From: Natranaerofaba carboxydovora
GTDB taxonomy: Bacteria > Bacillota > Natranaerobiia > Natranaerobiales > Natranaerofabaceae
Assembly (NCBI RefSeq): GCF_022539405.1
Contig: NZ_CP054394.1
Location: forward strand, 2,054,501 to 2,118,500
Length of the DNA: 64,000 bases
Direction of reading: 5' to 3'
Positions 1-64,000 of the stretch are shown here, piece after piece. The position numbers and the translations under genes were made by a program. The notes under the pieces are model-generated. The model was not told where the DNA came from. It searched no databases and saw only the letters and a program-made list of their open reading frames with translations. How positions within the stretch are numbered: position 1 is the stretch's first letter; each line of letters opens with the position of its first letter.

Positions 1-760
1 GTAACAAGTTGAGTTTTTCTTTCTGCTCCCAGCTAAAGGTTTCTATCACCTTAACTAACAAAATATTAATCCCTATACCTGTGGCAATTTTGCCTACCTG
101 GATAGGAAATCTAAAAATATTTTCAAACAAGTCGTTGTTAATAACATTTGCGGGGAAAAAGTTATCAGGGCTAACAAAGAGACCATCTATAATTCCATAG
201 ATTAATATAATAACAGCTAACTTTTTATATTTACTTGCTATCTTACCAAGCTTTCTCTTCTCCATCAAATTTCCGTTCAAATATAAAGCTAGAGCGGAGC
301 TAATACCCCCCAGAAAACTTAAAATATACCGCAGGAAAATTGTATTGTATTCGGGGTGAATAATATGGTAATCAAAACTGTAGTAGCTCATTAAAAAAAT
401 AAATCCACCAAACCAGCTTGCTAGTAGAATAAAAGGTATTTTGTTAGTCCATTTTTTTAACTTTTCCTTCAAAGGTAACAAGATAAAACCAAAATACATT
501 AAAAATGCAAAAGAAACAGCTTTTAGTACTTGTTTAATAATAAAAATTGTTGTGTAGGAATCAGGGTATAAGTCAGCAATTACAACCATAGTAACCCATT
601 CAGAAAGCCCGTGGGCAATGCCAAATATCCCTAAATATTTCATGGCTTTCACTAACTGAAAATTGCTCACTTTTACATCTTTTCTTTGTATGGCAAACAA
701 TCCCATAGTAATAAATACACTACCATATATTAAATATAAAAAGAAATATTCCTCTGGCAT
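1..760 (-). CDS. N-terminal membrane domain of a sensor protein (partial)
   Basis: Reading the minus strand from an ATG at 760 gives about 253 residues that run off the left edge of the window. An AAGGAG site lies 8 bases before the ATG. The visible part is a series of about seven hydrophobic segments separated by short basic loops, beginning MPEEYFFLYLIYGSVF and containing GIAHGLSEW near residue 45. That pattern is typical of the seven-helix membrane input domain found ahead of histidine-kinase or GGDEF modules in Firmicutes. The output domain is outside the window, so the function cannot be fixed. Membrane signalling is inferred. Confidence 0.6.
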   Translation of the reverse strand, partial: MPEEYFFLYLIYGSVFITMGLFAIQRKDVKVSNFQLVKAMKYLGIFGIAHGLSEWVTMVVIADLYPDSYTTIFIIKQVLKAVSFAFLMYFGFILLPLKEKLKKWTNKIPFILLASWFGGFIFLMSYYSFDYHIIHPEYNTIFLRYILSFLGGISSALALYLNGNLMEKRKLGKIASKYKKLAVIILIYGIIDGLFVSPDNFFPANVINNDLFENIFRFPIQVGKIATGIGINILLVKVIETFSWEQKEKLNLL

Positions 761-800
761 ATAAAGATCTCCTTATTCATGAAAAATTTTTCAACATTAT

Positions 801-2699
801 TTAAGCCAACGATTCCAATTTTTGATATTTCTCTTCCAAAAGATTTAAAGTCTCTTGATAAGCTTCATTAGTAGCTTTTGCCTTTTCCCCGTCTTTGTAT
901 AGTTCAGGGTCACTTAAGGATGCTTCTAAATCCTGCTTCTTTGCTTCTAGCTTATCAATCTGCTCCATTAATTCATCTACCTGCAGTTCTTTTTCTTTAT
1001 TACTTTTTGTCTTAGTGGAGGTGCTATTAGCTTTTCTGGCTGTTTTTTTGCCTGCTTCTTTCTTTTGTTCTTCTTTTTCTCTTTCTTTTTTTATATCTTT
1101 TAACTTTTGGGCTTTCTCCATATATTCTGAATAATTACCCCCAAAGACATCTACTTCCTCCCTTGAAAGATAGATGATTTTATTTGCCACTTTGTCTAAG
1201 AAATAACGGTCATGAGATACAATAATTAGAGTACCTTCAAAGTTTAATAAAGCATCTTCTAGCGCTTCACGGCCCATAATATCGAGATGATTAGTAGGCT
1301 CATCCAAGAGAAGTAGGTTTGGCTTTCTCATAAATAATTTGGCAAGCTTCAAGCGTACCTGCTCGCCTCCACTAAGGTTTGAAACATATTCTGTCATTTG
1401 CTCTGCAGAAAAATAAAACCTACCAAGGATACTCCTAACGTACTCTTCTCTCCCAAAAGGTTCTTCAGTTCTTAGCTCTTCAATTAAGGTGTATTCAGGA
1501 GTTAAAAGTTCTTGTTCCTGGTCCAAATATCCAAGCAAAACACCACTGCCATATTTAACTTCTCCTGTAGTACTTTTGTCATAATCAGCTATTATCTTTA
1601 GAAGTGAAGTTTTGCCAGCACCGTTTGGACCAATTATACCTATTTTTTCTCCTCTAAAGATTTTACAAGACAAAGGTGGAAATAACCTTTGCTCTTTGAT
1701 ACTCTTACTCACCTTTTCTAATATAAGTGTCTCATCACCGCTTCTTTGATCTGTATCAATGCTAAGATTCATAGAGGAGTCTTTTTGGGGTTTTGCTGTT
1801 AGAGTCATTTTTTCTAGCTGTTTTCTTCTACTTTGGGCTTGTTTGGTCTTTTGGCCTTCGATATTTCTCCTGATAAACTCTTCTGTTTTTTTAATATATT
1901 TTTGCTGTTTTTCATATTCTTTTTCTTGCCTTTCTTCTAATAGCTTTTTTTGTTCTATATAAGAACTATAATTACCTTTATAAACCGTCAATCCTTGTTC
2001 AGACAATTCCCAGATTACATTAACTGTATTTTCTAAAAAATAGCGATCGTGAGTGATAATTATAAAGTTTTCCTGATAATTAGTCAGATAATCTTCAAGC
2101 CATGACAGTCCATCCAAGTCAAGGTAATTAGTAGGCTCATCAAGTATCAAGATATTAGGCCTTTGTAGTAGTTTCTTGGCAAGAAGTGCCCTTGTCTTCT
2201 CTCCACCGCTGAAGTTATTTAAGGGTTTACTGAATTCTTCATCACCAAAGCCAAGACCCTTTAATACACTTCTAATATTACGATCTACTTGATATCCACC
2301 TTTACTTTCAAACTCATCTCTTATTTTACTGTACTTATTCATAATATTATCTAATTTTTCACTGTTTGTTTCCTCTGCCATCTTATTTTCTAGGCGGATT
2401 AATTCTTTTTCTAATACATGGATATTTTCAAAGACCTGCTTTAGCTTATCATACAAAGTATCATCACTGCTAAATTCAGGTTGTTGAGGTAGATATCCAA
2501 TATTAATATTATTACGTGTTTCTATATATCCTTCATCGGGTGATAGTTCTTCTGTCATAAGTTTTATTAAGGTTGTTTTGCCAATACCATTTTTCCCGAC
2601 AAGTCCGATTTTCTCACCTGGATTAACCTGTGCTGAGATATCTTCTAGTATCCTGTTACCACCATAATCTTTGGTGATCTTATGAGTTTTGATTAACAT
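801..2699 (-). CDS. ABC-F family ATPase (YdiF/Uup-like)
   Basis: Two ABC ATPase domains lie in tandem with no membrane segments. Walker A motifs are GKNGIGKT (N-terminal domain) and GPNGAGKT (C-terminal domain). Each domain has an LSGGE/FSGGE signature and a LLLDEPTN Walker B. A charged linker joins them and a Lys/Glu-rich coiled coil of about 90 residues ends the protein, as in YdiF/Uup. ABC-F proteins act on the ribosome rather than in transport. The chosen start (MLIKTHKITKDYGG, 632 aa) has GGTGGGG six bases upstream; an ATG 54 bases earlier adds a hydrophobic stretch foreign to the family. Divergent from the TPR gene at 2908. Exact subfamily and any antibiotic-resistance role are not determinable here. 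Confidence 0.9.
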   Translation of the reverse strand: MLIKTHKITKDYGGNRILEDISAQVNPGEKIGLVGKNGIGKTTLIKLMTEELSPDEGYIETRNNINIGYLPQQPEFSSDDTLYDKLKQVFENIHVLEKELIRLENKMAEETNSEKLDNIMNKYSKIRDEFESKGGYQVDRNIRSVLKGLGFGDEEFSKPLNNFSGGEKTRALLAKKLLQRPNILILDEPTNYLDLDGLSWLEDYLTNYQENFIIITHDRYFLENTVNVIWELSEQGLTVYKGNYSSYIEQKKLLEERQEKEYEKQQKYIKKTEEFIRRNIEGQKTKQAQSRRKQLEKMTLTAKPQKDSSMNLSIDTDQRSGDETLILEKVSKSIKEQRLFPPLSCKIFRGEKIGIIGPNGAGKTSLLKIIADYDKSTTGEVKYGSGVLLGYLDQEQELLTPEYTLIEELRTEEPFGREEYVRSILGRFYFSAEQMTEYVSNLSGGEQVRLKLAKLFMRKPNLLLLDEPTNHLDIMGREALEDALLNFEGTLIIVSHDRYFLDKVANKIIYLSREEVDVFGGNYSEYMEKAQKLKDIKKEREKEEQKKEAGKKTARKANSTSTKTKSNKEKELQVDELMEQIDKLEAKKQDLEASLSDPELYKDGEKAKATNEAYQETLNLLEEKYQKLESLA

Positions 2700-2907
2700 G
2701 ATTCCCCACCTTATAATAAAGCTATAATTAAATTTCGATATATATTTTATCATACCTGCAGCAGTTGTCTCCTCTTTTTAATGTAGTTGATTTATATTTA
2801 AGCATTTAACACTTTTAAGCTTATTGCCAACTAATGTATAATTAACTTAATAATTAACTATTAGCATATCTTTCGTAAATTTATTAAAGAAAGGACAGAA
2901 CTTTTAC

Positions 2908-4182
2908 ATGACTTGTTATGTTTGCGGCAAAGAAGACTCAAAGTTATTATCATGTCATATAAAAAATAAAAAGATTTGCCATAGCTGCTGTATAGAGCTT
3001 CAAATAAACAGCGAGCCAAATTTTAAAAAGTGCCTTTCTTGTGTGGGCCTTGTAAAAGAGGAACCACTATTTGTCGATTCTTCTACAATATCTGTCGACA
3101 ACACATCTGTTACTACTTATAGCTATAGGGGTGGCTTCGTTCACAGTAAACACCCTTCTCATATCCCGTTCAAAGCAATAGAACTTATTAACAGAAAAGG
3201 AGCTTATACAGCCAGGGATTATTTAGAACTTGGAGAAATGTATCTGCAGGTAGATAAAATTAAAGAGGCTATCTCGGCTTTTCTAGAATCTTTAACACTT
3301 AAAGAAGATGGATACACTTATCTACAGTTAGCAAAAGTATATCATCTAAACCCGGATTTTGACAGTGCCATCGATTGTTATTACAACAGTATTAGAATGA
3401 TTAATAACAGTGAATTATTATATGGAAAATTAATCGACGAAAAAAAGTTAGAAGAAATGGCCAAAGATAGGAACCCAAAAAAAGATAAAAATCAAAAAGT
3501 GGATTTGGTTAATGAAAATACAAACACCGACGAAAAAAGAATTAGAGAAAAGTTAAAAAAAGAATTACAGAAGTTAGAGAGTGAAGCATATAGAGATCTG
3601 GGCATTATTTACAGGTTACATGACAAACCAGAACAAGCTATTCTTTATCTAAAACGAGCCAAAAAATTAAACTCAGCCTGTAATTTGACTCTATTAGAAC
3701 TGGCTTTTACAAATTATCTCCTTGAAAAATATGAAAAAGTTATAGAACACACAGAATGGCTAATAAAGAAAAATTCATTTGTCATAAAAAACGTAAAAAT
3801 CTCATGCTACCATAGCTTATTAAATGAATACAAAGGTTTGGAAGAAGGTCCTCAAAGCTCAGAAAAAGCCTTCAGTGAGTTAATGTCAGAAGACTATAAA
3901 GGTTATTATGATATCATACTAAGCCTAGCATTATCTTTACATGCCCTTACAAACTTGAAATCATCTGAAGAGATGGAAACAACAAATGAAGCAAAGATAA
4001 ATGAAGCATATGAATCGCTTAATATAGCTTCAGTTATATGCCCTAATTACAAACAGATTATTTTTGCAAAAAAAGATCAAAATGAAGTCCTAGAAGATAG
4101 TGCAATTGAGCTAATAATAAGAGATCTCAACTTTTTGAAGAAAAGAGAGTACACATTTAGGAGAAGTTTGGTAAGGACATGA
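2908..4182 (+). CDS. TPR protein with Cys-rich N-terminal zinc-finger-like segment
   Basis: 424 residues. The first 50 residues carry CYVCGK, CHSCC and CLSC, a likely zinc-binding module. Residues from about 90 to the end are helical and contain TPR-like repeats, for example ARDYLELGEMYLQ and AYRDLGIIYRLHDKPEQAILYLKRA. A highly charged low-complexity linker lies around residues 175-215. No signal peptide or membrane segment is seen, so it is probably a cytoplasmic scaffold. The Shine-Dalgarno AAAGGA lies 12 bases before the ATG, a little far. It stands alone and ends at a shared hairpin terminator. No specific function is recognised. Confidence 0.75.
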   Translation: MTCYVCGKEDSKLLSCHIKNKKICHSCCIELQINSEPNFKKCLSCVGLVKEEPLFVDSSTISVDNTSVTTYSYRGGFVHSKHPSHIPFKAIELINRKGAYTARDYLELGEMYLQVDKIKEAISAFLESLTLKEDGYTYLQLAKVYHLNPDFDSAIDCYYNSIRMINNSELLYGKLIDEKKLEEMAKDRNPKKDKNQKVDLVNENTNTDEKRIREKLKKELQKLESEAYRDLGIIYRLHDKPEQAILYLKRAKKLNSACNLTLLELAFTNYLLEKYEKVIEHTEWLIKKNSFVIKNVKISCYHSLLNEYKGLEEGPQSSEKAFSELMSEDYKGYYDIILSLALSLHALTNLKSSEEMETTNEAKINEAYESLNIASVICPNYKQIIFAKKDQNEVLEDSAIELIIRDLNFLKKREYTFRRSLVRT

Positions 4183-4211
4183 ATAATTAACACCCCTGTA
4201 TAATAGGAAAA

Positions 4212-4236
4212 GTCGCAGTTAAAAAAATACTGCGAC
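4212..4236. terminator. Bidirectional hairpin terminator
   Basis: An 8-bp perfect stem GTCGCAGT/ACTGCGAC with a 9-base A/T loop lies between the convergent TPR gene (ends 4182) and the flavoprotein gene (ends 4276). T-rich sequence follows it on the minus strand. Confidence 0.65.
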
Positions 4237-4275
4237 CTTAATGGTTTTAAATCTATTTTTTTCAATCTATTTTCA

Positions 4276-4905
4276 TCAGTTTTTTAGTTCTTCTGCCAGC
4301 TTAACACCCAAATTATATGCCTCTTCTTGAAGTTCAGGGATATTCTCAAAGTTTCTAAACATGCTTTCATCAATTTTATCACAACCGTATACCGCAGGTA
4401 CATTAGATACTTTGCATGTTTCACCAGAACCACATACTAGACAGGTTGCATTACCACAGGTGTGCATACTCCCTACCACATCCATTTGCTGAGCTTTACA
4501 AAATAACTTTAACCAATCTTCTACCGGTTGATTACCTTTAAACCCGCCTGCTACAATGGCTGCTTTTTTTCCAGCAGTCAAAATTTCATTATGTCGTAAA
4601 GAATATGTCCGCTCCAAAAATGTTTTGGTACCTGCATCAACCGAGGCAAATGTTGGATAAGCCCCAATTATTAAAGCATCTGCCTCCCTAAATTTCTCTT
4701 CTAGTTCTTTGCTATAGTCATCTCTAAGTACACATTTATTATCATCCACACAACCAAGACAGGCCCGGCAGGGTTTTACATCATGCTGGCTTAGTTTTAC
4801 AAATTCACCCTCTTCTCCTGAACCTTCTAAGACTTTCTTGATAGTTTTGTCAATGTTACTGTCTTTAATCGGACTCCCACTGACAGCCAAAATTTTAGCA
4901 CTCAT
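4276..4905 (-). CDS. NADPH-dependent FMN reductase / iron-sulfur flavoprotein
   Basis: 209 residues with a flavodoxin-like fold. The N-terminal phosphate-binding loop is VSGSPIKDSN, followed by CRACLGCVDDNKC, the compact cysteine motif that binds a [4Fe-4S] cluster in iron-sulfur flavoproteins. YPTFASVDAGTKTFLERT matches the family's flavin-contact region. A second cysteine set, CGNATCLVCGSGETC, lies near residue 150, more than the usual count. It probably transfers electrons from ferredoxin or NAD(P)H to quinones, nitro-compounds or oxygen species. It lies downstream of a MerR regulator gene and behind a MerR-type promoter with a palindromic 18-bp spacer, so it is very likely that regulator's target. 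Confidence 0.85.
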   Translation of the reverse strand: MSAKILAVSGSPIKDSNIDKTIKKVLEGSGEEGEFVKLSQHDVKPCRACLGCVDDNKCVLRDDYSKELEEKFREADALIIGAYPTFASVDAGTKTFLERTYSLRHNEILTAGKKAAIVAGGFKGNQPVEDWLKLFCKAQQMDVVGSMHTCGNATCLVCGSGETCKVSNVPAVYGCDKIDESMFRNFENIPELQEEAYNLGVKLAEELKN

Positions 4906-4963
4906 AAATACAAAGCCTCCCCCTATTCTCCTCCCCTTGGAAAGAAAATATTATTTATTGCAT

Positions 4964-4993
4964 ATCATAATCCAACGTGTACGTTTATGTCAA
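4964..4993 (-). promoter_or_regulatory. MerR-type promoter/operator
   Basis: Minus-strand TTGACA (4988-4993) and TATGAT (4964-4969) are separated by 18 bp. Centred in the spacer is the palindrome AACGTGTACGTT (4974-4985). A long spacer with a central dyad is the hallmark of promoters twisted open by MerR-family activators. It sits between the merR-like gene and the flavoprotein gene it should control. Confidence 0.75.
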
Positions 4994-5007
4994 GTTTGGG
5001 CAAAAAA

Positions 5008-5475
5008 TTATAAAATTGCTTTAAGAGGTAAAGGAATCCTATCCTTTTTAAGTAAAACACTACACCCAGAACAAGTTTCTCTAGTTGGCTTATTAGTACA
5101 GCCAAGGCAATTCTCTACAAGCTCTTTAGTTTCCATAATCTCTTTTTTTAGCTGTTTGTACTCCTGAATTTTTTGATCAATCTCTTCAACTTGTTCTTCT
5201 AGGTTTTCAAGGACTTTAGAAGCAGCTTCATTCCCAGAATCACTGCTATTTCGTATAGAAAAAAACTCTTTTATCTGTGATAGAGGATAATCCATCTCCT
5301 GTAAATTCCTAATAACCTTTATCTTAATCAAATCATCACTAGTGTAATATCTAAATCCACCTGAGCTTCTATCAGCAGGTGAGATAAGCCCTATTTCTTC
5401 ATAATACTTTATTGTCCTGGTGGAAACACCAGCCATTTTGGCAAGATCCCCTATTCTTATTAGTTCATTATCCAT
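5008..5475 (-). CDS. MerR-family transcriptional regulator with Cys-rich C-terminus
   Basis: 155 residues. The N-terminal winged helix-turn-helix (residues 5-75) reads IGDLAKMAGVSTRTIKYYEE and GGFRYYTSDDL, classic MerR family sequence. A dimerising coiled coil follows (about 80-125). The C-terminus has CLGCTNKPTRETCSGC, four cysteines placed where SoxR/CueR-type regulators bind a metal or Fe-S cluster. It probably senses redox stress, metal or a reactive compound and activates the downstream iron-sulfur flavoprotein through the operator at 4964-4993. The inducer is unknown. Confidence 0.88.
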   Translation of the reverse strand: MDNELIRIGDLAKMAGVSTRTIKYYEEIGLISPADRSSGGFRYYTSDDLIKIKVIRNLQEMDYPLSQIKEFFSIRNSSDSGNEAASKVLENLEEQVEEIDQKIQEYKQLKKEIMETKELVENCLGCTNKPTRETCSGCSVLLKKDRIPLPLKAIL

Positions 5476-5583
5476 TCATAGTCACCCTTTATCTAAGTTG
5501 ATTCTACTACCGATATTAAATTATAATTCATTGTATATCTATAAAACCAGAATAAAATAAAAAAGTCAAGGTCTAGGGCTAAG

Positions 5584-8202
5584 CTATATTTTCATTAATT
5601 TAATAAATTCCTCGACCAAATCAGGGTCAAACTGACCACCAGAACAGCGTTTTATTTCCTCTAACGCTTCTTTTTTTGATTCAGGAGATTTGTAAGCTCT
5701 TCCGTTAGTTATAACATCATAAGTATCTATAATTGCTATCACACGTGCAAGGTATGGTATTTCTTTTTCTTTCAATCCTCTGGGGTATCCCTTACCATCA
5801 AAGCGTTCATGATGGGACAAAATTTCCTCAGCTATGTGTATAAGGCTATTAGATGATTGTGCAATTCTATATCCCCTTAGTGGATGCTCTTTTATTATTT
5901 GCCATTCCTCTTCTGTTAATTTTCCAGGTTTTTTTAGGATGTCTTCTGAGATAGCAACCTTACCTATGTCATGCATAGCGGCCAATAGTGATAATTTATT
6001 CATTTCCGTATCCGACAAACCAAGTACCTTGCCAAAGTCCAAACCAATATTTTTCATCCTCAAGGCATGTTCTTCAGTTTCATCACTTTTTTCTTTTAAT
6101 ATTCCTGATAGAGCCCAAATAACATCGCTTCTTGCACTTTCTGTTTCCATAAGCTTGTTTTTATACAAATCATCTTCTGTTTGTCTTAATATATCTTTTA
6201 AATTTTCTTCAGAATCTATCTTTGTAGCTATTCCAAAAGCAATCTTAACCGGCAGTTTAGTATTAATATTTATGTTCTTACATTCTTTTTCTACTGTAGA
6301 TATAATTTTTTCTGCTTTATTATAATCAGCACCCGGCATCAAAACTACAAATTCATCACTACCCCAGCGCCCAATAACATACTTTTCTCCACACACCCTT
6401 TTTAAGGTTTTACCAACCTCAATCAACAGCTCATCCCCTGTTTCATAACTATAATTTTCATTTATTAATCTAAGACCATTTATGTCTATCATAACGATAC
6501 TCACTGGAAGATCTCTTTCTTTCTCATAACGCCTTATTTCTTCTTCCATATAAGCTCTATTGTAGAGACCGGTCAAGCTATCATGCAAACTCATATGTCT
6601 TAACTTCTCTTCACGTTCTTTTCTTTCTGTGATATCCCTGACTAAGGCAAGCATATAATAATCTTCACCAATGATGACTTTATTAGTAGTAACCTCTACC
6701 GGGCAAAGCGAACCATCTTTGTGCTTATGTTTCGTTTCAAGGGTTAGAGGCTTGTCTTCAGCTTTCATTTCTGACCACCTATTTATTATAATTTCTGGGG
6801 TGTTTTCTTCACCATGAGGGTGTAAATCAAACACGCGCATTTTTAAAAGTTCCTCTTCTGTATAACCGGTTACTTTAACCGTCTTGTTATTTACTTCTAA
6901 AATATTTCCCTGCAAATCATGTAAAAATAACATTTCTGAAGACTGGTTTACCAAAGCTCGGTATTTTTCTTCTCTTTTTCTTAGCAGTTCTTGTTTTTCG
7001 TACTTTTCTGTTACATCTGCAAAAACTAAAACTACTCCTTTTATTTTCCCTTTTTTATCAATTATAGGTGAAGCGCTATCAGCTATTTGATATCTATCTC
7101 CACTAGAAGAAATCAAAGCAGTGTGATTAGCTAGGTCTTTTCTTTTTCCTGTTTTAAGTACAGTATTTACTGGGTTGTTGACAGGTTCATCTGTCTTTGA
7201 ATTTACAATATTAAATACTTCTTTAAGGGGCTTTCCTACAGCTTTATCAAGCGGCCACCCAGTGAGTCGCTCTGCCTGAGGGTTCATAAAGGATATAGCA
7301 CCGTTAGAGTCTGTCGATATCACTCCATCACCTATAGAGCTAAGTGTGATATACAAATTTTCTTTAGTATCAGCTAATTCTTCTTCATTTTCTTTCCTCG
7401 TAATCACATTTGCTAATTGGTTAGCTACCGAACTTAGTAGTTTTTTCTCTTCTTCTAAAAAAGAAGTCTTCCCATCAAATTCAAAATCTTCAGAATACAA
7501 TATCTCTATCTCACAACTTGTCTTATTATTGATATCAGCATTAACTTCAGCTCTTTTAGTAAGTTTTAGTTCACTTTCAAAAGTAATCTCAGAAGTAAAT
7601 ACCTTTCCATTATATTCGATCTTAGAGCAGGCTTTTTCTGGACACTGCCAGTACATAGGAAGCAGATTAGCGGTTTTTTGTAAAATTTCATCGAGTGAGT
7701 AATCTTGTACTATTAATGAGCTAAGTTCATTAATACAGTTAAGCTCTTTTATTCTTTCCCTTAACAAAGATAAGTTTTTTGTTTGTTCTCTTTCTAATAG
7801 CTTTTTCTCTGTTATCTCTTGGTGAGTAACGATCACTTTATTTTTAGATTTGTTATTAACTTTGTAATAAGGGGTTACTCTAGCATTAAACCACCGTTCT
7901 TTAGTTGGAGAATGACATGGATATTCCATCTCAAAATTATCCATGCGACCTTCTATAACTTGTAAAAGCCCTTCATTAAATTTAAAAGCATATTGTTTAT
8001 CATCATAAGCGGCGCTGTTACAAATCTCAATGTAGTTAACACCCTGTTTAACTCTATCTATGTTAGCGTTATTTGCCCTTGCAAAATCTAGCCAAGAATT
8101 ATTAACCTGTTCGATATATCCATCCTCATTTAGCAGGCAAATATTCTCTTCAAAAGCATCGATGATAATACCATATTGATCTAAATGATGACCTGAAAAC
8201 AT
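5584..8202 (-). CDS. Multi-PAS, GGDEF and HD-GYP cyclic-di-GMP signalling protein
   Basis: 872 residues, soluble. Domains in order: PAS (about 1-130), a GAF-like region (140-270), PAS (285-405), PAS (410-530), GGDEF-like (535-700) and HD-GYP (700-870). The GGDEF core reads RWGSDEF instead of GGDEF, so cyclase activity is doubtful. The HD-GYP domain is intact, with HDIGKVA and HHERFDGKGYP, so the protein is most likely a c-di-GMP phosphodiesterase controlled by the PAS sensors. The second PAS region contains a CPEKACS pair that could bind a ligand. It is monocistronic, with no RBS-coupled neighbour. Output processes such as motility, biofilm or sporulation cannot be told from context. Confidence 0.9.
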   Translation of the reverse strand: MFSGHHLDQYGIIIDAFEENICLLNEDGYIEQVNNSWLDFARANNANIDRVKQGVNYIEICNSAAYDDKQYAFKFNEGLLQVIEGRMDNFEMEYPCHSPTKERWFNARVTPYYKVNNKSKNKVIVTHQEITEKKLLEREQTKNLSLLRERIKELNCINELSSLIVQDYSLDEILQKTANLLPMYWQCPEKACSKIEYNGKVFTSEITFESELKLTKRAEVNADINNKTSCEIEILYSEDFEFDGKTSFLEEEKKLLSSVANQLANVITRKENEEELADTKENLYITLSSIGDGVISTDSNGAISFMNPQAERLTGWPLDKAVGKPLKEVFNIVNSKTDEPVNNPVNTVLKTGKRKDLANHTALISSSGDRYQIADSASPIIDKKGKIKGVVLVFADVTEKYEKQELLRKREEKYRALVNQSSEMLFLHDLQGNILEVNNKTVKVTGYTEEELLKMRVFDLHPHGEENTPEIIINRWSEMKAEDKPLTLETKHKHKDGSLCPVEVTTNKVIIGEDYYMLALVRDITERKEREEKLRHMSLHDSLTGLYNRAYMEEEIRRYEKERDLPVSIVMIDINGLRLINENYSYETGDELLIEVGKTLKRVCGEKYVIGRWGSDEFVVLMPGADYNKAEKIISTVEKECKNININTKLPVKIAFGIATKIDSEENLKDILRQTEDDLYKNKLMETESARSDVIWALSGILKEKSDETEEHALRMKNIGLDFGKVLGLSDTEMNKLSLLAAMHDIGKVAISEDILKKPGKLTEEEWQIIKEHPLRGYRIAQSSNSLIHIAEEILSHHERFDGKGYPRGLKEKEIPYLARVIAIIDTYDVITNGRAYKSPESKKEALEEIKRCSGGQFDPDLVEEFIKLMKI

Positions 8203-8362
8203 AAGACCCCTCCACTATAAAGTTAATTATATTGAATAGCTTATTGTTAATATTTTCTTGTGGGTTATATTTATTGTACCATATGGATTTTCTTTTTTAT
8301 ACAACAGAATTCGACAATGTTTTGAAATAAAATCAACAAATTCATTCGGAGTGAAACAAGCA

Positions 8363-8392
8363 AATAAAAAAAGTCGGCTGTTATACCGACTT
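8363..8392 (-). terminator. Rho-independent terminator
   Basis: Stem AAGTCGG/CCGACTT (8371-8377 with 8386-8392) followed on the minus strand by a run of seven T. It serves the gamma-glutamylcyclotransferase-like gene ending at 8427. Confidence 0.75.
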
Positions 8393-8426
8393 AGGATTTT
8401 ATATATTTTTTAACGAGATAACGTTT

Positions 8427-8882
8427 TTAAGCATTGTCACCTTTAGAAGGAAGTTTCTCTAAATATTTTATATAGCCTTCCGGGAGGTTATGTTCTTTTG
8501 CACCATCTACTATATACTTTTTGTACCACTCAAAGGCAGGTTCATCAGTATACTTATCTGATTGATATAACAGTGCTTCGTGTTCTTTTCCTTCGCTGTC
8601 TATAACAGTCTTTAACACCCTATCGTAACCTGCTTCAGCTCTGTCAAGATTACTAAGTTCTGACTCATTAAGTTTAAATAAAACACCCCATACTTCATCA
8701 CTCTTTGATTCAATTATATTTCCTTTTCCAGAACCGTCAGATCTACTGTATTTACTAATCTCAAGTTTATAATCTTTTAATTTAGCAATACCAACTGGAT
8801 TAGCTGATGGGGTCCTCGCCTGTAATCTAGATGTTTTCATGTTCGAGCCAAAGGCGAAGTAGAGGATTTGGGTTTTGGGCAT
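8427..8882 (-). CDS. Gamma-glutamylcyclotransferase-like (AIG2 family) protein
   Basis: 151 residues. The start YFAFGSNM is the substrate-binding P-loop-like motif of the family, and the acidic catalytic position is in NLDRAEAGYDRV. Family members cyclise gamma-glutamyl dipeptides to 5-oxoproline, but many bacterial members have unknown substrates. A GGAG site lies seven bases before the ATG. It is transcribed separately from the defence island that ends just upstream at 8980, and its own terminator follows. Confidence 0.85.
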   Translation of the reverse strand: MPKTQILYFAFGSNMKTSRLQARTPSANPVGIAKLKDYKLEISKYSRSDGSGKGNIIESKSDEVWGVLFKLNESELSNLDRAEAGYDRVLKTVIDSEGKEHEALLYQSDKYTDEPAFEWYKKYIVDGAKEHNLPEGYIKYLEKLPSKGDNA

Positions 8883-8979
8883 TAGAGGTCTCCTTTAATA
8901 TGCGTAATTAATTATATTAAAGCTATAAAATGCTAATTTATAGCTTTAAGTGTGGAATAATACATCATTTACATAAGCT

Positions 8980-10881
8980 TTATTCCACAGTATAAACATT
9001 TAAAAGATCTTTTAGCAAAACGACCTGTACTTCAGAGCCTTCTCTGGCATCATATATGAATTTTGTAACATTTGGAAATACTTTTTTGGGAGAGACTCTG
9101 TACGCATTACTTTGGTCAATATCATAAATACTATAATTTTCACTTCCTGAATAATTACCTTCTTCCCAAGCGATTAACAAATCCAGTTCTTTTGCATCTT
9201 TTTGTTCTCTATCAAAATCACGTATGACTTCTGTTGCTTCTTTTTTGAATTCTATTTTTCTCAATTTTGCGTCATCAGTTGGATTAAAATATTTTTCTTC
9301 ATTATCTTCATCGGCTTCTCTTATTATAGCCGCCCTTCCATCAAATGTATCAATTTGAGAAAGACCAAAAATCTTATAACCCGGAAATAGACATTTCCCT
9401 GCTAGTTCAAAGAATAATCCAATAACATCATTTTCATCATGGGGCTCTTTTTGGGAAATCAAATCTATACTTAAGTCACCAACTATATCTTCTAAATTCT
9501 TTCTCCCAACGTAGGTGACTTCATCATCTTCATCATCAATCATCGCCGGAAACTTTCCTACCCAGATTCCTGCTGCTTTTTGAAGCACTCTAGTATAAGC
9601 ATCATTAATATAATCTCTTATAAGCTTTACTAAATGCATATTTGTTAATTGAGTTTTTCCATAATTTAAATTCGCTTTTACATCTATTACCAAGTCAAGG
9701 CATCTTACATAATGTTGGTTACTCCCACTAGTAATATCTAAATCATGATTTGTTACTACTCCATTACAAGATATAACGCGACGACTTGAACCTGGTAAGT
9801 AAATTTCAAACTCTGGAATTCTGCCTATAGTTATCATTATACCATTTATACTAGGAAATAATTTTTCTTCATACTCTTTTAATTGTTCAGGTAATTTCCC
9901 TCTACTATTACGTAATAGCTCCCTATAATCTTCAATCTTGTCTAATTTCAAATGGTTAAAACCATCAGTACGCTGTACACCTTTGCCTCCTCTCCCTAGT
10001 TTGTCATCAAATATACTAGGAGCCTTCTTCCCTTTAGGCACCCAATTTAAGCTATCTTCTACAGTAAAATATTTCGGTTCAATTTTAAAAGTTTGTTCTT
10101 CTTTATCTCCAAACCATTCAGATAAACGCGCTGGCAACCGATTCTTTGAATCCCTACAGCTTATTGTTAAGTTAATGTCAATTCCTTCTTCCGGATAGTT
10201 ATCTTGCATATTCAAAGTGTTTAGAACATCTCCTATATAAGTAAATCTCTGTAAATAAGCAGCTAATAACGCAGCAAAAATGGAAGGATAACTAGTGTTA
10301 TACTCACTTACAGCTTTATCAAATTTGCTATCTTCTAAGCAAGACGTATATAATTCGTTAATAAAATTATCAAAAGTTTTTTTCTCTAGCTTATAAGCCA
10401 GCTCTGTTCCTTTTTCTTCTAATGGTTCTAAATCTTTAGGCAATTCCTCAGGAATGTTTAATTCGCTCATATCCTCAAAGTTGTTTGCATTATTTATTTC
10501 AATTTTCCAATTATCATCACCTAGATTACTTCTAATACAAAAAAATTCACTAGAAAATAGAGTCACTTTAATCCCTACTCCTATTTTACCTTTTCTGTTT
10601 TTTGTAGTTTTGTCTGTTCCGCCTAAAAATAACAAAGAAAGCTCATTGGGAAATCCAAGCCCATTATCTCTAACCTTAACTAAATTATCATCAAAATCTA
10701 ATAGTATATCTACTTTCCCCTTCTTAATATTAGGATTATCACAAACAGCATCGACTGCATTTTGTAAAGCTTCTCCCAAAACTATCATTGAATCTGAGTA
10801 AGCTTCTATTGTTTCTCGTATTTGATTTATATAATTTTCTCTCATAAATCTAGAAGGGTTGAGCAAGTCAATTTTTGACAA
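8980..10881 (-). CDS. GHKL-fold (Hsp90/MutL-like) ATPase, last gene of the defence island
   Basis: 633 residues. The N-terminal GHKL ATPase motifs are clear: N-box ALQNAVDAV with Asn for Mg (residues 38-48), G1 DNGLGF (about 73) and G2 GKIGVGIKV (about 99). The remaining 450 residues do not resemble a kinase, gyrase or MutL C-terminus that I recognise. The protein is probably an ATP-driven clamp or sensor in nucleic-acid metabolism. The start is TTG with GAGGTG seven bases upstream. It lies 87 bases after the PLD-nuclease gene on the same strand and is the second GHKL protein of the cluster, only distantly like the first. It may be a helper of the restriction module; the role is inferred from context only. 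Confidence 0.8.
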   Translation of the reverse strand: MSKIDLLNPSRFMRENYINQIRETIEAYSDSMIVLGEALQNAVDAVCDNPNIKKGKVDILLDFDDNLVKVRDNGLGFPNELSLLFLGGTDKTTKNRKGKIGVGIKVTLFSSEFFCIRSNLGDDNWKIEINNANNFEDMSELNIPEELPKDLEPLEEKGTELAYKLEKKTFDNFINELYTSCLEDSKFDKAVSEYNTSYPSIFAALLAAYLQRFTYIGDVLNTLNMQDNYPEEGIDINLTISCRDSKNRLPARLSEWFGDKEEQTFKIEPKYFTVEDSLNWVPKGKKAPSIFDDKLGRGGKGVQRTDGFNHLKLDKIEDYRELLRNSRGKLPEQLKEYEEKLFPSINGIMITIGRIPEFEIYLPGSSRRVISCNGVVTNHDLDITSGSNQHYVRCLDLVIDVKANLNYGKTQLTNMHLVKLIRDYINDAYTRVLQKAAGIWVGKFPAMIDDEDDEVTYVGRKNLEDIVGDLSIDLISQKEPHDENDVIGLFFELAGKCLFPGYKIFGLSQIDTFDGRAAIIREADEDNEEKYFNPTDDAKLRKIEFKKEATEVIRDFDREQKDAKELDLLIAWEEGNYSGSENYSIYDIDQSNAYRVSPKKVFPNVTKFIYDAREGSEVQVVLLKDLLNVYTVE

Positions 10882-10968
10882 TTAAGTTCACCTCTCGATA
10901 ATAATAACCTATTAATTATTTAACTTTTTTTAAATTGTTTACTTATTTACATTTATCCAAAAGTTGGC

Positions 10969-11913
10969 TTATTGATTATCTTTTAAATAAAAAACTTCCG
11001 TATAATTAGGAACAAAGTAACCATATCTATTAGGTAAGAAATAAAGCAACCATCTCATGAGGTTTTGCCATATAAAAGTACAATTTAACTCTAACTCACG
11101 ATAGTGGTCTTTTATAAAATGTTTCATCTCCCCAAATTTTCTAGGTTTCATTAAAAAATTATCAATTTCTCCAACAATAGGTTTTTGCATTATTTGACTT
11201 GCAATATACTTTTCAAAACCATATTTGTCCAAGCCTTTGGGGACAACAAAATTCTTCAAATCATTTTTCCCTGCATTAACTTCAACTTCAGTTAAATCTT
11301 CAAAATTCTCAATATAGATATCGTATAAATATTTAGGCTCACGAAGTTCCGGAGACCACATATCATACTCTTTATTTGGGGTAATGTTAAGATTCCCACA
11401 TTTACTAGATCCTAAATCTCTAAAGCTTATATTCGTACAATCAAATTCATCCACTATATTTTTCATTTGTTCGTAAATATTCTGGTTTACTTTTATTGAC
11501 GAATCAATTAACAAATTTTCAAATTCATAAATTTTATTGTCTACTGGTATATCTATCATCAATTCAAGATTAGAACGGTCTGACCATTCCAATGCAGAAG
11601 CCGTCAAATTTGCCGAACCTATAAAACATTTAGAATCAACTCTATAATATTTTGCATGTAAAAAACTATTTAATAATAACAACGAATTATTTCTTCTTGT
11701 AATTACATCCCAAACTTCCATGTCACTTACTCCACTAATTATTTCATCCGGTCTCCAGCGTGTAATGCAAGTTACTGTAATATCTTCTGAAACATCCTCT
11801 AATAATTTTTCAATAACTCCTCTTTTAATAAAAGGTGCAGCAATCACTAAGTTTTGCTGCACAACGTTAAATTCTTGTAGTAATTTATCTCCAACTCTTT
11901 GAAAGTACACCAT
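10969..11913 (-). CDS. Phospholipase D-family (HKD) nuclease-like protein
   Basis: 314 residues. One HKD motif is present at about residues 86-105: HAKYYRVDSKCFIGSANLT, that is HxK-x4-D followed by GSAN. A single HKD motif means an active site built by dimerisation, as in BfiI-type restriction nucleases. The N-terminus IAAPFIKRGVIEKLL fits the PLD fold. There is no signal peptide. It starts 25 bases after the MORC-like ATPase gene ends, with GAGG seven bases before ATG, and is probably translated with it. Within the island it is the best candidate for the DNA-cutting effector. The C-terminal 150 residues are unassigned. Confidence 0.82.
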   Translation of the reverse strand: MVYFQRVGDKLLQEFNVVQQNLVIAAPFIKRGVIEKLLEDVSEDITVTCITRWRPDEIISGVSDMEVWDVITRRNNSLLLLNSFLHAKYYRVDSKCFIGSANLTASALEWSDRSNLELMIDIPVDNKIYEFENLLIDSSIKVNQNIYEQMKNIVDEFDCTNISFRDLGSSKCGNLNITPNKEYDMWSPELREPKYLYDIYIENFEDLTEVEVNAGKNDLKNFVVPKGLDKYGFEKYIASQIMQKPIVGEIDNFLMKPRKFGEMKHFIKDHYRELELNCTFIWQNLMRWLLYFLPNRYGYFVPNYTEVFYLKDNQ

Positions 11914-11938
11914 ATTAGATCCTCTTCTCAGTTATAAT

Positions 11939-13744
11939 TTATGATTTTTTTAGAAATCTTTTAGCAATTCTTCCCCAGTCATTACGTATTTCTTGAGCTT
12001 TTTCTTTATCAGGTCCATCAGGCAACTCATCTTCATATCTAGCCCAAGCCATTAACAATAATTTCAGTCCTTCAGAAGCATTATGCAATCGAGTTTGAAG
12101 CTCATCTTGGTCGTTCTCATTAATATCACTTAATAATACCTCAACTAAGTGTTTATAGGCATCATGTTTCATATTCAATTTCACGTGTATTGCTCCTCCT
12201 CGAGGCCTAACAGTAAAAAAAGCATCACTTTCTAAATCATCTTCAGTAAAAAAATATTTGAGATTATTTGAAACTGTTGTAGCAGCAAGTTCTGAGGCAG
12301 TTTTTTCATCATATCCTGTAGAAACAAAGGCTTCTTTAATATCTTTTTCTCTATCTTTTGGTGGTTTAATTTCACCTTCATCACTAGCACCCTTATATCC
12401 TTGTTCCATTCTCTCACGGGTAATCTGCGATGCAGTTTGTTCCGGTTTTATTTCATATCTTTTCTTATCACTTTGAGTCCCTTCTTTTTGTTTACGAATA
12501 ATATCCATCATTGATGAATGGTTATTTTTAATAATATTCGCTATTTCAATTAATGGAGCCCTAGGATCTCCCTCTTCTTCCATCTCTTCTTTGGTTTGAT
12601 TATAAGTTTTATCACTTCTAAAGATATTTTCTGAGTCATTTGCAACCATATCGATTACATCGGAAAAATTTCTAGCATATTGTTTGTTATTTGTTACACC
12701 CATTAATTCATCTAAAGCGGGAGGAAACTCTACCTCAATCCCCCACCACCTTTCTCTTGGCTCGGATGCACTTACAATACTTTGATTAAGTTCTAATTCT
12801 CTACCAGCTCTCACAATTGATATCCCTACATTTTTTGCAGCATGTTTACCGTGAGGAGTTGCTCCAGCTTGCCTGTTTGCTCTAGCTTCAGGCTTTGCAA
12901 CAGAAAATCTTATAGTTATTTCATGCTCTATTCCCTGAAATTGGATTGTTTCTTTTCTAGCAGGCCACTCTTCAAACATAGGTTTGTCATTAAAAGGCTC
13001 GGGACAACTTGAATGCTTCATAAGATACATTGGATCATTAGGCTTTGCTTTTTGCTCAAAACTACATTTATTATAATTGTCTGAATCAAAGCTAGCTAGG
13101 CGAATATCTAAACAACCTTTATTTATAAATTTTCTATACATACGTCCAATCAAGTGTTCAGAGTTTTCAATTAGTGTCTTTGCTTTACTCCACATTAATC
13201 TATCTAAATTTGACCACACAACTAAGGTACCTGTTTCCCCAAAGTTCGCTCCTCTTTCTAGCCATTCCTCTGGTATACTCTTATTAACAGGTTGTGGCAC
13301 TTCTTGGACTTGCTCATTCTTAATTTTATCAACATCCAAGTAGGAATATAACGCATTCTCAATGCCATTTTGCCAAGACCAAATTTCAACACACTTACAC
13401 TGTGAAATTGATGAAGCTGGTAATCCCATGCCAAATCTTCCAATTCCATCTCGTTTGTCACGCGTAAGACGAGTTCCATTTCCAAATTGCAAAGCCATTT
13501 TAAGAACCTCATTATTCATCCCTTTTCCATTATCAAGCACAGCTATTTGTGATATTCTTTTTGATTTTCGATTAGGTAATAGTATTTCTTCCTCGCTACA
13601 TAATAATTCAATTTTATCTGCTTCTGCTTGAACAGAATTATCCATTAGTTCTGCAATAGCATAAGCAGAATTCTTGTAACCATTATCTCTCATAGCTTCA
13701 ATGGCTAAATGTGCAGGTACATAAGTTTCATTTTGCATTACCAT
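11939..13744 (-). CDS. MORC-like GHKL ATPase
   Basis: About 601 residues. The GHKL ATPase motifs are AIAELMDNSVQA (N-box, near residue 30), LDNGKGM (G1) and GIGRFGMGLPASSIS (G2), an arrangement close to MORC and Hsp90-type ATPases. The transducer-like region continues to about residue 350, and the C-terminal part is charged and helical. Two ATGs six bases apart (13744 and 13738) lie behind GGGAGG. The first overlaps the helicase stop codon, so translation is coupled. Prokaryotic MORC-like ATPases are known from operons with SF2 helicases and nucleases resembling restriction systems, and that is the arrangement here. Confidence 0.85.
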   Translation of the reverse strand: MVMQNETYVPAHLAIEAMRDNGYKNSAYAIAELMDNSVQAEADKIELLCSEEEILLPNRKSKRISQIAVLDNGKGMNNEVLKMALQFGNGTRLTRDKRDGIGRFGMGLPASSISQCKCVEIWSWQNGIENALYSYLDVDKIKNEQVQEVPQPVNKSIPEEWLERGANFGETGTLVVWSNLDRLMWSKAKTLIENSEHLIGRMYRKFINKGCLDIRLASFDSDNYNKCSFEQKAKPNDPMYLMKHSSCPEPFNDKPMFEEWPARKETIQFQGIEHEITIRFSVAKPEARANRQAGATPHGKHAAKNVGISIVRAGRELELNQSIVSASEPRERWWGIEVEFPPALDELMGVTNNKQYARNFSDVIDMVANDSENIFRSDKTYNQTKEEMEEEGDPRAPLIEIANIIKNNHSSMMDIIRKQKEGTQSDKKRYEIKPEQTASQITRERMEQGYKGASDEGEIKPPKDREKDIKEAFVSTGYDEKTASELAATTVSNNLKYFFTEDDLESDAFFTVRPRGGAIHVKLNMKHDAYKHLVEVLLSDINENDQDELQTRLHNASEGLKLLLMAWARYEDELPDGPDKEKAQEIRNDWGRIAKRFLKKS

Positions 13745-15351
13745 ACATCCTCCCAATTTTGAAAGTATTCTGAAACGCCTCCAAACCCAGGCAATTCATT
13801 GTCAATTAAAGTAACAATCTCAGCTTCTTGATTACCTCCTGCTCTTTGACCTCTAATAGCTCGTCCTACCATTTGGCTATATAGGACAAGTGATAAGGTA
13901 GGTCTCGCAATTATAGCACCACTAGTTTTTGGGGCATCAAATCCAGTAGTTAAAACACCAAAATTACATAAAACTTTTGACGTCATATCATCATTTTTAA
14001 AATCTTCAATAATCCTTTTCCTATCAGTTTCCATAGTCTTACCAGTTATAAAGTTCGCATGAAAACCTCTCAACCGTAGCAACACAGATAATAATTCTGC
14101 ATTATAAACCGAAGGGGCAAATATTAATATCCTCTGATGCTTTTTTAATAATTTTTCTGCTTCATTTAATATTTTTAAATTTCTCTGTTTATCTTGTCCT
14201 AGTTTTTCTAATGTTTTTTTAGGTATATCTATTGATGTAGATAGATCTTCCAAATCTTTTCCAGTTAACACTTCACTATCATGAAATAGTTGTCTAAAGT
14301 TCACTTCTGCTAAATACCCATTATCAGTTAAATATTCTATTGGGTTATCATATCCTTTTACTTCTAGCCTGACTTTCTTTTTTGCAAAAAAGTTGGCTAA
14401 TTTTTCATCTTCATCAATGTCATTCCATGTTCTTCCAGGGGTTGCGCTTAATCCTAATAATTTTTTGTTTCCTCCTCCTACATATAAAAGATCTAAAACC
14501 ATTTTATATGAAGGTGCTATTGCTTGATGAGCTTCATCCATTACTATAAATGTTGTCTTGCTAGCTAGTTTACCAATAGAGCTTACACCTTCTGATTTGT
14601 TGATAAGATTATATATTTTATTAAATCCCGCAACTATAAAGCCATCATTAATTTCTTTAATGTTAACCTCGTGTTTTCCCCAGTATCTATAAACATTTAC
14701 GCACCTATTACCTAGGTATGACCAAGACCTTTTAAACTCCTCTATAGCTTGCTCACAAAGTTCTTCACTTGTAGCAAGCCAAACAATGACCGTTGGTTCA
14801 AAAGATCTTAAGTGTTCACATATAACATTCATAGTAGTTCGAGTTTTACCTGAACCTGTCGGCATATGAAGCAAAACTCTACTAGGTTCTACGTTTAATT
14901 GACTAATCACATTTCTTACAGCTAGCCGTTGATGTTCAAATAACATGTATTGACCTTCAGATTTTTCCTGGATTGGAACATCAAATTCTTCATCTTCTGG
15001 AGGATTAAGCCCAAAAAAATTAAACAATTTTTTTTCTCTTTTAGACCCTCTGCTAAAACTACTATTCTTAAGGTTTTTATATAAATCTGTTGTACTATTA
15101 TATTTTATATCTAGCAGTGTAGCTAAAACTTCTGCTTCATATTCTTTCAATAAATCAAATAATTCAGCTCTAATTTTTTTGTCTAATAGTAGTCCTTTTT
15201 CACCATATAAATCAAGGACAACCTTTTTAAGATATTTATTTTTTGAATAGGAATCATTTAGAAATGAGGCCCATTTAATTATATCTGAGCCTAATATTGT
15301 TTTAAGTAAATCTTCCTCTACTCGACTAATTAATTGTTCAAATTTTAGAAT
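13738..15351 (-). CDS. SF2 DEAH-box helicase with an ATT start
   Basis: Superfamily-2 helicase/translocase, like type I/III restriction translocases: Walker A MPTGSGKT, Walker B DEAHQA, motif III GLSATPGRTW and motif VI QMVGRAIRGQ. The first canonical start is a TTG at 15150 with no Shine-Dalgarno. The frame stays open upstream for 67 coding-like codons to an ATT at 15349-15351. GAGGTG lies six bases before this ATT and a stop codon directly before it. There is no ATG, GTG or TTG in the extension, so ATT is the likely start (537 aa). It follows the sspC-like gene after a terminator and overlaps the MORC-like gene. Confidence 0.85.
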   Translation of the reverse strand: MLKFEQLISRVEEDLLKTILGSDIIKWASFLNDSYSKNKYLKKVVLDLYGEKGLLLDKKIRAELFDLLKEYEAEVLATLLDIKYNSTTDLYKNLKNSSFSRGSKREKKLFNFFGLNPPEDEEFDVPIQEKSEGQYMLFEHQRLAVRNVISQLNVEPSRVLLHMPTGSGKTRTTMNVICEHLRSFEPTVIVWLATSEELCEQAIEEFKRSWSYLGNRCVNVYRYWGKHEVNIKEINDGFIVAGFNKIYNLINKSEGVSSIGKLASKTTFIVMDEAHQAIAPSYKMVLDLLYVGGGNKKLLGLSATPGRTWNDIDEDEKLANFFAKKKVRLEVKGYDNPIEYLTDNGYLAEVNFRQLFHDSEVLTGKDLEDLSTSIDIPKKTLEKLGQDKQRNLKILNEAEKLLKKHQRILIFAPSVYNAELLSVLLRLRGFHANFITGKTMETDRKRIIEDFKNDDMTSKVLCNFGVLTTGFDAPKTSGAIIARPTLSLVLYSQMVGRAIRGQRAGGNQEAEIVTLIDNELPGFGGVSEYFQNWEDVW

Positions 15352-15361
15352 TTAAAACACC

Positions 15362-15412
15362 TCAACTATTTAAAAATGTGCAAATTTTTATATTTGATAA
15401 ATTTCTCCACAT
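15362..15412 (-). CDS. Possible 16-codon leader peptide ahead of the helicase
   Basis: An ATG at 15412 preceded by AAGGA opens a 16-residue frame (MWRNLSNIKICTFLNS). Its TGA stop lies inside the Shine-Dalgarno of the ATT-started helicase gene. Such an overlap could couple or gate helicase translation. Only the sequence arrangement supports it, so confidence is low. Confidence 0.25.
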   Translation of the reverse strand: MWRNLSNIKICTFLNS

Positions 15413-15459
15413 AACTCTAATTTCCTTCAAAATTGTTAAAAGCTTTGATTTTTTCCTAA

Positions 15460-15501
15460 ACAAAAACAAATAAAATAGGCTTACTCTCAAATCGAGTAAA
15501 C
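15460..15501 (-). terminator. Terminator separating sspC-like gene from helicase module
   Basis: An 8-bp stem GTTTACTC/GAGTAAGC (15479-15486 with 15494-15501, one G-T pair) followed on the minus strand by a T-rich tail. It lies 16 bases after the ATPase stop codon. It implies the modification genes and the helicase/GHKL/PLD genes are at least partly separate transcripts. Confidence 0.65.
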
Positions 15502-15516
15502 CCTAGATAAATTAAA

Positions 15517-18500
15517 CTACAACAAATTGTTAACTATCTCTATCACCAACGACCTTTTCTCTGCTGCACTTAACGAATTGCCTCCAAATTCAATGGTGTT
15601 TTTAATATTTTCAAGTAGCATATTAGCATTACTTGAAAGCTCAGTTTTCTTGAACGTTAACTTCCTTTCACCACTATCAGGTAGATATATCGATATCTCC
15701 GCTAGTTCGTTTGAATCTTCTTTTTCTAAGGATACTTCTTTTTCAATGCCTTCTTTAGCTCTGCTCAACATTTCATAAAACTCTTTTTCTGTATTATCAT
15801 TCCAATCCACTGGATTTAGCCCGGTTATTTTTTTTGCTAGTTCCATAATAACTTCTGTTGAATTTTCTATCTCTTTTTTGTTGTACTTTTTGATAGCTTC
15901 AACTAAAGACTGTTGGTAAACATCAGGAAACAAATACTCTTCTACATCTGGATTTTCAGTTTCTATTCCCTGCCACCAATTAACAACGGTTTCTAATACA
16001 TTTCTGTTATTAGAGCTTGTTTTACTGCTTGAAAAAGTTTTATAGATTTCATTTTCAATTCTTAATAATAATTCATAATAAATTCCATTTAATTCTTCTA
16101 TAAGTCTATTGATTAAATCTACAAACTCATTTTTACCTAAAGTTTTATCACTATCCTCATTTTTTTGACTTTCTTTTACAAATGGCAGAAACTCTTCAAA
16201 CAATACTTCCGAAGGACTCGTCCCTACTTTGCGCACAATTTTTCTTAATTTTTTCCCTTTATCGCTAAGTTGTTTAGTTTCTCTAGTAAATTTAGGCAAG
16301 CTTTGAAACCATCTAACTAAAGCATATCCTGTTTCTTGTATCGAAGGTGGATAACCATAATCTTCTGAATAAATATAGCCTTCTAAAGTATAATTTAACG
16401 CTTCTAAAAAATTACTTTTCTCTTTCGTAATTGCTTCTACTTTTATTGAATATTTTTCTGAAGCAAAGCACATGTGTACTATATCTACTCCTTTTATGGG
16501 CCAGATATCATCCTCCTTATACTTTATATTTACAAAAGGCATAAATTCTCTAAGAGATAAAGCTAAAAATATCGGTAAAACTCCTCTTCTTAATCCATAA
16601 GGTTCTTTTCTGAATGTAACCAAAATATCTTTAAAATTAGTTACTTCGCCTCTAGACTTTACTAGTTCCTCTCTAAAGCCTGATAAAATAGCACGTAAAC
16701 TACCGTCAACAATTTCTTCAAAAGGTTTAACCATGTCCTCATTCTTTTCTGCTACCTCTTTTTCATCTTTATCTACAACTATCCCTGGTTCTTCTAACAT
16801 CATTCTATATATTGCTACGTCAGGACCGTATCCTTTTAAACCTAATTTTGGTTCTGCTGGCTTTTCTAACAATCCATCTATTACTTTTTCTAAAGCTTTA
16901 AGCTGCATATTAGATGGGTTATTTTTGTTTAAATTTTCGTGAAGTAGTTTAGGAGTTTGATCAAATATATTTTCACATACATCAGAAACTTCTCTAGATA
17001 GTTCTGAATTGGATCTTGCTTCTAAATCTATTCCGGCATTAAACCACTTTACGTTACCCAGATCTGGATCAATAACAGGACCAATCACCGACTTAATTCT
17101 ATCAACTGTATCTTCCATAAGTAAATTAAGTTCTAATTCTGCTTTAGGGTCCTCTTCTAAAAAGCTAGTATCAGATTTCATAAATTTCAAAGCATACAAT
17201 TCTTTTAGAGTTTCAAAAATATCTAGAGGGTGGTTAGGTAAGGCAAAAACAACTCTGTTGTTATTATTTTTTTCAATATAATCTTTTGCCTTTTCTAACT
17301 CGAATGAATTTTTAGGCAACACATAGATTACCATTCCATCTTTAAATTCCTTTTCTAGTTTTCTGTTTATTAATTGTTCACTTTCTAACAGTTCCTTGAC
17401 AGGCAAATACACACCTTCAAAAAACCTTATCATTCCCTTATCTTCATTATACTTTTTTGGAATCACTGAAGGAGGGGGATAATATTCTTGAAGGATCTCC
17501 GTCAAAGTTATCTCTTCTATGTTTTTACTTTCGATGATCTCATTAATTTCTTTTTCAAAATCTATATCGCTACCTTCAATTATCTCCCACTTATTTTCCA
17601 CACTTCTAAAAAATATAAGTTTCTTTTTTCTTAATTCTTGTAATTGAGAAGTTATTTGTTTATTTTCATCATGTAAATTACCATCACTTAAAGCAGTTGT
17701 TAACAATGAAGTAGAAGCAGTTAGTTTTGGGTCATTTAAAATATTAACCACTGCTATTGTTTTTAAAATTTTTCTAGCAAGATCATTTTCTGTTTCTACT
17801 TTGCCAAGGGCATTTTCAGTTTTTAGCCACAATTTATAGGAACCACCGACCCCTTTATCTGCTTTTATTGACTCTTCAAAATAATCATATAGCTGATAAA
17901 TAGGGACTAAAGGAATTTTGTTGTTTTCTATACTTTTGTTTTTTACAAACGACTTCAGACTATTTGCATCATCACTGGACAAAAAAGTAAATAAGGTTCT
18001 TTCATTTTGTGATATTTTTGCAGACAGTTTTGGTAAACAGTACACTGTTAATGGATGTAAGGGAAAACAGCCTTTGACAACTTTATTTTCTATTATATCA
18101 GCACTATAGTTCCTAAATACCTCTAACGTTCTCGATCTATTATATAAACTATTAAAAAACTCTTTATTGTCTTCTACAAAGTCAGACCAAAGTTTTTCAT
18201 CCGGTCTTTCAATAGCTTCATCTAGCAATCTAATAAAAATATCATTATCACTGGTAAAGTGATGGAGATTAAACCTGCCCTCAATCCTTCTCCATTCCTT
18301 TTCAAGTTCTTCTTCCAAACCATAAGCATATTGACCAAAGGTTTTATGTGTTAATAACACCTGATGCATTTCTGTTTCACTCGAATTACAACATTCTTCA
18401 GCTATATCCTGTAGTAAAGCCATATCTTCTCCACTCGGTTTGATTAGATTATTCTCTAAAAATCTACCAAATTCGTCATGGATGATTATTATTCCATCGT

Positions 18501-19227
18501 ATCCTTTTTGTTTAATCTCTTTATTAACTTCTTTAAAAGTCTTTACTACACTTCCATTATTAAAGTATTCAAATTCCGCTCCTGCGGCTAATTCAGGATA
18601 TACCTTTATAAACCAGTTAAAGCTATCTTCATCAAAAGAGTCTATCTTTTTATAAAACTCTTCAATAGTCATATTACCTTTATCTTGTAACAAATTTATA
18701 AAATCAAAATAAACATTCTCATATTGTTCTTTCCATAATTCAATAACTTCTTTTACCTTTTCGTAAGCAGAAGGTATTTTTATGTCCTCTAAACCGTTTT
18801 TAGATAATGAAAGTTTTAATGAATAAAGCATTTCTTTTTGCAAATCATCAGTATTCCCATGTAAGATCACAGGTAAATAGCTAGTATTATTATTTAGATA
18901 CTCTATTATCTTAGGATAATTAGAAGCTGGAAAATCTTTTTTAATTCTTTCTTCTAATCTTTTAAGTTCTTTACAGTTGTTTGCATTTTTGGTCAGTATA
19001 TTAATTAATATAACTCCTAAAATTGACTTCCCAACACCATAAGGCCCATAAATAACATGAGCCCTTTGATTGTTAATAGTCCCATTTAATACATCCTCTA
19101 AAATTGATAAAGCTTTTTGGGAAGGTATGTAATTATTAAGTTTACTTGCGTCATTAAAATCTAAATATATATTAGTTGCTCTTTGGAAATGTTCAGCGGT
19201 TTGTACCAGTTGACTTAGGGTTGTCAC
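15517..19227 (-). CDS. sspC: Large P-loop ATPase, SspC-like
   Basis: 1236 residues. Walker A is GPYGVGKS (residues 61-68) and Walker B is IIIIHDEFGRFLEN (about 250). The long C-terminal region is helical and charged without recognised domains. Size, position and the preceding DUF4007 and PAPS-reductase genes match SspC, the ATPase of single-strand phosphorothioation systems; BrxC/PglY-type ATPases of BREX are similar in build, but no PglZ or BrxL is present. The start is GTG, with AGGAGG seven bases upstream, and it overlaps the sspB-like stop by four bases (GTGA). The name is assigned by architecture and context, not by a database match. Confidence 0.7.
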   Translation of the reverse strand: MTTLSQLVQTAEHFQRATNIYLDFNDASKLNNYIPSQKALSILEDVLNGTINNQRAHVIYGPYGVGKSILGVILINILTKNANNCKELKRLEERIKKDFPASNYPKIIEYLNNNTSYLPVILHGNTDDLQKEMLYSLKLSLSKNGLEDIKIPSAYEKVKEVIELWKEQYENVYFDFINLLQDKGNMTIEEFYKKIDSFDEDSFNWFIKVYPELAAGAEFEYFNNGSVVKTFKEVNKEIKQKGYDGIIIIHDEFGRFLENNLIKPSGEDMALLQDIAEECCNSSETEMHQVLLTHKTFGQYAYGLEEELEKEWRRIEGRFNLHHFTSDNDIFIRLLDEAIERPDEKLWSDFVEDNKEFFNSLYNRSRTLEVFRNYSADIIENKVVKGCFPLHPLTVYCLPKLSAKISQNERTLFTFLSSDDANSLKSFVKNKSIENNKIPLVPIYQLYDYFEESIKADKGVGGSYKLWLKTENALGKVETENDLARKILKTIAVVNILNDPKLTASTSLLTTALSDGNLHDENKQITSQLQELRKKKLIFFRSVENKWEIIEGSDIDFEKEINEIIESKNIEEITLTEILQEYYPPPSVIPKKYNEDKGMIRFFEGVYLPVKELLESEQLINRKLEKEFKDGMVIYVLPKNSFELEKAKDYIEKNNNNRVVFALPNHPLDIFETLKELYALKFMKSDTSFLEEDPKAELELNLLMEDTVDRIKSVIGPVIDPDLGNVKWFNAGIDLEARSNSELSREVSDVCENIFDQTPKLLHENLNKNNPSNMQLKALEKVIDGLLEKPAEPKLGLKGYGPDVAIYRMMLEEPGIVVDKDEKEVAEKNEDMVKPFEEIVDGSLRAILSGFREELVKSRGEVTNFKDILVTFRKEPYGLRRGVLPIFLALSLREFMPFVNIKYKEDDIWPIKGVDIVHMCFASEKYSIKVEAITKEKSNFLEALNYTLEGYIYSEDYGYPPSIQETGYALVRWFQSLPKFTRETKQLSDKGKKLRKIVRKVGTSPSEVLFEEFLPFVKESQKNEDSDKTLGKNEFVDLINRLIEELNGIYYELLLRIENEIYKTFSSSKTSSNNRNVLETVVNWWQGIETENPDVEEYLFPDVYQQSLVEAIKKYNKKEIENSTEVIMELAKKITGLNPVDWNDNTEKEFYEMLSRAKEGIEKEVSLEKEDSNELAEISIYLPDSGERKLTFKKTELSSNANMLLENIKNTIEFGGNSLSAAEKRSLVIEIVNNLL

Positions 19228-20144
19228 ACTCTTGTCCCTCCTGTAAGAGTAGTTTTACTCTCCCTTTGATATATCAGGTTTAAAATTTTATTTTTTATAC
19301 CATCTTCAATAGGAACTTTCACAATATCTAATCCAGCTGTCCTATCAACTTTAAAGCCAAGCTCAGGATATTCATTATCTAATTGAAATAATATATCCGT
19401 TAGACTAGTAAAATCCAAGTTAAATATCAAACCCACTGTCTTAGGACTTCTTAATAATTCATCTAAAGTAACTTCCCCACTATTTTTTATATTAATAGCC
19501 CAGTCACAGATACAATAAGCTACAACCAAAGGATTGATTTGGCTTTTATCTACACTATTAAAATGATAGACCTTTCTATCATTTAGATCTTCTTTTAATA
19601 AATTTAGGCTTGTCAAAGGACATTCCATTGTATCTTCTGGTGATAGTTGTTTGTTTGAGGGTAAATAAGTTCTTATAAAACAATCTACATCTCTGTTCAG
19701 GGACGTCTCTGCAACTTTTTTATCAAAAGTATTTTCTGCCCACATTGACAACTTTTCTATTATATCTTCTTTCTTAAATGTTTTTTCTTTAAAAATATTA
19801 AAAAACCAATACCATGTTGAGGCTTCATTTTCATTACTGGCAAGATGATAATGAATTAGCCACAAAGTATTTTTATTTTCTATATATTTATCATTTTCTT
19901 TTATCTTTTCTCCAAAGTCTTCAGTGAGATAATTTACATTTTTGCTTCCTTTTTTCTTTTTTTCACCGGCAAGCCCTGTAGCTTGCATCCACCATCTCAA
20001 AGCTTGTACCATGTTTTTCCCCAGCCCTAGTTTGACAAAGGCATCTTCTCTATGAAAAAAGCGTTCATCTTTATCAATAGCCTTAATACCTTTAGTTAGC
20101 CAACCTTCTCTAATATAAAAACTTTGATGTTTAGCAAAAGCCAA
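19224..20144 (-). CDS. sspB: DUF4007 protein, SspB-like
   Basis: About 306 residues. The opening FAKHQSFYIREGWLTKGI, then a winged-helix-like DNA-binding region with FFHREDAFVKLGLGKNMV, are DUF4007 hallmarks. DUF4007 proteins accompany PAPS-reductase-like sulfur-transfer genes, and the SspB subunit, reported to nick DNA for single-strand phosphorothioation, belongs to this group. GGGAGGGG overlaps the sspD-like stop, and a TTG at 20144 lies five bases after it. An ATG at 20189 would overlap sspD by 43 bases and lacks a ribosome site, so TTG is preferred. The 4-base overlap with the next gene indicates an operon. Confidence 0.75.
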   Translation of the reverse strand: MAFAKHQSFYIREGWLTKGIKAIDKDERFFHREDAFVKLGLGKNMVQALRWWMQATGLAGEKKKKGSKNVNYLTEDFGEKIKENDKYIENKNTLWLIHYHLASNENEASTWYWFFNIFKEKTFKKEDIIEKLSMWAENTFDKKVAETSLNRDVDCFIRTYLPSNKQLSPEDTMECPLTSLNLLKEDLNDRKVYHFNSVDKSQINPLVVAYCICDWAINIKNSGEVTLDELLRSPKTVGLIFNLDFTSLTDILFQLDNEYPELGFKVDRTAGLDIVKVPIEDGIKNKILNLIYQRESKTTLTGGTRV

Positions 20145-20146
20145 AA

Positions 20147-21835
20147 TTACCCCTCCCCATAAGATCCTATACTTTTTGCTATCAAGCATCCATTTGAGTC
20201 AAAATAAGTCACACATTTCAAGCAATTATTACACATTGTCTCGTCAATATAATATTTACCTTGTAAAGGATCCACCTTAATAGCACCTTTAGGACAAGCT
20301 GATGAGCATGTAGTGCAATAAATGCAATTTTGAAATTTTGTTATTTGATATTTTATATATCTTTGGTACTTTTCTTTTTCTGCCACCAAAGCATTCATTA
20401 CTGAAACTCTTATATCTTTTGACCCTTTAAACACTTGAATATATATTTTCAATTCAATATTGCCGCCATTAATTTTGGGAATTAAATAATATTCCCCTAA
20501 TGCTTCATTCTTTATTTCTAAATTTCCAAATGGTTTTAAAAACTCAAAAAACTGATCATTAATTTCAGAGTTCAAATTAACTCGCTTCATACCTTTAACT
20601 TCGCCGCATGCCTCAATTTCAAGTCCTGTAAAACGATTGTCTAACCCGGCTCCCCCAAATCTATTAGTCCACTTTTTATCAAAAACATAAACTTCGGGAT
20701 CGCTTTTACCAATTTTTTTAGCAAAATCAATGAGTTTTTCATTCCATTTATTAAACCTTTCAGGATAAAATAATTCAACTAATATATCAGACCAGAAAGA
20801 ATTCATAGGACAAAGCCAACAACCCACTCTGGTAAAACCTAATTTATAAGCTTTATTAAAATTTAATTCATTCATTAGTATATAAAGCCAAATGTCAAAT
20901 TCAAGCCAATCCATTATAGGTGATACTGTAGTTTGATTTACCATTTTCGCTCCATCTGTATCTGCATCATACTTACTTCGTTGCTGGGATTCAGCTTTTC
21001 TGACTCCGTAAAAGGCTAAAATTTTACCCAATGAGTCTTCCATTTTTTTGTATATGTCGTCAATTGGAGTGGTCTTGAAAACAGAACAACACCACCTCAT
21101 AACCCTACTAGGCGGCCCTATTTCATCTACTAATTCATAAAAATCATGGTTAGTTTTAGCTATAAAGAAAGGAATAAGAGGATTTTCTTGGCGAAAACTC
21201 TGTATATAATCATATGTATATTCTTCCTCAAGGGTGGTATCAGAAAAGATATGGGGAATTTTACTGCTTCCCATTTTTCTTATTACCAAATCTGATACTA
21301 CAGTAGAGTCTTTGCCACCACTAAAGGAAACAACAGCAGTTTTGTTATGATGCTTAGCTAATTTCTCTTCTATAAATTCAAATGCTATCTCCTCGATACT
21401 CTTCAAATAATCATCACAGTACTTTAATGTTCTTTTATAATCAGACATTATTTTTGAATCCATATTTTCAAAATCTTCTTCTGAATACTTGGTAATATAG
21501 TTTCTAATATCATCTATCTTTTCTCTTATAACAGACATATTAGGAATTTCTAGGCTATTTCCATCAACAAAATATTGCTTAGCTTTTATTGATTTCCACA
21601 CTGTCTTATCTATACAGTCTATACCAAAAAACTCCATTAACTTTCTCTCTCTAGCGAAAACAGGACGTAAGTCACTTGTTAGTTTTTTTACTACTGTATT
21701 ACAATTAGTACAAGTTTCTATTCTGTCTTTTATAGTAACAACCGTCAAATTACAGTTGAAACACCATCCTATTTTTAATTTTTCTTTTTTCCCTTCAAAG
21801 TCTAACTTATCTACAAGATTTCGACTGATTCTCAA
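20147..21835 (-). CDS. sspD: PAPS reductase/DndC-like sulfurtransferase fused to ferredoxin domain (SspD-like)
   Basis: 562 residues, three parts. N-terminus: a zinc-ribbon-like CFNCN...CTNC (residues 25-45). Middle: a PP-loop ATP-pyrophosphatase with SFSGGKDSTV (about 170), MRWCCSVFKTTP and GCWLCP, which supply the cysteine pairs that hold the cluster in DndC/SspD enzymes. C-terminus: a two-cluster ferredoxin domain, CIYCTTCSSACPKGAI and CNNCLKC. The enzyme would activate the DNA backbone and pass sulfur to it. The fused ferredoxin, absent from the usual DndC, could supply electrons directly. The start is TTG behind GGGAGG. It is first in the operon; no cysteine desulfurase (sspA) gene is nearby, so a general IscS would have to serve. 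Confidence 0.8.
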   Translation of the reverse strand: MRISRNLVDKLDFEGKKEKLKIGWCFNCNLTVVTIKDRIETCTNCNTVVKKLTSDLRPVFARERKLMEFFGIDCIDKTVWKSIKAKQYFVDGNSLEIPNMSVIREKIDDIRNYITKYSEEDFENMDSKIMSDYKRTLKYCDDYLKSIEEIAFEFIEEKLAKHHNKTAVVSFSGGKDSTVVSDLVIRKMGSSKIPHIFSDTTLEEEYTYDYIQSFRQENPLIPFFIAKTNHDFYELVDEIGPPSRVMRWCCSVFKTTPIDDIYKKMEDSLGKILAFYGVRKAESQQRSKYDADTDGAKMVNQTTVSPIMDWLEFDIWLYILMNELNFNKAYKLGFTRVGCWLCPMNSFWSDILVELFYPERFNKWNEKLIDFAKKIGKSDPEVYVFDKKWTNRFGGAGLDNRFTGLEIEACGEVKGMKRVNLNSEINDQFFEFLKPFGNLEIKNEALGEYYLIPKINGGNIELKIYIQVFKGSKDIRVSVMNALVAEKEKYQRYIKYQITKFQNCIYCTTCSSACPKGAIKVDPLQGKYYIDETMCNNCLKCVTYFDSNGCLIAKSIGSYGEG

Positions 21836-21999
21836 AATTATTATCCTCCCTCTAATAATTATTGGAGAATAACAATAGAACTAAGCTTCTTTCTCCAAGA
21901 ACAATTTAATATAATGATTTCTTCTTAAAGCTTGTAAATCCTTCTAAATCACTAAAAAATATTTCTATCTATTTTTCGACTTAATTCGACTCTGACCCC

Positions 22000-22326
22000 T
22001 CACTCCCACACCCTCTTTAGAACTAACCTCTTCTCAAATCCGCCCCGTTCTTTTTGTTTTTTAAGTCTTGTTTTCTCTATTTCTAATACACTCATATTAT
22101 GCACTTTATCGATAAGAGTGTAGAGAACTTCTAATATATCAGCTATTTCATCAGGATCTCCTGAGTTATAATATTCCATTACTTCTTCTTTCAATTTGGC
22201 CATCAAACGAGTTCTATATTCTTTCTCACTTTCTATAACAGTAGTTTCAGCTATCTTTCCCTGCTTCTCTATAATTTCAGGGATTTTATCTCGAATAAGC
22301 TTATTGTATTTTGTTTCCTCTCTCAA
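22000..22326 (-). CDS. MazG-like nucleotide pyrophosphohydrolase
   Basis: 108 residues. It opens with NKLIRDKIPEIIEKQG and has EEVMEYYNSGDPDEIADILEV, where EExxE and ExxD supply metal ligands. This small all-alpha NTP-PPase type cleaves nucleoside triphosphates or similar molecules. The start is TTG behind GGGAGGGTG. It lies 165 bases upstream of the sspD-like gene on the same strand and could be co-transcribed with the defence island, though no shared signal is seen. Confidence 0.85.
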   Translation of the reverse strand: MREETKYNKLIRDKIPEIIEKQGKIAETTVIESEKEYRTRLMAKLKEEVMEYYNSGDPDEIADILEVLYTLIDKVHNMSVLEIEKTRLKKQKERGGFEKRLVLKRVWE

Positions 22327-22537
22327 AAAAACACCCTCCCAAAGTTTTCTCTATTATTTATCTTCTACTATTTCTAGACATAGTTCTATATTTTGCCAAA
22401 AAATCCTACTCAAAATGAATAGCCAACTAAATCGCTCAATTTGCTAGAATATATGAATTATATTCTATATAGCATTTACAATTTGGTACATCTGTGCTAA
22501 TTAGCCATACAAGCACATATAGGCAGACAAAGGCTTT

Positions 22538-22566
22538 TTGCTATATACTATTTTTTCATATATAAT
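22538..22566 (+). promoter_or_regulatory. Sigma-A promoter of the betaine-binding protein gene
   Basis: TTGCTA (22538-22543), 17-bp spacer, TATAAT (22561-22566). The start codon lies 59 bases downstream. Confidence 0.75.
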
Positions 22567-22624
22567 TTTAACCTATCAAGCCTGTCATTAGCTTGACAAA
22601 AATAAATCAGGAGGGGAGTTAGCC

Positions 22625-23503
22625 TTGCAAAGAAAGCTAAGCATACTACTTATTTTTACTTTTTTAGTAGGAATTACTCTAGTTAGTTTTACTGGTTGTG
22701 ATGAGGCAGAAGGACAGGAAGAAATACAGTTACCCTATGCCGATTGGTCATGTACAGCAGCCAAGACTTATGTTGTAACGGCAATACTTGAAGAGGAAAT
22801 GGGTTATGATGTCAATCTAACTTTAGCTGACCTTGGTGGAATTTTCACTGATGTAGCTGCAGGTAACCAGGATTTTTATATGGCAGCCTGGCTTCCAATA
22901 ACTCACATGGATTATTATGAAGATAACGAGGAAGGGTTAGTTGATCATAATATTGTTTATGAAAATGCCAAAATTGGTCTAGTTGTACCAGAGTATATGG
23001 ATATAGACAGCATAGATGAACTTGAAGAGTACAAAGAAGAGCTTGAAGGCGAAATAACAGGTATAGAACCGGGTGCTGGATTAATGCAGGCAACCGAAAG
23101 TGCTCTTGAAGAGTATGATAGCTTGTCTGAATTTACTTTGCTAGATAGCAGTGAATCAGGTATGGTAGCAGAGCTTCAGAGCAGATATGATAACGAAGAA
23201 CCTATTGTAGTTACTGGTTGGACTCCCCACTGGAAGTTTGCTGAGTGGGACCTAAAATTCTTAGAAGACCCAGAAGGTACTTTTGGTGAAGCAGAAATGA
23301 TCCATGCTATAACTAGAACTGGATTTGAAGAAGAACACCCAGAAGTCGCAGAACTACTGAGTAATTTTTATGTAGATGATGAGACCTTAGGAGAGCTTAT
23401 GCAGATTACAGATGGTGTAGATAATGAAGATGAAGCTATTGAAATAGTATTAGAATGGATGGATGAAAACGAAGATATAGTTGAAGGTTGGTTGCCTCAG
23501 TAA
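22625..23503 (+). CDS. Glycine betaine/proline-type ABC substrate-binding lipoprotein
   Basis: 292 residues. The signal peptide ends in the lipobox SFTGC, so it is anchored outside the membrane. Aromatic ligand-box residues typical of OpuAC/ProX proteins are visible: ADWSCTAAKTYV, AAWLPITHMDYY and GWTPHWKFAEWDLKFLEDP. It binds quaternary amines for osmoprotection. The start is TTG, with GGGGAG six bases upstream. No ATPase or permease gene is adjacent, so it must pair with a transporter encoded elsewhere. The protein is rich in Asp and Glu, as in salt-adapted organisms. Confidence 0.9.
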   Translation: MQRKLSILLIFTFLVGITLVSFTGCDEAEGQEEIQLPYADWSCTAAKTYVVTAILEEEMGYDVNLTLADLGGIFTDVAAGNQDFYMAAWLPITHMDYYEDNEEGLVDHNIVYENAKIGLVVPEYMDIDSIDELEEYKEELEGEITGIEPGAGLMQATESALEEYDSLSEFTLLDSSESGMVAELQSRYDNEEPIVVTGWTPHWKFAEWDLKFLEDPEGTFGEAEMIHAITRTGFEEEHPEVAELLSNFYVDDETLGELMQITDGVDNEDEAIEIVLEWMDENEDIVEGWLPQ

Positions 23504-23532
23504 TATGTATTTGTAAAATAAAATGAAAGAAA

Positions 23533-23566
23533 AAAGTGGGGAGATCGTATAATGTCTCCTCACTTT
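23533..23566. terminator. Bidirectional terminator
   Basis: A 12-bp stem AAAGTGGGGAGA/TCTCCTCACTTT with one mismatch. It lies between the convergent betaine-binding gene and the DUF3793 gene. On the minus strand it is followed by a T run. Confidence 0.7.
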
Positions 23567-23611
23567 CTCTTTATGCTACAACTAGCCCCTTTTTAAATTT
23601 ATATTCAAATT

Positions 23612-24160
23612 TTAAACATAGCTATAGTTAATAGTTATTGAGTTAATCATTTGTTCCTTTGCTTTGTCATAAGAATCAAAGAGTTTCTTAGCCCTATCAG
23701 GCCTGTGATATACCTTCCAGTACCTTTTGAATATATAATCTTTCCCTTTATTCTCAATAAAACCAATAACATCTTTAATAGGATATCCCAAAAAGATTCC
23801 TATTTCATGATAAAAACCTTTATCTACGTTAGTTCTCAATAATGACAAAGATTCTTCTAGCGATGAATTAGCATGATACCCATAGTTCTCCAAAAAAGCA
23901 ATCCTTTTAGGGTCAGAGAGATGACGTGATAATTCATCTATTTTGAAAAATAAAACAAGCACACTTTGCGAAGTTCTTCTAAGCTCATAATATTCTAAAC
24001 TTAGCTCGTTTTTGATATCTTCTTTATACATATCCCAGAGCAAATAAAGGTCTCTATTCCCTTTGGTAAAAGAAATAAGCGAAGAGGGTTTATTAAGTAA
24101 AATTGTAGGCGCAGTTTTATATGCGATTGTAGTTAAAAGATCATAAAATTCCGTTTTCAT
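23612..24160 (-). CDS. DUF3793 family protein
   Basis: 182 residues, soluble. The C-terminal half has the family pattern IGIFLGYPIKDVIGFIENKG and YWKVYHRPDRAKKLFDSY. DUF3793 proteins are common in anaerobic Firmicutes and often lie near metal or Fe-S genes, but their function is unknown. The early cysteine common in the family is not seen here. GGGAG lies nine bases before the ATG. Confidence 0.75.
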   Translation of the reverse strand: MKTEFYDLLTTIAYKTAPTILLNKPSSLISFTKGNRDLYLLWDMYKEDIKNELSLEYYELRRTSQSVLVLFFKIDELSRHLSDPKRIAFLENYGYHANSSLEESLSLLRTNVDKGFYHEIGIFLGYPIKDVIGFIENKGKDYIFKRYWKVYHRPDRAKKLFDSYDKAKEQMINSITINYSYV

Positions 24161-24367
24161 ATGTAAAATCTCCCATCTATTTTGAAGTGTTTGCTATTTA
24201 ATAGTTTTTCCTTATTTAACAATGTTTTTGAAAGCCATTATGTAGAATTTTTAGAAGATAGTAACTTTAATGTTGCACTTTATAAACTTTTTTACAGCAG
24301 CATCATAACTTTTATTAGCTTAAATCGTCCTGATATAAAGAAAAACACAAAGCAGGAGGGGATAAAT

Positions 24368-25543
24368 TTGGGTAAGCGAATTATATATTTATTTATCATA
24401 ATTGCTATTATTGGATTAACAATAGGATGTGAAGGTACAGTTTTTGAGGAAATCAAGCAAGATCTTGATGGGGAGAAAGAAATTAATGAAGATATTTATG
24501 ATACGAGCCTTTCAGCAAAAGATCTAACTGAAAATCAGTTAGAAAGAATAATTACTAAACTAGAAGATAAATGGGAAGAAGAAGTTGAAAAACTTAATTA
24601 CCCTGAAGAAACAGAAGCAAAACCTGAAGGTTACGATAAAGTAATTGATGCCACTTACTCAGAAAACGAAAAGAAAATAGCTTTTGCACTTGCGGGCCCT
24701 TATACAATGGCTACGACTAGTTCTGCAACAGGGGTAATAGACATGACACGTGACGAAATTATTATTACTAATGTAGCTATGGGAGAAGCAGGTGTAAGTG
24801 ATGCCATCACCTGGCACTATGATAATAATCATTTTGCTTATACCTTGACTTCAGCTTCAGAAGAGGGAGAATTGTTTATCGATAGTTATTCAAAAGGCAA
24901 AAACATTGAGGAAATCGATAATGAATCAATAGGTCACAGTGAGTTGACTAACTTTAGAAATTTAAGCTGGGATGATAAAAAAGAACAATTATCTTTTACT
25001 TCATATAGTGCAGGTGCAAAAGAAGTACAAGAAGCTAAGTGGATATATGATTTGGATGAGGGGCTTTTAGATTTCAAAGGGGAAGAGATTGAAGATACCA
25101 ATGATTTTGAGCCTTCTACTTTAGATGTGATAATGGAAGATCCAGGTTTTAGTGTTTTCGCAGAAGCAGTCCAAAAGTTTGAACTATCAGAGAAAATAGA
25201 AAAAGATAGATCAACTGTATTCGTACCTACAAATGAAGCTTTTGAAGAATTAAAAGAACTGCTGGAATTTTCATCAAAAGAAGAACTTTTAGCACAAGAA
25301 AATCTACCTGAAGCTATCTCAAATCATATCGTCCCTGAAAAATTGCTTTTAGAGGATATTGAAGAAGATTTGGAATTTGAAACCCTTGCAGGAGATAATA
25401 TTACTATTAGTACTGAAGATGGTTCGGATTTTAAGCTGACTTATGCCCAATATGAAATAAATATTAATAAAGCGGACATAAAAACTTCTAACGGAGTAAT
25501 TCACATTGTAGAGGATGTGTTAGTTCCAAGTAGGTTTGATTAA
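24368..25543 (+). CDS. Lipoprotein with C-terminal fasciclin (FAS1) domain
   Basis: 391 residues from a TTG at 24368 with GGAGGGG six bases upstream; an earlier ATG at 24182 has no ribosome site and would add a segment before the signal peptide. The signal peptide ends in the lipobox LTIGC. Residues about 60-240 form an unassigned beta-rich region. The last 140 residues are a FAS1 domain: STLDVIMEDPGFSVFAEAV, FVPTNEAFEEL and TSNGVIHIVEDVLVP. FAS1 domains mediate adhesion or ligand binding outside the cell. A solo IS605-type end lies 20 bases after the stop. Confidence 0.82.
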   Translation: MGKRIIYLFIIIAIIGLTIGCEGTVFEEIKQDLDGEKEINEDIYDTSLSAKDLTENQLERIITKLEDKWEEEVEKLNYPEETEAKPEGYDKVIDATYSENEKKIAFALAGPYTMATTSSATGVIDMTRDEIIITNVAMGEAGVSDAITWHYDNNHFAYTLTSASEEGELFIDSYSKGKNIEEIDNESIGHSELTNFRNLSWDDKKEQLSFTSYSAGAKEVQEAKWIYDLDEGLLDFKGEEIEDTNDFEPSTLDVIMEDPGFSVFAEAVQKFELSEKIEKDRSTVFVPTNEAFEELKELLEFSSKEELLAQENLPEAISNHIVPEKLLLEDIEEDLEFETLAGDNITISTEDGSDFKLTYAQYEININKADIKTSNGVIHIVEDVLVPSRFD

Positions 25544-25562
25544 AAAACCCGGCATATAAGCA

Positions 25563-25612
25563 GGTATTCATCCCACGGTTTAAAACCGTGGGATGAATAC
25601 CCTAATACTGTA
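25563..25612 (-). mobile_element. Solo IS605-type left end (palindrome plus conserved tip)
   Basis: A 19-bp perfect palindrome (25563-25581 with 25583-25601) is followed by CCTAATACTGTA. The same core TTCATCCCACG, AACCGTGGG and CCTAATACTGTA occurs at the left end of the tnpB element at 36265-36315. No transposase or right end is present here, so it is a remnant or a tnpB-independent palindromic copy. It may also terminate transcription from both sides. Confidence 0.65.
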
Positions 25613-25614
25613 TT

Positions 25615-25935
25615 TTAAGAAAACATCAGTCCCAAGCCTATTATTAATAAGATCCCACCTATAACTCTATTCGCTATTAAAGCTAACTCTGAAGGTTCAG
25701 TATCTTTTACTTTCCATCCAATTTCTAAATACCATACGGTTTTGGGCCTAAATACCCCCAACAAACCTAAAGCAAAGATAATTACTCCCAAAGGGTTTAG
25801 TCCCATCTCAGCAGATTCACCATTAGAATGTCCACTATCTGTGACTGTACTATATATTCCCACAGCAAACACAATGATAATAACCACAGCTATTACAATT
25901 AATTTTACTTTTACATTGCTTAGTTTATTAGTCAA
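25615..25935 (-). CDS. Small membrane protein, DUF6199-like
   Basis: 106 residues. Three hydrophobic segments are seen (about 10-28, 45-62 and 86-104). The segment FRPKTVWYLEIGWKVKD followed by ANRVIGGILLIIGL resembles the DUF6199 family. The start is TTG with GGTGGTG seven bases upstream. Its stop is only two bases from the solo IS605 end. Function unknown. Confidence 0.65.
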   Translation of the reverse strand: MTNKLSNVKVKLIVIAVVIIIVFAVGIYSTVTDSGHSNGESAEMGLNPLGVIIFALGLLGVFRPKTVWYLEIGWKVKDTEPSELALIANRVIGGILLIIGLGLMFS

Positions 25936-25964
25936 TATTATTCACCACCATATAATGATTAGTC

Positions 25965-26393
25965 CTATTTGTCTTTACTAAATACGCCTTTATCTCCCCA
26001 GCTTTTGTGATGAGCATTAATTGTATCACCTAGTATTTTCTCTTTTAATAAAGCCGATATTTTGTTTATTATGGTATTTTTTCTGATAGTTACTATATAA
26101 ATATTATCGTCAGTTCTAAACATATGTTCTCCTGTTACCTGGTTAAAATCAGATATTTTTTTAACTTCACTTAAAACTTCGACACCTTTAGGGCCTTGCA
26201 ATGAATTTTTCATATAAGGTGGGTCCCCATTATATATTTTGATCTCTGCTATAGAGTCATCAGGAAAGATAACTGAATGTTTTTTAATTACTTCATTCTC
26301 ACCATAATCCGGTAATTTATTTTTCATAGACAAGAGTTTTTCCATTTCATCTAACTCATTTTGATCAAAATAAATAGATTTAACATATCTCAG
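25965..26393 (-). CDS. Unrecognised 142-residue protein, probable CTG start
   Basis: Soluble, charged. GGAGGTG is followed after six bases by CTG (26393), giving MRYVKSIYFDQNELDEME. The only upstream canonical start, a TTG at 26408, overlaps the Shine-Dalgarno and has none of its own, so CTG is favoured. No family recognised. It lies 30 bases before the DUF6199-like gene on the same strand, likely co-transcribed. Confidence 0.5.
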   Translation of the reverse strand: MRYVKSIYFDQNELDEMEKLLSMKNKLPDYGENEVIKKHSVIFPDDSIAEIKIYNGDPPYMKNSLQGPKGVEVLSEVKKISDFNQVTGEHMFRTDDNIYIVTIRKNTIINKISALLKEKILGDTINAHHKSWGDKGVFSKDK

Positions 26394-26428
26394 AACTAAC
26401 ACCTCCAATTTTTAGGAATAAATTAAGA

Positions 26429-26638
26429 TTAACTAAACAGCATTGGAATAACTATTATTACTAGTATAATCAAGCCGATATAGATAAATAAAGCTTTTTT
26501 GTCAGGGAAGAAGATTTTGCCAAAGAAGTTACCTTTCATTTCTCCTAATTCAAAATCAGATACTTCATATCTTTTTTCCTCATTATTTTCTTCATTATTT
26601 TCCTCATTATTTTTATTTTCTTTGTTATTTTTAGTCAT
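26429..26638 (-). CDS. Small tail-anchored membrane protein
   Basis: 69 residues. The first 25 are almost all Asn, Glu and Lys (low complexity). One membrane segment, YIGLIILVIIVIPMLFS, ends the protein, suggesting a cytoplasmic N-terminus with a C-terminal anchor. GGGTGTG lies five bases before ATG. Function unknown. Confidence 0.6.
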   Translation of the reverse strand: MTKNNKENKNNEENNEENNEEKRYEVSDFELGEMKGNFFGKIFFPDKKALFIYIGLIILVIIVIPMLFS

Positions 26639-26773
26639 TTTATCACACCCTTTAATCCTATAATTAAAATCTTCCTTTTCAAAACTACTTTTGTAATATT
26701 ATACCATAGGATTAATATGGAAGATAGTATGCTCCCTGGAAAAATGTTATGTGACCTAATTGTGGGCTAATTC

Positions 26774-27073
26774 TTATTTTCGATTAAATTCACTCATTAA
26801 CTTTAACGCTTTATCTTCATCTTCTTTGTATACCAACAGAGTCACGCTGGTTGTATTAGAAGTAGCATATCTATTTGGGGGTGGGGTGTTAGATTTTAGT
26901 CTGCATCTAATTCCATTATCTTTAAGATAGGAGTATCTTGCCTGGACTTCACCTAGATTTTTGTTTGTCCCTCCATAAAGTTCTACCCATTTGTTCTTTT
27001 GAAACACAAAATAATAAATAAGAACTACAATTACTAAGGATACAAATAATAGTTCCCAAAAGTCTAAAGTCAT
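26774..27073 (-). CDS. Membrane-anchored DUF2007-like small protein
   Basis: About 99 residues from the ATG at 27073, preceded by GGTGGGTG. One N-terminal membrane segment is followed by a small alpha/beta domain (EVQARYSYLKDNGIRCRLK, TLLVYKEDEDKALKLM) that resembles putative signal-transducing DUF2007 proteins. A decayed relative lies at 50431-50606. Confidence 0.5.
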   Translation of the reverse strand: MTLDFWELLFVSLVIVVLIYYFVFQKNKWVELYGGTNKNLGEVQARYSYLKDNGIRCRLKSNTPPPNRYATSNTTSVTLLVYKEDEDKALKLMSEFNRK

Positions 27074-27114
27074 CTTATCATCACCCACCTACTAACTTAA
27101 TTAATAAACTTGAA

Positions 27115-27183
27115 TCAATGCCTAAGTAGCAATTCAGCAATTCTTAATTTTTCTCCTGTAAAATTTGCTAGTTCAATCAACAT
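27115..27183 (-). pseudogene. Short gene remnant containing MLIELANF
   Basis: A 22-codon frame begins MLIELANFTGEKLRI and resembles the short frame at 38344-38454 (MIELANFIGQNFEIGK). Neither has a Shine-Dalgarno. They look like fragments of a once common gene; low confidence. Confidence 0.25.
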
Positions 27184-27319
27184 ATACTACAGGTTATCCT
27201 TTGTCTCCTGCCTCTATGACAATATCAAAAGCTTGTTATTAAATTTTAATTATAGTTCGAAAAATCGATTATAAATTGATATAATGTAAAATATTACTTA
27301 AATATGGGGTGGAACAGCT

Positions 27320-27829
27320 TTGCCTAAAAATATCAGCGAAGAAGTTAAATTTGAAGAAATAAAGGAAAGGCATTTAAAAGAAGTTTTAGAAATCTATAAT
27401 TATTATGTTTTAAATACAACCGCTACCCTTCATATAAACTCTTTATCAATTGACGATATGAGAGAACTGGTCTTTTTCACTGATCCTAAATATAAAACAT
27501 TTGTTATTACAAAAGCAAATAAAATATGCGGTTTTGTTATGATAGCACAATACAAAAATAGAGAAGCTTATGACAAAACAGGTGAAGTAAGTATCTATTT
27601 AAAGCCAGAGCTAATTGGTCAAGGCTTAGGAAGCAAGGGTATTAAGTACATAGAAGATTATGCCAAGACTAAATCTTTTCATGCCTTAATAGCAACAATT
27701 TGTGGGAATAATCAAAAAAGCGTTGATATGTTTGAACGAAATGAATACATAAAAAGGGCTCACTACAAAGAAATTGGCAAAAAAGCAGGACGCTATTTGG
27801 ATGTAGTAGCTTACCAAAAGATTATTTAG
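27320..27829 (+). CDS. GNAT acetyltransferase (phosphinothricin acetyltransferase-like)
   Basis: 169 residues with the GNAT fold. Motif A is EVSIYLKPELIGQGLGSKG (acetyl-CoA pyrophosphate loop), and the C-terminal GKKAGRYLDVVAYQKII matches the Pat/YwnH group, which acetylates amino-acid analogues. The start is TTG behind GGGGTGG. Upstream TTCGAA and TATAAT, 18 bp apart (about 27256-27286), form a plausible promoter. Real substrate unknown. Confidence 0.82.
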   Translation: MPKNISEEVKFEEIKERHLKEVLEIYNYYVLNTTATLHINSLSIDDMRELVFFTDPKYKTFVITKANKICGFVMIAQYKNREAYDKTGEVSIYLKPELIGQGLGSKGIKYIEDYAKTKSFHALIATICGNNQKSVDMFERNEYIKRAHYKEIGKKAGRYLDVVAYQKII

Positions 27830-27885
27830 GAATTAATTCTATTGTTTTTTCGATTAAAATTACAATTAGACTAATGGGCTTATTA

Positions 27886-28266
27886 TTAACCGGAAAATTT
27901 GGGCATTATCTTTTTATTCTTTTCTTTTTTGTTATTTCCTTTGTTGATTCTCCTTCTTTCCCATACAAAAAATACATAGGCAAATAGCAGAGTTTGCACA
28001 AATATTTCGGGTAGACCTACAAATGAATCCTGAAGCTGCTGAGTTAGCTCACCGTAGGTAGCAGGAATCGAGATAGAAATAAACAAAACTTTGAGCCCTA
28101 ACAACAAGCCAAAAAGCATCAACCAACCGCGTTTATTCTGTATAAAATAACGGTAGAAAGGATAAAGCAGCAGTGCCAGTATACCACCTCGGAGAATTTG
28201 GCCACCCAATATAACAAAAGGCATGTAAATATTCTCCAGGTCTCTCCAGATTTCGAAGTACTCCAT
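27886..28266 (-). CDS. Small membrane protein, paralogue of the next gene
   Basis: 126 residues, three to four hydrophobic segments. The pattern LALLLYPFY...RGWLMLFGLLLGL is repeated in the neighbour at 28279 (VALVLYPFY...YGWLYLFAALWGI), so they are tandem paralogues. A truncated third copy is at 36688-36840. The C-terminus is basic and ends IMPKFSG. It starts 12 bases after the upstream gene, without a clear Shine-Dalgarno, suggesting coupled translation. Function unknown. Confidence 0.6.
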   Translation of the reverse strand: MEYFEIWRDLENIYMPFVILGGQILRGGILALLLYPFYRYFIQNKRGWLMLFGLLLGLKVLFISISIPATYGELTQQLQDSFVGLPEIFVQTLLFAYVFFVWERRRINKGNNKKEKNKKIMPKFSG

Positions 28267-28278
28267 TGTTTCTAAAGC

Positions 28279-28872
28279 TTACTGATATCCGGAAATTTCA
28301 TAGAAAATGCCTCCTACAAGCATATAGATGATTACGTGAAATATAGTAAAACGGCCTACGTACCCCCTTATTGTTTTTGAGGTACTTTTATCAAAAGTTT
28401 TAATAATCCCGATTTCGCTTTTTTCCATAAAACCCACGCTCGATCTCTCCCACCGAAGAAACAAAAGGGCAAAGATCAACATTTGGACAGCTCCCGCTGC
28501 TAGCACCAGAGCATGTTCCCCAAAAGTTATCTCCGTATATAACATACCCTCAATGGAACCAGGCCTAGGCTCCAGGGAACCCAGGATAGCTATACCCCAC
28601 AAGGCTGCAAATAGGTACAACCAACCATAGTTACCTTTTACAATAATTTCATAGAAAGGATACAGTACGAGGGCCACTATCATCCCAATAATTATTTGAG
28701 CCAGAATCCCTCTTAAACCCACACTGTATGGTTGAAAAAAGTCCAGAGAAACACGTCCAGTTGCAGGTAGTGCATTTTGCAAATTTATAAAAATAACGCT
28801 AATAAATGCATAAAAAAACACATAAACACCGATGAATCGAGCTAAGAACCCCTAAATTTTACTATTTTTCAT
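28279..28872 (-). pseudogene. Membrane protein gene interrupted by TAG at codon 7
   Basis: A minus-strand ATG at 28872 follows GAGGGG at good spacing. The frame reads MKNSKI, then TAG (28852-28854), then continues for about 190 hydrophobic codons in the same frame. Without readthrough, only a GTG at 28821, lacking a ribosome site, could start a shorter 180-residue form that loses part of the first membrane segment. A strong promoter lies 60 bases upstream. It is either a nonsense pseudogene or a readthrough gene. Paralogue of the downstream gene. Confidence 0.6.
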
Positions 28873-28913
28873 TTTTGTCACCCCTCGTATTTTTTACTTC
28901 CCATGGGCGGTCT

Positions 28914-29056
28914 TTTACTATTCTTTCCTGTATAATTATACCATGGAATAATTGATTGAGCAACGATTATTTGCGATTATGCAGAGTGTGCCTGCCTGTG
29001 AAGCAAATAAGACTTATATGCTATCTGTTTTGCTTGTATGCACCTTAATGCACCTT
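28914..29056 (-). repeat. Duplicated promoter segment, copy A
   Basis: About 140 bases recur at 34742-34880 with roughly 80 percent identity by eye. On the minus strand both contain TTGCTC, a 17-bp spacer and TATAAT (here 28958-28963 and 28935-28940), the latter inside the palindrome GTATAATTATAC. Copy A drives the membrane-protein pair ending at 27886. The rest of the 329-base gap to 29201 holds only the acuA terminator. Confidence 0.75.
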
Positions 29057-29128
29057 TACTAATTCGTCAACATTTTCTTGAATAGTTATATAAAACTTTC
29101 TGTAAACTAATTATAAATATACCAAAGA

Positions 29129-29162
29129 CAAAAAAGACAGGGAAAGTGCTTGGCTCCCTGTC
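29129..29162 (-). terminator. Terminator of acuA
   Basis: Stem GACAGGGA/TCCCTGTC (29136-29143 with 29155-29162), 11-base loop, then T6 on the minus strand. Confidence 0.85.
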
Positions 29163-29201
29163 CTTTGATCAATTTATTAACTTATCTATTATATTAAGAT
29201 T

Positions 29202-29834
29202 TTAAAAGATAATTTGATTTTTTAATAATAGCTTCTCAAAACGTGATGCGGTTTCTGGACTAACTCTATCACCGACCCTGACTAGTAACATATTTGCCAT
29301 GTGTTCTATGACTTCTGGATCGTCAGTATCTCTAGGATTTAGTCCGACTAGACCCATTATATGTTTCAACATACTTCTGTGCTCCCATATTGAATTATGC
29401 TTTATTGTCTTCCAGTTATAACAAGTTTCGATGCTAATAACAATTCTACTTTCGAAGTCATACGTTCCAAAGGTCCACTTTAACAAATTTTTACCAATAA
29501 CAAGCCCTCTGTAATTAGTAGAAACTTCAATCCCGCCCAGTTCTAATAATTCTGGAATTCCTGAATCGGCCCATCTTCTAAACTCTGGAGGGTGAAAAGT
29601 AACATAACCTACTATGGTCTTATCATGACAGGCAGCAAAAACTTTACCTTCATCAAATTCACTTATAGTCATCAAAGCTTCATGCTGTTTATCAGCTTCT
29701 CTAAAATTATTTAAACCTTCTTCCATATTAAGTTTTGATAATTCTTCTCTTGTTAAAGGCCCAAAAAACTCAATAATTCCTTTTTCAGTATTTATAAAGT
29801 TATCATTTAAATTTTCAAGAAATGCACTTGACAT
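29202..29834 (-). CDS. acuA: AcuA-like protein acetyltransferase
   Basis: 210 residues from the ATG at 29834 (AGAGGTGG five bases upstream). READKQHEALMTIS, TIVGYVTFHPPEFRRWADS, LELGGIEVSTNYRG and IGKNLLKWT align well with Bacillus AcuA, a GNAT enzyme that acetylates and inactivates acetyl-CoA synthetase. Length matches the family. The usual partners acuB and acuC are not adjacent. Confidence 0.85.
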   Translation of the reverse strand: MSSAFLENLNDNFINTEKGIIEFFGPLTREELSKLNMEEGLNNFREADKQHEALMTISEFDEGKVFAACHDKTIVGYVTFHPPEFRRWADSGIPELLELGGIEVSTNYRGLVIGKNLLKWTFGTYDFESRIVISIETCYNWKTIKHNSIWEHRSMLKHIMGLVGLNPRDTDDPEVIEHMANMLLVRVGDRVSPETASRFEKLLLKNQIIF

Positions 29835-29984
29835 TATAACCACCTCTGTAGTTAAAAATATTATTCAATCTTCTTCCTAGGTTTAATTATACACAATATG
29901 CACCCTTTGTTCAAGTTTTCACAAAATTAAAGTAAGATTAAAACTAAAGACAAAATTCCAACAATTTGTTTAACCCGGTATGAT

Positions 29985-30029
29985 GGATGACTCCTGTAAT
30001 ACACCATCCATGTCAATAAAAATAAGGCA
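29985..30029 (+). repeat. 45-base segment shared with the cobalamin riboswitch
   Basis: Identical at 43 of 45 positions to 56731-56775, the variable internal part of the cobalamin riboswitch. The conserved core (B12 box, CCGCCACTGTAA) is missing here. A short AGAGGA-CC similarity follows. It is either a decayed riboswitch or an inserted small repeat. Confidence 0.65.
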
Positions 30030-30065
30030 GCCCACTTAAACTAGAGGACCCACTATTGTGTAAAT

Positions 30066-30235
30066 TTACTTTTGTAAGTGTTTTTGTTTCTTAATACCTA
30101 AACGCTCTTTTATAGCAAATTGAAGTAAGTGTGAAAAATTTATACCTTCAGTTTCTGCAGCATCGTTAAGCCATTTTGGAATGGTTAAAGTCTTCTTAAT
30201 AGCTTTATTTTCTAATTCTTCTCTTATAAAATTCC
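30066..30235 (-). pseudogene. C-terminal remnant of a HicB-like antitoxin
   Basis: A reading frame directly after the ABC permease stop gives KKTLTIPKWLNDAAETEGIN, then FSHLLQFAIKERLGI, the ribbon-helix-helix C-terminus of HicB-like antitoxins. The N-terminal half and a start codon are absent and no hicA toxin is nearby. A non-functional fragment. Confidence 0.6.
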
Positions 30236-31840
30236 TTATCCTTTTATATCTCTTTTGTTATATCCCATAAAACCAACGATAGTTAAAACTATTGAAATAG
30301 CCGTTACTATTAAAAGACTTAGATAATTCATCTCTTCAATTGGCAATTGGGGCACAATACCATAAGGTGACAAGTTAGCCAGCCATTCAGGGAAATCTAG
30401 TAGCCCACCCAAATATACTACCAAAAAAGAATAACCAAGATATAGCCAGATAAAACTTGTTCCTTGAGGCAAAATACCAATTAGTAGCACTGCAATACCA
30501 ATCATCATCCACATTGAGGGCAAATAAACCATTGCAGCACCAAATGTTGTACTAAAAGAAATTGGATCCTCCATTACTGCGCTCCCAGCGGACCAAAGGC
30601 CAACTACAGTAAGAAAAAGCATTATAAAACCAGTTACAATGGAAATTGCAAAAAAACTACCCATTAACTTAGTGCGTGGTACTGCCCTGGTTAATAGATT
30701 TTCCGTACGTTCTTGCTTTTCTTCCCCTCTTAGTTTTAAAATCATAATTAAAGGTGGTACGGTAGCAAATATAGCAATTACAGACATTAACATAGTCAAA
30801 AATTGTTCAGTTAGAGAATACCCTTCAGATGGTGGTAACATCTGTTGTATTATCTCGTTATCTACAAAAAAAGTCTCCAAATCACCAAATACTGATCCAT
30901 AAGAAGCACCTAAAAGCAACATACCTACTGCCCAGGCTATTATAGCAGTACGCTGAAGCCTCAACCCAAGCCCAAGGGGACCTTGCAAAAATGCAGTAGC
31001 GGTTTTTCTACCTGGTTTCGACGGAATAAATCCAGCTCCTAGATCACGAATAGAGTTTAAATAAAAAGCAATACCCAATATTACAAGAGATGCAGCTAAA
31101 GTTAAAATAACCGGCCACCAATAATTATTAACATAAACTTCTGTGCGTAACACCCATCCAAGGGGCGACAACATAGAAAGAGCTTCACTGCTTACATCTC
31201 CAATAGCACGAATAAAATATGCAAGCCCCAAAAAAGCTAACGAAAGACCAATTGTTCCCCGGCTATTTGATGAAATTTGCGCAAATAATGAAGTTAAAGC
31301 TGTAAAGAAAATACCGGTTACACCCAACACAGCTCCATACAATATTGAACCCATTAGATCCATACTTTCAATACTTAAAGCAAATAACCCAAAACCAACA
31401 ATAAGTGCTAATATAATATTCGTTCCAAAAGAAACCAAGGTAGTCCCAATAATATTAGACAATCGACCAACGGGAAGTGATCGAACCATCTCTATCCTAC
31501 CTTCTTCTTCATCTACACGAGTATGACGTGCAACAAATAATATACTCATAATTGCAACAGCAATTGCTGTGAAAAGAAGCATTTGATGACCCATCATTGC
31601 CCCAATAGTATAGTTGTCTAACCCATATCCTGGACCAACCATTGCAGTCATAGCGGGGTTTTTCATGGTTTCGGCAATTGCTTGCCTTTCCATTGCTGTT
31701 GGATACAGTTCTGTAAAAGCTGGAGCAACAATCATCGTAATTAAAGTTATAGCAATTATCCAGGTTGAGATGCGAACTCTATCTTGTCGCAATATAAAGC
31801 GGGTAAGCTTTCCTGTATTACTGTATATTTTGTTAGACAT
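30236..31840 (-). CDS. ABC exporter permease (12 membrane segments)
   Basis: 534 residues, two homologous halves of about six membrane segments each. The N-terminal sequence TGKLTRFILRQDRVRISTW and the RVDEEEGRIEMVRSLPVGR loop are typical of polyketide/antibiotic-type ABC-2 exporters. The start overlaps the ATPase stop by one base (TAATG). Its substrate is probably a drug or lipid-like compound; not determinable. Expressed with the ATPase gene from the same operon. Confidence 0.88.
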   Translation of the reverse strand: MSNKIYSNTGKLTRFILRQDRVRISTWIIAITLITMIVAPAFTELYPTAMERQAIAETMKNPAMTAMVGPGYGLDNYTIGAMMGHQMLLFTAIAVAIMSILFVARHTRVDEEEGRIEMVRSLPVGRLSNIIGTTLVSFGTNIILALIVGFGLFALSIESMDLMGSILYGAVLGVTGIFFTALTSLFAQISSNSRGTIGLSLAFLGLAYFIRAIGDVSSEALSMLSPLGWVLRTEVYVNNYWWPVILTLAASLVILGIAFYLNSIRDLGAGFIPSKPGRKTATAFLQGPLGLGLRLQRTAIIAWAVGMLLLGASYGSVFGDLETFFVDNEIIQQMLPPSEGYSLTEQFLTMLMSVIAIFATVPPLIMILKLRGEEKQERTENLLTRAVPRTKLMGSFFAISIVTGFIMLFLTVVGLWSAGSAVMEDPISFSTTFGAAMVYLPSMWMMIGIAVLLIGILPQGTSFIWLYLGYSFLVVYLGGLLDFPEWLANLSPYGIVPQLPIEEMNYLSLLIVTAISIVLTIVGFMGYNKRDIKG

Positions 31841-32733
31841 TATGTTGCACCTCCATCCCCTTCATAATGTCTCATAAATAAATCTTCTAATTTGGGTGGT
31901 GCACTTTCTAATTTCAAAATTTCAAATTGAGTTAAATATTTAATGACGTTTCCTAGCTCTTCTGTATCAACCTGAAAAGAAAGTTTGTTTTCTTTTTCTT
32001 GTATATCATGAACACCAGTCACTTCATTTAAAGAAGCAACTGGTTTTTGAGTTTCGACAACAACGTTTGTCCTGGTTAAATGACGCAATTCTTCTAAAGT
32101 ACCTGATTCAATGATTTCACCCTGTCGAATGATACTAACCTTATCACATAATCTTTCCACCTCAGATAATATGTGACTAGATAGTAGAATACTTTTCCCT
32201 TTATTTTTTGCTTCCCTTATACATTCTTGAAAGACTCTTTCCATCAAAGGATCAAGACCTGACGTTGGCTCATCTAGTATATATATATCTGGTTCTGCTG
32301 CAAAGGCAGCAATCAAAGCAATTTTTTGCCTGTTACCTTTTGAATAAGTTCTGCATTTCTTGGCAGGATCTAGGTCAAATCTTTCAATGAGCTCTTCTTT
32401 AAGACTTCTATTATAAGAACCCCTTAACTTTAAAAACAGATCAATTACTTCTCCACCAGTGATATTTGGCCATAAGTTTACATCACCTGGGACATATGCA
32501 AGTTTCTGATGAATCTCAACAGCCTCCTTCCAAGCGTCTTTGCCAAATATCTTTGCTTCGCCCTCAGTTGCTTTAAGAATACCCAATAATATTCTTAGGG
32601 TAGTAGTTTTACCTGCACCATTAGGACCAATGAATCCATAGATTTCTCCTTCCCCTACTTCAAGGTTAACTTTATTTAAAGCTCTAAAATTGCCAAATTT
32701 CTTTGATAAATTTTTTGTATATAAAATTGTCAT
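31840..32733 (-). CDS. ABC exporter ATPase
   Basis: 297 residues. Walker A is GPNGAGKTT, signature YSKGNRQKI (Gly-Asn-Arg in place of the usual Gly-Gln-Gln), and Walker B YILDEPTSGLDP. A DrrA-like C-terminal regulatory domain of about 80 residues follows. It powers the permease encoded immediately downstream. Confidence 0.92.
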   Translation of the reverse strand: MTILYTKNLSKKFGNFRALNKVNLEVGEGEIYGFIGPNGAGKTTTLRILLGILKATEGEAKIFGKDAWKEAVEIHQKLAYVPGDVNLWPNITGGEVIDLFLKLRGSYNRSLKEELIERFDLDPAKKCRTYSKGNRQKIALIAAFAAEPDIYILDEPTSGLDPLMERVFQECIREAKNKGKSILLSSHILSEVERLCDKVSIIRQGEIIESGTLEELRHLTRTNVVVETQKPVASLNEVTGVHDIQEKENKLSFQVDTEELGNVIKYLTQFEILKLESAPPKLEDLFMRHYEGDGGAT

Positions 32734-32785
32734 TGCTTGCCCACCTTTTGCTTAAAGTAAATTTTCTTTAATGCATCCAAATAGT

Positions 32786-33295
32786 TTACACAAACAACTC
32801 TGTTGGTACTAATAAAGTCCAGGGTGCTGTTACAATAGCTAAAATTACAGCTAATTTAAATTTTAACGTTTTATCTTGAATGTATTTAAAGGAGATTTTG
32901 TAATTAAAAACATAAATCAAAATACCAGCTATGAAAATACTTAACAGCACAATTACAAACCCCCATATATTTGAGAAAGGGTTGTATGAAATAGCATGTA
33001 TCACTTCATTCGGGAGTTCAAAAACAGGTAATACTGCCCAAGTTGAAACCATCAATGGTATTACTCCTAAAGAATCTGCCAAAAAGCCTAATATCCAAAC
33101 CTTTAATATTGTCATTTTATAAAACTGTTTAGTAGATAGATTAGTTGCATCATATCCATTAAATATTTTGAAACCTAATATTAAAATTACACTGTCAATT
33201 AAAAAATTACCTAGTATCGAAATAAAAAGAATTGGTGGTACAAAAATAATTAACCAAATAGGAAATATAACATTATAGAGTTTAGTGTTATTCAA
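32786..33295 (-). CDS. Membrane protein of unknown function
   Basis: 169 residues with four to five hydrophobic segments. The start is TTG, with GGGGG seven bases upstream. It lies 52 bases ahead of the ABC exporter operon on the same strand and may be co-transcribed. No family recognised. Confidence 0.6.
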   Translation of the reverse strand: MNNTKLYNVIFPIWLIIFVPPILFISILGNFLIDSVILILGFKIFNGYDATNLSTKQFYKMTILKVWILGFLADSLGVIPLMVSTWAVLPVFELPNEVIHAISYNPFSNIWGFVIVLLSIFIAGILIYVFNYKISFKYIQDKTLKFKLAVILAIVTAPWTLLVPTELFV

Positions 33296-33410
33296 GATAA
33301 GGCCCCCTTAATATAGACTGTTCATCCTAAGTCTCAAATATAAAACCCTGTATTCATTTTATTTTTTCGACTCCAACTCTTTTTTAAATTTATCTACTTC
33401 TTTTTTCAAA

Positions 33411-33444
33411 ATTAAAAAACCCTGCTCGGCTCAACCAAGCAGGG
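33411..33444 (-). terminator. Terminator of gerW
   Basis: Stem CCCTGCT/AGCAGGG (33420-33426 with 33438-33444) and T6 on the minus strand, 62 bases after the gerW stop. Confidence 0.85.
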
Positions 33445-33506
33445 ATCACTGCCATCCTTTTTGAACCGGATATTTGGAAAACCCGATAATTTATTTCAAA
33501 TGTTTT

Positions 33507-33887
33507 CTACTCGTCAGATTCTTGAGACTGATTTCTTTGCTTAGTTTTGTAAGATTCAACTTTTTGAATTATTTCTGGTACCATATCTACAAGCCTTTCC
33601 GCCGAACCCTTACTGGTTAAAGGAAATACACTGAATTCTCCATCTTTTATCACTAAAATAGCATTTGGCGTTATCTTACAGCCTGCGCCGCCTCCTGTCC
33701 CTGTTCCATCGTTTCCTTTATCATCTTTGCCTGTCCCTTCTCCTCCACCAAGGCCAAGGGAGACTGATACTATAGGTACCATGGTCACATTTCCTACTAC
33801 AATCGGTTCTCCAACTACGGTTTCTGTACGGACAAACTTTTCTAACTTCTCTAACAAGTTATTAAACAATTGGTTACCACTGCTCAT
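33507..33887 (-). CDS. gerW: Sporulation protein YtfJ/GerW
   Basis: 126 residues. GEPIVVGNVTMVPIVSVSLG followed by a Gly-rich stretch and GGGAGCKITPNAILVI is the GerW_spore family pattern. It acts in spore germination and is conserved in endospore formers. AGGA lies seven bases before ATG. It is preceded by the DUF2953 gene, the usual ytfI-ytfJ pair of Bacillus and Clostridium. This gene is the main evidence that the organism sporulates. Confidence 0.9.
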   Translation of the reverse strand: MSSGNQLFNNLLEKLEKFVRTETVVGEPIVVGNVTMVPIVSVSLGLGGGEGTGKDDKGNDGTGTGGGAGCKITPNAILVIKDGEFSVFPLTSKGSAERLVDMVPEIIQKVESYKTKQRNQSQESDE

Positions 33888-33937
33888 GTTCTCTTCCTCC
33901 TGTCATTTATTTTTAAGAAAAAGCTACCGATTAAGTT

Positions 33938-34645
33938 TTAAACAGCTTTAGAATCGAGCCTTTTAGCTTTCTTTAAATCTTTTATAAATTGGCGTGATCT
34001 TTTTGTTAATAAAAACCTGGCAAGCTTAAAAAGAAGTACACTTAAAACAATCTTGCCTTTAATAGTTAAGTGCAAATCGTAATGTTCCTCTTTCCAATAG
34101 GGCTCTATATTTACCTCTATCCCTCGAATATTTTCTTGTATCATATAAATTATAGCAGTAAGATAGCCGTTTAGATGAGGCTCAGAAAAACCAAGTTTTC
34201 CTTCTAGCATACATTTATCTGGCTTTAAGATATATATAATTTCCTTAAGCAATTTTATTGCATTTCCTATCAATTCTGAGTCCAATGAAGAAAAAATTTT
34301 GCTTAAATTGTACTTTCCTTGTTCCTTTTCCTTTTTCCCTGTTTTTTCTTTTTTCTTCTTTTCTTCTTTTTTCTCTTTTTTCTCTTCTTTGCGCTGACGA
34401 GTAAATGGAATTGAAAGGCCAAATAATATAATGTGGGTTTGGAAGGGCTTATCCATTTCGTTGGTCCAATTTCCTTTAATTCCAAGTACGATAAGACTGT
34501 TCACCTTAAAACTAAACCATAAATAATCCTTATATCCCCCAACGAATCTGTAATTAACAGGGATAACCAAAAAAAATAAAATTATTAGACCAATAATTAA
34601 TATTATTGCTTTTATGAGAGTGAGCATAATAATTAATATCTCCAA
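33938..34645 (-). CDS. ytfI: DUF2953 protein, YtfI-like
   Basis: 235 residues. One N-terminal membrane segment, a Lys/Glu-rich linker around residues 85-110, then a C-terminal domain with SEPHLNGYLTAIIYMI, typical of DUF2953. The start is TTG with GAGG seven bases upstream. Pairing with gerW downstream (50-base gap) matches ytfI-ytfJ. The duplicated promoter at 34742-34880 lies just upstream. Confidence 0.8.
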   Translation of the reverse strand: MEILIIMLTLIKAIILIIGLIILFFLVIPVNYRFVGGYKDYLWFSFKVNSLIVLGIKGNWTNEMDKPFQTHIILFGLSIPFTRQRKEEKKEKKEEKKKKEKTGKKEKEQGKYNLSKIFSSLDSELIGNAIKLLKEIIYILKPDKCMLEGKLGFSEPHLNGYLTAIIYMIQENIRGIEVNIEPYWKEEHYDLHLTIKGKIVLSVLLFKLARFLLTKRSRQFIKDLKKAKRLDSKAV

Positions 34646-34741
34646 AAATAATCCTCTACTTCATTGCTGAAGCGCTGAAGCAGGGCATGTACATAGAAAC
34701 TATAAAATAATTGTCTATTATGATCTAAGGACTAATTAGTG

Positions 34742-34880
34742 CCATTTACTATTCTTTCCTGTATAATTATACCATGAAATAATCCAGTGAGCAACGATTA
34801 TTCGCGTTTAAGTAGAGTGTGCCTACCTATAAAGCAATTAAAACTAACATGCTATCTATATTGCTTATATACGCCATAGT
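34742..34880 (-). repeat. Duplicated promoter segment, copy B
   Basis: Matches 28914-29056. Minus-strand TTGCTC (34789-34794), 17-bp spacer, TATAAT (34766-34771). It now faces ytfI-gerW. The 449-base gap to 35094 is filled by this repeat and the right end of the tnpB element. Confidence 0.75.
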
Positions 34881-34945
34881 GCTATATTACTTTTCGAAGG
34901 TATGCATCCCCCTCATTTTTTTACACCGCCCATTTCCTATCACCA

Positions 34946-35150
34946 TTGACACTCCAACACGCATAAATGCGTAGGATTCTTGGGTAGCTTACCGTCCTCA
35001 GTCCATTTCTGCTTTGGACAGCTCCCAAGCTAAGGGTATGCCAGTACCCTTCCCATACCAGTGCATATAGCAGTATGGGCTGATAGACTGCAGCTTAAGC
35101 TGCTCCATCTATCACAGGTGCATGAATGATATTCATTCCTGCTACCCGGT
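34946..35150 (-). ncRNA. Candidate omega RNA (TnpB guide RNA)
   Basis: In TnpB elements the guide RNA spans the 3' end of tnpB and the right end. Here that region has several stems: GCAGCTTAAGCTGC just after the stop, a GGGTA/TACCC pair and the terminal ACGCAT/ATGCGT hairpin. The guide would be the flank below 34946. Position is by analogy. Confidence 0.45.
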
Positions 35151-36144
35151 CTCTGTGCGAACTAAAACCGCAGGTGCATTGATATTTTCTATCTTTAGCT
35201 TGATTTAGTACTTCACATATAGGACATGTTTGACTGGTGTATTTAGGGTTTACATATTCTACTGCTATGCCTGCTAATTTCGCTTTGTACTCAATGTATG
35301 ATGCCAGACGATAGAATGACCATGTATGAAGGTTCTTTTCGTTTTTACGGCTTGTTCTTGCCGTGGTTCTGATATTAGATAGTTTTTCTAATTTAATGAT
35401 GGAAACTTTATTATGTATTGCAAAATCAACCACTTTACGGCTAATTTTATGATCTTGGTCTTTCATCCAGCGTTGTTCTTTGTCATTGAGGTTTTTGATG
35501 GCATTTAATTTTTTTGCTTTTCCTAGTTCACGTCGTTTTGTTTTGAATTTTCTGCGGATATATTTATTTTGTCTGCCGTTACCAGTGAATTTTGTTTTTC
35601 CGGTACTTGTTACTGCGACTGCTGGAGTTTTTAAGCCTAAGTCTACGCCCATAATGATATCTGTTTCTTTAGGCTTAGGGTCTGGTACTGTTACACATAT
35701 TTGGGCAATCCACTTGTTTGATTTCTTTGTGATGCGCAGTGTGCCCAGTTTGTTTTTAAGTAGCTCGTTTTGATATTCGGTTAATACGGCTTTTATGGCT
35801 ATACGCTTTGATTTAGTATTGATACATACTGGAAATTCTATGGTATTTTCTTTGATTTTGTAGTTTTGATTGTTCCATATACAGACAGGCTTTTTTAGAA
35901 TAGGGACTCTTTTTAATTTTTTGGATCTACGGTAGACACTTTTGGCATCACGGATTGCTTGATTTTTGACGGCACTTGGCATTGATACTTGGACATCTTT
36001 TGATGATAGTTTTAATGCTTTTTCTGCTTGTACCATTTTAGATACTAGGGTATTGACGGTTTTTATGTATTCTTTTGATATATTGATCAGGTGTTTTTCT
36101 TGCTCTTTTGTCGGCAGTAGTTTTATTTTGGCTGTTTGTTCCAT
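35095..36144 (-). CDS. tnpB: TnpB RNA-guided nuclease
   Basis: 349 residues, apparently intact. RuvC residues: Asp in MGVDLGLKTPAV, Glu in IIKLEKLSNI and Asp in SHRDRVAGMNI. The zinc finger is CPIC...CTCG. TnpB is an RNA-guided DNA nuclease of IS200/IS605 elements and the ancestor of Cas12. It is the only gene of its element. Confidence 0.92.
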   Translation of the reverse strand: MEQTAKIKLLPTKEQEKHLINISKEYIKTVNTLVSKMVQAEKALKLSSKDVQVSMPSAVKNQAIRDAKSVYRRSKKLKRVPILKKPVCIWNNQNYKIKENTIEFPVCINTKSKRIAIKAVLTEYQNELLKNKLGTLRITKKSNKWIAQICVTVPDPKPKETDIIMGVDLGLKTPAVAVTSTGKTKFTGNGRQNKYIRRKFKTKRRELGKAKKLNAIKNLNDKEQRWMKDQDHKISRKVVDFAIHNKVSIIKLEKLSNIRTTARTSRKNEKNLHTWSFYRLASYIEYKAKLAGIAVEYVNPKYTSQTCPICEVLNQAKDRKYQCTCGFSSHRDRVAGMNIIHAPVIDGAA

Positions 36145-36315
36145 AAGTTCACCCTCTTGTTTAGTTGATTAATGATACGGTAGTTTTAGTTGTTCTATAT
36201 TCTTGTTTCATAATTCTATTGTATATGTTTTTTCTTTGCACTGCACGATAATTTATAAAAAAATGGGCTTTCATCCCACGATTGAAAACCGTGGGCTTTT
36301 CGCCCTAATACTGTA

Positions 36316-36617
36316 AAAACTGCACTTATTATAGAACCTGCAACAAGGAGCAAAATTACAAAATAGTTTATCGTTACTACCAGGGGCTCGATTATATCTT
36401 TCCCAAAAGGAAAGCTTCGCCAGTCTTCTTTCCCTATAAAACTAACAGCGTACAAAGAAAAATAAGACATACCTACTCCAATCAAAGAATAAAGCCCATC
36501 AAATACAATAACCTGGGAGTGAAACAACACTCCCAAAACAAAGGACAATAATGCAAATGCCGCTGTAACCCATAGTGAAATAGTTAGTAGTTTTTTCTCT
36601 ATTTTTAATTCGCTCAT
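36316..36617 (-). pseudogene. Cation diffusion facilitator gene truncated by the tnpB element
   Basis: About 100 N-terminal residues of a CDF metal exporter remain: a first membrane segment, then VFDGLYSLIGVGMSYFSLYA and SFPFGKDIIEPLVV. In the third or fourth membrane segment (SAVF) the frame enters the left end of the element and stops at 36216 after about 30 foreign residues. The C-terminal half is not found beyond the right end, so the gene is lost. Confidence 0.75.
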
Positions 36618-36687
36618 TGTTTTAGTAGATTCACTCCTTTAACGGATCTAAGAATTAAATCTATTATTCAGATTAATGGGCTGATGG

Positions 36688-36840
36688 TTAACCGGAAAAT
36701 TTGGGCATAATCCTTCTTTCCCAAACAAAAAATAGATAGGCAAATAGCAGAGTTTGCACAAAAATTTCAGGTAAACCTACAAATGAATCTTGAATCTGCT
36801 GAGTTAGCTCGCCATAAATGGCAGGGATACTCTCCTGTCC
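36688..36840 (-). pseudogene. C-terminal fragment of the 27886-type membrane protein
   Basis: IPAIYGELTQQIQDSFVGLP, then EIFVQTLLFAY and the terminal IMPKFSG match the C-terminus of the protein at 27886-28266, minus its basic insert. It lies in frame directly after the stop codon of the CPBP protease gene and has no start of its own. Confidence 0.75.
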
Positions 36841-37647
36841 CTATACCATCGCCAGAAGACCTGCGATGAAAAAACCCACATGAGTAAAAGCATGAGCAAT
36901 CATAGCAGTCTCCAGGCTGTATCGCCAAAATAGCCAGCCAAAAACAACCCCACCAATGGCATTTAAAAGAACAGTACGAATAATAATAATCGCATTAAGA
37001 GGGACCAATGATGCCATTGCAGGAAGATGCCCGATGCCAAATACAATAGCGGAAAGGATAATTGCCGTCCAAACCAGACTTACTGGAGGGTAACTCCCCT
37101 TTCGTCGTATCAATAGCCATCCAAGCCAAACCAAGAACGTCATGAACCCCCAACGAAGCAAAAGTTCTTCGGTAATACCTCCATACAAAATACCAAGGCC
37201 CAATTGTGCAAATATATTTGCTCCCTGGAGTTCTAAAGCCAAAAATTCTTCCCCCATGAAATTTAAAAAAGCCATGTCTAAAACGATAGCAACTACTGAA
37301 AAGACCAATCCGAGGCTAAGTGCCAGTAGCAATTGTGGTTTTAGGCGAGAGAGCACTGGCTTTTCATAGGCAGCTTTTTCGTATATAAAAGAGACAAGTC
37401 CAACTCTAGGGGCAAGCAAACATCCCACAGCAGTGGCAATTATCACCAGAAAAATGACCTGCAAAAGCTGTAAGGCAATAATTAGCTGAACAGGTATTGC
37501 TGCTAGTTCAGGTTGAAGCTCGCTAATTTGATCAACTTGGGGAATGATATTGAACAAAAGTGAGATTGCCCCGATAAACCCAAAAATAAATAAAGCAAAA
37601 AACGGCTTCCAAAAGGGATACTTCTGTTTAGCAATAATTACTCCCAT
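36841..37647 (-). CDS. CPBP-family intramembrane metalloprotease
   Basis: 268 residues with about eight membrane segments. The active-site motifs are present: EELLLRW (EExxxR), IGHLPA and IAHAFTH. The family (CAAX protease and bacteriocin-processing, Abi) cleaves membrane peptides or gives bacteriocin immunity. Stand-alone here; its substrate is unknown. Confidence 0.88.
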   Translation of the reverse strand: MGVIIAKQKYPFWKPFFALFIFGFIGAISLLFNIIPQVDQISELQPELAAIPVQLIIALQLLQVIFLVIIATAVGCLLAPRVGLVSFIYEKAAYEKPVLSRLKPQLLLALSLGLVFSVVAIVLDMAFLNFMGEEFLALELQGANIFAQLGLGILYGGITEELLLRWGFMTFLVWLGWLLIRRKGSYPPVSLVWTAIILSAIVFGIGHLPAMASLVPLNAIIIIRTVLLNAIGGVVFGWLFWRYSLETAMIAHAFTHVGFFIAGLLAMV

Positions 37648-37702
37648 GCTTATCTCTCCTCATAAAACCATATTTTAAAGTTAAAAAAACTACGTCTTCA
37701 TA

Positions 37703-38344
37703 CTATTGTGGATTAATTATAATTTTAATATCATCTACTTTTTCACTTTCTAGCCACTTTTTAACATCTTCGATTTGCTGTTTTGTTATATAAAGAAATT
37801 CTTCTTGTGTGAGCACTTCCTCTCCAAGCGATGTTAGTTGAGGACTATCGGCAGGTAGATTCTCTGATTCAGGAGGTTTATACAAACCGTGTACATTAGA
37901 TTTTCTTTCAATTATTTTAAAGCCGGACATTTCTTTTACTTTTAAAGTTTTATTATTTTCTAGACCAGTTATTAAATATGGCAATAAATTTTTATTTATC
38001 AGCTTTAAAGCTAAAAATTGGCCTCTACCTTTAACTATTTTATAAAAATCATTATTGTCGTCCTTAACCCAATTACCCAAGTAATCTGATAGTTCTTTTT
38101 CCATTTGTGTATATTCTTTTAAAATTTCATCTTTTTCCCGCCAGTCTATATTTAGAAATTCTTCATTTTCGGCTAATTTCCCACAAAGATTACATCGATA
38201 CTTATAAGACAATACAAAAGGTAACCAGGCAAATAAAAATCCAAAAGGAATTATAAATATAAGTACAAGACAAGCAAAAACTCTTAGCCCTAATGAAGAA
38301 GCATTTTCTATATTATCACTTTTACAGTCTGGACATAGCTTCAT
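37703..38344 (-). CDS. Membrane-anchored zinc-ribbon protein of unknown function
   Basis: 213 residues. Cysteine pairs CPDCKS (residue 4) and CNLCGK (about 53) flank a hydrophobic hairpin, a layout that puts a zinc ribbon at the membrane. The remaining 150 residues are a charged alpha/beta region. GGAGG lies six bases upstream of the ATG. No family recognised. Confidence 0.6.
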   Translation of the reverse strand: MKLCPDCKSDNIENASSLGLRVFACLVLIFIIPFGFLFAWLPFVLSYKYRCNLCGKLAENEEFLNIDWREKDEILKEYTQMEKELSDYLGNWVKDDNNDFYKIVKGRGQFLALKLINKNLLPYLITGLENNKTLKVKEMSGFKIIERKSNVHGLYKPPESENLPADSPQLTSLGEEVLTQEEFLYITKQQIEDVKKWLESEKVDDIKIIINPQ

Positions 38345-38454
38345 TACGCTTCCTCCTTGCAGATTCCCTTAAAGCACTTTTGGTTCTCCCTGAAAGTTTG
38401 ATTCTCTTTTCCAATTTCAAAATTTTGTCCTATAAAATTAGCTAGCTCTATCAT
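38344..38454 (-). pseudogene. Short remnant with MIELANF, upstream of the zinc-ribbon gene
   Basis: A 36-codon frame beginning MIELANFIGQNFEIGK, whose stop overlaps the next start (TAATG). It resembles 27115-27183. No Shine-Dalgarno of its own, so it is likely a fragment, possibly a translated leader. Confidence 0.25.
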
Positions 38455-38510
38455 CAATTTGGTTAATACTATAAAAGCAAATATTATAAATACATTATAT
38501 ATCATTTAGT

Positions 38511-39141
38511 TTATTTAAATAACGACTGATATTCACCGTGATATTTATACGAATTTGTTTGCATCTCCTCAATCATATTTATCCAATCTTCTGTTGTAAC
38601 CATTACACTGACATTGTTTTCATCTATATAGTGATTCCTATATTCATCGTCAATAGGTTTGCCTTCATCTTCAGAAATCATAATTGTACCTTTGTAACGT
38701 CCTTCATCAACGGTCTTATAATATTCATCTTTTGGTTCAGGTACATTAACACCATAAATGTTTTCTGCTATTACCTCAAGCCATAATTGGTTTATTCTTT
38801 TCATATACTCAATTTTTTCTATTTCTTCTTGTTCTAGTTTAATATCGGTTTTGTCTTCATTATTAAAATCATCAAGCATATTCTTAACACTGACACTAAA
38901 ATTACGAGCCTTAATTATAGGATAAGAATTAGTTGCTAAAGAATTAGGAGGTTCACCACGATTTAAATAAGTTCGGGCTAAATCAAAAGGTCGTCTGAAT
39001 CCGTAAATAGAACTAAAGTTTCTTTCTAATTCTTCTAAATAATTAAATTGTATTCTTTGTTGTGAGCTTATTTTGTCTAGAATATATTTATTTATAGCCA
39101 ACTTGTTTGTAATGCTAGCAATGTCATTTTGTATTTTTGAG
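38511..39141 (-). pseudogene. 3' part of a membrane-protein gene split by IS66
   Basis: Encodes the last 209 residues of a protein whose start lies at 41706, beyond the IS66 element. Joining both parts and removing one 8-bp duplication restores a single 261-residue frame (NYLSSKIQNDIAS across the junction). The fragment is soluble, helical at first, with no recognised family. Confidence 0.85.
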
Positions 39142-39227
39142 GTAAGCGTCAAACAGTACCCACCTAGATTTTCTTCATACAATATGCCATAATCTTCCCC
39201 AAATAACCACGAAGGGGATGATTTTTT

Positions 39228-39536
39228 ATGGCAAAAACAAATGAACAGTTAAGAGCTGAGTGGAAAGAGAGAGTCTCAGCATTTCGGGCCAGCGGCCAAA
39301 CAGCAAAAGATTGGGCCAAGGCTAATGGTGTTAAACTCAATCGATTACGCTACTGGTGTAGAAAATACAAAGAAGATGCTCCTTCCAAAGAAACTAAATG
39401 GTCACCAGTAGAAGTAGACTATTCAGATGAAAGTAATATTACAGTAAAAGTAGGTAAAGCCTCAATAGAAGTAAAACCTGGCTATGATAAAAGTCTTTTA
39501 AAAGACTTAGTTAATACATTGTCTGGACTATGTTAA
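39228..39536 (+). CDS. tnpA: IS66 accessory protein TnpA
   Basis: 102 residues. WKERVSAFRASGQTAKDWAK and RLRYWCRKYK are the helix-turn-helix pattern of IS66 OrfA. It is needed with TnpB for efficient IS66 transposition. Overlaps tnpB by seven bases. Confidence 0.9.
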   Translation: MAKTNEQLRAEWKERVSAFRASGQTAKDWAKANGVKLNRLRYWCRKYKEDAPSKETKWSPVEVDYSDESNITVKVGKASIEVKPGYDKSLLKDLVNTLSGLC

Positions 39537-39886
39537 ATGAAGCTACCATAGAACGAGTTTACCTGGCAAGGGGCAAAACGGATCTTAGAAAATCAATTGA
39601 TGGCTTAGCAGTAATTGTAAAAGAATCCTTTGATTTAGATCCCTTCTCTCCCTGCCTTTTTGTCTTTTGCAACAGGAAAAAAGATAAATTAAAAATACTC
39701 CACTGGTCAAACAACGGTTTTTGGCTATATTATAAGCGTTTAGAAGAAGGCAAGTTTAAATGGCCAGATGAAGGTTCTCCTGTTCCTATGAAAATAACCT
39801 ACCGCCAGCTACGCTGGCTGTTGGATGGCCTCTCCCTTGATCAGGGTGATGCCCATAAAGAAGTAAAGGCAAGAACAATATTATAA
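39530..39886 (+). CDS. tnpB: IS66 accessory protein TnpB (OrfB)
   Basis: 118 residues with the family sequence VYLARGKTDLRKSIDGLAVI and WSNNGFWLYYKRLE. It is an essential accessory protein of unknown mechanism, unrelated to the IS605 TnpB above. Confidence 0.92.
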   Translation: MLNEATIERVYLARGKTDLRKSIDGLAVIVKESFDLDPFSPCLFVFCNRKKDKLKILHWSNNGFWLYYKRLEEGKFKWPDEGSPVPMKITYRQLRWLLDGLSLDQGDAHKEVKARTIL

Positions 39887-39898
39887 ATTTTTTTCTCC

Positions 39899-39926
39899 AA
39901 AAAGCCCTGATATTAAAGGGCTTTTT
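39899..39926 (+). terminator. Internal terminator between tnpB and tnpC of IS66
   Basis: AAAAAGCCCT/AGGGCTTTTT hairpin with a short loop, ending in a T run. It would limit transposase expression relative to the accessory proteins. Confidence 0.65.
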
Positions 39927-39951
39927 ACCATTTAAGTAGAATTAATTAAAT

Positions 39952-41508
39952 ATGGAAAATAAATCAGAAACCATTAACCAATTAAAAAATAGATGTGACC
40001 AACTGGAACGCCAAAATGCTGATTTAAAAGAACAAAACGACTGGCTAAAGGAACAGTTTCGTCTTAAGCAAAAAAAGCAGTTTGGAAGTTCTAGTGAAGC
40101 CACCCCTCCAGATCAGCTGCAGTTCTTTAACGAAGCTGAAAAAGAATCTGATTCTAATTCTAAAGAACCCGAACTGGAGGAAATTACATACAAGCGCCGT
40201 AAAAGTAAAGGGCACCGTGAAGACCAGCTTGACGGTTTGCCTGAAGAGACTATCGAGCACCGCCTTTCCCCCGAGGAGCAGGTGTGTTCCTGCTGTGGTG
40301 ACGAGCTTCATGAAATGAGTACAGAAGAGAGAAAAGAACTAAAGATCATTCCTGCTAAGGCAAGCGTAGTTAAACATGTACGCTATGTTTATGCTTGTCG
40401 CCGCTGTGATAAGGAAGGCACTGAGAACTCCATAATTACAGCTTCCATGCCTAACCCGGTTTTACCCGGCAGTGTAGCATCCTCTTCTGCCGTAGCTCAT
40501 ATCATGAACCAAAAATACGTAGATGCTCTGCCCCTTTATCGTCAGGAACAACAGTTATCTCGTTTGGGTATAAAACTGTCAAGACAGACTATGGCTAACT
40601 GGATGATAGAATGCTCAAATCGCTGGCTCACTCCTTTATACAATAGATTACATGAACTATTAGTTGAAAAAGACATTTTGCATGCTGATGAGAGCAATCT
40701 TCAGGTACTTCGTGAAGATGGTAGGTCTGCAAAGAATAAATCATTTCTTTGGCTTTACCGTACCGGACGAGAAGATGAACCAATAATACTTTATGACTAC
40801 AGAACCACCAGGGCAAGTAAGCACCCCCGAAAGTTCTTGGCTGATTTTGAAGGATTCTTACAGGTTGATGGCTACTCAGGGTACAATGATTTATCTGATA
40901 TCAGCCTTGTTGGGTGTTTAGCTCACGCTAGGCGTAAATTTGATGAAGCATTAAAAGCGCTCCCAAAAGACCAACAAAATGCTCAAGTAAGTGCTAAGAA
41001 AGGACTGGAGTTTTGCAACCAACTCTTTGCCATAGAACATGACCTTCGGGATAAAACGCCCGAAGAGCGTCACAAAATTCGGCACGAGCGTAGTTTGCCG
41101 GTATTAGAAGAGTTCTACGCATGGCTTAAAGAACAAAAACCTAAAGTTCTTCCTAAAAGTGCCTTTGGTAAGGCTATCAACTACTGTTTAAATCAGTGGC
41201 CTAAACTTGTGAAGTTTTTAGAAGATGGTCGCTTAGAGTTAGATAACAACAGAGCTGAGCGTTCCATCAAGCCTTTTGTAGTGGGTCGAAAAAACTGGTT
41301 GTTTGCCAATACTCCTAAGGGTGCTAAGGCCAGTGCTACAATTTACAGTATTGTAGAAACAGCCAAAGAAAACGGTTTGAAACCATTTGAATACCTCAAA
41401 TTCCTGTTTGAAAACCTTCCTAATATTGATCTTCAAGACCAAGAAGCTATTGATGAGTTACTACCATGGTCTGATGCTATCCCTTCAGAGTGTAAAATCC
41501 AAAAGTAA
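39952..41508 (+). CDS. tnpC: IS66 DDE transposase TnpC
   Basis: 518 residues. An N-terminal coiled coil, a zinc finger (CSCCG...CRRC) and a DDE core with LHADES, VDGYSGYN and NNRAERSIKP supplying the acidic triad. Full length with no interruptions. It catalyses strand transfer of the element. Confidence 0.95.
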   Translation: MENKSETINQLKNRCDQLERQNADLKEQNDWLKEQFRLKQKKQFGSSSEATPPDQLQFFNEAEKESDSNSKEPELEEITYKRRKSKGHREDQLDGLPEETIEHRLSPEEQVCSCCGDELHEMSTEERKELKIIPAKASVVKHVRYVYACRRCDKEGTENSIITASMPNPVLPGSVASSSAVAHIMNQKYVDALPLYRQEQQLSRLGIKLSRQTMANWMIECSNRWLTPLYNRLHELLVEKDILHADESNLQVLREDGRSAKNKSFLWLYRTGREDEPIILYDYRTTRASKHPRKFLADFEGFLQVDGYSGYNDLSDISLVGCLAHARRKFDEALKALPKDQQNAQVSAKKGLEFCNQLFAIEHDLRDKTPEERHKIRHERSLPVLEEFYAWLKEQKPKVLPKSAFGKAINYCLNQWPKLVKFLEDGRLELDNNRAERSIKPFVVGRKNWLFANTPKGAKASATIYSIVETAKENGLKPFEYLKFLFENLPNIDLQDQEAIDELLPWSDAIPSECKIQK

Positions 41509-41543
41509 TCTTTATTTCAAGGTGGGCGCTATTTGACGCTCAC

Positions 41544-41706
41544 TTTTTGAGGATAGATAATTTGCATAAGGCGAATTATCTTTATGGTTAGATACTCCAT
41601 AAACTACTGTGAGTATATTTGTTATTATTAATATAGTAACTATAATTTTAACTTTTTTGGGGTTTTCAAAAAAGATATTAATTTTACTCCATATATTTTT
41701 AACCAT
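41544..41706 (-). pseudogene. 5' part of the membrane-protein gene split by IS66
   Basis: The first about 50 residues: a basic N-terminus, one membrane segment (IIVTILIITNILTVVYG) and NSPYANYLSS. It continues at 39141. GGAGG lies ahead of the start, with an ATT and ATG side by side (41709 and 41706). The apparent frame running on to 41512 is IS66 sequence. Confidence 0.85.
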
Positions 41707-41759
41707 AATTAGATAACCTCCAAGCTTAAATACTAATTCGGATTTATGTTTATTAATTA

Positions 41760-42317
41760 TTAATTTTCACTAGATTCTTCTTTAATCTCGATCTTTACTG
41801 ATTCAGTAACTATTTCATCTTTTATAATTGCTTCTTCGTCACTATATTTATCTGAAAACTCTTTTTCACCGTCTATAAGAGTTGTTGTCTTAGCATAAAT
41901 TTCATATTGTCCTGGATTTTCTATAATTTTCCTTGAATCTTTTACTATTTCATTTAAATTCCTTACTATTTCAATTTTTTCACCAGGTTTAAGATTTGTT
42001 TGAGTCTGAACAAGAGGAGGTTCATAAGTGTCAAAATAGTTATCCTTTTCATCAATTATCCGAAATCTAATTATCGACTCTCCATGTAGTAATTTAAGCT
42101 CTTCTTCTCCTATATATTTAATTGTACCTTTTAATTCGAATTCTTCCCCAGCCTCAACCTTCTTAGGGCCTTCTATTGACAAAGCAAAATTTGATGTTTG
42201 AACTTCCTCCGAAAAGTTAGAGTTAGTATCCTTATTAACATTAATACTGCATCCAAGCAGAGAAAAAGAAAAACATATTAGTAAAAAAATCACAAAAAAT
42301 GGATGGTATTTTTTAAT
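41760..42317 (-). CDS. Lipoprotein with BsuPI-like beta domain, ATT start
   Basis: 185 residues. GGAGGTGG is followed after five bases by ATT, giving MKKYHPFFVIFLLI... and the lipobox LLGC, a textbook lipoprotein signal. The upstream ATG at 42332 overlaps the Shine-Dalgarno and adds seven-plus residues out of keeping with a signal. The exported part (FALSIEGPKKVEAGEEFELK) is related to the N-terminal half of the 45714 lipoprotein. It is probably an immunoglobulin-like binding domain; role unknown. Confidence 0.75.
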   Translation of the reverse strand: MKKYHPFFVIFLLICFSFSLLGCSINVNKDTNSNFSEEVQTSNFALSIEGPKKVEAGEEFELKGTIKYIGEEELKLLHGESIIRFRIIDEKDNYFDTYEPPLVQTQTNLKPGEKIEIVRNLNEIVKDSRKIIENPGQYEIYAKTTTLIDGEKEFSDKYSDEEAIIKDEIVTESVKIEIKEESSEN

Positions 42318-42386
42318 TTTTACCACCTCCATTTGAATAAGAAACAATAAATATCAACTGCATAGCAGTTAGTTCCATCTCCACTA

Positions 42387-43625
42387 CTATCTCCTTACAT
42401 CAATACCTGCATCTTCTAGTTTAGATATTATTTCATCTTCTATTATCTTTCCTCCAAGGTCAAGTTTTTCTAAATTGTCAGTTTCTTTTAAGTGTTCTAT
42501 TCCTTCATTTGTTATTTGGTTATGCCCAAGAGCAAGCTGCTTTAAATTGTCAGCTTCTATTAGATACTTTATTCCTTCATTTGTGACTGAGGTTCCCATA
42601 AGACCAAGGTTTTGTAAATTATCAGCTTCTGCCAGATGTTTTGCTTCGTAATCTGTTATATTATATCCGTGAAATTCAAGATGTTCTAAGTTATTAGCTT
42701 TTGCCAAGTGTTTTACTTCATGATCTATTGTTCTATACCCATGAAGTTCAAGATGCTCTAAATTATTAGCTTTCGCTAAATATTCTAATCCTTCTTCACC
42801 TTGAATAATAAGTCTCTCTAAATTGTCAACTTCTACTAAGTGTTTTATGCCCTCATCTGTCACTTTTCTACCAAAATCAAGCATCTTTAAATTATCAGCT
42901 TCTGCTAAATTTTTTACTCCTTCATCTGTTACTTCAGTTCCGTTAAGCCAAAGCTCTTCCAAATTATCAACTTCTGCTAGGTGTTCTACTCCTTCGTCTG
43001 TTACTTCGGTTCCTCTAAGATTAAGCACTTTCAAATTATCAGCTTCTGCCAGATGGACTACTCCTTCATCTGTTACTTCCGTATTGTTAAGATCAAGCAC
43101 TTCCAAATTATCAGCTTCTGCTAGATGTTTTACTCCTTCATCTGCTACTTCGGTTAAACCAAGGTTAATTTCTTCTAAATTGATTGCGTATTCAATTCCA
43201 TCGGTGTTAGTTATATCTTCAATACTTGCATCCAAAGTTGTTAACTCTTCAATGTTTTCTTTAGCTACTTGATCTGTTTCTAATTCTTCCTTAATAGCTG
43301 CTTCTAAATTTTCATCTGAAATTATTGACTCTTCAAATTCAGCAACTAATTCTTTGTTTTCTTCAATTTCAAATTCAAATTCTTTATCTTGACTTACTCT
43401 TTCTTCATCCCTATACCAACCTTCAAATTTGTAACCTTCTTCTGACTCAGCATCTACCTTTACCTCTTTACCTTCTTTATAAATTCCCGCACCTGTAATC
43501 TCTCCAGCATCTTCAGGATCAACTTGTATTTCAACTTCGTATTCTGAAGTACAACCTGCTATAAAGACTGTTAAAACTACCAAACTTGCTACCATTACTA
43601 AATAAGCTAACTTCTTTACTGAAAT
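42387..43625 (-). CDS. Leucine-rich-repeat lipoprotein, ATT start
   Basis: 412 residues. GAGGTG, seven bases, then ATT at 43625 (in-frame TAA just before) gives MSVKKLAYLVMVASLVVL and the lipobox IAGC. The first canonical ATG (43595) has no ribosome site and drops the basic signal start. An InlB-like B-repeat domain (EGYKFEGWYRDEERV) follows at about 30-100. Then come about 11 leucine-rich repeats of 24 residues (NLEVLDLNNTEVTDEGVVHL). Likely a surface binding protein. Confidence 0.8.
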   Translation of the reverse strand: MSVKKLAYLVMVASLVVLTVFIAGCTSEYEVEIQVDPEDAGEITGAGIYKEGKEVKVDAESEEGYKFEGWYRDEERVSQDKEFEFEIEENKELVAEFEESIISDENLEAAIKEELETDQVAKENIEELTTLDASIEDITNTDGIEYAINLEEINLGLTEVADEGVKHLAEADNLEVLDLNNTEVTDEGVVHLAEADNLKVLNLRGTEVTDEGVEHLAEVDNLEELWLNGTEVTDEGVKNLAEADNLKMLDFGRKVTDEGIKHLVEVDNLERLIIQGEEGLEYLAKANNLEHLELHGYRTIDHEVKHLAKANNLEHLEFHGYNITDYEAKHLAEADNLQNLGLMGTSVTNEGIKYLIEADNLKQLALGHNQITNEGIEHLKETDNLEKLDLGGKIIEDEIISKLEDAGIDVRR

Positions 43626-43714
43626 TTTTTAACACCTCACATTTCTTCAAAATAATTAATGCATATAAATCGGAATATGTTAGACAATATCTTAATAGAA
43701 TAAATAGAGACTAT

Positions 43715-44266
43715 TTAATTCAGTAAAGTAGCTATTTTATTCAAATTACTTTTCATCTCTGTAAATTGTTCTAATCTTAAATCAGGCTGTTTGTCCTTTG
43801 CAAGCATATGACTATATTCCTCTAATTCTTTGTTAAAATACTCTACCTCTGCTTTTAAATTTTTAAGTTCTTCCTTTTCCATTATCTCTAATTTGGCTTT
43901 TACATCTAAAAAGGTTTCATCCCACATCTGAAAAAATTCATAATAATCTCCTATTTCAGGTACAAGCTCACGAGGCAAAGAAGAATTATAGGTAAAATCA
44001 TATTTTGTTAATTGACTCTTTATTGTGGTATTTATAAATGTTTTATCAGTGTCACTATATAAGTCGCCGTCTTTTTGCTCAATAATCTCAATGTATGTTA
44101 TTAAATTTTGTAGCTTATTACTTTTTTCTCTAAATTGATTTTCAACTATAGAATAGGCCATATCCTGTTGTTCAAAGTAACCTTGGTAATCCCGATAACT
44201 AAAACCAAAAAAAATACCCACTATAAAAATAATAACTATAAAAGAAATAAAATAACCCTTTTTAAT
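43715..44266 (-). CDS. Single-pass membrane protein, ATT start
   Basis: 183 residues. An in-frame TGA precedes ATT at 44264-44266, with AAGGA nine bases upstream. From ATT the protein begins MKKGYFISFIVIIFIVGIFF, a full membrane anchor, while the first GTG (44221) cuts the anchor in half. The outside part is helical and acidic. No family recognised. Confidence 0.65.
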   Translation of the reverse strand: MKKGYFISFIVIIFIVGIFFGFSYRDYQGYFEQQDMAYSIVENQFREKSNKLQNLITYIEIIEQKDGDLYSDTDKTFINTTIKSQLTKYDFTYNSSLPRELVPEIGDYYEFFQMWDETFLDVKAKLEIMEKEELKNLKAEVEYFNKELEEYSHMLAKDKQPDLRLEQFTEMKSNLNKIATLLN

Positions 44267-44308
44267 AAACTCTCATCCTTCCTTCTTTTCTCAAATAACA
44301 ATAGTGAA

Positions 44309-44524
44309 TTATTCTTTATTTTTATTTTCATAAGTTTTATCCCTTATGGCATCAACAACATCAACAATAGAGTATTTTGTTTCGCCAAACCTCTCACCTT
44401 CCTCTAACTCCTTTACAATTTGATCTTTAAATAAATGTAGAGCATCAATAGTTGCATGTTTAACAACATGATAAATTAACCACAAAAAAACAGAAAGTAA
44501 AATAAATATCAATGCAATGCCCAA
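44309..44524 (-). CDS. Small membrane protein
   Basis: 71 residues from a TTG at 44524, six bases after GGAGAGGG. One membrane segment (IALIFILLSVFLWLIYHVV) is followed by a charged helix. An earlier ATG at 44587 has no ribosome site. Function unknown. Confidence 0.55.
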   Translation of the reverse strand: MGIALIFILLSVFLWLIYHVVKHATIDALHLFKDQIVKELEEGERFGETKYSIVDVVDAIRDKTYENKNKE

Positions 44525-44630
44525 AACCGACCCTCTCCTCTCTAAATCTAAAACTGACACTAAGGTAGCAATCGTTCTAAGATACATAAATAATCGACTG
44601 TGACACAATAATCGGAGAATTACGTCTAAA

Positions 44631-45440
44631 TCAATTATGCTTTTCTAACCACGACTCTACTTCTTTGTAGTCTAATTTTTCAATTATTCCATATTCTTCA
44701 CCTATTCTAAAATCTTTTTCATTGACTAGATCTGTATCTATTTGATACAGATCTATAGATGTTTGGTATAGATCATACTTGTCTTGATCTTTTCTAGTTG
44801 CAACATAATATATAGCATCGCCATCCGTATCCCACCTTACCCCGTAAATCTCTTCCTCAAGGAAAACTCCTCCAGCGACATCTTGTAAATCTAGTTCAGG
44901 ATGATATGCATTGATTCTTGACGAACTTTCATAATCAGAATCACCATTAGTATCTTGATGTCCCTCAACAAAAACAAGAATATTTTCTTTTGGCGACCAG
45001 GCCAATCCATGAGGTTTTTTGTAAGGTTTATAATTAAAATCTTTGCGTTCTACCACATTAGCTAAATATTCATAATTTCCAGTTTCAAGATTAACTACGA
45101 ACATTCTTACATTTTCCTTGTTAGCTACATCAAAAGCCAGGTGTTGTTTATCATGTGATAATTCAATGCTTTGAATATCCTTGTTTGCTGGAAGCTTAAT
45201 TTCTGTTTTAATCTCCTGATTTTTAATTTTTAGCTTTTCATTTTCTTGGATAAGCCTATTACCTTCTATTTCAATATCATCACTGAAATCTCTTCCGTAT
45301 AAAACTTTTGGGTTTGTATAGTATTCAACATCTATATCTTCATCATCGGAAAAATTAGAATACCAATATATAGATATAAGTATAATTACAATTATACTGG
45401 TCATTTTTATTATTTTAATGGGACTATTTTCATAAGTCAT
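44631..45440 (-). CDS. Membrane-anchored beta-propeller-like protein (TolB-type repeats)
   Basis: 269 residues. One N-terminal membrane segment, then repeats such as IELSHDKQHLAFDVAN, LAWSPKENILVFVEG and VRWDTDGDAIYYVAT, the WSPDG-type blades of TolB/WD40-like propellers. It has too few blades for a full propeller, so it may assemble with partners. GGAG lies ten bases before ATG. Confidence 0.65.
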   Translation of the reverse strand: MTYENSPIKIIKMTSIIVIILISIYWYSNFSDDEDIDVEYYTNPKVLYGRDFSDDIEIEGNRLIQENEKLKIKNQEIKTEIKLPANKDIQSIELSHDKQHLAFDVANKENVRMFVVNLETGNYEYLANVVERKDFNYKPYKKPHGLAWSPKENILVFVEGHQDTNGDSDYESSSRINAYHPELDLQDVAGGVFLEEEIYGVRWDTDGDAIYYVATRKDQDKYDLYQTSIDLYQIDTDLVNEKDFRIGEEYGIIEKLDYKEVESWLEKHN

Positions 45441-45484
45441 ATATAAAGGTCTCCAATCTAAGTCACAACATAATAATGCTGTTT

Positions 45485-45694
45485 TTAAAAATTACTATTA
45501 AAGTAACCTATTATAATAACCAGGGCAAAAAATAATAACACATATAAAAGTTTTTTAGGATCTTTATTGTTTTTCTTTCTTCTTTGCTTTCTATCTTTTT
45601 GATTAGTTTTAAATATTTTCATATTCCTGCTTTCATCTTTACCAAAAGGGCCAGGAGCAGGGCCGCCAACTATCATAGTTCTAAAGCCTTTAAT
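45485..45694 (-). CDS. Small basic membrane protein, ATT start
   Basis: 69 residues. GGAGGTG is followed after five bases by ATT at 45694, giving MKGFRTMIVGGPAPGPF. The ATG at 45676 has no ribosome site. A very basic middle (KDRKQRRKKNNKDPKK) precedes a C-terminal membrane segment. Function unknown. Confidence 0.55.
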   Translation of the reverse strand: MKGFRTMIVGGPAPGPFGKDESRNMKIFKTNQKDRKQRRKKNNKDPKKLLYVLLFFALVIIIGYFNSNF

Positions 45695-45713
45695 TATATC
45701 ACCTCCAATTTAA

Positions 45714-47078
45714 TCACTCATTGTTTTTACTTTGCTTACTAACTACAAATTCTTCTTCTCCACCAGACCATTCGATTGAAAATTCTACCTCTTCTTTTCC
45801 TATTGGTTCTCTTATCCGCGCTCTACTTGAGTAAGTTTTATCTTCATCTAAGACACCTTCTTCACTTTCCCTGCTTGAGCCTCCTGTCGAAATTGAGCCT
45901 TCGGTATCAAATAATTCTCTTAGATAATAAGAATAATCAAGCTCAGTTATCTCTGAGGGATTATCACCCAAATATTCAACTTCCACATCATAGTAACCAA
46001 AGAATTCTAAATGTTCTTCACCATCATCATCCATCCACTCATAGTCGTAAAATTCGAACTCAAACTCTACATCCCAGTAATCACCCTGACCTCGATAAAC
46101 GACTTCATTTATATCGTGCAATTCGTAAAATAAAGTATCCATAAATATATCAGTAGCTTCTCTTGTCTTTTCAGGGTGTTCATTTGGATCAACCACATAA
46201 TATGCTAAAACTATATTATTCGAACTTCCAAGCATTGTGTTATCATCACGTATCTCAGAAAAATAGTCCATATCAGACATAACAACTCGATAGTCCATAG
46301 GAAAGTATTCTTTACGCTCATAAACGCTGTCAAATTGATAGATAAAAAAAGGGTCATTTTGTTCTCCTGCTTTATAAGATTTTGGTGATATAGGTAAATC
46401 TATGTCTAGCGGGCATTCCAGGCTTTCTTTTTCATCTAGGTTTAACCCTTTTTCTTCAAAAACATTTTCTACATGTTTGTACGTAAGTGATTGTTCATCA
46501 ATAGCTTTTTCTAGATTATCATCATATTTCAACGGCAATTCTTGAATTTTTGTGTTATTATCCTCTGTACATCCATTAGCAGTTATTTTTATAGATCGAA
46601 CTCCTACACTACTTTCTAATCTCTCTATTTCATCACTTTTTTCTTGTAAAGTTGTAGTCTTAGCTCTTACCTCAAAATCCCCTGATTTGTTTAACTTCAT
46701 GGTTTCCTTTACTTCTAATTTATCTCCAGGGTTCAGTAATTTTATTTGGGATAATGGAAGTTCAGTTGTAAATGCCTTCTTACCTTCAATAATCTGACTA
46801 TCCTCATCCAATATTGCAAAACGAATTATTGGTTTATCATGCTTTAATTTTATTTCATCTTCTCCTATATACTCTAGAGTGCCTTTTAAGCTAAATTCTT
46901 TTCCAGTTTTAATTTGTTCTGGCCCTTCGACAAATAGATAAAAGTTATCTGTTTTTACTCCACTTCTAAAATCGGATTCTTTTGCAGCTTGCTCATCATT
47001 ATTACACCCAACCAAAAAAATTAATCCAATTAATAGAACTATTAAAACAACTGATTTAAAATAGCTATCAGATTTCAA
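45714..47078 (-). CDS. Two-domain lipoprotein
   Basis: 454 residues, TTG start, lipobox IFLVGC. The N-terminal domain (residues 40-165, FYLFVEGPEQIKTGKEFSLK) is related to the 41760 lipoprotein. The C-terminal part is acidic and rich in Tyr and Asp (YDYEWMDDDGEEH). An alternative-sigma-type promoter lies about 195 bases upstream. Function unknown. Confidence 0.7.
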   Translation of the reverse strand: MKSDSYFKSVVLIVLLIGLIFLVGCNNDEQAAKESDFRSGVKTDNFYLFVEGPEQIKTGKEFSLKGTLEYIGEDEIKLKHDKPIIRFAILDEDSQIIEGKKAFTTELPLSQIKLLNPGDKLEVKETMKLNKSGDFEVRAKTTTLQEKSDEIERLESSVGVRSIKITANGCTEDNNTKIQELPLKYDDNLEKAIDEQSLTYKHVENVFEEKGLNLDEKESLECPLDIDLPISPKSYKAGEQNDPFFIYQFDSVYERKEYFPMDYRVVMSDMDYFSEIRDDNTMLGSSNNIVLAYYVVDPNEHPEKTREATDIFMDTLFYELHDINEVVYRGQGDYWDVEFEFEFYDYEWMDDDGEEHLEFFGYYDVEVEYLGDNPSEITELDYSYYLRELFDTEGSISTGGSSRESEEGVLDEDKTYSSRARIREPIGKEEVEFSIEWSGGEEEFVVSKQSKNNE

Positions 47079-47271
47079 TATTTCACACCACTTTCTTAAG
47101 TTTATCTTAACAAAGGCTATGACTTATTCTTTTTCTAAATATAATTTATTATATAATTTGTCTAAAACATCTAAAGCTGGACTTAATGAATAAGAACATA
47201 GCTACAGGTATTAAGTTATAAAAATAAGTAGAACTTTCGTTTACAATCAACTATGTTTACCCTTCTACCAA

Positions 47272-47300
47272 TATAACTTTTTAAACATTAAAATGTTGCA
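47272..47300 (-). promoter_or_regulatory. TGCAAC-N17-GTTATA promoter-like element, copy 1
   Basis: TGCAAC (47295-47300), 17 bp, GTTATA (47272-47277), then conserved TTGGTAGAAGG. Nearly identical at 49707 and 56158. The gap 47079-47379 holds this element and the terminator at 47320. Confidence 0.65.
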
Positions 47301-47319
47301 CCAAATATAAATTTTCATT

Positions 47320-47364
47320 AAAAAAATCAAGGGGTACTCCCTCAAAATAGCTGCCCCTTGATTT
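47320..47364 (-). terminator. Terminator of the beta-helix lipoprotein gene
   Basis: An 11-bp stem AAATCAAGGGG/CCCCTTGATTT followed by T6 on the minus strand. Confidence 0.85.
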
Positions 47365-47379
47365 TTCGTGACAATGGTT

Positions 47380-48543
47380 TTATTCCTCATATACATTATC
47401 GGGTTCATTGTCATCGATGGTATTTGTTTCGAGAATTACTTCAGAATCTTGGACATATATTCCTCCTCCATCAAACCCTGCTCCAGCTTTATTATTATTT
47501 ATTACATTATCTTCTAAGCTAATATTTGATTGACCATATACATAAATTCCTCCGCCTCTTCGTTTGGAACTATTTTCATTAAGATTATTATTTTTTAGAG
47601 TCACGTTAGAACCGCTAACTGCTAGCGCTCCCCCATCATGTTCAGCAGTATTCTCATCGATTGTATTCTCATTTATCAAAGCATCAGAAGATGCAACCAG
47701 AACTCCTCCACCTTTATAATCAGAGCTATTTTTGTATATATCATTATTTTCTAATTCTATATCAGAGTTTGTCACAGTGACTCCTCCACCACCGAGCCTT
47801 GTTGCATTTATACTATTCTCGTTGATATTGTTATTCTTAATAACGGCATTAGAATCACTTACACTAATACCACCAGCCCATTCTTCTGCACTATTTTCTT
47901 CAATAATATTGTTATCTACAAATACTTCAGATCCCACACCAGCAGAAATAGCTCCACCTACATCATCGGCCTGATTATTACTAATCATATTGTCCTTAAT
48001 ATCTACCTGTGAATCGCCTACATATATACCCGCACCAAATTGGCTACTGTTTTCACTAATGATATTATTACTTATAGTAGGAGATGCACCATCATATACA
48101 AATATACCTCCTCCGGCAATTATCTCACTACCTACAGGTTCTATTGTCTCACCACTTCCTTCTTTAATGGTGAAACCCTTAATAACAGCTTCTTGCTCTT
48201 GATTTTGAAAAGCCACTACCGCTCCATTTCCGCTACCATCAATAATTGTATCTTTTACAATTTCATCATCATAAGGGTTAGTACTTCTAAGTTTAATGTC
48301 TTTTCCTCCAAAGTCTATATTCTCTTCATATGTCCCAGGTTCTACTTCTATTACATCGTTATTGTCAGCTGAGTCAATAGCATCTTGGATGCTTTCATAG
48401 TCACCTGGAACTACTATATCAGCCCCGGCTAACTCTACCTCTTCTTTCTTGTCATCAACCTCTGCACTACATCCTACGAAAATTAATATCCCGGTCAAAA
48501 GTAACATTGACACCATAACAAGTGATAATATATTTTTTCTAAT
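47380..48543 (-). CDS. Right-handed beta-helix lipoprotein, probable ATT start
   Basis: 387 residues. GAGGAGGG touches the ATG at 48549 (no spacing) but is six bases from the in-frame ATT at 48543, which gives MRKNILSLVMVSMLLL and the lipobox FVGC. The body is a parallel beta-helix: DYESIQDAIDSADNNDVIEV then about ten coils such as NNIIEENSAEEWAGGI, as in pectate-lyase-like and NosD/Disaggregatase proteins. It probably binds or cleaves polysaccharide at the surface. Confidence 0.78.
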   Translation of the reverse strand: MRKNILSLVMVSMLLLTGILIFVGCSAEVDDKKEEVELAGADIVVPGDYESIQDAIDSADNNDVIEVEPGTYEENIDFGGKDIKLRSTNPYDDEIVKDTIIDGSGNGAVVAFQNQEQEAVIKGFTIKEGSGETIEPVGSEIIAGGGIFVYDGASPTISNNIISENSSQFGAGIYVGDSQVDIKDNMISNNQADDVGGAISAGVGSEVFVDNNIIEENSAEEWAGGISVSDSNAVIKNNNINENSINATRLGGGGVTVTNSDIELENNDIYKNSSDYKGGGVLVASSDALINENTIDENTAEHDGGALAVSGSNVTLKNNNLNENSSKRRGGGIYVYGQSNISLEDNVINNNKAGAGFDGGGIYVQDSEVILETNTIDDNEPDNVYEE

Positions 48544-48720
48544 TAACATCCCTCCTCGTCACTCCTCATTATTAATTTTAATAATAAACCTTTGGTTCTA
48601 CCAGTAATAAATATACGAACCCAATAAAAAAAAGTACAATTCCCATTATAAATCCACTCAAACTCACCAACAATATTTACCTTCCTTTTCAAAAAAATTG
48701 AACCAAATACTAAGCTTCTA

Positions 48721-49620
48721 CTATTCCATTTTCCCTCTAAATTTTTTCCACAAATATAAGTTTGAAATTATAAGTGCGACGATTACAATACCGAAAATTT
48801 TGTTTAAATAGTGCTGATTATGAAATTGATCAATTTTTTCAAATTTCACCCCATCAGGTATATCATAAGATAAGTTAAGACCAACCCTTGTTATTTCATC
48901 CATAAATTCCTCATCAAAATCTTCATCATCAACCCTAGCAGTCCAGCTAATTGATGGTAGTCTTCCTTCACTTTCATCAGGATGAAGAGTAGTTACATCT
49001 TTTAGTTTCCTGCGTTTGTTTTCTTTAGACTCTTTATGTCTATACAGAATTATCTCTGTTTCCCCCATATTGACAGCTGTCTGGCTGAAGCTAATAAAAA
49101 TACCGATTCTTTTTAAAGGCAGGGAATTATAATCATTAATTCTATCAAAGACATCTGCCATGAAGATAAAGTTTTCCCCGTATCTTCCTCCCCGTCTATT
49201 GAGAAAATTCCTGTATTCTTTTTTTAAGGTTACTGACTCATCTATCTCACTGCTTTCTCCTGTTATCTTCAAGCCTTCACTACCCTCATTATCTACCTTT
49301 TCTATATCTAATCCCTCAGATACATTATTTACATCTTCCATTTCAAAATCTTCTAATCTATCATTTATTTCCATCTCCTCATTCGAAGGATTAAAGTAAT
49401 GCCTGGTAATCAAAATATAAAACCTGCCGTCCCTGTCGCCATATCCTCTAACAGTTATTGTCATATACGGTTCTTCTGACAAAAATTTATATTGGTCCTT
49501 GGATTCCTCTTGAGAATGGGGGCTTCTGGCTGCAGTTTTGGAAAAATTAACGTTTAATATCAGAAAAAATATTAGAATAAAAATTGTAACTTTATCTATT
49601 CTGTTAGTGTTACTAACCAT
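48721..49620 (-). CDS. Exported membrane protein of unknown function
   Basis: 299 residues. An N-terminal signal/membrane segment, a beta-rich exported domain with YMTITVRGYGDRDGRFYILI, and a C-terminal membrane anchor followed by basic residues. AGAGGG precedes ATT and ATG side by side, so either may start it. A TGCAAC-N17-GTTATA element lies 87 bases upstream. No family recognised. Confidence 0.6.
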   Translation of the reverse strand: MVSNTNRIDKVTIFILIFFLILNVNFSKTAARSPHSQEESKDQYKFLSEEPYMTITVRGYGDRDGRFYILITRHYFNPSNEEMEINDRLEDFEMEDVNNVSEGLDIEKVDNEGSEGLKITGESSEIDESVTLKKEYRNFLNRRGGRYGENFIFMADVFDRINDYNSLPLKRIGIFISFSQTAVNMGETEIILYRHKESKENKRRKLKDVTTLHPDESEGRLPSISWTARVDDEDFDEEFMDEITRVGLNLSYDIPDGVKFEKIDQFHNQHYLNKIFGIVIVALIISNLYLWKKFRGKME

Positions 49621-49706
49621 AATTATTTACCCTCTTTCTGCTGAAATTTAGCTGATATTTTTCCACCAAAATACTCACTAAAACTTTTTAAAAACCCTTC
49701 TACCAA

Positions 49707-49735
49707 TATAACTTTTTAAACATAAAAATGTTGCA
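49707..49735 (-). promoter_or_regulatory. TGCAAC-N17-GTTATA promoter-like element, copy 2
   Basis: TGCAAC (49730-49735), 17 bp, GTTATA (49707-49712), followed by TTGGTAGAAGG as in the other two copies. Faces the gene at 48721-49620. Confidence 0.65.
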
Positions 49736-49751
49736 TCAAAACTAAAATTTT

Positions 49752-49781
49752 TTATAAAAAAATGGAGGGGCATCCCCCCTC
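49752..49781 (-). terminator. Terminator of the 49853 gene
   Basis: GAGGGG/CCCCTC hairpin followed by T7 on the minus strand, directly upstream of promoter copy 2. Confidence 0.7.
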
Positions 49782-49852
49782 AGCCTGTAGTTTCGTCTGG
49801 ATTAACCCACCCAACCTTGTTGCTAGGATAAAGGTGTTAATTTATGGCTTTC

Positions 49853-50374
49853 TTAACCTAAATAATTTAAACTAGCTTTTAATAAAATTAAAGAATCAAT
49901 AAATAGAGCCAGATAATAAACCATAGATAGAATTGAAATGACAAAGGAAAATGTACCACCTACACCAGACTCTATCAAAAGATAAGTTGAAAAAAACAGT
50001 AGGCCTAATGAAGATAACATAACTACAAGAAAAGTATCTTTTTTATCTTGATCAATTAATATCTGCTTCCGCTTTTCAAGTGTTAGTTTTTCTGTGCTTT
50101 TTGGGCTTTTTAAAACTAGTAGTCTATTAACTATTATCCCTAGAGTAATCCCAACAAAAAAAGCAGATGTAATATTCAGTCCAAATACATATGGCTCCCT
50201 TGTACCAAGTTGTAGGATTAAAAGTACTGATAAAACACCCATATATATTTTTTTAAACTCTTGAAGTGTATATTTTTTGCTCTCATCTACTATAAAACCG
50301 CTACCTAAGATACCAAAGGGAAAAAACAAATATCCTGTATTTACTTTTTTAAAATAAGTCCACAAACCTAGCAT
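49853..50374 (-). CDS. Membrane protein of unknown function
   Basis: 173 residues from the ATG at 50374, seven bases after GAGGAG. Four to five hydrophobic segments with a basic loop (KSTEKLTLEKRKQI) in the middle. No family recognised. Confidence 0.6.
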   Translation of the reverse strand: MLGLWTYFKKVNTGYLFFPFGILGSGFIVDESKKYTLQEFKKIYMGVLSVLLILQLGTREPYVFGLNITSAFFVGITLGIIVNRLLVLKSPKSTEKLTLEKRKQILIDQDKKDTFLVVMLSSLGLLFFSTYLLIESGVGGTFSFVISILSMVYYLALFIDSLILLKASLNYLG

Positions 50375-50430
50375 ATCAGCTCTCCTCACAATTTCACCAG
50401 TAATATAAAAGTAGTGAAAAATAAAATTAT

Positions 50431-50606
50431 TTATTTGCTTTCTCTATTTCTCCTATTTTAATTCCAACAACTGCAGCAGCTGACTGTGAAGTTTGCATAC
50501 GGCTAATTGCCTGGATTCGGTTTCTCATCCTGCCATTTTACTCCATTATTTCTCAGATAAGAATATACTTCGTCGACTTCTTCAATTACAGTTTAGCAAA
50601 CGAATG
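50431..50606 (-). pseudogene. Decayed DUF2007-like gene
   Basis: Two short frames on the minus strand, IEEVDEVYSYLRNNGVKWQ and MQTSQSAAAVVGIKIGEIEK, together resemble the soluble domain of the gene at 26774 but need a frame change and lack a start. No intact gene exists between 50375 and 50626. Confidence 0.4.
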
Positions 50607-50626
50607 TAAGATAACTCAAAGGTAGC

Positions 50627-50986
50627 ATTAAAATTTTTGGAAGCTTACTGAACGCTATTCAAGGATTATTTAGTAGTATTTTGTTAGGAACCACGACTTT
50701 TTATCTGAGGAGCATATTATCTACTATTACTAATAACAATCCATTTTGTCCTAAAAACGTTTTAAGATTTAGAATAATTGGATATGCAATATTAGCATTT
50801 TCAGCATTAGACTTTCTGTTTAATATACAAGATTTTACGGGCACCATGTTGCTGGCTTTTATACCGTATTTTACTATAAAACTTTCGACCCTGATCTTTT
50901 TACTACTAGGACTATTGGCTTTGACTTTAGCAGAAATTTTTAACTTAGGCTTCAAAATTAAAAAAGAAAATGAACTAACGATTTAA
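50627..50986 (+). CDS. DUF2975 membrane protein, 5' end uncertain
   Basis: The conserved DUF2975 core is present: FYLRSILSTITNNNPFCPKN, RFRIIGYAILA, FIPYFTIKLSTLIFLLLGL and a terminal ENELTI. The first canonical start (TTG, 50681) would drop the first membrane segment; the frame stays open to an ATT at 50627 with AAAGG four bases upstream (119 aa). Even so it is shorter than the usual 150-160 residues, so the N-terminus may be truncated. Followed by its usual HTH partner. Confidence 0.65.
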   Translation: MKIFGSLLNAIQGLFSSILLGTTTFYLRSILSTITNNNPFCPKNVLRFRIIGYAILAFSALDFLFNIQDFTGTMLLAFIPYFTIKLSTLIFLLLGLLALTLAEIFNLGFKIKKENELTI

Positions 50987-51003
50987 AGTTTAGGTGGAAA
51001 GTA

Positions 51004-51216
51004 ATGAAAATAGTAGTTAACTTAGATGTTATGATGGCAAAAAGAAAAATCTCTCTTACTGAACTTGCTGAAAGAATTGGTATTACTAAGGCAAATTTAT
51101 CTATATTAAAAAATAATAAAGCTAAAGCCATTCGTTTTTCTACTTTAGAAGCAATATGTAGAGAATTAAATTGTCAACCAGGAGATATATTAGAATACCA
51201 AGATAACAACAACTAA
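51004..51216 (+). CDS. Cro/CI-type HTH regulator (YozG-like)
   Basis: 70 residues. KRKISLTELAERIGITKANL and STLEAICRELNCQPGDILEY are those of the small HTH regulators paired with DUF2975 membrane proteins. AGGTGG lies six bases before ATG, 17 bases after the DUF2975 stop, so the two form an operon. Its target and signal are unknown. Confidence 0.88.
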   Translation: MKIVVNLDVMMAKRKISLTELAERIGITKANLSILKNNKAKAIRFSTLEAICRELNCQPGDILEYQDNNN

Positions 51217-51941
51217 GGGTTTACAATTTTATTTTTATACACTTTTCTTATTTTCTTAAACAACAAAACAAGAAGTACTATAACAACAATATAAACACTA
51301 AATACCCCAAACCTTATATTTGCTGTATAATGAAAATTAATTTCATTTCTTCTTTCATAAGGATCAATATACCAAACTAAATTACCATCAGATATTTTAT
51401 CTGCATTATGACTTCTTAACACTCCAGGTGTATCAACTATTACTTTTAAATCAATATTATTACTATATTTTTCTAGGTCCTGTAAATCCAAGTATCCGTC
51501 CAACATGTTATCAGATATTCCAAAGTTGTATTGCATATTTATATCATTATGATGGAATGTTCTATGACTTCTTGCACCTGAAAGTATTGAACCCGATTCC
51601 TGTACACCAAACAAATGTCCAAAGTGAACATCATTAAAGGATTTATTATTAATACTTTCTAATAAGAATATATAATACTGGTCATCTTCAGTTAAATTGT
51701 ATATATAACCTTCATCTTGTGCATTTTCTAGGTTTCTATAAAAATTATTTTTAATATATTCTCTGACCTCTTCTTTGTCTTTATCTATTTTGCTTTTATC
51801 TATTTTTACAGTTAATGTAATTTTGTTGCTATCGTCAGAATTTATTTGTACATGGTAGTTTGCATCTATAAAACCACTAGTTATTATAAATGTAAATAAT
51901 AAGAATAGAATGGATATACACTTTTTATAATTGAATTCCAC
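51213..51941 (-). CDS. Exported membrane protein of unknown function
   Basis: 242 residues, GTG start with GGAGG 11 bases upstream. Signal segment, beta-rich exported domain (TLTVKIDKSKIDKDKEEV) and C-terminal membrane anchor, the same plan as the 48721 protein. Its stop overlaps the convergent HTH gene by four bases. Confidence 0.6.
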   Translation of the reverse strand: MEFNYKKCISILFLLFTFIITSGFIDANYHVQINSDDSNKITLTVKIDKSKIDKDKEEVREYIKNNFYRNLENAQDEGYIYNLTEDDQYYIFLLESINNKSFNDVHFGHLFGVQESGSILSGARSHRTFHHNDINMQYNFGISDNMLDGYLDLQDLEKYSNNIDLKVIVDTPGVLRSHNADKISDGNLVWYIDPYERRNEINFHYTANIRFGVFSVYIVVIVLLVLLFKKIRKVYKNKIVNP

Positions 51942-52086
51942 TTATCCAGCTACCTCCCCAATGGTACTATGATATTCATTAATAATCAACTGTGCCGCAG
52001 TAATCAGACTATATGTATTAATATTCATTACAATGAATATCTATCAATTCATAAGTAGTATAAGTGCTTGAATCTTTCATATTTAA

Positions 52087-52374
52087 TCATTCTTTCATTA
52101 ATATAATAATCTCTTCTAATTGCTCACTGATTTTTTCCCACTCAACAATTACTTCTGTTTTCTCATCACCTAAACCATCAGGTAAAGTCTCACCTGTAAA
52201 ATCTAATTCCACAGGTTCCCCTTCCTCTAAGAAAGGTTTCCCCCCACCTCTGCCTCCTCCTCTTTTACCTATACCATCTTTATACGGATAATATAACATC
52301 AGATTAATAACTTCATCATGATTATCACCTGTATAATGTATTTTGTATGTCTTTACTTTTATCCGGTTGTGTAT
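52087..52374 (-). CDS. Unrecognised 95-residue protein with non-canonical start
   Basis: Coding-like sequence extends upstream of the first ATG (52299) to an ATA at 52374, six bases after AGAGG and directly after a TAG. It reads MHNRIKVKTYKIHYTGDNH. A Gly/Arg-rich stretch (GKRGGGRGGGKP) lies in the middle. No family recognised. ATA as start is an inference. Confidence 0.4.
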   Translation of the reverse strand: MHNRIKVKTYKIHYTGDNHDEVINLMLYYPYKDGIGKRGGGRGGGKPFLEEGEPVELDFTGETLPDGLGDEKTEVIVEWEKISEQLEEIIILMKE

Positions 52375-52383
52375 CTACATCCT

Positions 52384-52502
52384 CTAATTAGAATTTTTAC
52401 TTTTTGATAGATGGTTTTTTATTCCAGTTTTGACACCATATATCCCAATAGTTAAGCAAAGTAAACTAATCGGTAGATTTAAACGTCCCTCTAAATCATC
52501 AA
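52384..52502 (-). CDS. Small ORF with one membrane segment
   Basis: About 38 codons between the stop of the 52523 gene and the next frame, with LNLPISLLCLTIGIYGVK as a membrane segment. No canonical start or clear Shine-Dalgarno is visible, so it could be a fragment. Confidence 0.25.
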
Positions 52503-52522
52503 TATAGATAGGACATAGTTTT

Positions 52523-53152
52523 TCAGTTTAATCTTTCTTCAACTTCTTCTGCATGGGATGTTAAAGCAATTATTCTGTAATCTTCCAAAAGGTTTTTAAT
52601 TAAATTTTCATCTATATCATTTTGGGTTTCGATATCTGCATCATCTATAGTGTAAAATATTGATTTTATAGCTTGTAATTTCTCCTTCTTATCAGAAGAA
52701 ATTGAGAATTCTTCTTTTAGTAGGAATTCTTCATTTAAGTGAAGTAATTTTCGTCCTGAAGTATCTAATATAATTACAAAATCATTTTGGTTTACATTAA
52801 GATCAGGTTTACTGCTAATTAACTGAGTACCATCTGATATATTCCTGCTATTATGTAGACTAGAATTCCAGGCCTTTATCCTTTCTTCTAAATCATTATC
52901 GTCAGACATAAAGTCTTCAAGGTGATTAACAATGCTATCAGAACTGTTATTTATTTTTCGCATGCCACCTTTTTCGACTGTATCATAATGATCTCTCACT
53001 GACTCAGTGACAGTAGCGTTATAATTATTTAGTCCAATTAGAGCTATTATTATTAGAAGCAATAATATTTTATATTTTCTTTCTATAGATGATCTATAAT
53101 AAATAATTAAAATTGCTGATAACGCCAAAACAAATGAAAGAATACCTAAAAT
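52523..53152 (-). CDS. Membrane-anchored protein, ATT start
   Basis: 209 residues. GGGGTG with an in-frame TGA, then ATT codons at 53155 and 53152. From ATT the protein begins MLGILSFVLALSAILIIYYR, a full first membrane segment; the first canonical TTG (53128) loses half of it. A second segment (ILLLLIIIALIGL) and an exported charged domain follow. No family recognised. Confidence 0.6.
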   Translation of the reverse strand: MLGILSFVLALSAILIIYYRSSIERKYKILLLLIIIALIGLNNYNATVTESVRDHYDTVEKGGMRKINNSSDSIVNHLEDFMSDDNDLEERIKAWNSSLHNSRNISDGTQLISSKPDLNVNQNDFVIILDTSGRKLLHLNEEFLLKEEFSISSDKKEKLQAIKSIFYTIDDADIETQNDIDENLIKNLLEDYRIIALTSHAEEVEERLN

Positions 53153-53357
53153 AATAAATCACCCCAAATCTTTTCAAGGCTTTAATCAAAGGAAACAAAA
53201 CTTTTTACTATTCCACTGAACCAAATCACTTAACCTTCAAGCTTAGCAATAATACATTGTCGTTTTTCTCTATTAATCATTTCTTCTTCTGATACCAAAT
53301 CGGATGAGATTTACTGTTTATTATTTATACTTTCAAGCCATCTACAATTCCCCTTAC

Positions 53358-54260
53358 TTAAAAGTCTTCTTCCCCAAGAGCAATCTTGGTTTTGATAGTA
53401 CTTATTAAATCTTTATAAAGACTATAGATCACATATATCCCAAGAGTTCCAGCAGGAATATAGATAAAAATAGACAAAAACAATGACAGCCTTGCAATTC
53501 CCTGAGTAACTGCTCCTACTACAGCTATCATAAAAGCTACTTCTAGTAAAACTCTAGCTACTTTTAAAAAGTTTGTTTTAACAGTTATATAAGATCTCCT
53601 GATACCATCAATTACCCCGGTGTCATCTTCAACTATTGAAAATTCGTGAAAAACTAATAAAACAAATATAACTAAAAAAACTATAAATAAAATTGCCAGT
53701 ACTAGTAAAATACCTCCAGCTGCTGCAAAATGAGGAGGCGCACCGGCACTACTTCCAGGCAAAAACATGGAAATTACAAGTAAAATAGCTAGAAGTGCAA
53801 TGACAAAATAGAATATCTTAGTTAAAAATAATCTCACAAGAAAATAGCGAGCATTATTAATAAACCCTTGAAAACTTGCTTTGTTTCCCAAAAAGTCATC
53901 TTTTATCAAGCCCAAAAAACCCGCCTGAACAAAACTAATAATTATCCCCAAAATCAAAAGTGGCACAACTAAATACATCACATTTGTTAAAGTAAGCGTC
54001 TGAAATAGTTCTTCAAAAGCTAAATCGTTAGAAAGATTAAGATTTCCCAAAATTAATTCCTGAAGCCTGGGCAGTTCTACCTCTACCACTTCAGTTATAT
54101 TTGGAGGAATACCAGGTAAGGTAAAGTTTAAATTAAAACCCCCTACAAGGTTGAATCCCCCTATTAGAAAATAAAAATAAAGAATCAAATTATATGGTAA
54201 AGGTATTACTAAGATTTTTGGATTATTTTTGATCCTCTCCATCGAATTACCAAAAAACAC
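53358..54260 (-). CDS. Multi-pass membrane protein (DUF975-like)
   Basis: About 300 residues from a GTG at 54260 lying five bases after GGAGA; an ATG at 54287 precedes the ribosome site. Six membrane segments, with NARYFLVRLFLTKIFYFVI and VIDGIRRSYITVKTNFLK, resembling membrane proteins like the one at 59334. Function unknown. Confidence 0.65.
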   Translation of the reverse strand: MFFGNSMERIKNNPKILVIPLPYNLILYFYFLIGGFNLVGGFNLNFTLPGIPPNITEVVEVELPRLQELILGNLNLSNDLAFEELFQTLTLTNVMYLVVPLLILGIIISFVQAGFLGLIKDDFLGNKASFQGFINNARYFLVRLFLTKIFYFVIALLAILLVISMFLPGSSAGAPPHFAAAGGILLVLAILFIVFLVIFVLLVFHEFSIVEDDTGVIDGIRRSYITVKTNFLKVARVLLEVAFMIAVVGAVTQGIARLSLFLSIFIYIPAGTLGIYVIYSLYKDLISTIKTKIALGEEDF

Positions 54261-54384
54261 TATTCTCTCTCCTCTCCTCAAAGTCATTGTATTTAATTTC
54301 CTAGTTAATTAGTCGACTTTTTCTATTTTAAACATATCTTTATGAGCAAAATTGCTAATTTCATTTCTGTTAGGAGATGGGGCT

Positions 54385-54552
54385 TCATTCATTTCTATTT
54401 TTAATATCAATGTCTTCCTCCTTGGCTTCGGCCTTTCCCTTTTTTACAGCACTCTTTACTAAAAAATAACCTCCTATGACAACAACAGCTGCAATAACAA
54501 TTAAAATTATGGAAACAATAATTAGCTCAATCATTCCAAACCTACCTAACAT
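54385..54552 (-). CDS. Small single-pass membrane protein
   Basis: 55 residues. AAAGGAGG lies seven bases before ATG. MLGRFGMIELIIVSIILIV begins a membrane segment of about 25 residues, followed by a short basic then acidic tail. Not among canonical long ORFs but the ribosome site is perfect. Function unknown. Confidence 0.6.
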   Translation of the reverse strand: MLGRFGMIELIIVSIILIVIAAVVVIGGYFLVKSAVKKGKAEAKEEDIDIKNRNE

Positions 54553-54626
54553 CTAAATACCTCCTTTTAATAATAATAAAAATATCAACAGTGGCACTTC
54601 TATCGGAATATATACTAGTTGAATTG

Positions 54627-55017
54627 TTATTCATTATTTGATATAGCATGATCCGTAAACCATTTACATATTTGTTTATAACTTAAACTGCCTCTAGCTA
54701 CACTTAACATAAATGAAACAACTTCCTCCTGAGTAAATTCAATCTCATATCCATTTGCTGTAAAAATTGTTAATGCTACAACAAAAGCAGTTCTCTTATT
54801 TCCATCTAAAAAAGGGTGATTATTAGCAATCCCAAACAATAAAACAGCTACTTTCTCAAAGATTTCAGGATATAATTCCTGATCATCGAAAGTAGCTAAC
54901 GGTGAGGAAAGAGCACTTTCTAAGGCATTTTTATCTCTCAGTCCATAACTACCAACCAGTAGATTCAATAACACTTTTGTGAATCTCTAAAACCGTTTCT
55001 GATTCAACCCATTTCAT
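54627..55017 (-). pseudogene. doc: Doc/Fic-type toxin gene with a frameshift
   Basis: The active-site motif HPFLDGNKRTAF and LESALSSP...YPEIFEKVA mark a Doc toxin that modifies proteins with NMP or phosphate. The first 22 codons from ATG 55017 (MKWVESETVLEIHKSV) run into TAG because of one extra T near 54955 (ACTGGTTGGTAGT); removing it restores ESTGGSYGLRD. The antitoxin is intact. So the toxin is most likely inactive. Confidence 0.75.
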
Positions 55018-55181
55018 TTTGCTAATTCCTCTAAGGCCGGCTTATATTTTTTTATGATTTCTTCCGCCATTTTTAATTGATTATCTTTCTCCAAACGCTT
55101 TTCAAGCCTTTCTAAAACATTTTTTAACTCTTCTGGAGAAAGACTAGCAAGTTCTTTCACTAAGTCTTCATGTGCTCTCAA
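55014..55181 (-). CDS. Antitoxin of the Doc-type pair
   Basis: 55 residues, TTG start with GGGGG upstream. Mostly helical and charged (VKELASLSPEELKNVLERLE). Its TGA overlaps the doc ATG (ATGA), the standard type II layout. Sequence family not recognised. Confidence 0.65.
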   Translation of the reverse strand: MRAHEDLVKELASLSPEELKNVLERLEKRLEKDNQLKMAEEIIKKYKPALEELAK

Positions 55182-55270
55182 TTTGATTCCCCCTTTGCTA
55201 CTATTATAACCTATTGAATACTCATTTTACAATTTCGCATCTATAATCTACTGTGACACTTATGTCAAAA

Positions 55271-55399
55271 TTAAAACCTGATAATTAAATTAAAAAAGGC
55301 ACCTACAATTGTAATCACAATAAAAAGAATAAGGATAATCACACTAAATTTTTTTAAAAATCCCTGACTTTTAAATTTTTGAATTATACTCATAAACAT
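55271..55399 (-). CDS. Small membrane protein
   Basis: 42 residues; GGAGGG lies 4 bases from the first ATG and 10 from the second (55393). A basic N-terminus and one membrane segment (VIILILFIVITIVGAFF). Function unknown. Confidence 0.5.
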   Translation of the reverse strand: MFMSIIQKFKSQGFLKKFSVIILILFIVITIVGAFFNLIIRF

Positions 55400-55467
55400 A
55401 AGTCCCTCCTACCCAAAAATGGGTTTCCCCATCTGTTTTTGAACTTTAATTTATCCATTAACTCCTG

Positions 55468-56091
55468 TTAATGAATAGATTCAGCAATATTAATTATTTC
55501 TTCTTTTGCTAATTTACCAGTGATAGAGTGTTCTATTAATTTATGATCAATAAACAAGACGGTTATATAATCATTTTTATGATAGACAATCATACCTTCA
55601 TATCCATCTATTTCTACATCTTCATCAATCTCTTCTGCATTTGGGTAAGCACTAGCTCTTTCTTCATTTTCAGATAATTCTCTTTGAGTCAACCTCAATA
55701 ATAAATCTTCATCGTTCTTAAATGTTATATGGGCGTTATAAACTTCAGGGGAAATATCAAATTCATCCAACTCATACCCAGGCGGCAGATATTCTGGTAA
55801 ATATACACCTTCATCTTTTAATTCTAACTCAATCTCATCTAATTTTTCCTCAGGTAGCCAGTTGTATTGTACGTAGTGCCCATCCTCTTCACGGCTAATA
55901 TCTAAAACAACCGACCTTAGTGCCTCTGAAGGAGAAGTAAAGAAAGCACCAACAGAAAAATTAATAAATATTAGGCCTAAAATTACAAAAGAAATACTTT
56001 TGCCGACTTTTTTTAATCTCTTTTTTCCTCGGTGCTCTTCTATGTCCATAAGTAATTTGTCCCATTTTTCTTTTTCGAAGTGTTCATTCAT
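55468..56091 (-). CDS. DUF4367-type membrane protein, probable anti-sigma factor
   Basis: 207 residues: a cytoplasmic N-terminus of about 32 residues, one membrane segment (SISFVILGLIFINFSVGAFF), and an external domain with YLPPGYELDEFDISPE typical of DUF4367 proteins. AGGGTG lies seven bases before ATG. It follows the sigma-like gene on the same strand and has its own TGCAAC-N17-GTTATA element 67 bases upstream, which suggests autoregulation of a sigma/anti-sigma pair. Confidence 0.7.
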   Translation of the reverse strand: MNEHFEKEKWDKLLMDIEEHRGKKRLKKVGKSISFVILGLIFINFSVGAFFTSPSEALRSVVLDISREEDGHYVQYNWLPEEKLDEIELELKDEGVYLPEYLPPGYELDEFDISPEVYNAHITFKNDEDLLLRLTQRELSENEERASAYPNAEEIDEDVEIDGYEGMIVYHKNDYITVLFIDHKLIEHSITGKLAKEEIINIAESIH

Positions 56092-56157
56092 TAAATATCA
56101 CCCTGCCTCAGGATATTTTTCTCTATTAGACTTTTCCTCAAAAATGCCTTCTACCAA

Positions 56158-56186
56158 TATAACTTTTTAAGGATAAAAATGTTGCA
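56158..56186 (-). promoter_or_regulatory. TGCAAC-N17-GTTATA promoter-like element, copy 3
   Basis: TGCAAC (56181-56186), 17 bp, GTTATA (56158-56163), followed by TTGGTAGAAGG. It faces the DUF4367 gene and lies just after the sigma-like gene. Confidence 0.65.
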
Positions 56187-56202
56187 CCAAATTTAAAATT
56201 TT

Positions 56203-56231
56203 TTATAAAAAATTGAGGGCATCCCCTCAAT
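56203..56231 (-). terminator. Terminator of the sigma-like gene
   Basis: ATTGAGGG/CCCTCAAT hairpin (56212-56219 with 56224-56231) followed by a T-rich tract on the minus strand. Confidence 0.7.
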
Positions 56232-56264
56232 TTAATTTTAGTATATATAGCAATCTGATATAGT

Positions 56265-56537
56265 TTAAAAATGTCTATTTTCTCCAAACATACTTCTTAA
56301 CTTATCTAAAGCCCTCTTGTATCGTGAGCGAAGAGTTGTTTCTTTTTCATCTAACTTTGCACCAATCTCTTCAAAGGTAAGCTCCTCGATAATTTTATAG
56401 TAAATAACCGATCTATCTTTTAAACGCAGCTTATCAATATATTCATTAATCAACTCTTTTTCTTCAATTTTTTCTAAATAATCTTCTGGATATTCTTCTG
56501 GTTTTTTAACCTTCTTATAATTGTAATCTACTTGAAT
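56265..56537 (-). CDS. Sigma-70 region-4-like protein, N-terminally short
   Basis: YYKIIEELTFEEIGAKLDEK and LRSRYKRALDKLRSMF form a sigma region 4 helix-turn-helix that reads -35 elements. The first canonical start (TTG 56453) has no ribosome site; the coding-like frame continues to an ATT at 56537 after an in-frame TAA, about 90 residues in total. Region 2, needed for -10 melting, is absent, so it is either a truncated ECF sigma factor or a stand-alone region 4 regulator. Paired with the DUF4367 gene. Confidence 0.55.
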   Translation of the reverse strand: MQVDYNYKKVKKPEEYPEDYLEKIEEKELINEYIDKLRLKDRSVIYYKIIEELTFEEIGAKLDEKETTLRSRYKRALDKLRSMFGENRHF

Positions 56538-56657
56538 TTACCCTTGCATTTTTTTAAAAAGAAATATAATATAATTATAGAAAATCAACTTAGTTAAGTC
56601 TATTAATACAATATTTCTTTGATATTTGATCTAAAATCGTCTAAAAGTTAATAGTCA

Positions 56658-56828
56658 ACAGTAGGTGCCCCTTTTGGGGGAGAATAGGGAATCAGGTGCA
56701 AGTCCTGAGCGGTCCCGCCACTGTAACCGGGGATGACTCCTGTAATACACCACCCGTGTCAATAAAAATAAGGCACCGGGGAAGGTACAGGATAAGAGGA
56801 TCCGGGAGCCAGGAGACCTGCCTGCTGT
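56658..56828 (+). ncRNA. Cobalamin riboswitch
   Basis: P1 arms ACAGTAGG/CCTGCTGT close the structure. Inside are GGGAATCAGGTGCAAGTCCT, CGGTCCCGCCACTGTAACCG and the B12 box GAGCCAGGAGACCTGCC, all hallmark cobalamin elements. A terminator hairpin follows at 56860, so adenosylcobalamin or a related form should repress the downstream ferredoxin-AFOR operon. The variable part 56731-56775 recurs at 29985. Confidence 0.92.
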
Positions 56829-56859
56829 GGGCGTGTTAGTGATGAGAGATGATGGTAAA

Positions 56860-56893
56860 GTCTCCAACTGTATTTTAGTTGGAGGCTTTTTTT
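56860..56893 (+). terminator. Riboswitch expression-platform terminator
   Basis: CTCCAACT/AGTTGGAG stem with a 7-base loop followed by T7. It lies 34 bases after the riboswitch P1 and 117 bases ahead of the operon. Confidence 0.85.
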
Positions 56894-57009
56894 ATTACAT
56901 TATTTTAATTTAAGATTCTACTGCAAAAAATCATATGAGCAATAAGCAATGAGCAAAGTTTTTTTCTAATTTCAATACATCTTTATAAGAAAACAGGAGG
57001 GATAGAAAA

Positions 57010-57333
57010 ATGAACATTCCAATTAAGATTAACAGTGATAATTGCCGGGGATGTCGTCGCTGTGAGATGGCATGTTCCTGGCAAGAGAATGGTATGATTA
57101 ATCCAAAAAATGCAGGGATTAAAATTCATATCCTTGATGAAGTAGGCAAACATCTCCCAGTCCTAAATCAACAGTGTTACGAAGCTTTTTGCGGCAAAGA
57201 ACCAAAAGAAGCAGCTGGTCAAGGCATTCCTAGCTGTGTCTTTGCCTGTGCATTTGATGCCCTAACCATGGGCGATACGGATGATAACCAAAATGAAAGT
57301 ATAGAAAATGAAGGGGGAATGAATCATGCCTAA
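57010..57333 (+). CDS. Ferredoxin-like electron-transfer subunit for AFOR
   Basis: 107 residues. CRGCRRCEMACSW, a central CYEAFCG and CVFACAFDALTMGD supply cysteines for two or more [4Fe-4S] clusters. Such small subunits are often encoded ahead of AOR-family enzymes as the electron partner. AGGAGG lies about seven bases before ATG, and it overlaps the AFOR gene by eight bases. Expressed under the cobalamin riboswitch. Confidence 0.82.
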   Translation: MNIPIKINSDNCRGCRRCEMACSWQENGMINPKNAGIKIHILDEVGKHLPVLNQQCYEAFCGKEPKEAAGQGIPSCVFACAFDALTMGDTDDNQNESIENEGGMNHA

Positions 57334-59203
57334 TGATGCCTGGGCAGGACAAATTCTATGGGTGGATCTAACAAGCAAAGAAATTACTAAGAAAGATCTT
57401 CCTGAAGAGTTGGCTGCTAATTATCTTGGTCAATCAGGGGTAAATGCTAAGATTTTGTATGACTCGATAAATGAAGACACTCGCCCCTTTGATCCAGAAA
57501 ATCCTTTAATATTTGGAACAGGGCCTTTAACAGGAACACTTGCGCCTTGTTCTGGAAGATATACTGTAACGTCCCTCTCCCCTTTAACTAACTTGTTTGG
57601 CGATGCCAATTCTGGAGGACATTTTGGGCCTGAGCTAAAATATTCAGGGTTTGATCACATAGTTATCACTGGTAGTTCAGAAGAGCCAGTGTATCTATGG
57701 ATAAATGAAGGTGAAGTAAAAATAAAGTCAGCTTCTCATTTGAAGGGACTTGATACATGGAAAACAGAAGATAAGATAAAAGCAGAATTAGGACAAGAGA
57801 CAGCACAGGTTGCTTGTATAGGCCCTGCAGGCGAAAACCTTGTCCGCTTCGCAGCAGTTATTAATAATAAATGTAGGGCTGCAGGAAGGACTGGTATGGG
57901 AGCTGTGATGGGGTCAAAGAATCTAAAAGCTGTAGTTGTTAAGGGTTCGGCAGGTACTACTGTAAAAGAGCCAAGCTCCTTTCTTGGTGCAGTTCGAAAG
58001 AGTGAAAATGACATATTTAATGACCCCTTGTATCCCAATGCTTCTAAATATGGTACAACTGCCATTACAGGGCTTGCCCAACATTTAGGTTTTTTACCCA
58101 CAAGGAACTTTCAGTACTCATCTTTTGAGGGAGCCGATAATCTAAGTGGAGATGTAATCCTAGACAACTATACTATCAGGCATAAAGGTTGTTTTAACTG
58201 TCCAGTAAGCTGCAGTCGCTTTTACAAAGTTGAAGACGGAGAATATTCAGGAACATTCGGTGAAGGGCCAGAATATGAGAGTATATCAGCATTAGGTCCA
58301 AAATGCGGTAACGATAATTTACCTTCAGTGTTAAACGCCAATACTCTCTGTAACAAACTTGGATTAGATACGATCTCCTCGGGTAATATGGTTGCCTGGG
58401 CTATGGAATGTAGAGAAAAGGGGCTTTTGGCTGACAATCTTACAAACCCTGAAGGTGAAGTCCTTGAATGGGGTAATCACCGGGCAATAGTAAAACTTAT
58501 TAAAATGATAGCAAACCGCGAAGGTCTAGGAGATATCCTGGCTGAAGGAGGAGTAAGAGCTAGTGAAAAAATCGGCGGAAAAGACTATTTGGTTCACTCA
58601 AAAGGATTAGATTACCCTGCAGTTGATGTCCGAGGGACAAAAGGCATGGCGCTAAGTTTTGCAGCATCACCCAGGGGCGGTGACCATCTAAAAGGACTTC
58701 CTTTATACGAAGTTGCACCCGATGTTTATAAAGATGACATAAAAGAAGAACTAAATATTGAAATTGGTGATGAGTACTGGAAAGAATACAATACAAAAGC
58801 AGAGCTTATAACCTGGCATGAAAACTGGCACTGTGTGGTTGATTCCCTTGGGCTTTGTAAACTTGAGGGCATAGCCCTAAAGCCGCTAAAACCACGTCAT
58901 TTTGTCAGTCTTTATAAGACTGCGACTGGAATGGATATTACTGAAAAAGAGATGGAACAAATAGGAGAGCGTATCTATAATTTAGAAAAACTTATTAATA
59001 TAAAGGTTGGAGATGTTAAACGAGAAGATGACTTACCACCCAAAAGGCTCTTAGAAGAACCTATTAAGAATGGCTTAAATAAGGGTGAGAAGTTAAAATC
59101 TGAAGACTTCAATAATTTGTTAGATGAATATTATAAGCTAAGAGGATGGGACCTGTCAGGACGCCCACTAAAAGAAACTCTAGAGAAACTAAACTTGGCT
59201 TAG
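57326..59203 (+). CDS. Aldehyde:ferredoxin oxidoreductase family protein (tungsten/molybdenum)
   Basis: 625 residues, normal AFOR length. The N-terminal pterin-binding domain has AGQILWVDLTSKEI and FGDANSGGHFGPELKYSGFD. Fe-S ligands are in CFNCPVSCSRF, with the fourth cysteine in LGLCKLEG. The enzyme type oxidises aldehydes to acids (or carries out related reactions, as in BamB) and reduces ferredoxin with a W- or Mo-pterin. Its substrate is not determinable. A cobalamin riboswitch ahead of such an operon is unexpected. Confidence 0.9.
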   Translation: MPNDAWAGQILWVDLTSKEITKKDLPEELAANYLGQSGVNAKILYDSINEDTRPFDPENPLIFGTGPLTGTLAPCSGRYTVTSLSPLTNLFGDANSGGHFGPELKYSGFDHIVITGSSEEPVYLWINEGEVKIKSASHLKGLDTWKTEDKIKAELGQETAQVACIGPAGENLVRFAAVINNKCRAAGRTGMGAVMGSKNLKAVVVKGSAGTTVKEPSSFLGAVRKSENDIFNDPLYPNASKYGTTAITGLAQHLGFLPTRNFQYSSFEGADNLSGDVILDNYTIRHKGCFNCPVSCSRFYKVEDGEYSGTFGEGPEYESISALGPKCGNDNLPSVLNANTLCNKLGLDTISSGNMVAWAMECREKGLLADNLTNPEGEVLEWGNHRAIVKLIKMIANREGLGDILAEGGVRASEKIGGKDYLVHSKGLDYPAVDVRGTKGMALSFAASPRGGDHLKGLPLYEVAPDVYKDDIKEELNIEIGDEYWKEYNTKAELITWHENWHCVVDSLGLCKLEGIALKPLKPRHFVSLYKTATGMDITEKEMEQIGERIYNLEKLINIKVGDVKREDDLPPKRLLEEPIKNGLNKGEKLKSEDFNNLLDEYYKLRGWDLSGRPLKETLEKLNLA

Positions 59204-59218
59204 AAGATACATCCTATG

Positions 59219-59276
59219 TTCACCTGCTATAGTGTGAGTGTGTGGTGTGTGTGAGTATCACACTATTGCAGGTGAA
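59219..59276. other. Long hairpin with GT-rich loop after the AFOR gene
   Basis: A 19-bp stem with one mismatch (TTCACCTGCTATAGTGTGA with its complement at 59258-59276) encloses a 20-base loop almost entirely of GT repeats. No T run follows, so it is not a standard terminator. It may stabilise the mRNA end. Confidence 0.6.
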
Positions 59277-59333
59277 TTAAATACATTTTGCAAATGTATA
59301 CCAACAGCTCATTACTAGATCTGTAAGGAAAAT

Positions 59334-60101
59334 TTAAGCAAATTCCGTAGACTCTCTTTCTACTAATTTTTTGTAAACATGTGCCGTAGCTAGAAACGAT
59401 ATAGGCATAGTAACCAAAAGCCCTATTCCCAGCAGTAAAATTCCGCCAAAATTAATTAATACAACTGCAAGAAAGAAAACTATTAATTTTAATAATCGAC
59501 CTTTGGTCAGTCTAAAGCTTGCTTTTAGCGACTCTATTATTCCCATGTCTTTATCTACGATAAAATAATCGAAAAAGAAAAGCTTTATAGCTAGTAGAAT
59601 CCCTGGAATCATTCCAGGTAATCCCATGATAACTAAAAAACCAACAATCAGAGGTTGTGTGCCATCTGTGATTCTGTACAATGTATCAAAAGCAAGACTT
59701 GTTGCAAATAAAATAAAGGGCATCACAACTATTAAAGTAACAATCAACACTACTGCAAGATAAATTATAAATGAGATAATATACCTAATTAAATACTTGA
59801 ATACATTTAAGAAGTCTGAATAACTATAAGCTTCATTTTCGTAAGCTTTCAATGTAATCTTAATCATCCCAAGGGAAAAAATCAAAGATAAGGCCATGCT
59901 TATTAAATCAAACAAAAATGATACAGGAAGATCCCTAACCAGAAGGCTCCAAAAATCTACCCCAAATATTATTACAAAGTACAATAGCATCAAAACAACC
60001 CAAAAACCAACCTTCTCGACAAATTTCCCCCAGCCAAATTTAATAGCCTCTCTTGTAGAAAAAATAAAAATCCTTCCTTTCTTTTTATAAATCTTCTCCA
60101 T
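59334..60101 (-). CDS. Multi-pass membrane protein (DUF975-like)
   Basis: 255 residues with about six membrane segments. REAIKFGWGKFVEKVGFWVV and GIIESLKASFRLTKGRLLKL are features of DUF975/GlpQ-membrane-like proteins, related to the 53358 protein. The start lies 17 bases after the upstream stop, so it is likely coupled. Function unknown. Confidence 0.7.
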   Translation of the reverse strand: MEKIYKKKGRIFIFSTREAIKFGWGKFVEKVGFWVVLMLLYFVIIFGVDFWSLLVRDLPVSFLFDLISMALSLIFSLGMIKITLKAYENEAYSYSDFLNVFKYLIRYIISFIIYLAVVLIVTLIVVMPFILFATSLAFDTLYRITDGTQPLIVGFLVIMGLPGMIPGILLAIKLFFFDYFIVDKDMGIIESLKASFRLTKGRLLKLIVFFLAVVLINFGGILLLGIGLLVTMPISFLATAHVYKKLVERESTEFA

Positions 60102-60117
60102 CTTTTGAAACAGGAGA

Positions 60118-60990
60118 TTAAAATTCTTTCATTTCCACGACTCTAAATCTATCATCTTGATGAAAATTATTTACCCTAAAAACATATTCACCATTTATTT
60201 CTTCGGCATTTTGTTTACCTTCTATCCGGTATAAAAACTGGTATTCTAAATAATCCGTCATCCTATCTTCTGCCATTTGTTCAGTAACTTTCACTTTAAG
60301 ATTGTCATCATCTTTTTCTAAAATGTTTTTTTGACCATAATCGCTAATTACTGCTTCTTGAAATTTTTTATAATCTGTAGTTTCATATAATCCTGATAAT
60401 CTATAATTAGATGAAGTATAATTTTTAGTTTCTCCTATAAGAGAATCAAATGTTTCTTTTTTGGTTTCAGTGTCAAGTTTTTTAATGAATTCATAATTTT
60501 CTACTTCAATAAGTAATTCCTCTTCTAATTCCTTGTGATCAAATGTAATACTTGGTTCAGATGGGGCTATATAATCCAAAGTTCTTAAGAGACCTTGTTC
60601 ATTTTTGAGAACGGATAAATAGTTTTCAACTGTACTTCTTGCCTGTTGTTGTGGATTAGAGCTATAAAAGTGATAAGAAAGCAGCCCCAAAACCAATACC
60701 ACTATTGAAATTCTTCTTACTATTTGTTTGGTTTTTAATTCTTCTTTTTTTCTAAATAAGCTAGCCCAAACAAACGTTATAATCCAAAGAATAGAAGGCA
60801 TAGCTTCTGGTATTAATATAAGTTCAGTATAGTTATACAATATATAGCCAATAGATCCTAATACATTTACCAAGATAATTAAATTAGCATCTGCGTGATT
60901 TTCCGTCTTTGCCATAAAAGATGGTACAAAGTATAAAAATACTACTAGCAAAGGAAATATCACTTGAAATATATTAATAATTACACTCAC
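60118..60990 (-). CDS. Membrane protein with C-terminal exported domain
   Basis: About 290 residues from a GTG at 60990, six bases after GGAAGGG (the ATG at 60996 touches the ribosome site). Four membrane segments in the first 125 residues, then a charged domain of 165 residues ending NFHQDDRFRVVEMKEF. No family recognised. In operon with the 59334 gene. Confidence 0.6.
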   Translation of the reverse strand: MSVIINIFQVIFPLLVVFLYFVPSFMAKTENHADANLIILVNVLGSIGYILYNYTELILIPEAMPSILWIITFVWASLFRKKEELKTKQIVRRISIVVLVLGLLSYHFYSSNPQQQARSTVENYLSVLKNEQGLLRTLDYIAPSEPSITFDHKELEEELLIEVENYEFIKKLDTETKKETFDSLIGETKNYTSSNYRLSGLYETTDYKKFQEAVISDYGQKNILEKDDDNLKVKVTEQMAEDRMTDYLEYQFLYRIEGKQNAEEINGEYVFRVNNFHQDDRFRVVEMKEF

Positions 60991-61187
60991 GATCATCCCT
61001 TCCTTTTACCTCTAACTCTCACATCTATCAAGCCCAGATGGAACACTCACAGTAACATAATACCATAATATCAATACCCTGCCAATTGATAGTTAAGGTG
61101 TTTTAAGAACATTGCTACATTATATTTTTGATGTTAATATTAAGAAACAGATTCTACAAAATACATTACCAAAAAGGAGTAATTAAA

Positions 61188-61948
61188 TTGAATAATATCA
61201 ACCAACTAAAATTATCATCTTTAATATTAAATAAAGCAAAAGAATTTGGTGCTGACATTGTAGGTATTACTAGTGTAGGTGAATTAAAAGACTCTCCTTC
61301 ACATAAGCAAGCTAGTAAAATATCTAGATTAGAAATAGGCAAAAGAGAACAAAACTTAGAACCACTAGAAGTTAAATGGCCTGAAGATGGCAAAAGCGTA
61401 ATTGTATTTGGAATATCCCATCCAGAAACCAAACCCGAACTTGACTGGTGGTATGGAGATCACTCTCCACCGGGTAATCAGAAGTTAATGAAAATAAACA
61501 AAAGATTAGCTGAATGGGTTAATACTAATTTCCCAAAAGTGAACACTTACAAACTTCCATATAGTGTCGAACAAGGGGGTATTTTTTTTAAGGATGCCGC
61601 TGTTAAGGCAGGACTAGGATGCATAGGACGAAGTAATCTTTTGGTTACACCTGAATATGGCCCCAGGGTAAGATTCCGAGCTATGATAGTTAGTGAAGAT
61701 TTAGTTAGTACAGGCCCTATAACTTATAATCCCTGTACAAGCTGTGAAGGGTTATGTATAAAAAGCTGCCCTCAAAAGGCTTTTTACGAAGGCAGTTACG
61801 AGCGCTTTACATGCAATATTGAGATGGAAGAAAACATTAAAACGTCAAATAAAAAAACGAAAAAGATATTTATGAACCAACAGGAGAAGAGCTTCAGCTA
61901 GTTAAGTATTGCCGCAGGTGTGAATTTGCCTGTCCTATCGGCAAATAG
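61188..61948 (+). CDS. Epoxyqueuosine-reductase-like Fe-S protein requiring a -1 frameshift
   Basis: TTG start at 61188 with GGAG eight bases upstream. ADIVGITSVGEL, GLGCIGRSNLLVTPEYGPRV and CTSCEGLCIKSCPQKAF mark a QueG-like protein with ferredoxin clusters. The zero frame stops at 61901 after seven A (61851-61857). Reading back one base there restores IYEPTGEELQLVKYCRRCEF, then ACPIGK, to 61948, the remaining cluster ligands. So it is a programmed slip, a slippage-tolerant run, or a recent mutation. It is shorter than true QueG (about 380 aa). Confidence 0.7.
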
Positions 61949-61973
61949 GAATTTGGATAAAATTCCTATTTGC
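61941..61973. terminator. Bidirectional hairpin terminator
   Basis: A 13-bp perfect stem GCAAATAGGAATT/AATTCCTATTTGC overlapping the end of the queG-like frame and preceding the stop of the convergent 61982 gene. Confidence 0.65.
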
Positions 61974-61981
61974 ATTAAATA

Positions 61982-62365
61982 TTATATGTCCTTACCTTCC
62001 CTCACCAACCCGATAAGGCTAGTTACAGCCAGGACGAACAGTACTGCAAACATAGCCACAAAGCTCCATTCGCCATTTTGGGCATAATAGCCAGAACTGT
62101 TGATAACAGTATATAGTAGCATACCAATAGAGGCTAAGTAGATTTTTACACCTAAAAGATGCTCCAGGTAGAGCATTACTCCACCAACAATCAAAAAAAA
62201 TGCAGTAACAAATTCCGCAGCCAGGTGAAAAGCAATACTAAAAGGACTTGTTACTAGTTCAGGCACCTGGCTCGTAAAAAGCAACATCGTCCATAGTCCT
62301 ATCATAGAGATACCCACCAAAATAGCAAAACTTGCGTACACTTTCCTGAAATTATTCTTTTTCAC
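61982..62365 (-). CDS. Small four-helix membrane protein
   Basis: 127 residues from a GTG at 62365 overlapping the upstream stop (GTGA); the longer frame upstream of it overlaps the DUF998 gene. Four membrane segments; SFAILVGISMIGLWTMLLF is the first. Translationally coupled with the DUF998 gene, so the two probably work together. Function unknown. Confidence 0.65.
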   Translation of the reverse strand: MKKNNFRKVYASFAILVGISMIGLWTMLLFTSQVPELVTSPFSIAFHLAAEFVTAFFLIVGGVMLYLEHLLGVKIYLASIGMLLYTVINSSGYYAQNGEWSFVAMFAVLFVLAVTSLIGLVREGKDI

Positions 62366-63000
62366 TTCACCCATCCCCTCTTTCTTTCGGGTAAAAACAG
62401 ATAAAAAAACATTGCTGTAATCGCTAACCATTGTTGGTAAGAGCCTATGGTTAGTCGTGCAAAAACCCCCATATAAGCCGATTCGTTTTGGGCACTGAGG
62501 GCAGCTATACCCCCTGTTACAAGTATAATAGCCGCAGTAGCCAAGCAATAAATACTATAACCTTTGAATCTGTTAATCTTACGAAAACCTAGTCCAACTA
62601 GCATCGGACAAATTATGGTTAGCGGAGAAACAATTCCGGCCAATATCAAATGAATTGCTCCCTGGATGGTAGTATCGGCTCCGCGGAGATCCATAGGGAA
62701 AAAGGCCCATAACAAGCTTAAAACACTTATAGTCAAAAGAATCCACATGCTTATATTTAGCAATCTATTTTTAAATTGTTTAATATATTGGAGCGAAGTT
62801 ATCGCGAAATAAGCAGCTAAAAGAAGAGAAATACTAAATAAAATATTTAGTGTAAGCCTAAAAGGAGCACCTGCAGCTGTTAATTCACTGATAGCCTGGT
62901 TTGCATGGTTATAACCATCTGACAACACTCCTCCCAGGATTACAGTAAAAGCATAAAGAAATGGAGAAACAACACCGGAAAGTAGATAGACTCTTTTCAC
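62362..63000 (-). CDS. DUF998 membrane protein
   Basis: 212 residues, GTG start behind GAGGAG. Six membrane segments with GGVLSDGYNHANQAISELTA, AFFPMDLRGADTT and a final QQWLAITAMFFYLFL, typical of DUF998. Function unknown. Confidence 0.82.
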   Translation of the reverse strand: MKRVYLLSGVVSPFLYAFTVILGGVLSDGYNHANQAISELTAAGAPFRLTLNILFSISLLLAAYFAITSLQYIKQFKNRLLNISMWILLTISVLSLLWAFFPMDLRGADTTIQGAIHLILAGIVSPLTIICPMLVGLGFRKINRFKGYSIYCLATAAIILVTGGIAALSAQNESAYMGVFARLTIGSYQQWLAITAMFFYLFLPERKRGWVK

Positions 63001-63058
63001 ACCAACACTCCTCGCAAAATAGTAATTCTAAGAATTTCTTCATCTCTAATTGGTAATG

Positions 63059-63220
63059 TTATATTTTTATAGCAGTACCATAAACCATTATTTCTGAAGA
63101 ACCAGAAGCTATCTGAGAAGAACTAAATCTGATTCCGATAATAGCATTAGCTCCCAACTTTTCAGCTTCTTTTACCATATCATTTATAGCATTTTCACGT
63201 GTATCTTCCATGAGCTTTGA
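63059..63220 (-). pseudogene. YbjQ-family (heavy-metal-binding domain) remnant
   Basis: YSKLMEDTRENAINDMVKEA, then LGANAIIGIRF and MVYGTAIKI are the C-terminal half of YbjQ proteins. A TAA cuts the frame and the N-terminal half is missing. Lies in the 349-base gap 63001-63349. Confidence 0.6.
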
Positions 63221-63257
63221 ATAAATTTAAAACACTGCGCGTATGCCCTTAAAATTT

Positions 63258-63287
63258 TTGTAAATCAAAATTAACTTATGGTAGAAT
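63258..63287 (+). promoter_or_regulatory. Promoter of the VapBC-like pair
   Basis: TTGTAA (63258-63263), 18-bp spacer, TAGAAT (63282-63287). The antitoxin ATG lies 63 bases downstream, behind GGAGG. Confidence 0.55.
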
Positions 63288-63349
63288 ATAAACAAGAAGG
63301 CTTTGGGAATATTGTTTTTATGATCCTTAGATAGAAGGAGGAAAAGCAA

Positions 63350-63562
63350 ATGGATTTAAAAGAAAAAATTAAATCTAATATAGATGAGTTAGAACCTCAT
63401 TTGTTACAAGATGTATTAGAATATATTAACTCATTAAAGCAAAAGAAAGATATTAAAGGTTATAATGCAAAAGTTTCCCATAAAGAAGTTCAGAAAATGC
63501 TATCTTCGTCAGAAAGCTCATGGGCGGATGATATATCATCTGAAAGAAAGGAAAGAATATGA
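63350..63562 (+). CDS. Antitoxin of a VapBC-like pair
   Basis: 70 residues. A helical N-terminus (IKSNIDELEPHLLQDVLEYI) like DUF2281 antitoxins and a C-terminal tail with WADDISSERKER, typical of the toxin-binding part. Overlaps the PIN toxin start by four bases (ATGA). Confidence 0.75.
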   Translation: MDLKEKIKSNIDELEPHLLQDVLEYINSLKQKKDIKGYNAKVSHKEVQKMLSSSESSWADDISSERKERI

Positions 63563-64000
63563 ATTCTTATTTTTTTGATACTTCTGCTATAATTAAAATA
63601 TACCACAAAGAAGTAGGAACACCACAAGTCGAAAAAATATATGAAAACTTAAAAAATAAGATTTTTATATCACAACTTACAAAACTAGAGTTTATTTCAA
63701 CATTATACAAAAAGTATAGAACCCATGAAATAAATCAAAAGGCTTTAGGTACAGCCAAAAATATTTTTTTGCAAGACTGTGAAAAAAGATTTACTTTAGT
63801 AGGTTCTTTTGTATCTCACCATCTGAAGGATTCATCAATGGAAATCATCGAATCTTATGGTATGAAAATGGGAATTAGAACCTTAGATGCTTTACAACTT
63901 GCAGCTTTTAAACAAATTAGTGAAAATAATTGTTATTTCGTTTGTGCCGATAAAACACTTAATAAAATTGCTGAAGATATAGGAATAAATATATTTTTTA
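63559..64000 (+). CDS. PIN-domain (VapC-like) toxin, partial at window edge
   Basis: 147 residues visible. FFDTSAIIKIYHKE gives the first catalytic Asp, RTLDALQLAA the central one and FVCADKTLNKIAE the C-terminal one, the PIN ribonuclease set. It cleaves RNA and is neutralised by the upstream antitoxin. The stop codon lies beyond 64000. Confidence 0.85.
   Translation, partial: MNSYFFDTSAIIKIYHKEVGTPQVEKIYENLKNKIFISQLTKLEFISTLYKKYRTHEINQKALGTAKNIFLQDCEKRFTLVGSFVSHHLKDSSMEIIESYGMKMGIRTLDALQLAAFKQISENNCYFVCADKTLNKIAEDIGINIFF

Follow-up and report, generated by a model that had tools for sequence, protein, structure and literature searches.

The riboswitch-led operon

The window, a stretch of 64,000 nucleotides of the Natranaerofaba carboxydovora genome, contains a cobalamin riboswitch followed on the same strand by two genes (Table 1). 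The first encodes a small Fe-S electron-transfer subunit; the second encodes the large subunit of an AFOR, an aldehyde oxidoreductase of the predicted tungsten/molybdenum (W/Mo) type. The two reading frames overlap by 8 bases. The preliminary description had placed a complete riboswitch, with B12 box and terminator, directly ahead of an operon of this kind, and this arrangement is borne out. The riboswitch matches RF00174 at 119.5 bits (gathering score 31.5), and all model positions (1-189) are covered (cmscan); both subunits have family matches, Fer4_6 for the small one and AFOR_N and AFOR_C for the large one. Only the start of the aptamer had to be moved: it had been put at 56658, which is 12 bases late.

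Table 1. Features of the cobalamin riboswitch-AFOR operon (positions in the window)
Feature	Position	Strand	Basis or remarks
Cobalamin riboswitch aptamer, RF00174 full length	56646-56839	+	cmscan 119.5 bits, E 2.2e-29
B12 box GCCAGGAGACCTGCC	56808-56822	+	sequence; proposed antiterminator arm: GGAGAC at 56812-56817
Intrinsic terminator of the riboswitch	56857-56893	+	14-pair hairpin (56857-56889) and T-run; -18.9 kcal/mol
Shine-Dalgarno AGGAGGG of the Fe-S gene	56995-57001	+	sequence
Fe-S small electron-transfer subunit, 107 aa	57010-57333	+	ORF; Fer4_6 25.9 bits
AFOR large subunit, 625 aa	57326-59203	+	Pfam AFOR_N 280.7 bits, AFOR_C 435.2 bits
Codons of the clade-specific WHENWH motif, residues 497-502	58814-58831	+	H498, W501 and H502 clade-invariant

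The expression platform has both parts of a switch, a terminator and a complementary antiterminator arm. The terminator hairpin starts seventeen bases 3' of the aptamer (terminator scan). GGAGAC in the B12 box and GTCTCC (56860-56865) in the 5' arm of the terminator are exact reverse complements, and their duplex has an energy of -10.8 kcal/mol; GGAGAC is proposed to be a ready antiterminator. Given this complementarity, the terminator could be blocked by a free aptamer but not by an occupied one, which is the usual OFF design. The riboswitch is predicted to be OFF with B12, the terminator being favoured when the aptamer is occupied, and the enzyme would then be made under corrinoid shortage. 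A short B12 gene overlooked between riboswitch and AFOR had been allowed for in the preliminary description; none is present, and the 116 bases from the T-run to the start codon at 57010 hold no plausible gene. The operon is very probably regulated by B12.

On the opposite strand, a sigma-70-like C-terminal fragment (window ~56260-56540, -) has no N-terminal part and sits beside a DUF4367 gene; it looks like a decayed sigma factor. A QueG/reductive-dehalogenase-like gene (window 61182-61901 to ~62000, +) stops early, and its remainder, which includes a second cysteine motif, is in a different frame. The gene at 61182 looks frameshifted.

Cobalamin riboswitches and AFOR genes of the host genome

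The genome consists of a single contig of 3,264,732 bases and has nine cobalamin riboswitches (genome-wide RF00174 search). About eleven further AFOR-like genes are present; by coordinates, there is no cobalamin riboswitch within 15 kb of any of them. The host makes corrin de novo; one of the riboswitches leads its cbi operon, in which CbiM, Q, O, E/T, L, F, G, H, J, X and C-like genes were recognised by eye (CbiJ confirmed).

Two cobalamin riboswitches at other loci have unusual targets. One (L024:2777-2961) lies ahead of a CDP-alcohol phosphatidyltransferase gene (3226-3972), and another (L025:6835-7025) lies ahead of a gene for an LPG_synthase_TM membrane protein (7181-8185). The riboswitch at L028:5127-5317 precedes a NikA/oligopeptide-type ABC transporter operon, which is probably involved in cobalt or corrinoid uptake. 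A further one, L026:8337-8529 (-; genome 20336-20528), scores 125.3 bits and is followed by terminator-like sequence. It has no downstream gene on the same strand and faces the 3' end of a chemotaxis-receptor-like gene on the opposite strand; it is possibly an antisense or orphan riboswitch.

Conservation of the arrangement

The AFOR has seven close relatives at 59-69% identity, and the next ones share only ~45% (phylum-wide protein search); the host order is represented by only three genomes in the comparison set. In the GTDB contig search, an alignment used as the query yielded further clade members; a single-protein query yielded none. The clade as a whole (58-69% identity) spans Bacillota and Thermodesulfobacteriota. 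It includes AFORs of Thermincola, Desulfallas, Natroniella acetigena and sulfidigena, Peptococcaceae and Thermacetogenium, as well as of Syntrophaceae, Desulfatitalea, Desulfonatronospira and Desulfohalobiaceae.

A survey of riboswitches beside AFOR genes, which the preliminary description had proposed, sets this clade apart. A cobalamin riboswitch lies ahead of the operon in 17/17 distinct genomes with an intact 5' side (Rfam scans and whole-genome riboswitch search), and a strong terminator hairpin follows the aptamer at all 17 loci; at 36 other AFOR loci the Rfam scans find none (0/36). Riboswitch matches were mapped to locus coordinates by us and most loci were re-read at the sequence level. 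An eighteenth clade locus (L126) is cut off on its 5' side and stands outside the count. Among the 71 sequences of a maximum-likelihood tree, a branch supported at 100/100 separates the 15 riboswitch-linked AFORs from all others, and the riboswitch-linkage label needs one change on the tree. A distinct AFOR clade thus sits under a cobalamin riboswitch wherever this can be checked.

The riboswitch could in principle be a chance neighbour, or the relic of a lost B12 gene, with no bearing on the AFOR; the L026 riboswitch is an example of one without a downstream gene. We estimate the chance of finding a cobalamin riboswitch just 5' of one given gene at ~0.2% (nine in 3.26 Mb). However, the arrangement recurs in every one of the 17 related genomes, drawn from two phyla and with a terminator in each. 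This rules out chance placement and contradicts a relic, so that this explanation is the least credible of those considered here.

The enzyme subunits

Eight cysteines of the small subunit (C12, C15, C18, C22, C56, C61, C76 and C80) are invariant in nine relatives, and would be enough for two [4Fe-4S] clusters. The nearest solved chains to the large subunit are aldehyde:ferredoxin oxidoreductases (AORs: PfAOR 1aor; 9mqx; the C. autoethanogenum-type 9g7j). Both domains are common to the AORs and the present enzyme, as are the cluster cysteines (C289, C292, C296 and C511) and the equivalents of PfAOR Thr243, Glu313 and His448 (T244, E318 and H454), all of which are invariant in the clade. The metal is predicted to be W or Mo, two possibilities between which the sequence cannot tell.

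The clade differs from these AORs in several respects: it forms a group of its own, it is under riboswitch control, and the two-cluster small subunit is present in every case that was read. PfAOR Tyr427 is replaced by valine or threonine (V433 in the host; among 15 clade members, 14 have V and one has T); this tyrosine is listed as kept in most, not all, aldehyde-oxidising WOR members. The clade also has a WHxxWH motif together with an insert. The three clade-invariant residues of the motif are rare in other AFORs, and the motif (WHENWH in the host) is a possible substrate or metal site. The replacement of Tyr427, the WHxxWH motif and the two-cluster small subunit suggest that the enzyme acts on something other than the usual aldehydes. 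A structure model of the AFOR from 7 sequences (pLDDT 41.5) is too poor to use.

Class II WOR enzymes of the WorLS type (PfASOR, CbGOR; PMC13328260) likewise combine a large subunit with an adjoining gene for an Fe-S small subunit. However, their small subunits have four clusters (PMC13328260), whereas the one described here has eight conserved cysteines (enough for two clusters), which places it outside that group.

An ECF importer and the UbiD/hydantoinase link

In three relatives the operon also encodes components of a vitamin-type ECF importer. In HGW-Firmicutes-14 and Bacillota SKS1, the riboswitch is followed by genes for the ECF ATPase, T and S components and then by the AFOR gene; the Fe-S gene lies between the ECF components and the AFOR in SKS1. 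A Thermincola MAG has the order riboswitch, S component, Fe-S, AFOR, MoaD, and a MoaD-like gene is found 3' of the AFOR in several relatives. The S component has no family match among Pfam, NCBIfam or PDB sequences. In a search with its structure model (pLDDT 79.8), ECF S-components head the fold matches (5edl, TM 0.64) at E above 0.001, modest values that point to an ECF S-component fold. ECF genes under cobalamin riboswitches, with a similar S-component fold, are known from the B12-regulated importers CbrT, BtuM and CblT (per reviews); the present S component differs from these in its lack of a sequence match and in its partners, which are AFOR or UbiD/hydantoinase-like enzymes.

Homologs of the S component are found in 15/398 genomes of the phylum. 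Ten further S loci were read, nine of which are under a cobalamin riboswitch; the tenth is a lone S gene beside a transposase-like ORF. Most of these loci also have a UbiD-family decarboxylase and a hydantoinase/oxoprolinase-like gene pair, often with UbiX (several names were assigned by eye). The riboswitch-led operons at L171-L176 and L178-L180 contain ECF A, T and S, UbiD, hydantoinase-like HyuA/HyuB and UbiX. In the host genome (~1414551-1421376, L030), two adjacent cobalamin riboswitches lead the genes for the importer, UbiD, UbiX and a small LpdD-like protein.

Genomes with the AFOR clade and genomes with the S component co-occur beyond expectation (Fisher p 8.5e-5, uncorrected for kinship). 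Nevertheless, the S component is absent from most AFOR-clade genomes, so import is not general. In the genus g49, one species has the AFOR without the S component; another has the ECF-UbiD-hydantoinase set without the clade AFOR. The idea that AFOR and UbiD/hydantoinase modules strictly exclude each other was considered and rejected, as the host genome and one Thermincola have both the AFOR and UbiD orthologs.

Possible roles of the AFOR

With a cobamide bound to the aptamer, the terminator would form and the operon would be off; with no cobamide, pairing of the B12 box with the terminator arm would let transcription run on into the operon. The two-subunit W/Mo oxidoreductase would then be part of a response to corrinoid shortage. 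The inferred electron route connects the pterin metal site, the [4Fe-4S] cluster of the enzyme, the two-cluster small subunit and ferredoxin. The AFOR may interconvert a small acid and its aldehyde, probably aromatic; the aromatic nature is suggested by a single line of evidence, the partnership with UbiD. In some relatives the co-transcribed ECF importer would bring the substrate in, and the UbiD/UbiX/hydantoinase-like enzymes could supply alternative or added steps. The end purpose may be the supply of a cobamide-related precursor or the bypass of a B12-dependent step. We give this explanation as a whole, an OFF riboswitch governing acid/aldehyde conversion by the AFOR in corrinoid shortage, about an even chance of being right; the substrate and purpose, as proposed, are more tentative.

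The preliminary description had also suggested, as one task of the AFOR, the handling of metabolites from B12-dependent routes, such as aldehydes derived from diols, glycerol or ethanolamine. This is at odds with the predicted OFF platform: the enzyme would be made when such routes lack their cofactor, which disfavours a handler of B12-dependent dehydratase products. No genes of these routes lie beside the AFOR in the stretches of the window and its relatives that were read. A replacement or supply role fits.

One form of replacement would be a B12-independent bypass or electron sink, in which the AFOR reduces an acid to an aldehyde or otherwise takes the place of a B12-dependent step. Corrinoid shortage would stall B12-dependent methyl transfer (in the Wood-Ljungdahl pathway and methyltransferases), and reduced ferredoxin would accumulate. 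Acetogenesis or sulfate reduction is known in the groups to which many clade members belong, and AFORs as a family reduce acids with low-potential electrons, both of which agree with a sink. Isozymes of B12-dependent enzymes are, moreover, a target class of cobalamin riboswitches named in the main text of one large survey (PMC3766115), and the predicted control of the AFOR operon would suit an enzyme of that class. However, a sink leaves the ECF and UbiD/hydantoinase partners unexplained, and no alcohol dehydrogenase adjoins the riboswitch-linked AFOR, unlike two other AFORs of the genome, which have alcohol-dehydrogenase-like neighbours (assigned by eye). We regard a bypass or sink of this kind as unlikely, though worth keeping in mind. 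AFORs also oxidise aldehydes, and the enzyme could scavenge the acetaldehyde formed in anaerobic corrin synthesis, being made together with that pathway at low B12. CbiG does release acetaldehyde (PMC8123684), and the CbiG-like and CbiJ genes of the corrin-making host are themselves under a cobalamin riboswitch. Scavenging is nevertheless improbable: the acetaldehyde flux is tiny, the other AFOR-like genes of the genome are at hand, the AFOR operon lies outside the cbi operon, the tyrosine common in aldehyde-oxidising members is replaced, and the ECF/UbiD links are again left without explanation. A redox enzyme within the cobalamin regulon might instead replace a missing corrin enzyme, notably the cobalt-precorrin-6A reductase CbiJ, which is absent from several anaerobes (PMC545781). 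However, CbiJ is present in the host, where this role is excluded, and in 11/17 other clade genomes (12/18 in all), so that such a replacement is very improbable.

Conversion of a small acid or aldehyde, imported or internal, in connection with the supply or use of cobamides is cautiously favoured, as no other reading explains the importer and the UbiD/hydantoinase partners. A general role in lower-ligand supply is weakened: tandem ThiC-like (bzaAB-type) genes are present in about half of the genomes tested, and the need for an outside lower-ligand precursor is therefore not general. It is conceivable, though rather doubtful, that the AFOR clade represents one version, and the riboswitch-led ECF-UbiD-hydantoinase module another, of an undescribed route by which an aromatic or heteroaromatic compound is imported or synthesised and then converted to a product required in cobamide scarcity.

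Relation to known regulons and significance

The riboswitch has the sequence, fold and terminator-type expression platform of RF00174. The main text of the survey cited above lists as target classes of cobalamin riboswitches B12 synthesis, B12 transport, cobalt transport and isozymes of B12-dependent enzymes (PMC3766115); a W/Mo oxidoreductase is outside these main-text classes. Our literature search found no paper that joins a cobalamin riboswitch with an AFOR; older regulon surveys were outside this search, and prior mention is possible there. A survey of 2003 reportedly lists B12-regulated oxidoreductases of unknown role. The cobalamin riboswitch itself is known; the AFOR as its target is apparently new, and we do not claim to be the first to have seen it.

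Moco riboswitches (RF01055) are a more expected means of AFOR control, and two (L059:3851-3964, -; L092:9311-9423, +) are found close to AFOR genes of other clades. As in the present case, a riboswitch for a cofactor lies near an AFOR gene; however, the Moco riboswitch senses the enzyme's own cofactor, whereas cobalamin is not an AFOR cofactor.

A physiological role is known for only five of 92 AFOR clades (PMC13328260). Here the regulation itself gives a clue to the role, as an RNA switch links a whole AFOR clade, present in two phyla, to B12 shortage, and this link makes the role directly testable. The finding also points to a module of ECF, UbiD, UbiX and hydantoinase-like proteins in the B12 regulon of many anaerobes. 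If AFOR and module are two versions of one route, its product would be either a building block of cobamides or a compound that stands in for a B12-dependent product, and B12 metabolism would gain a new branch based on the chemistry of tungsten/molybdenum and prenylated flavin.
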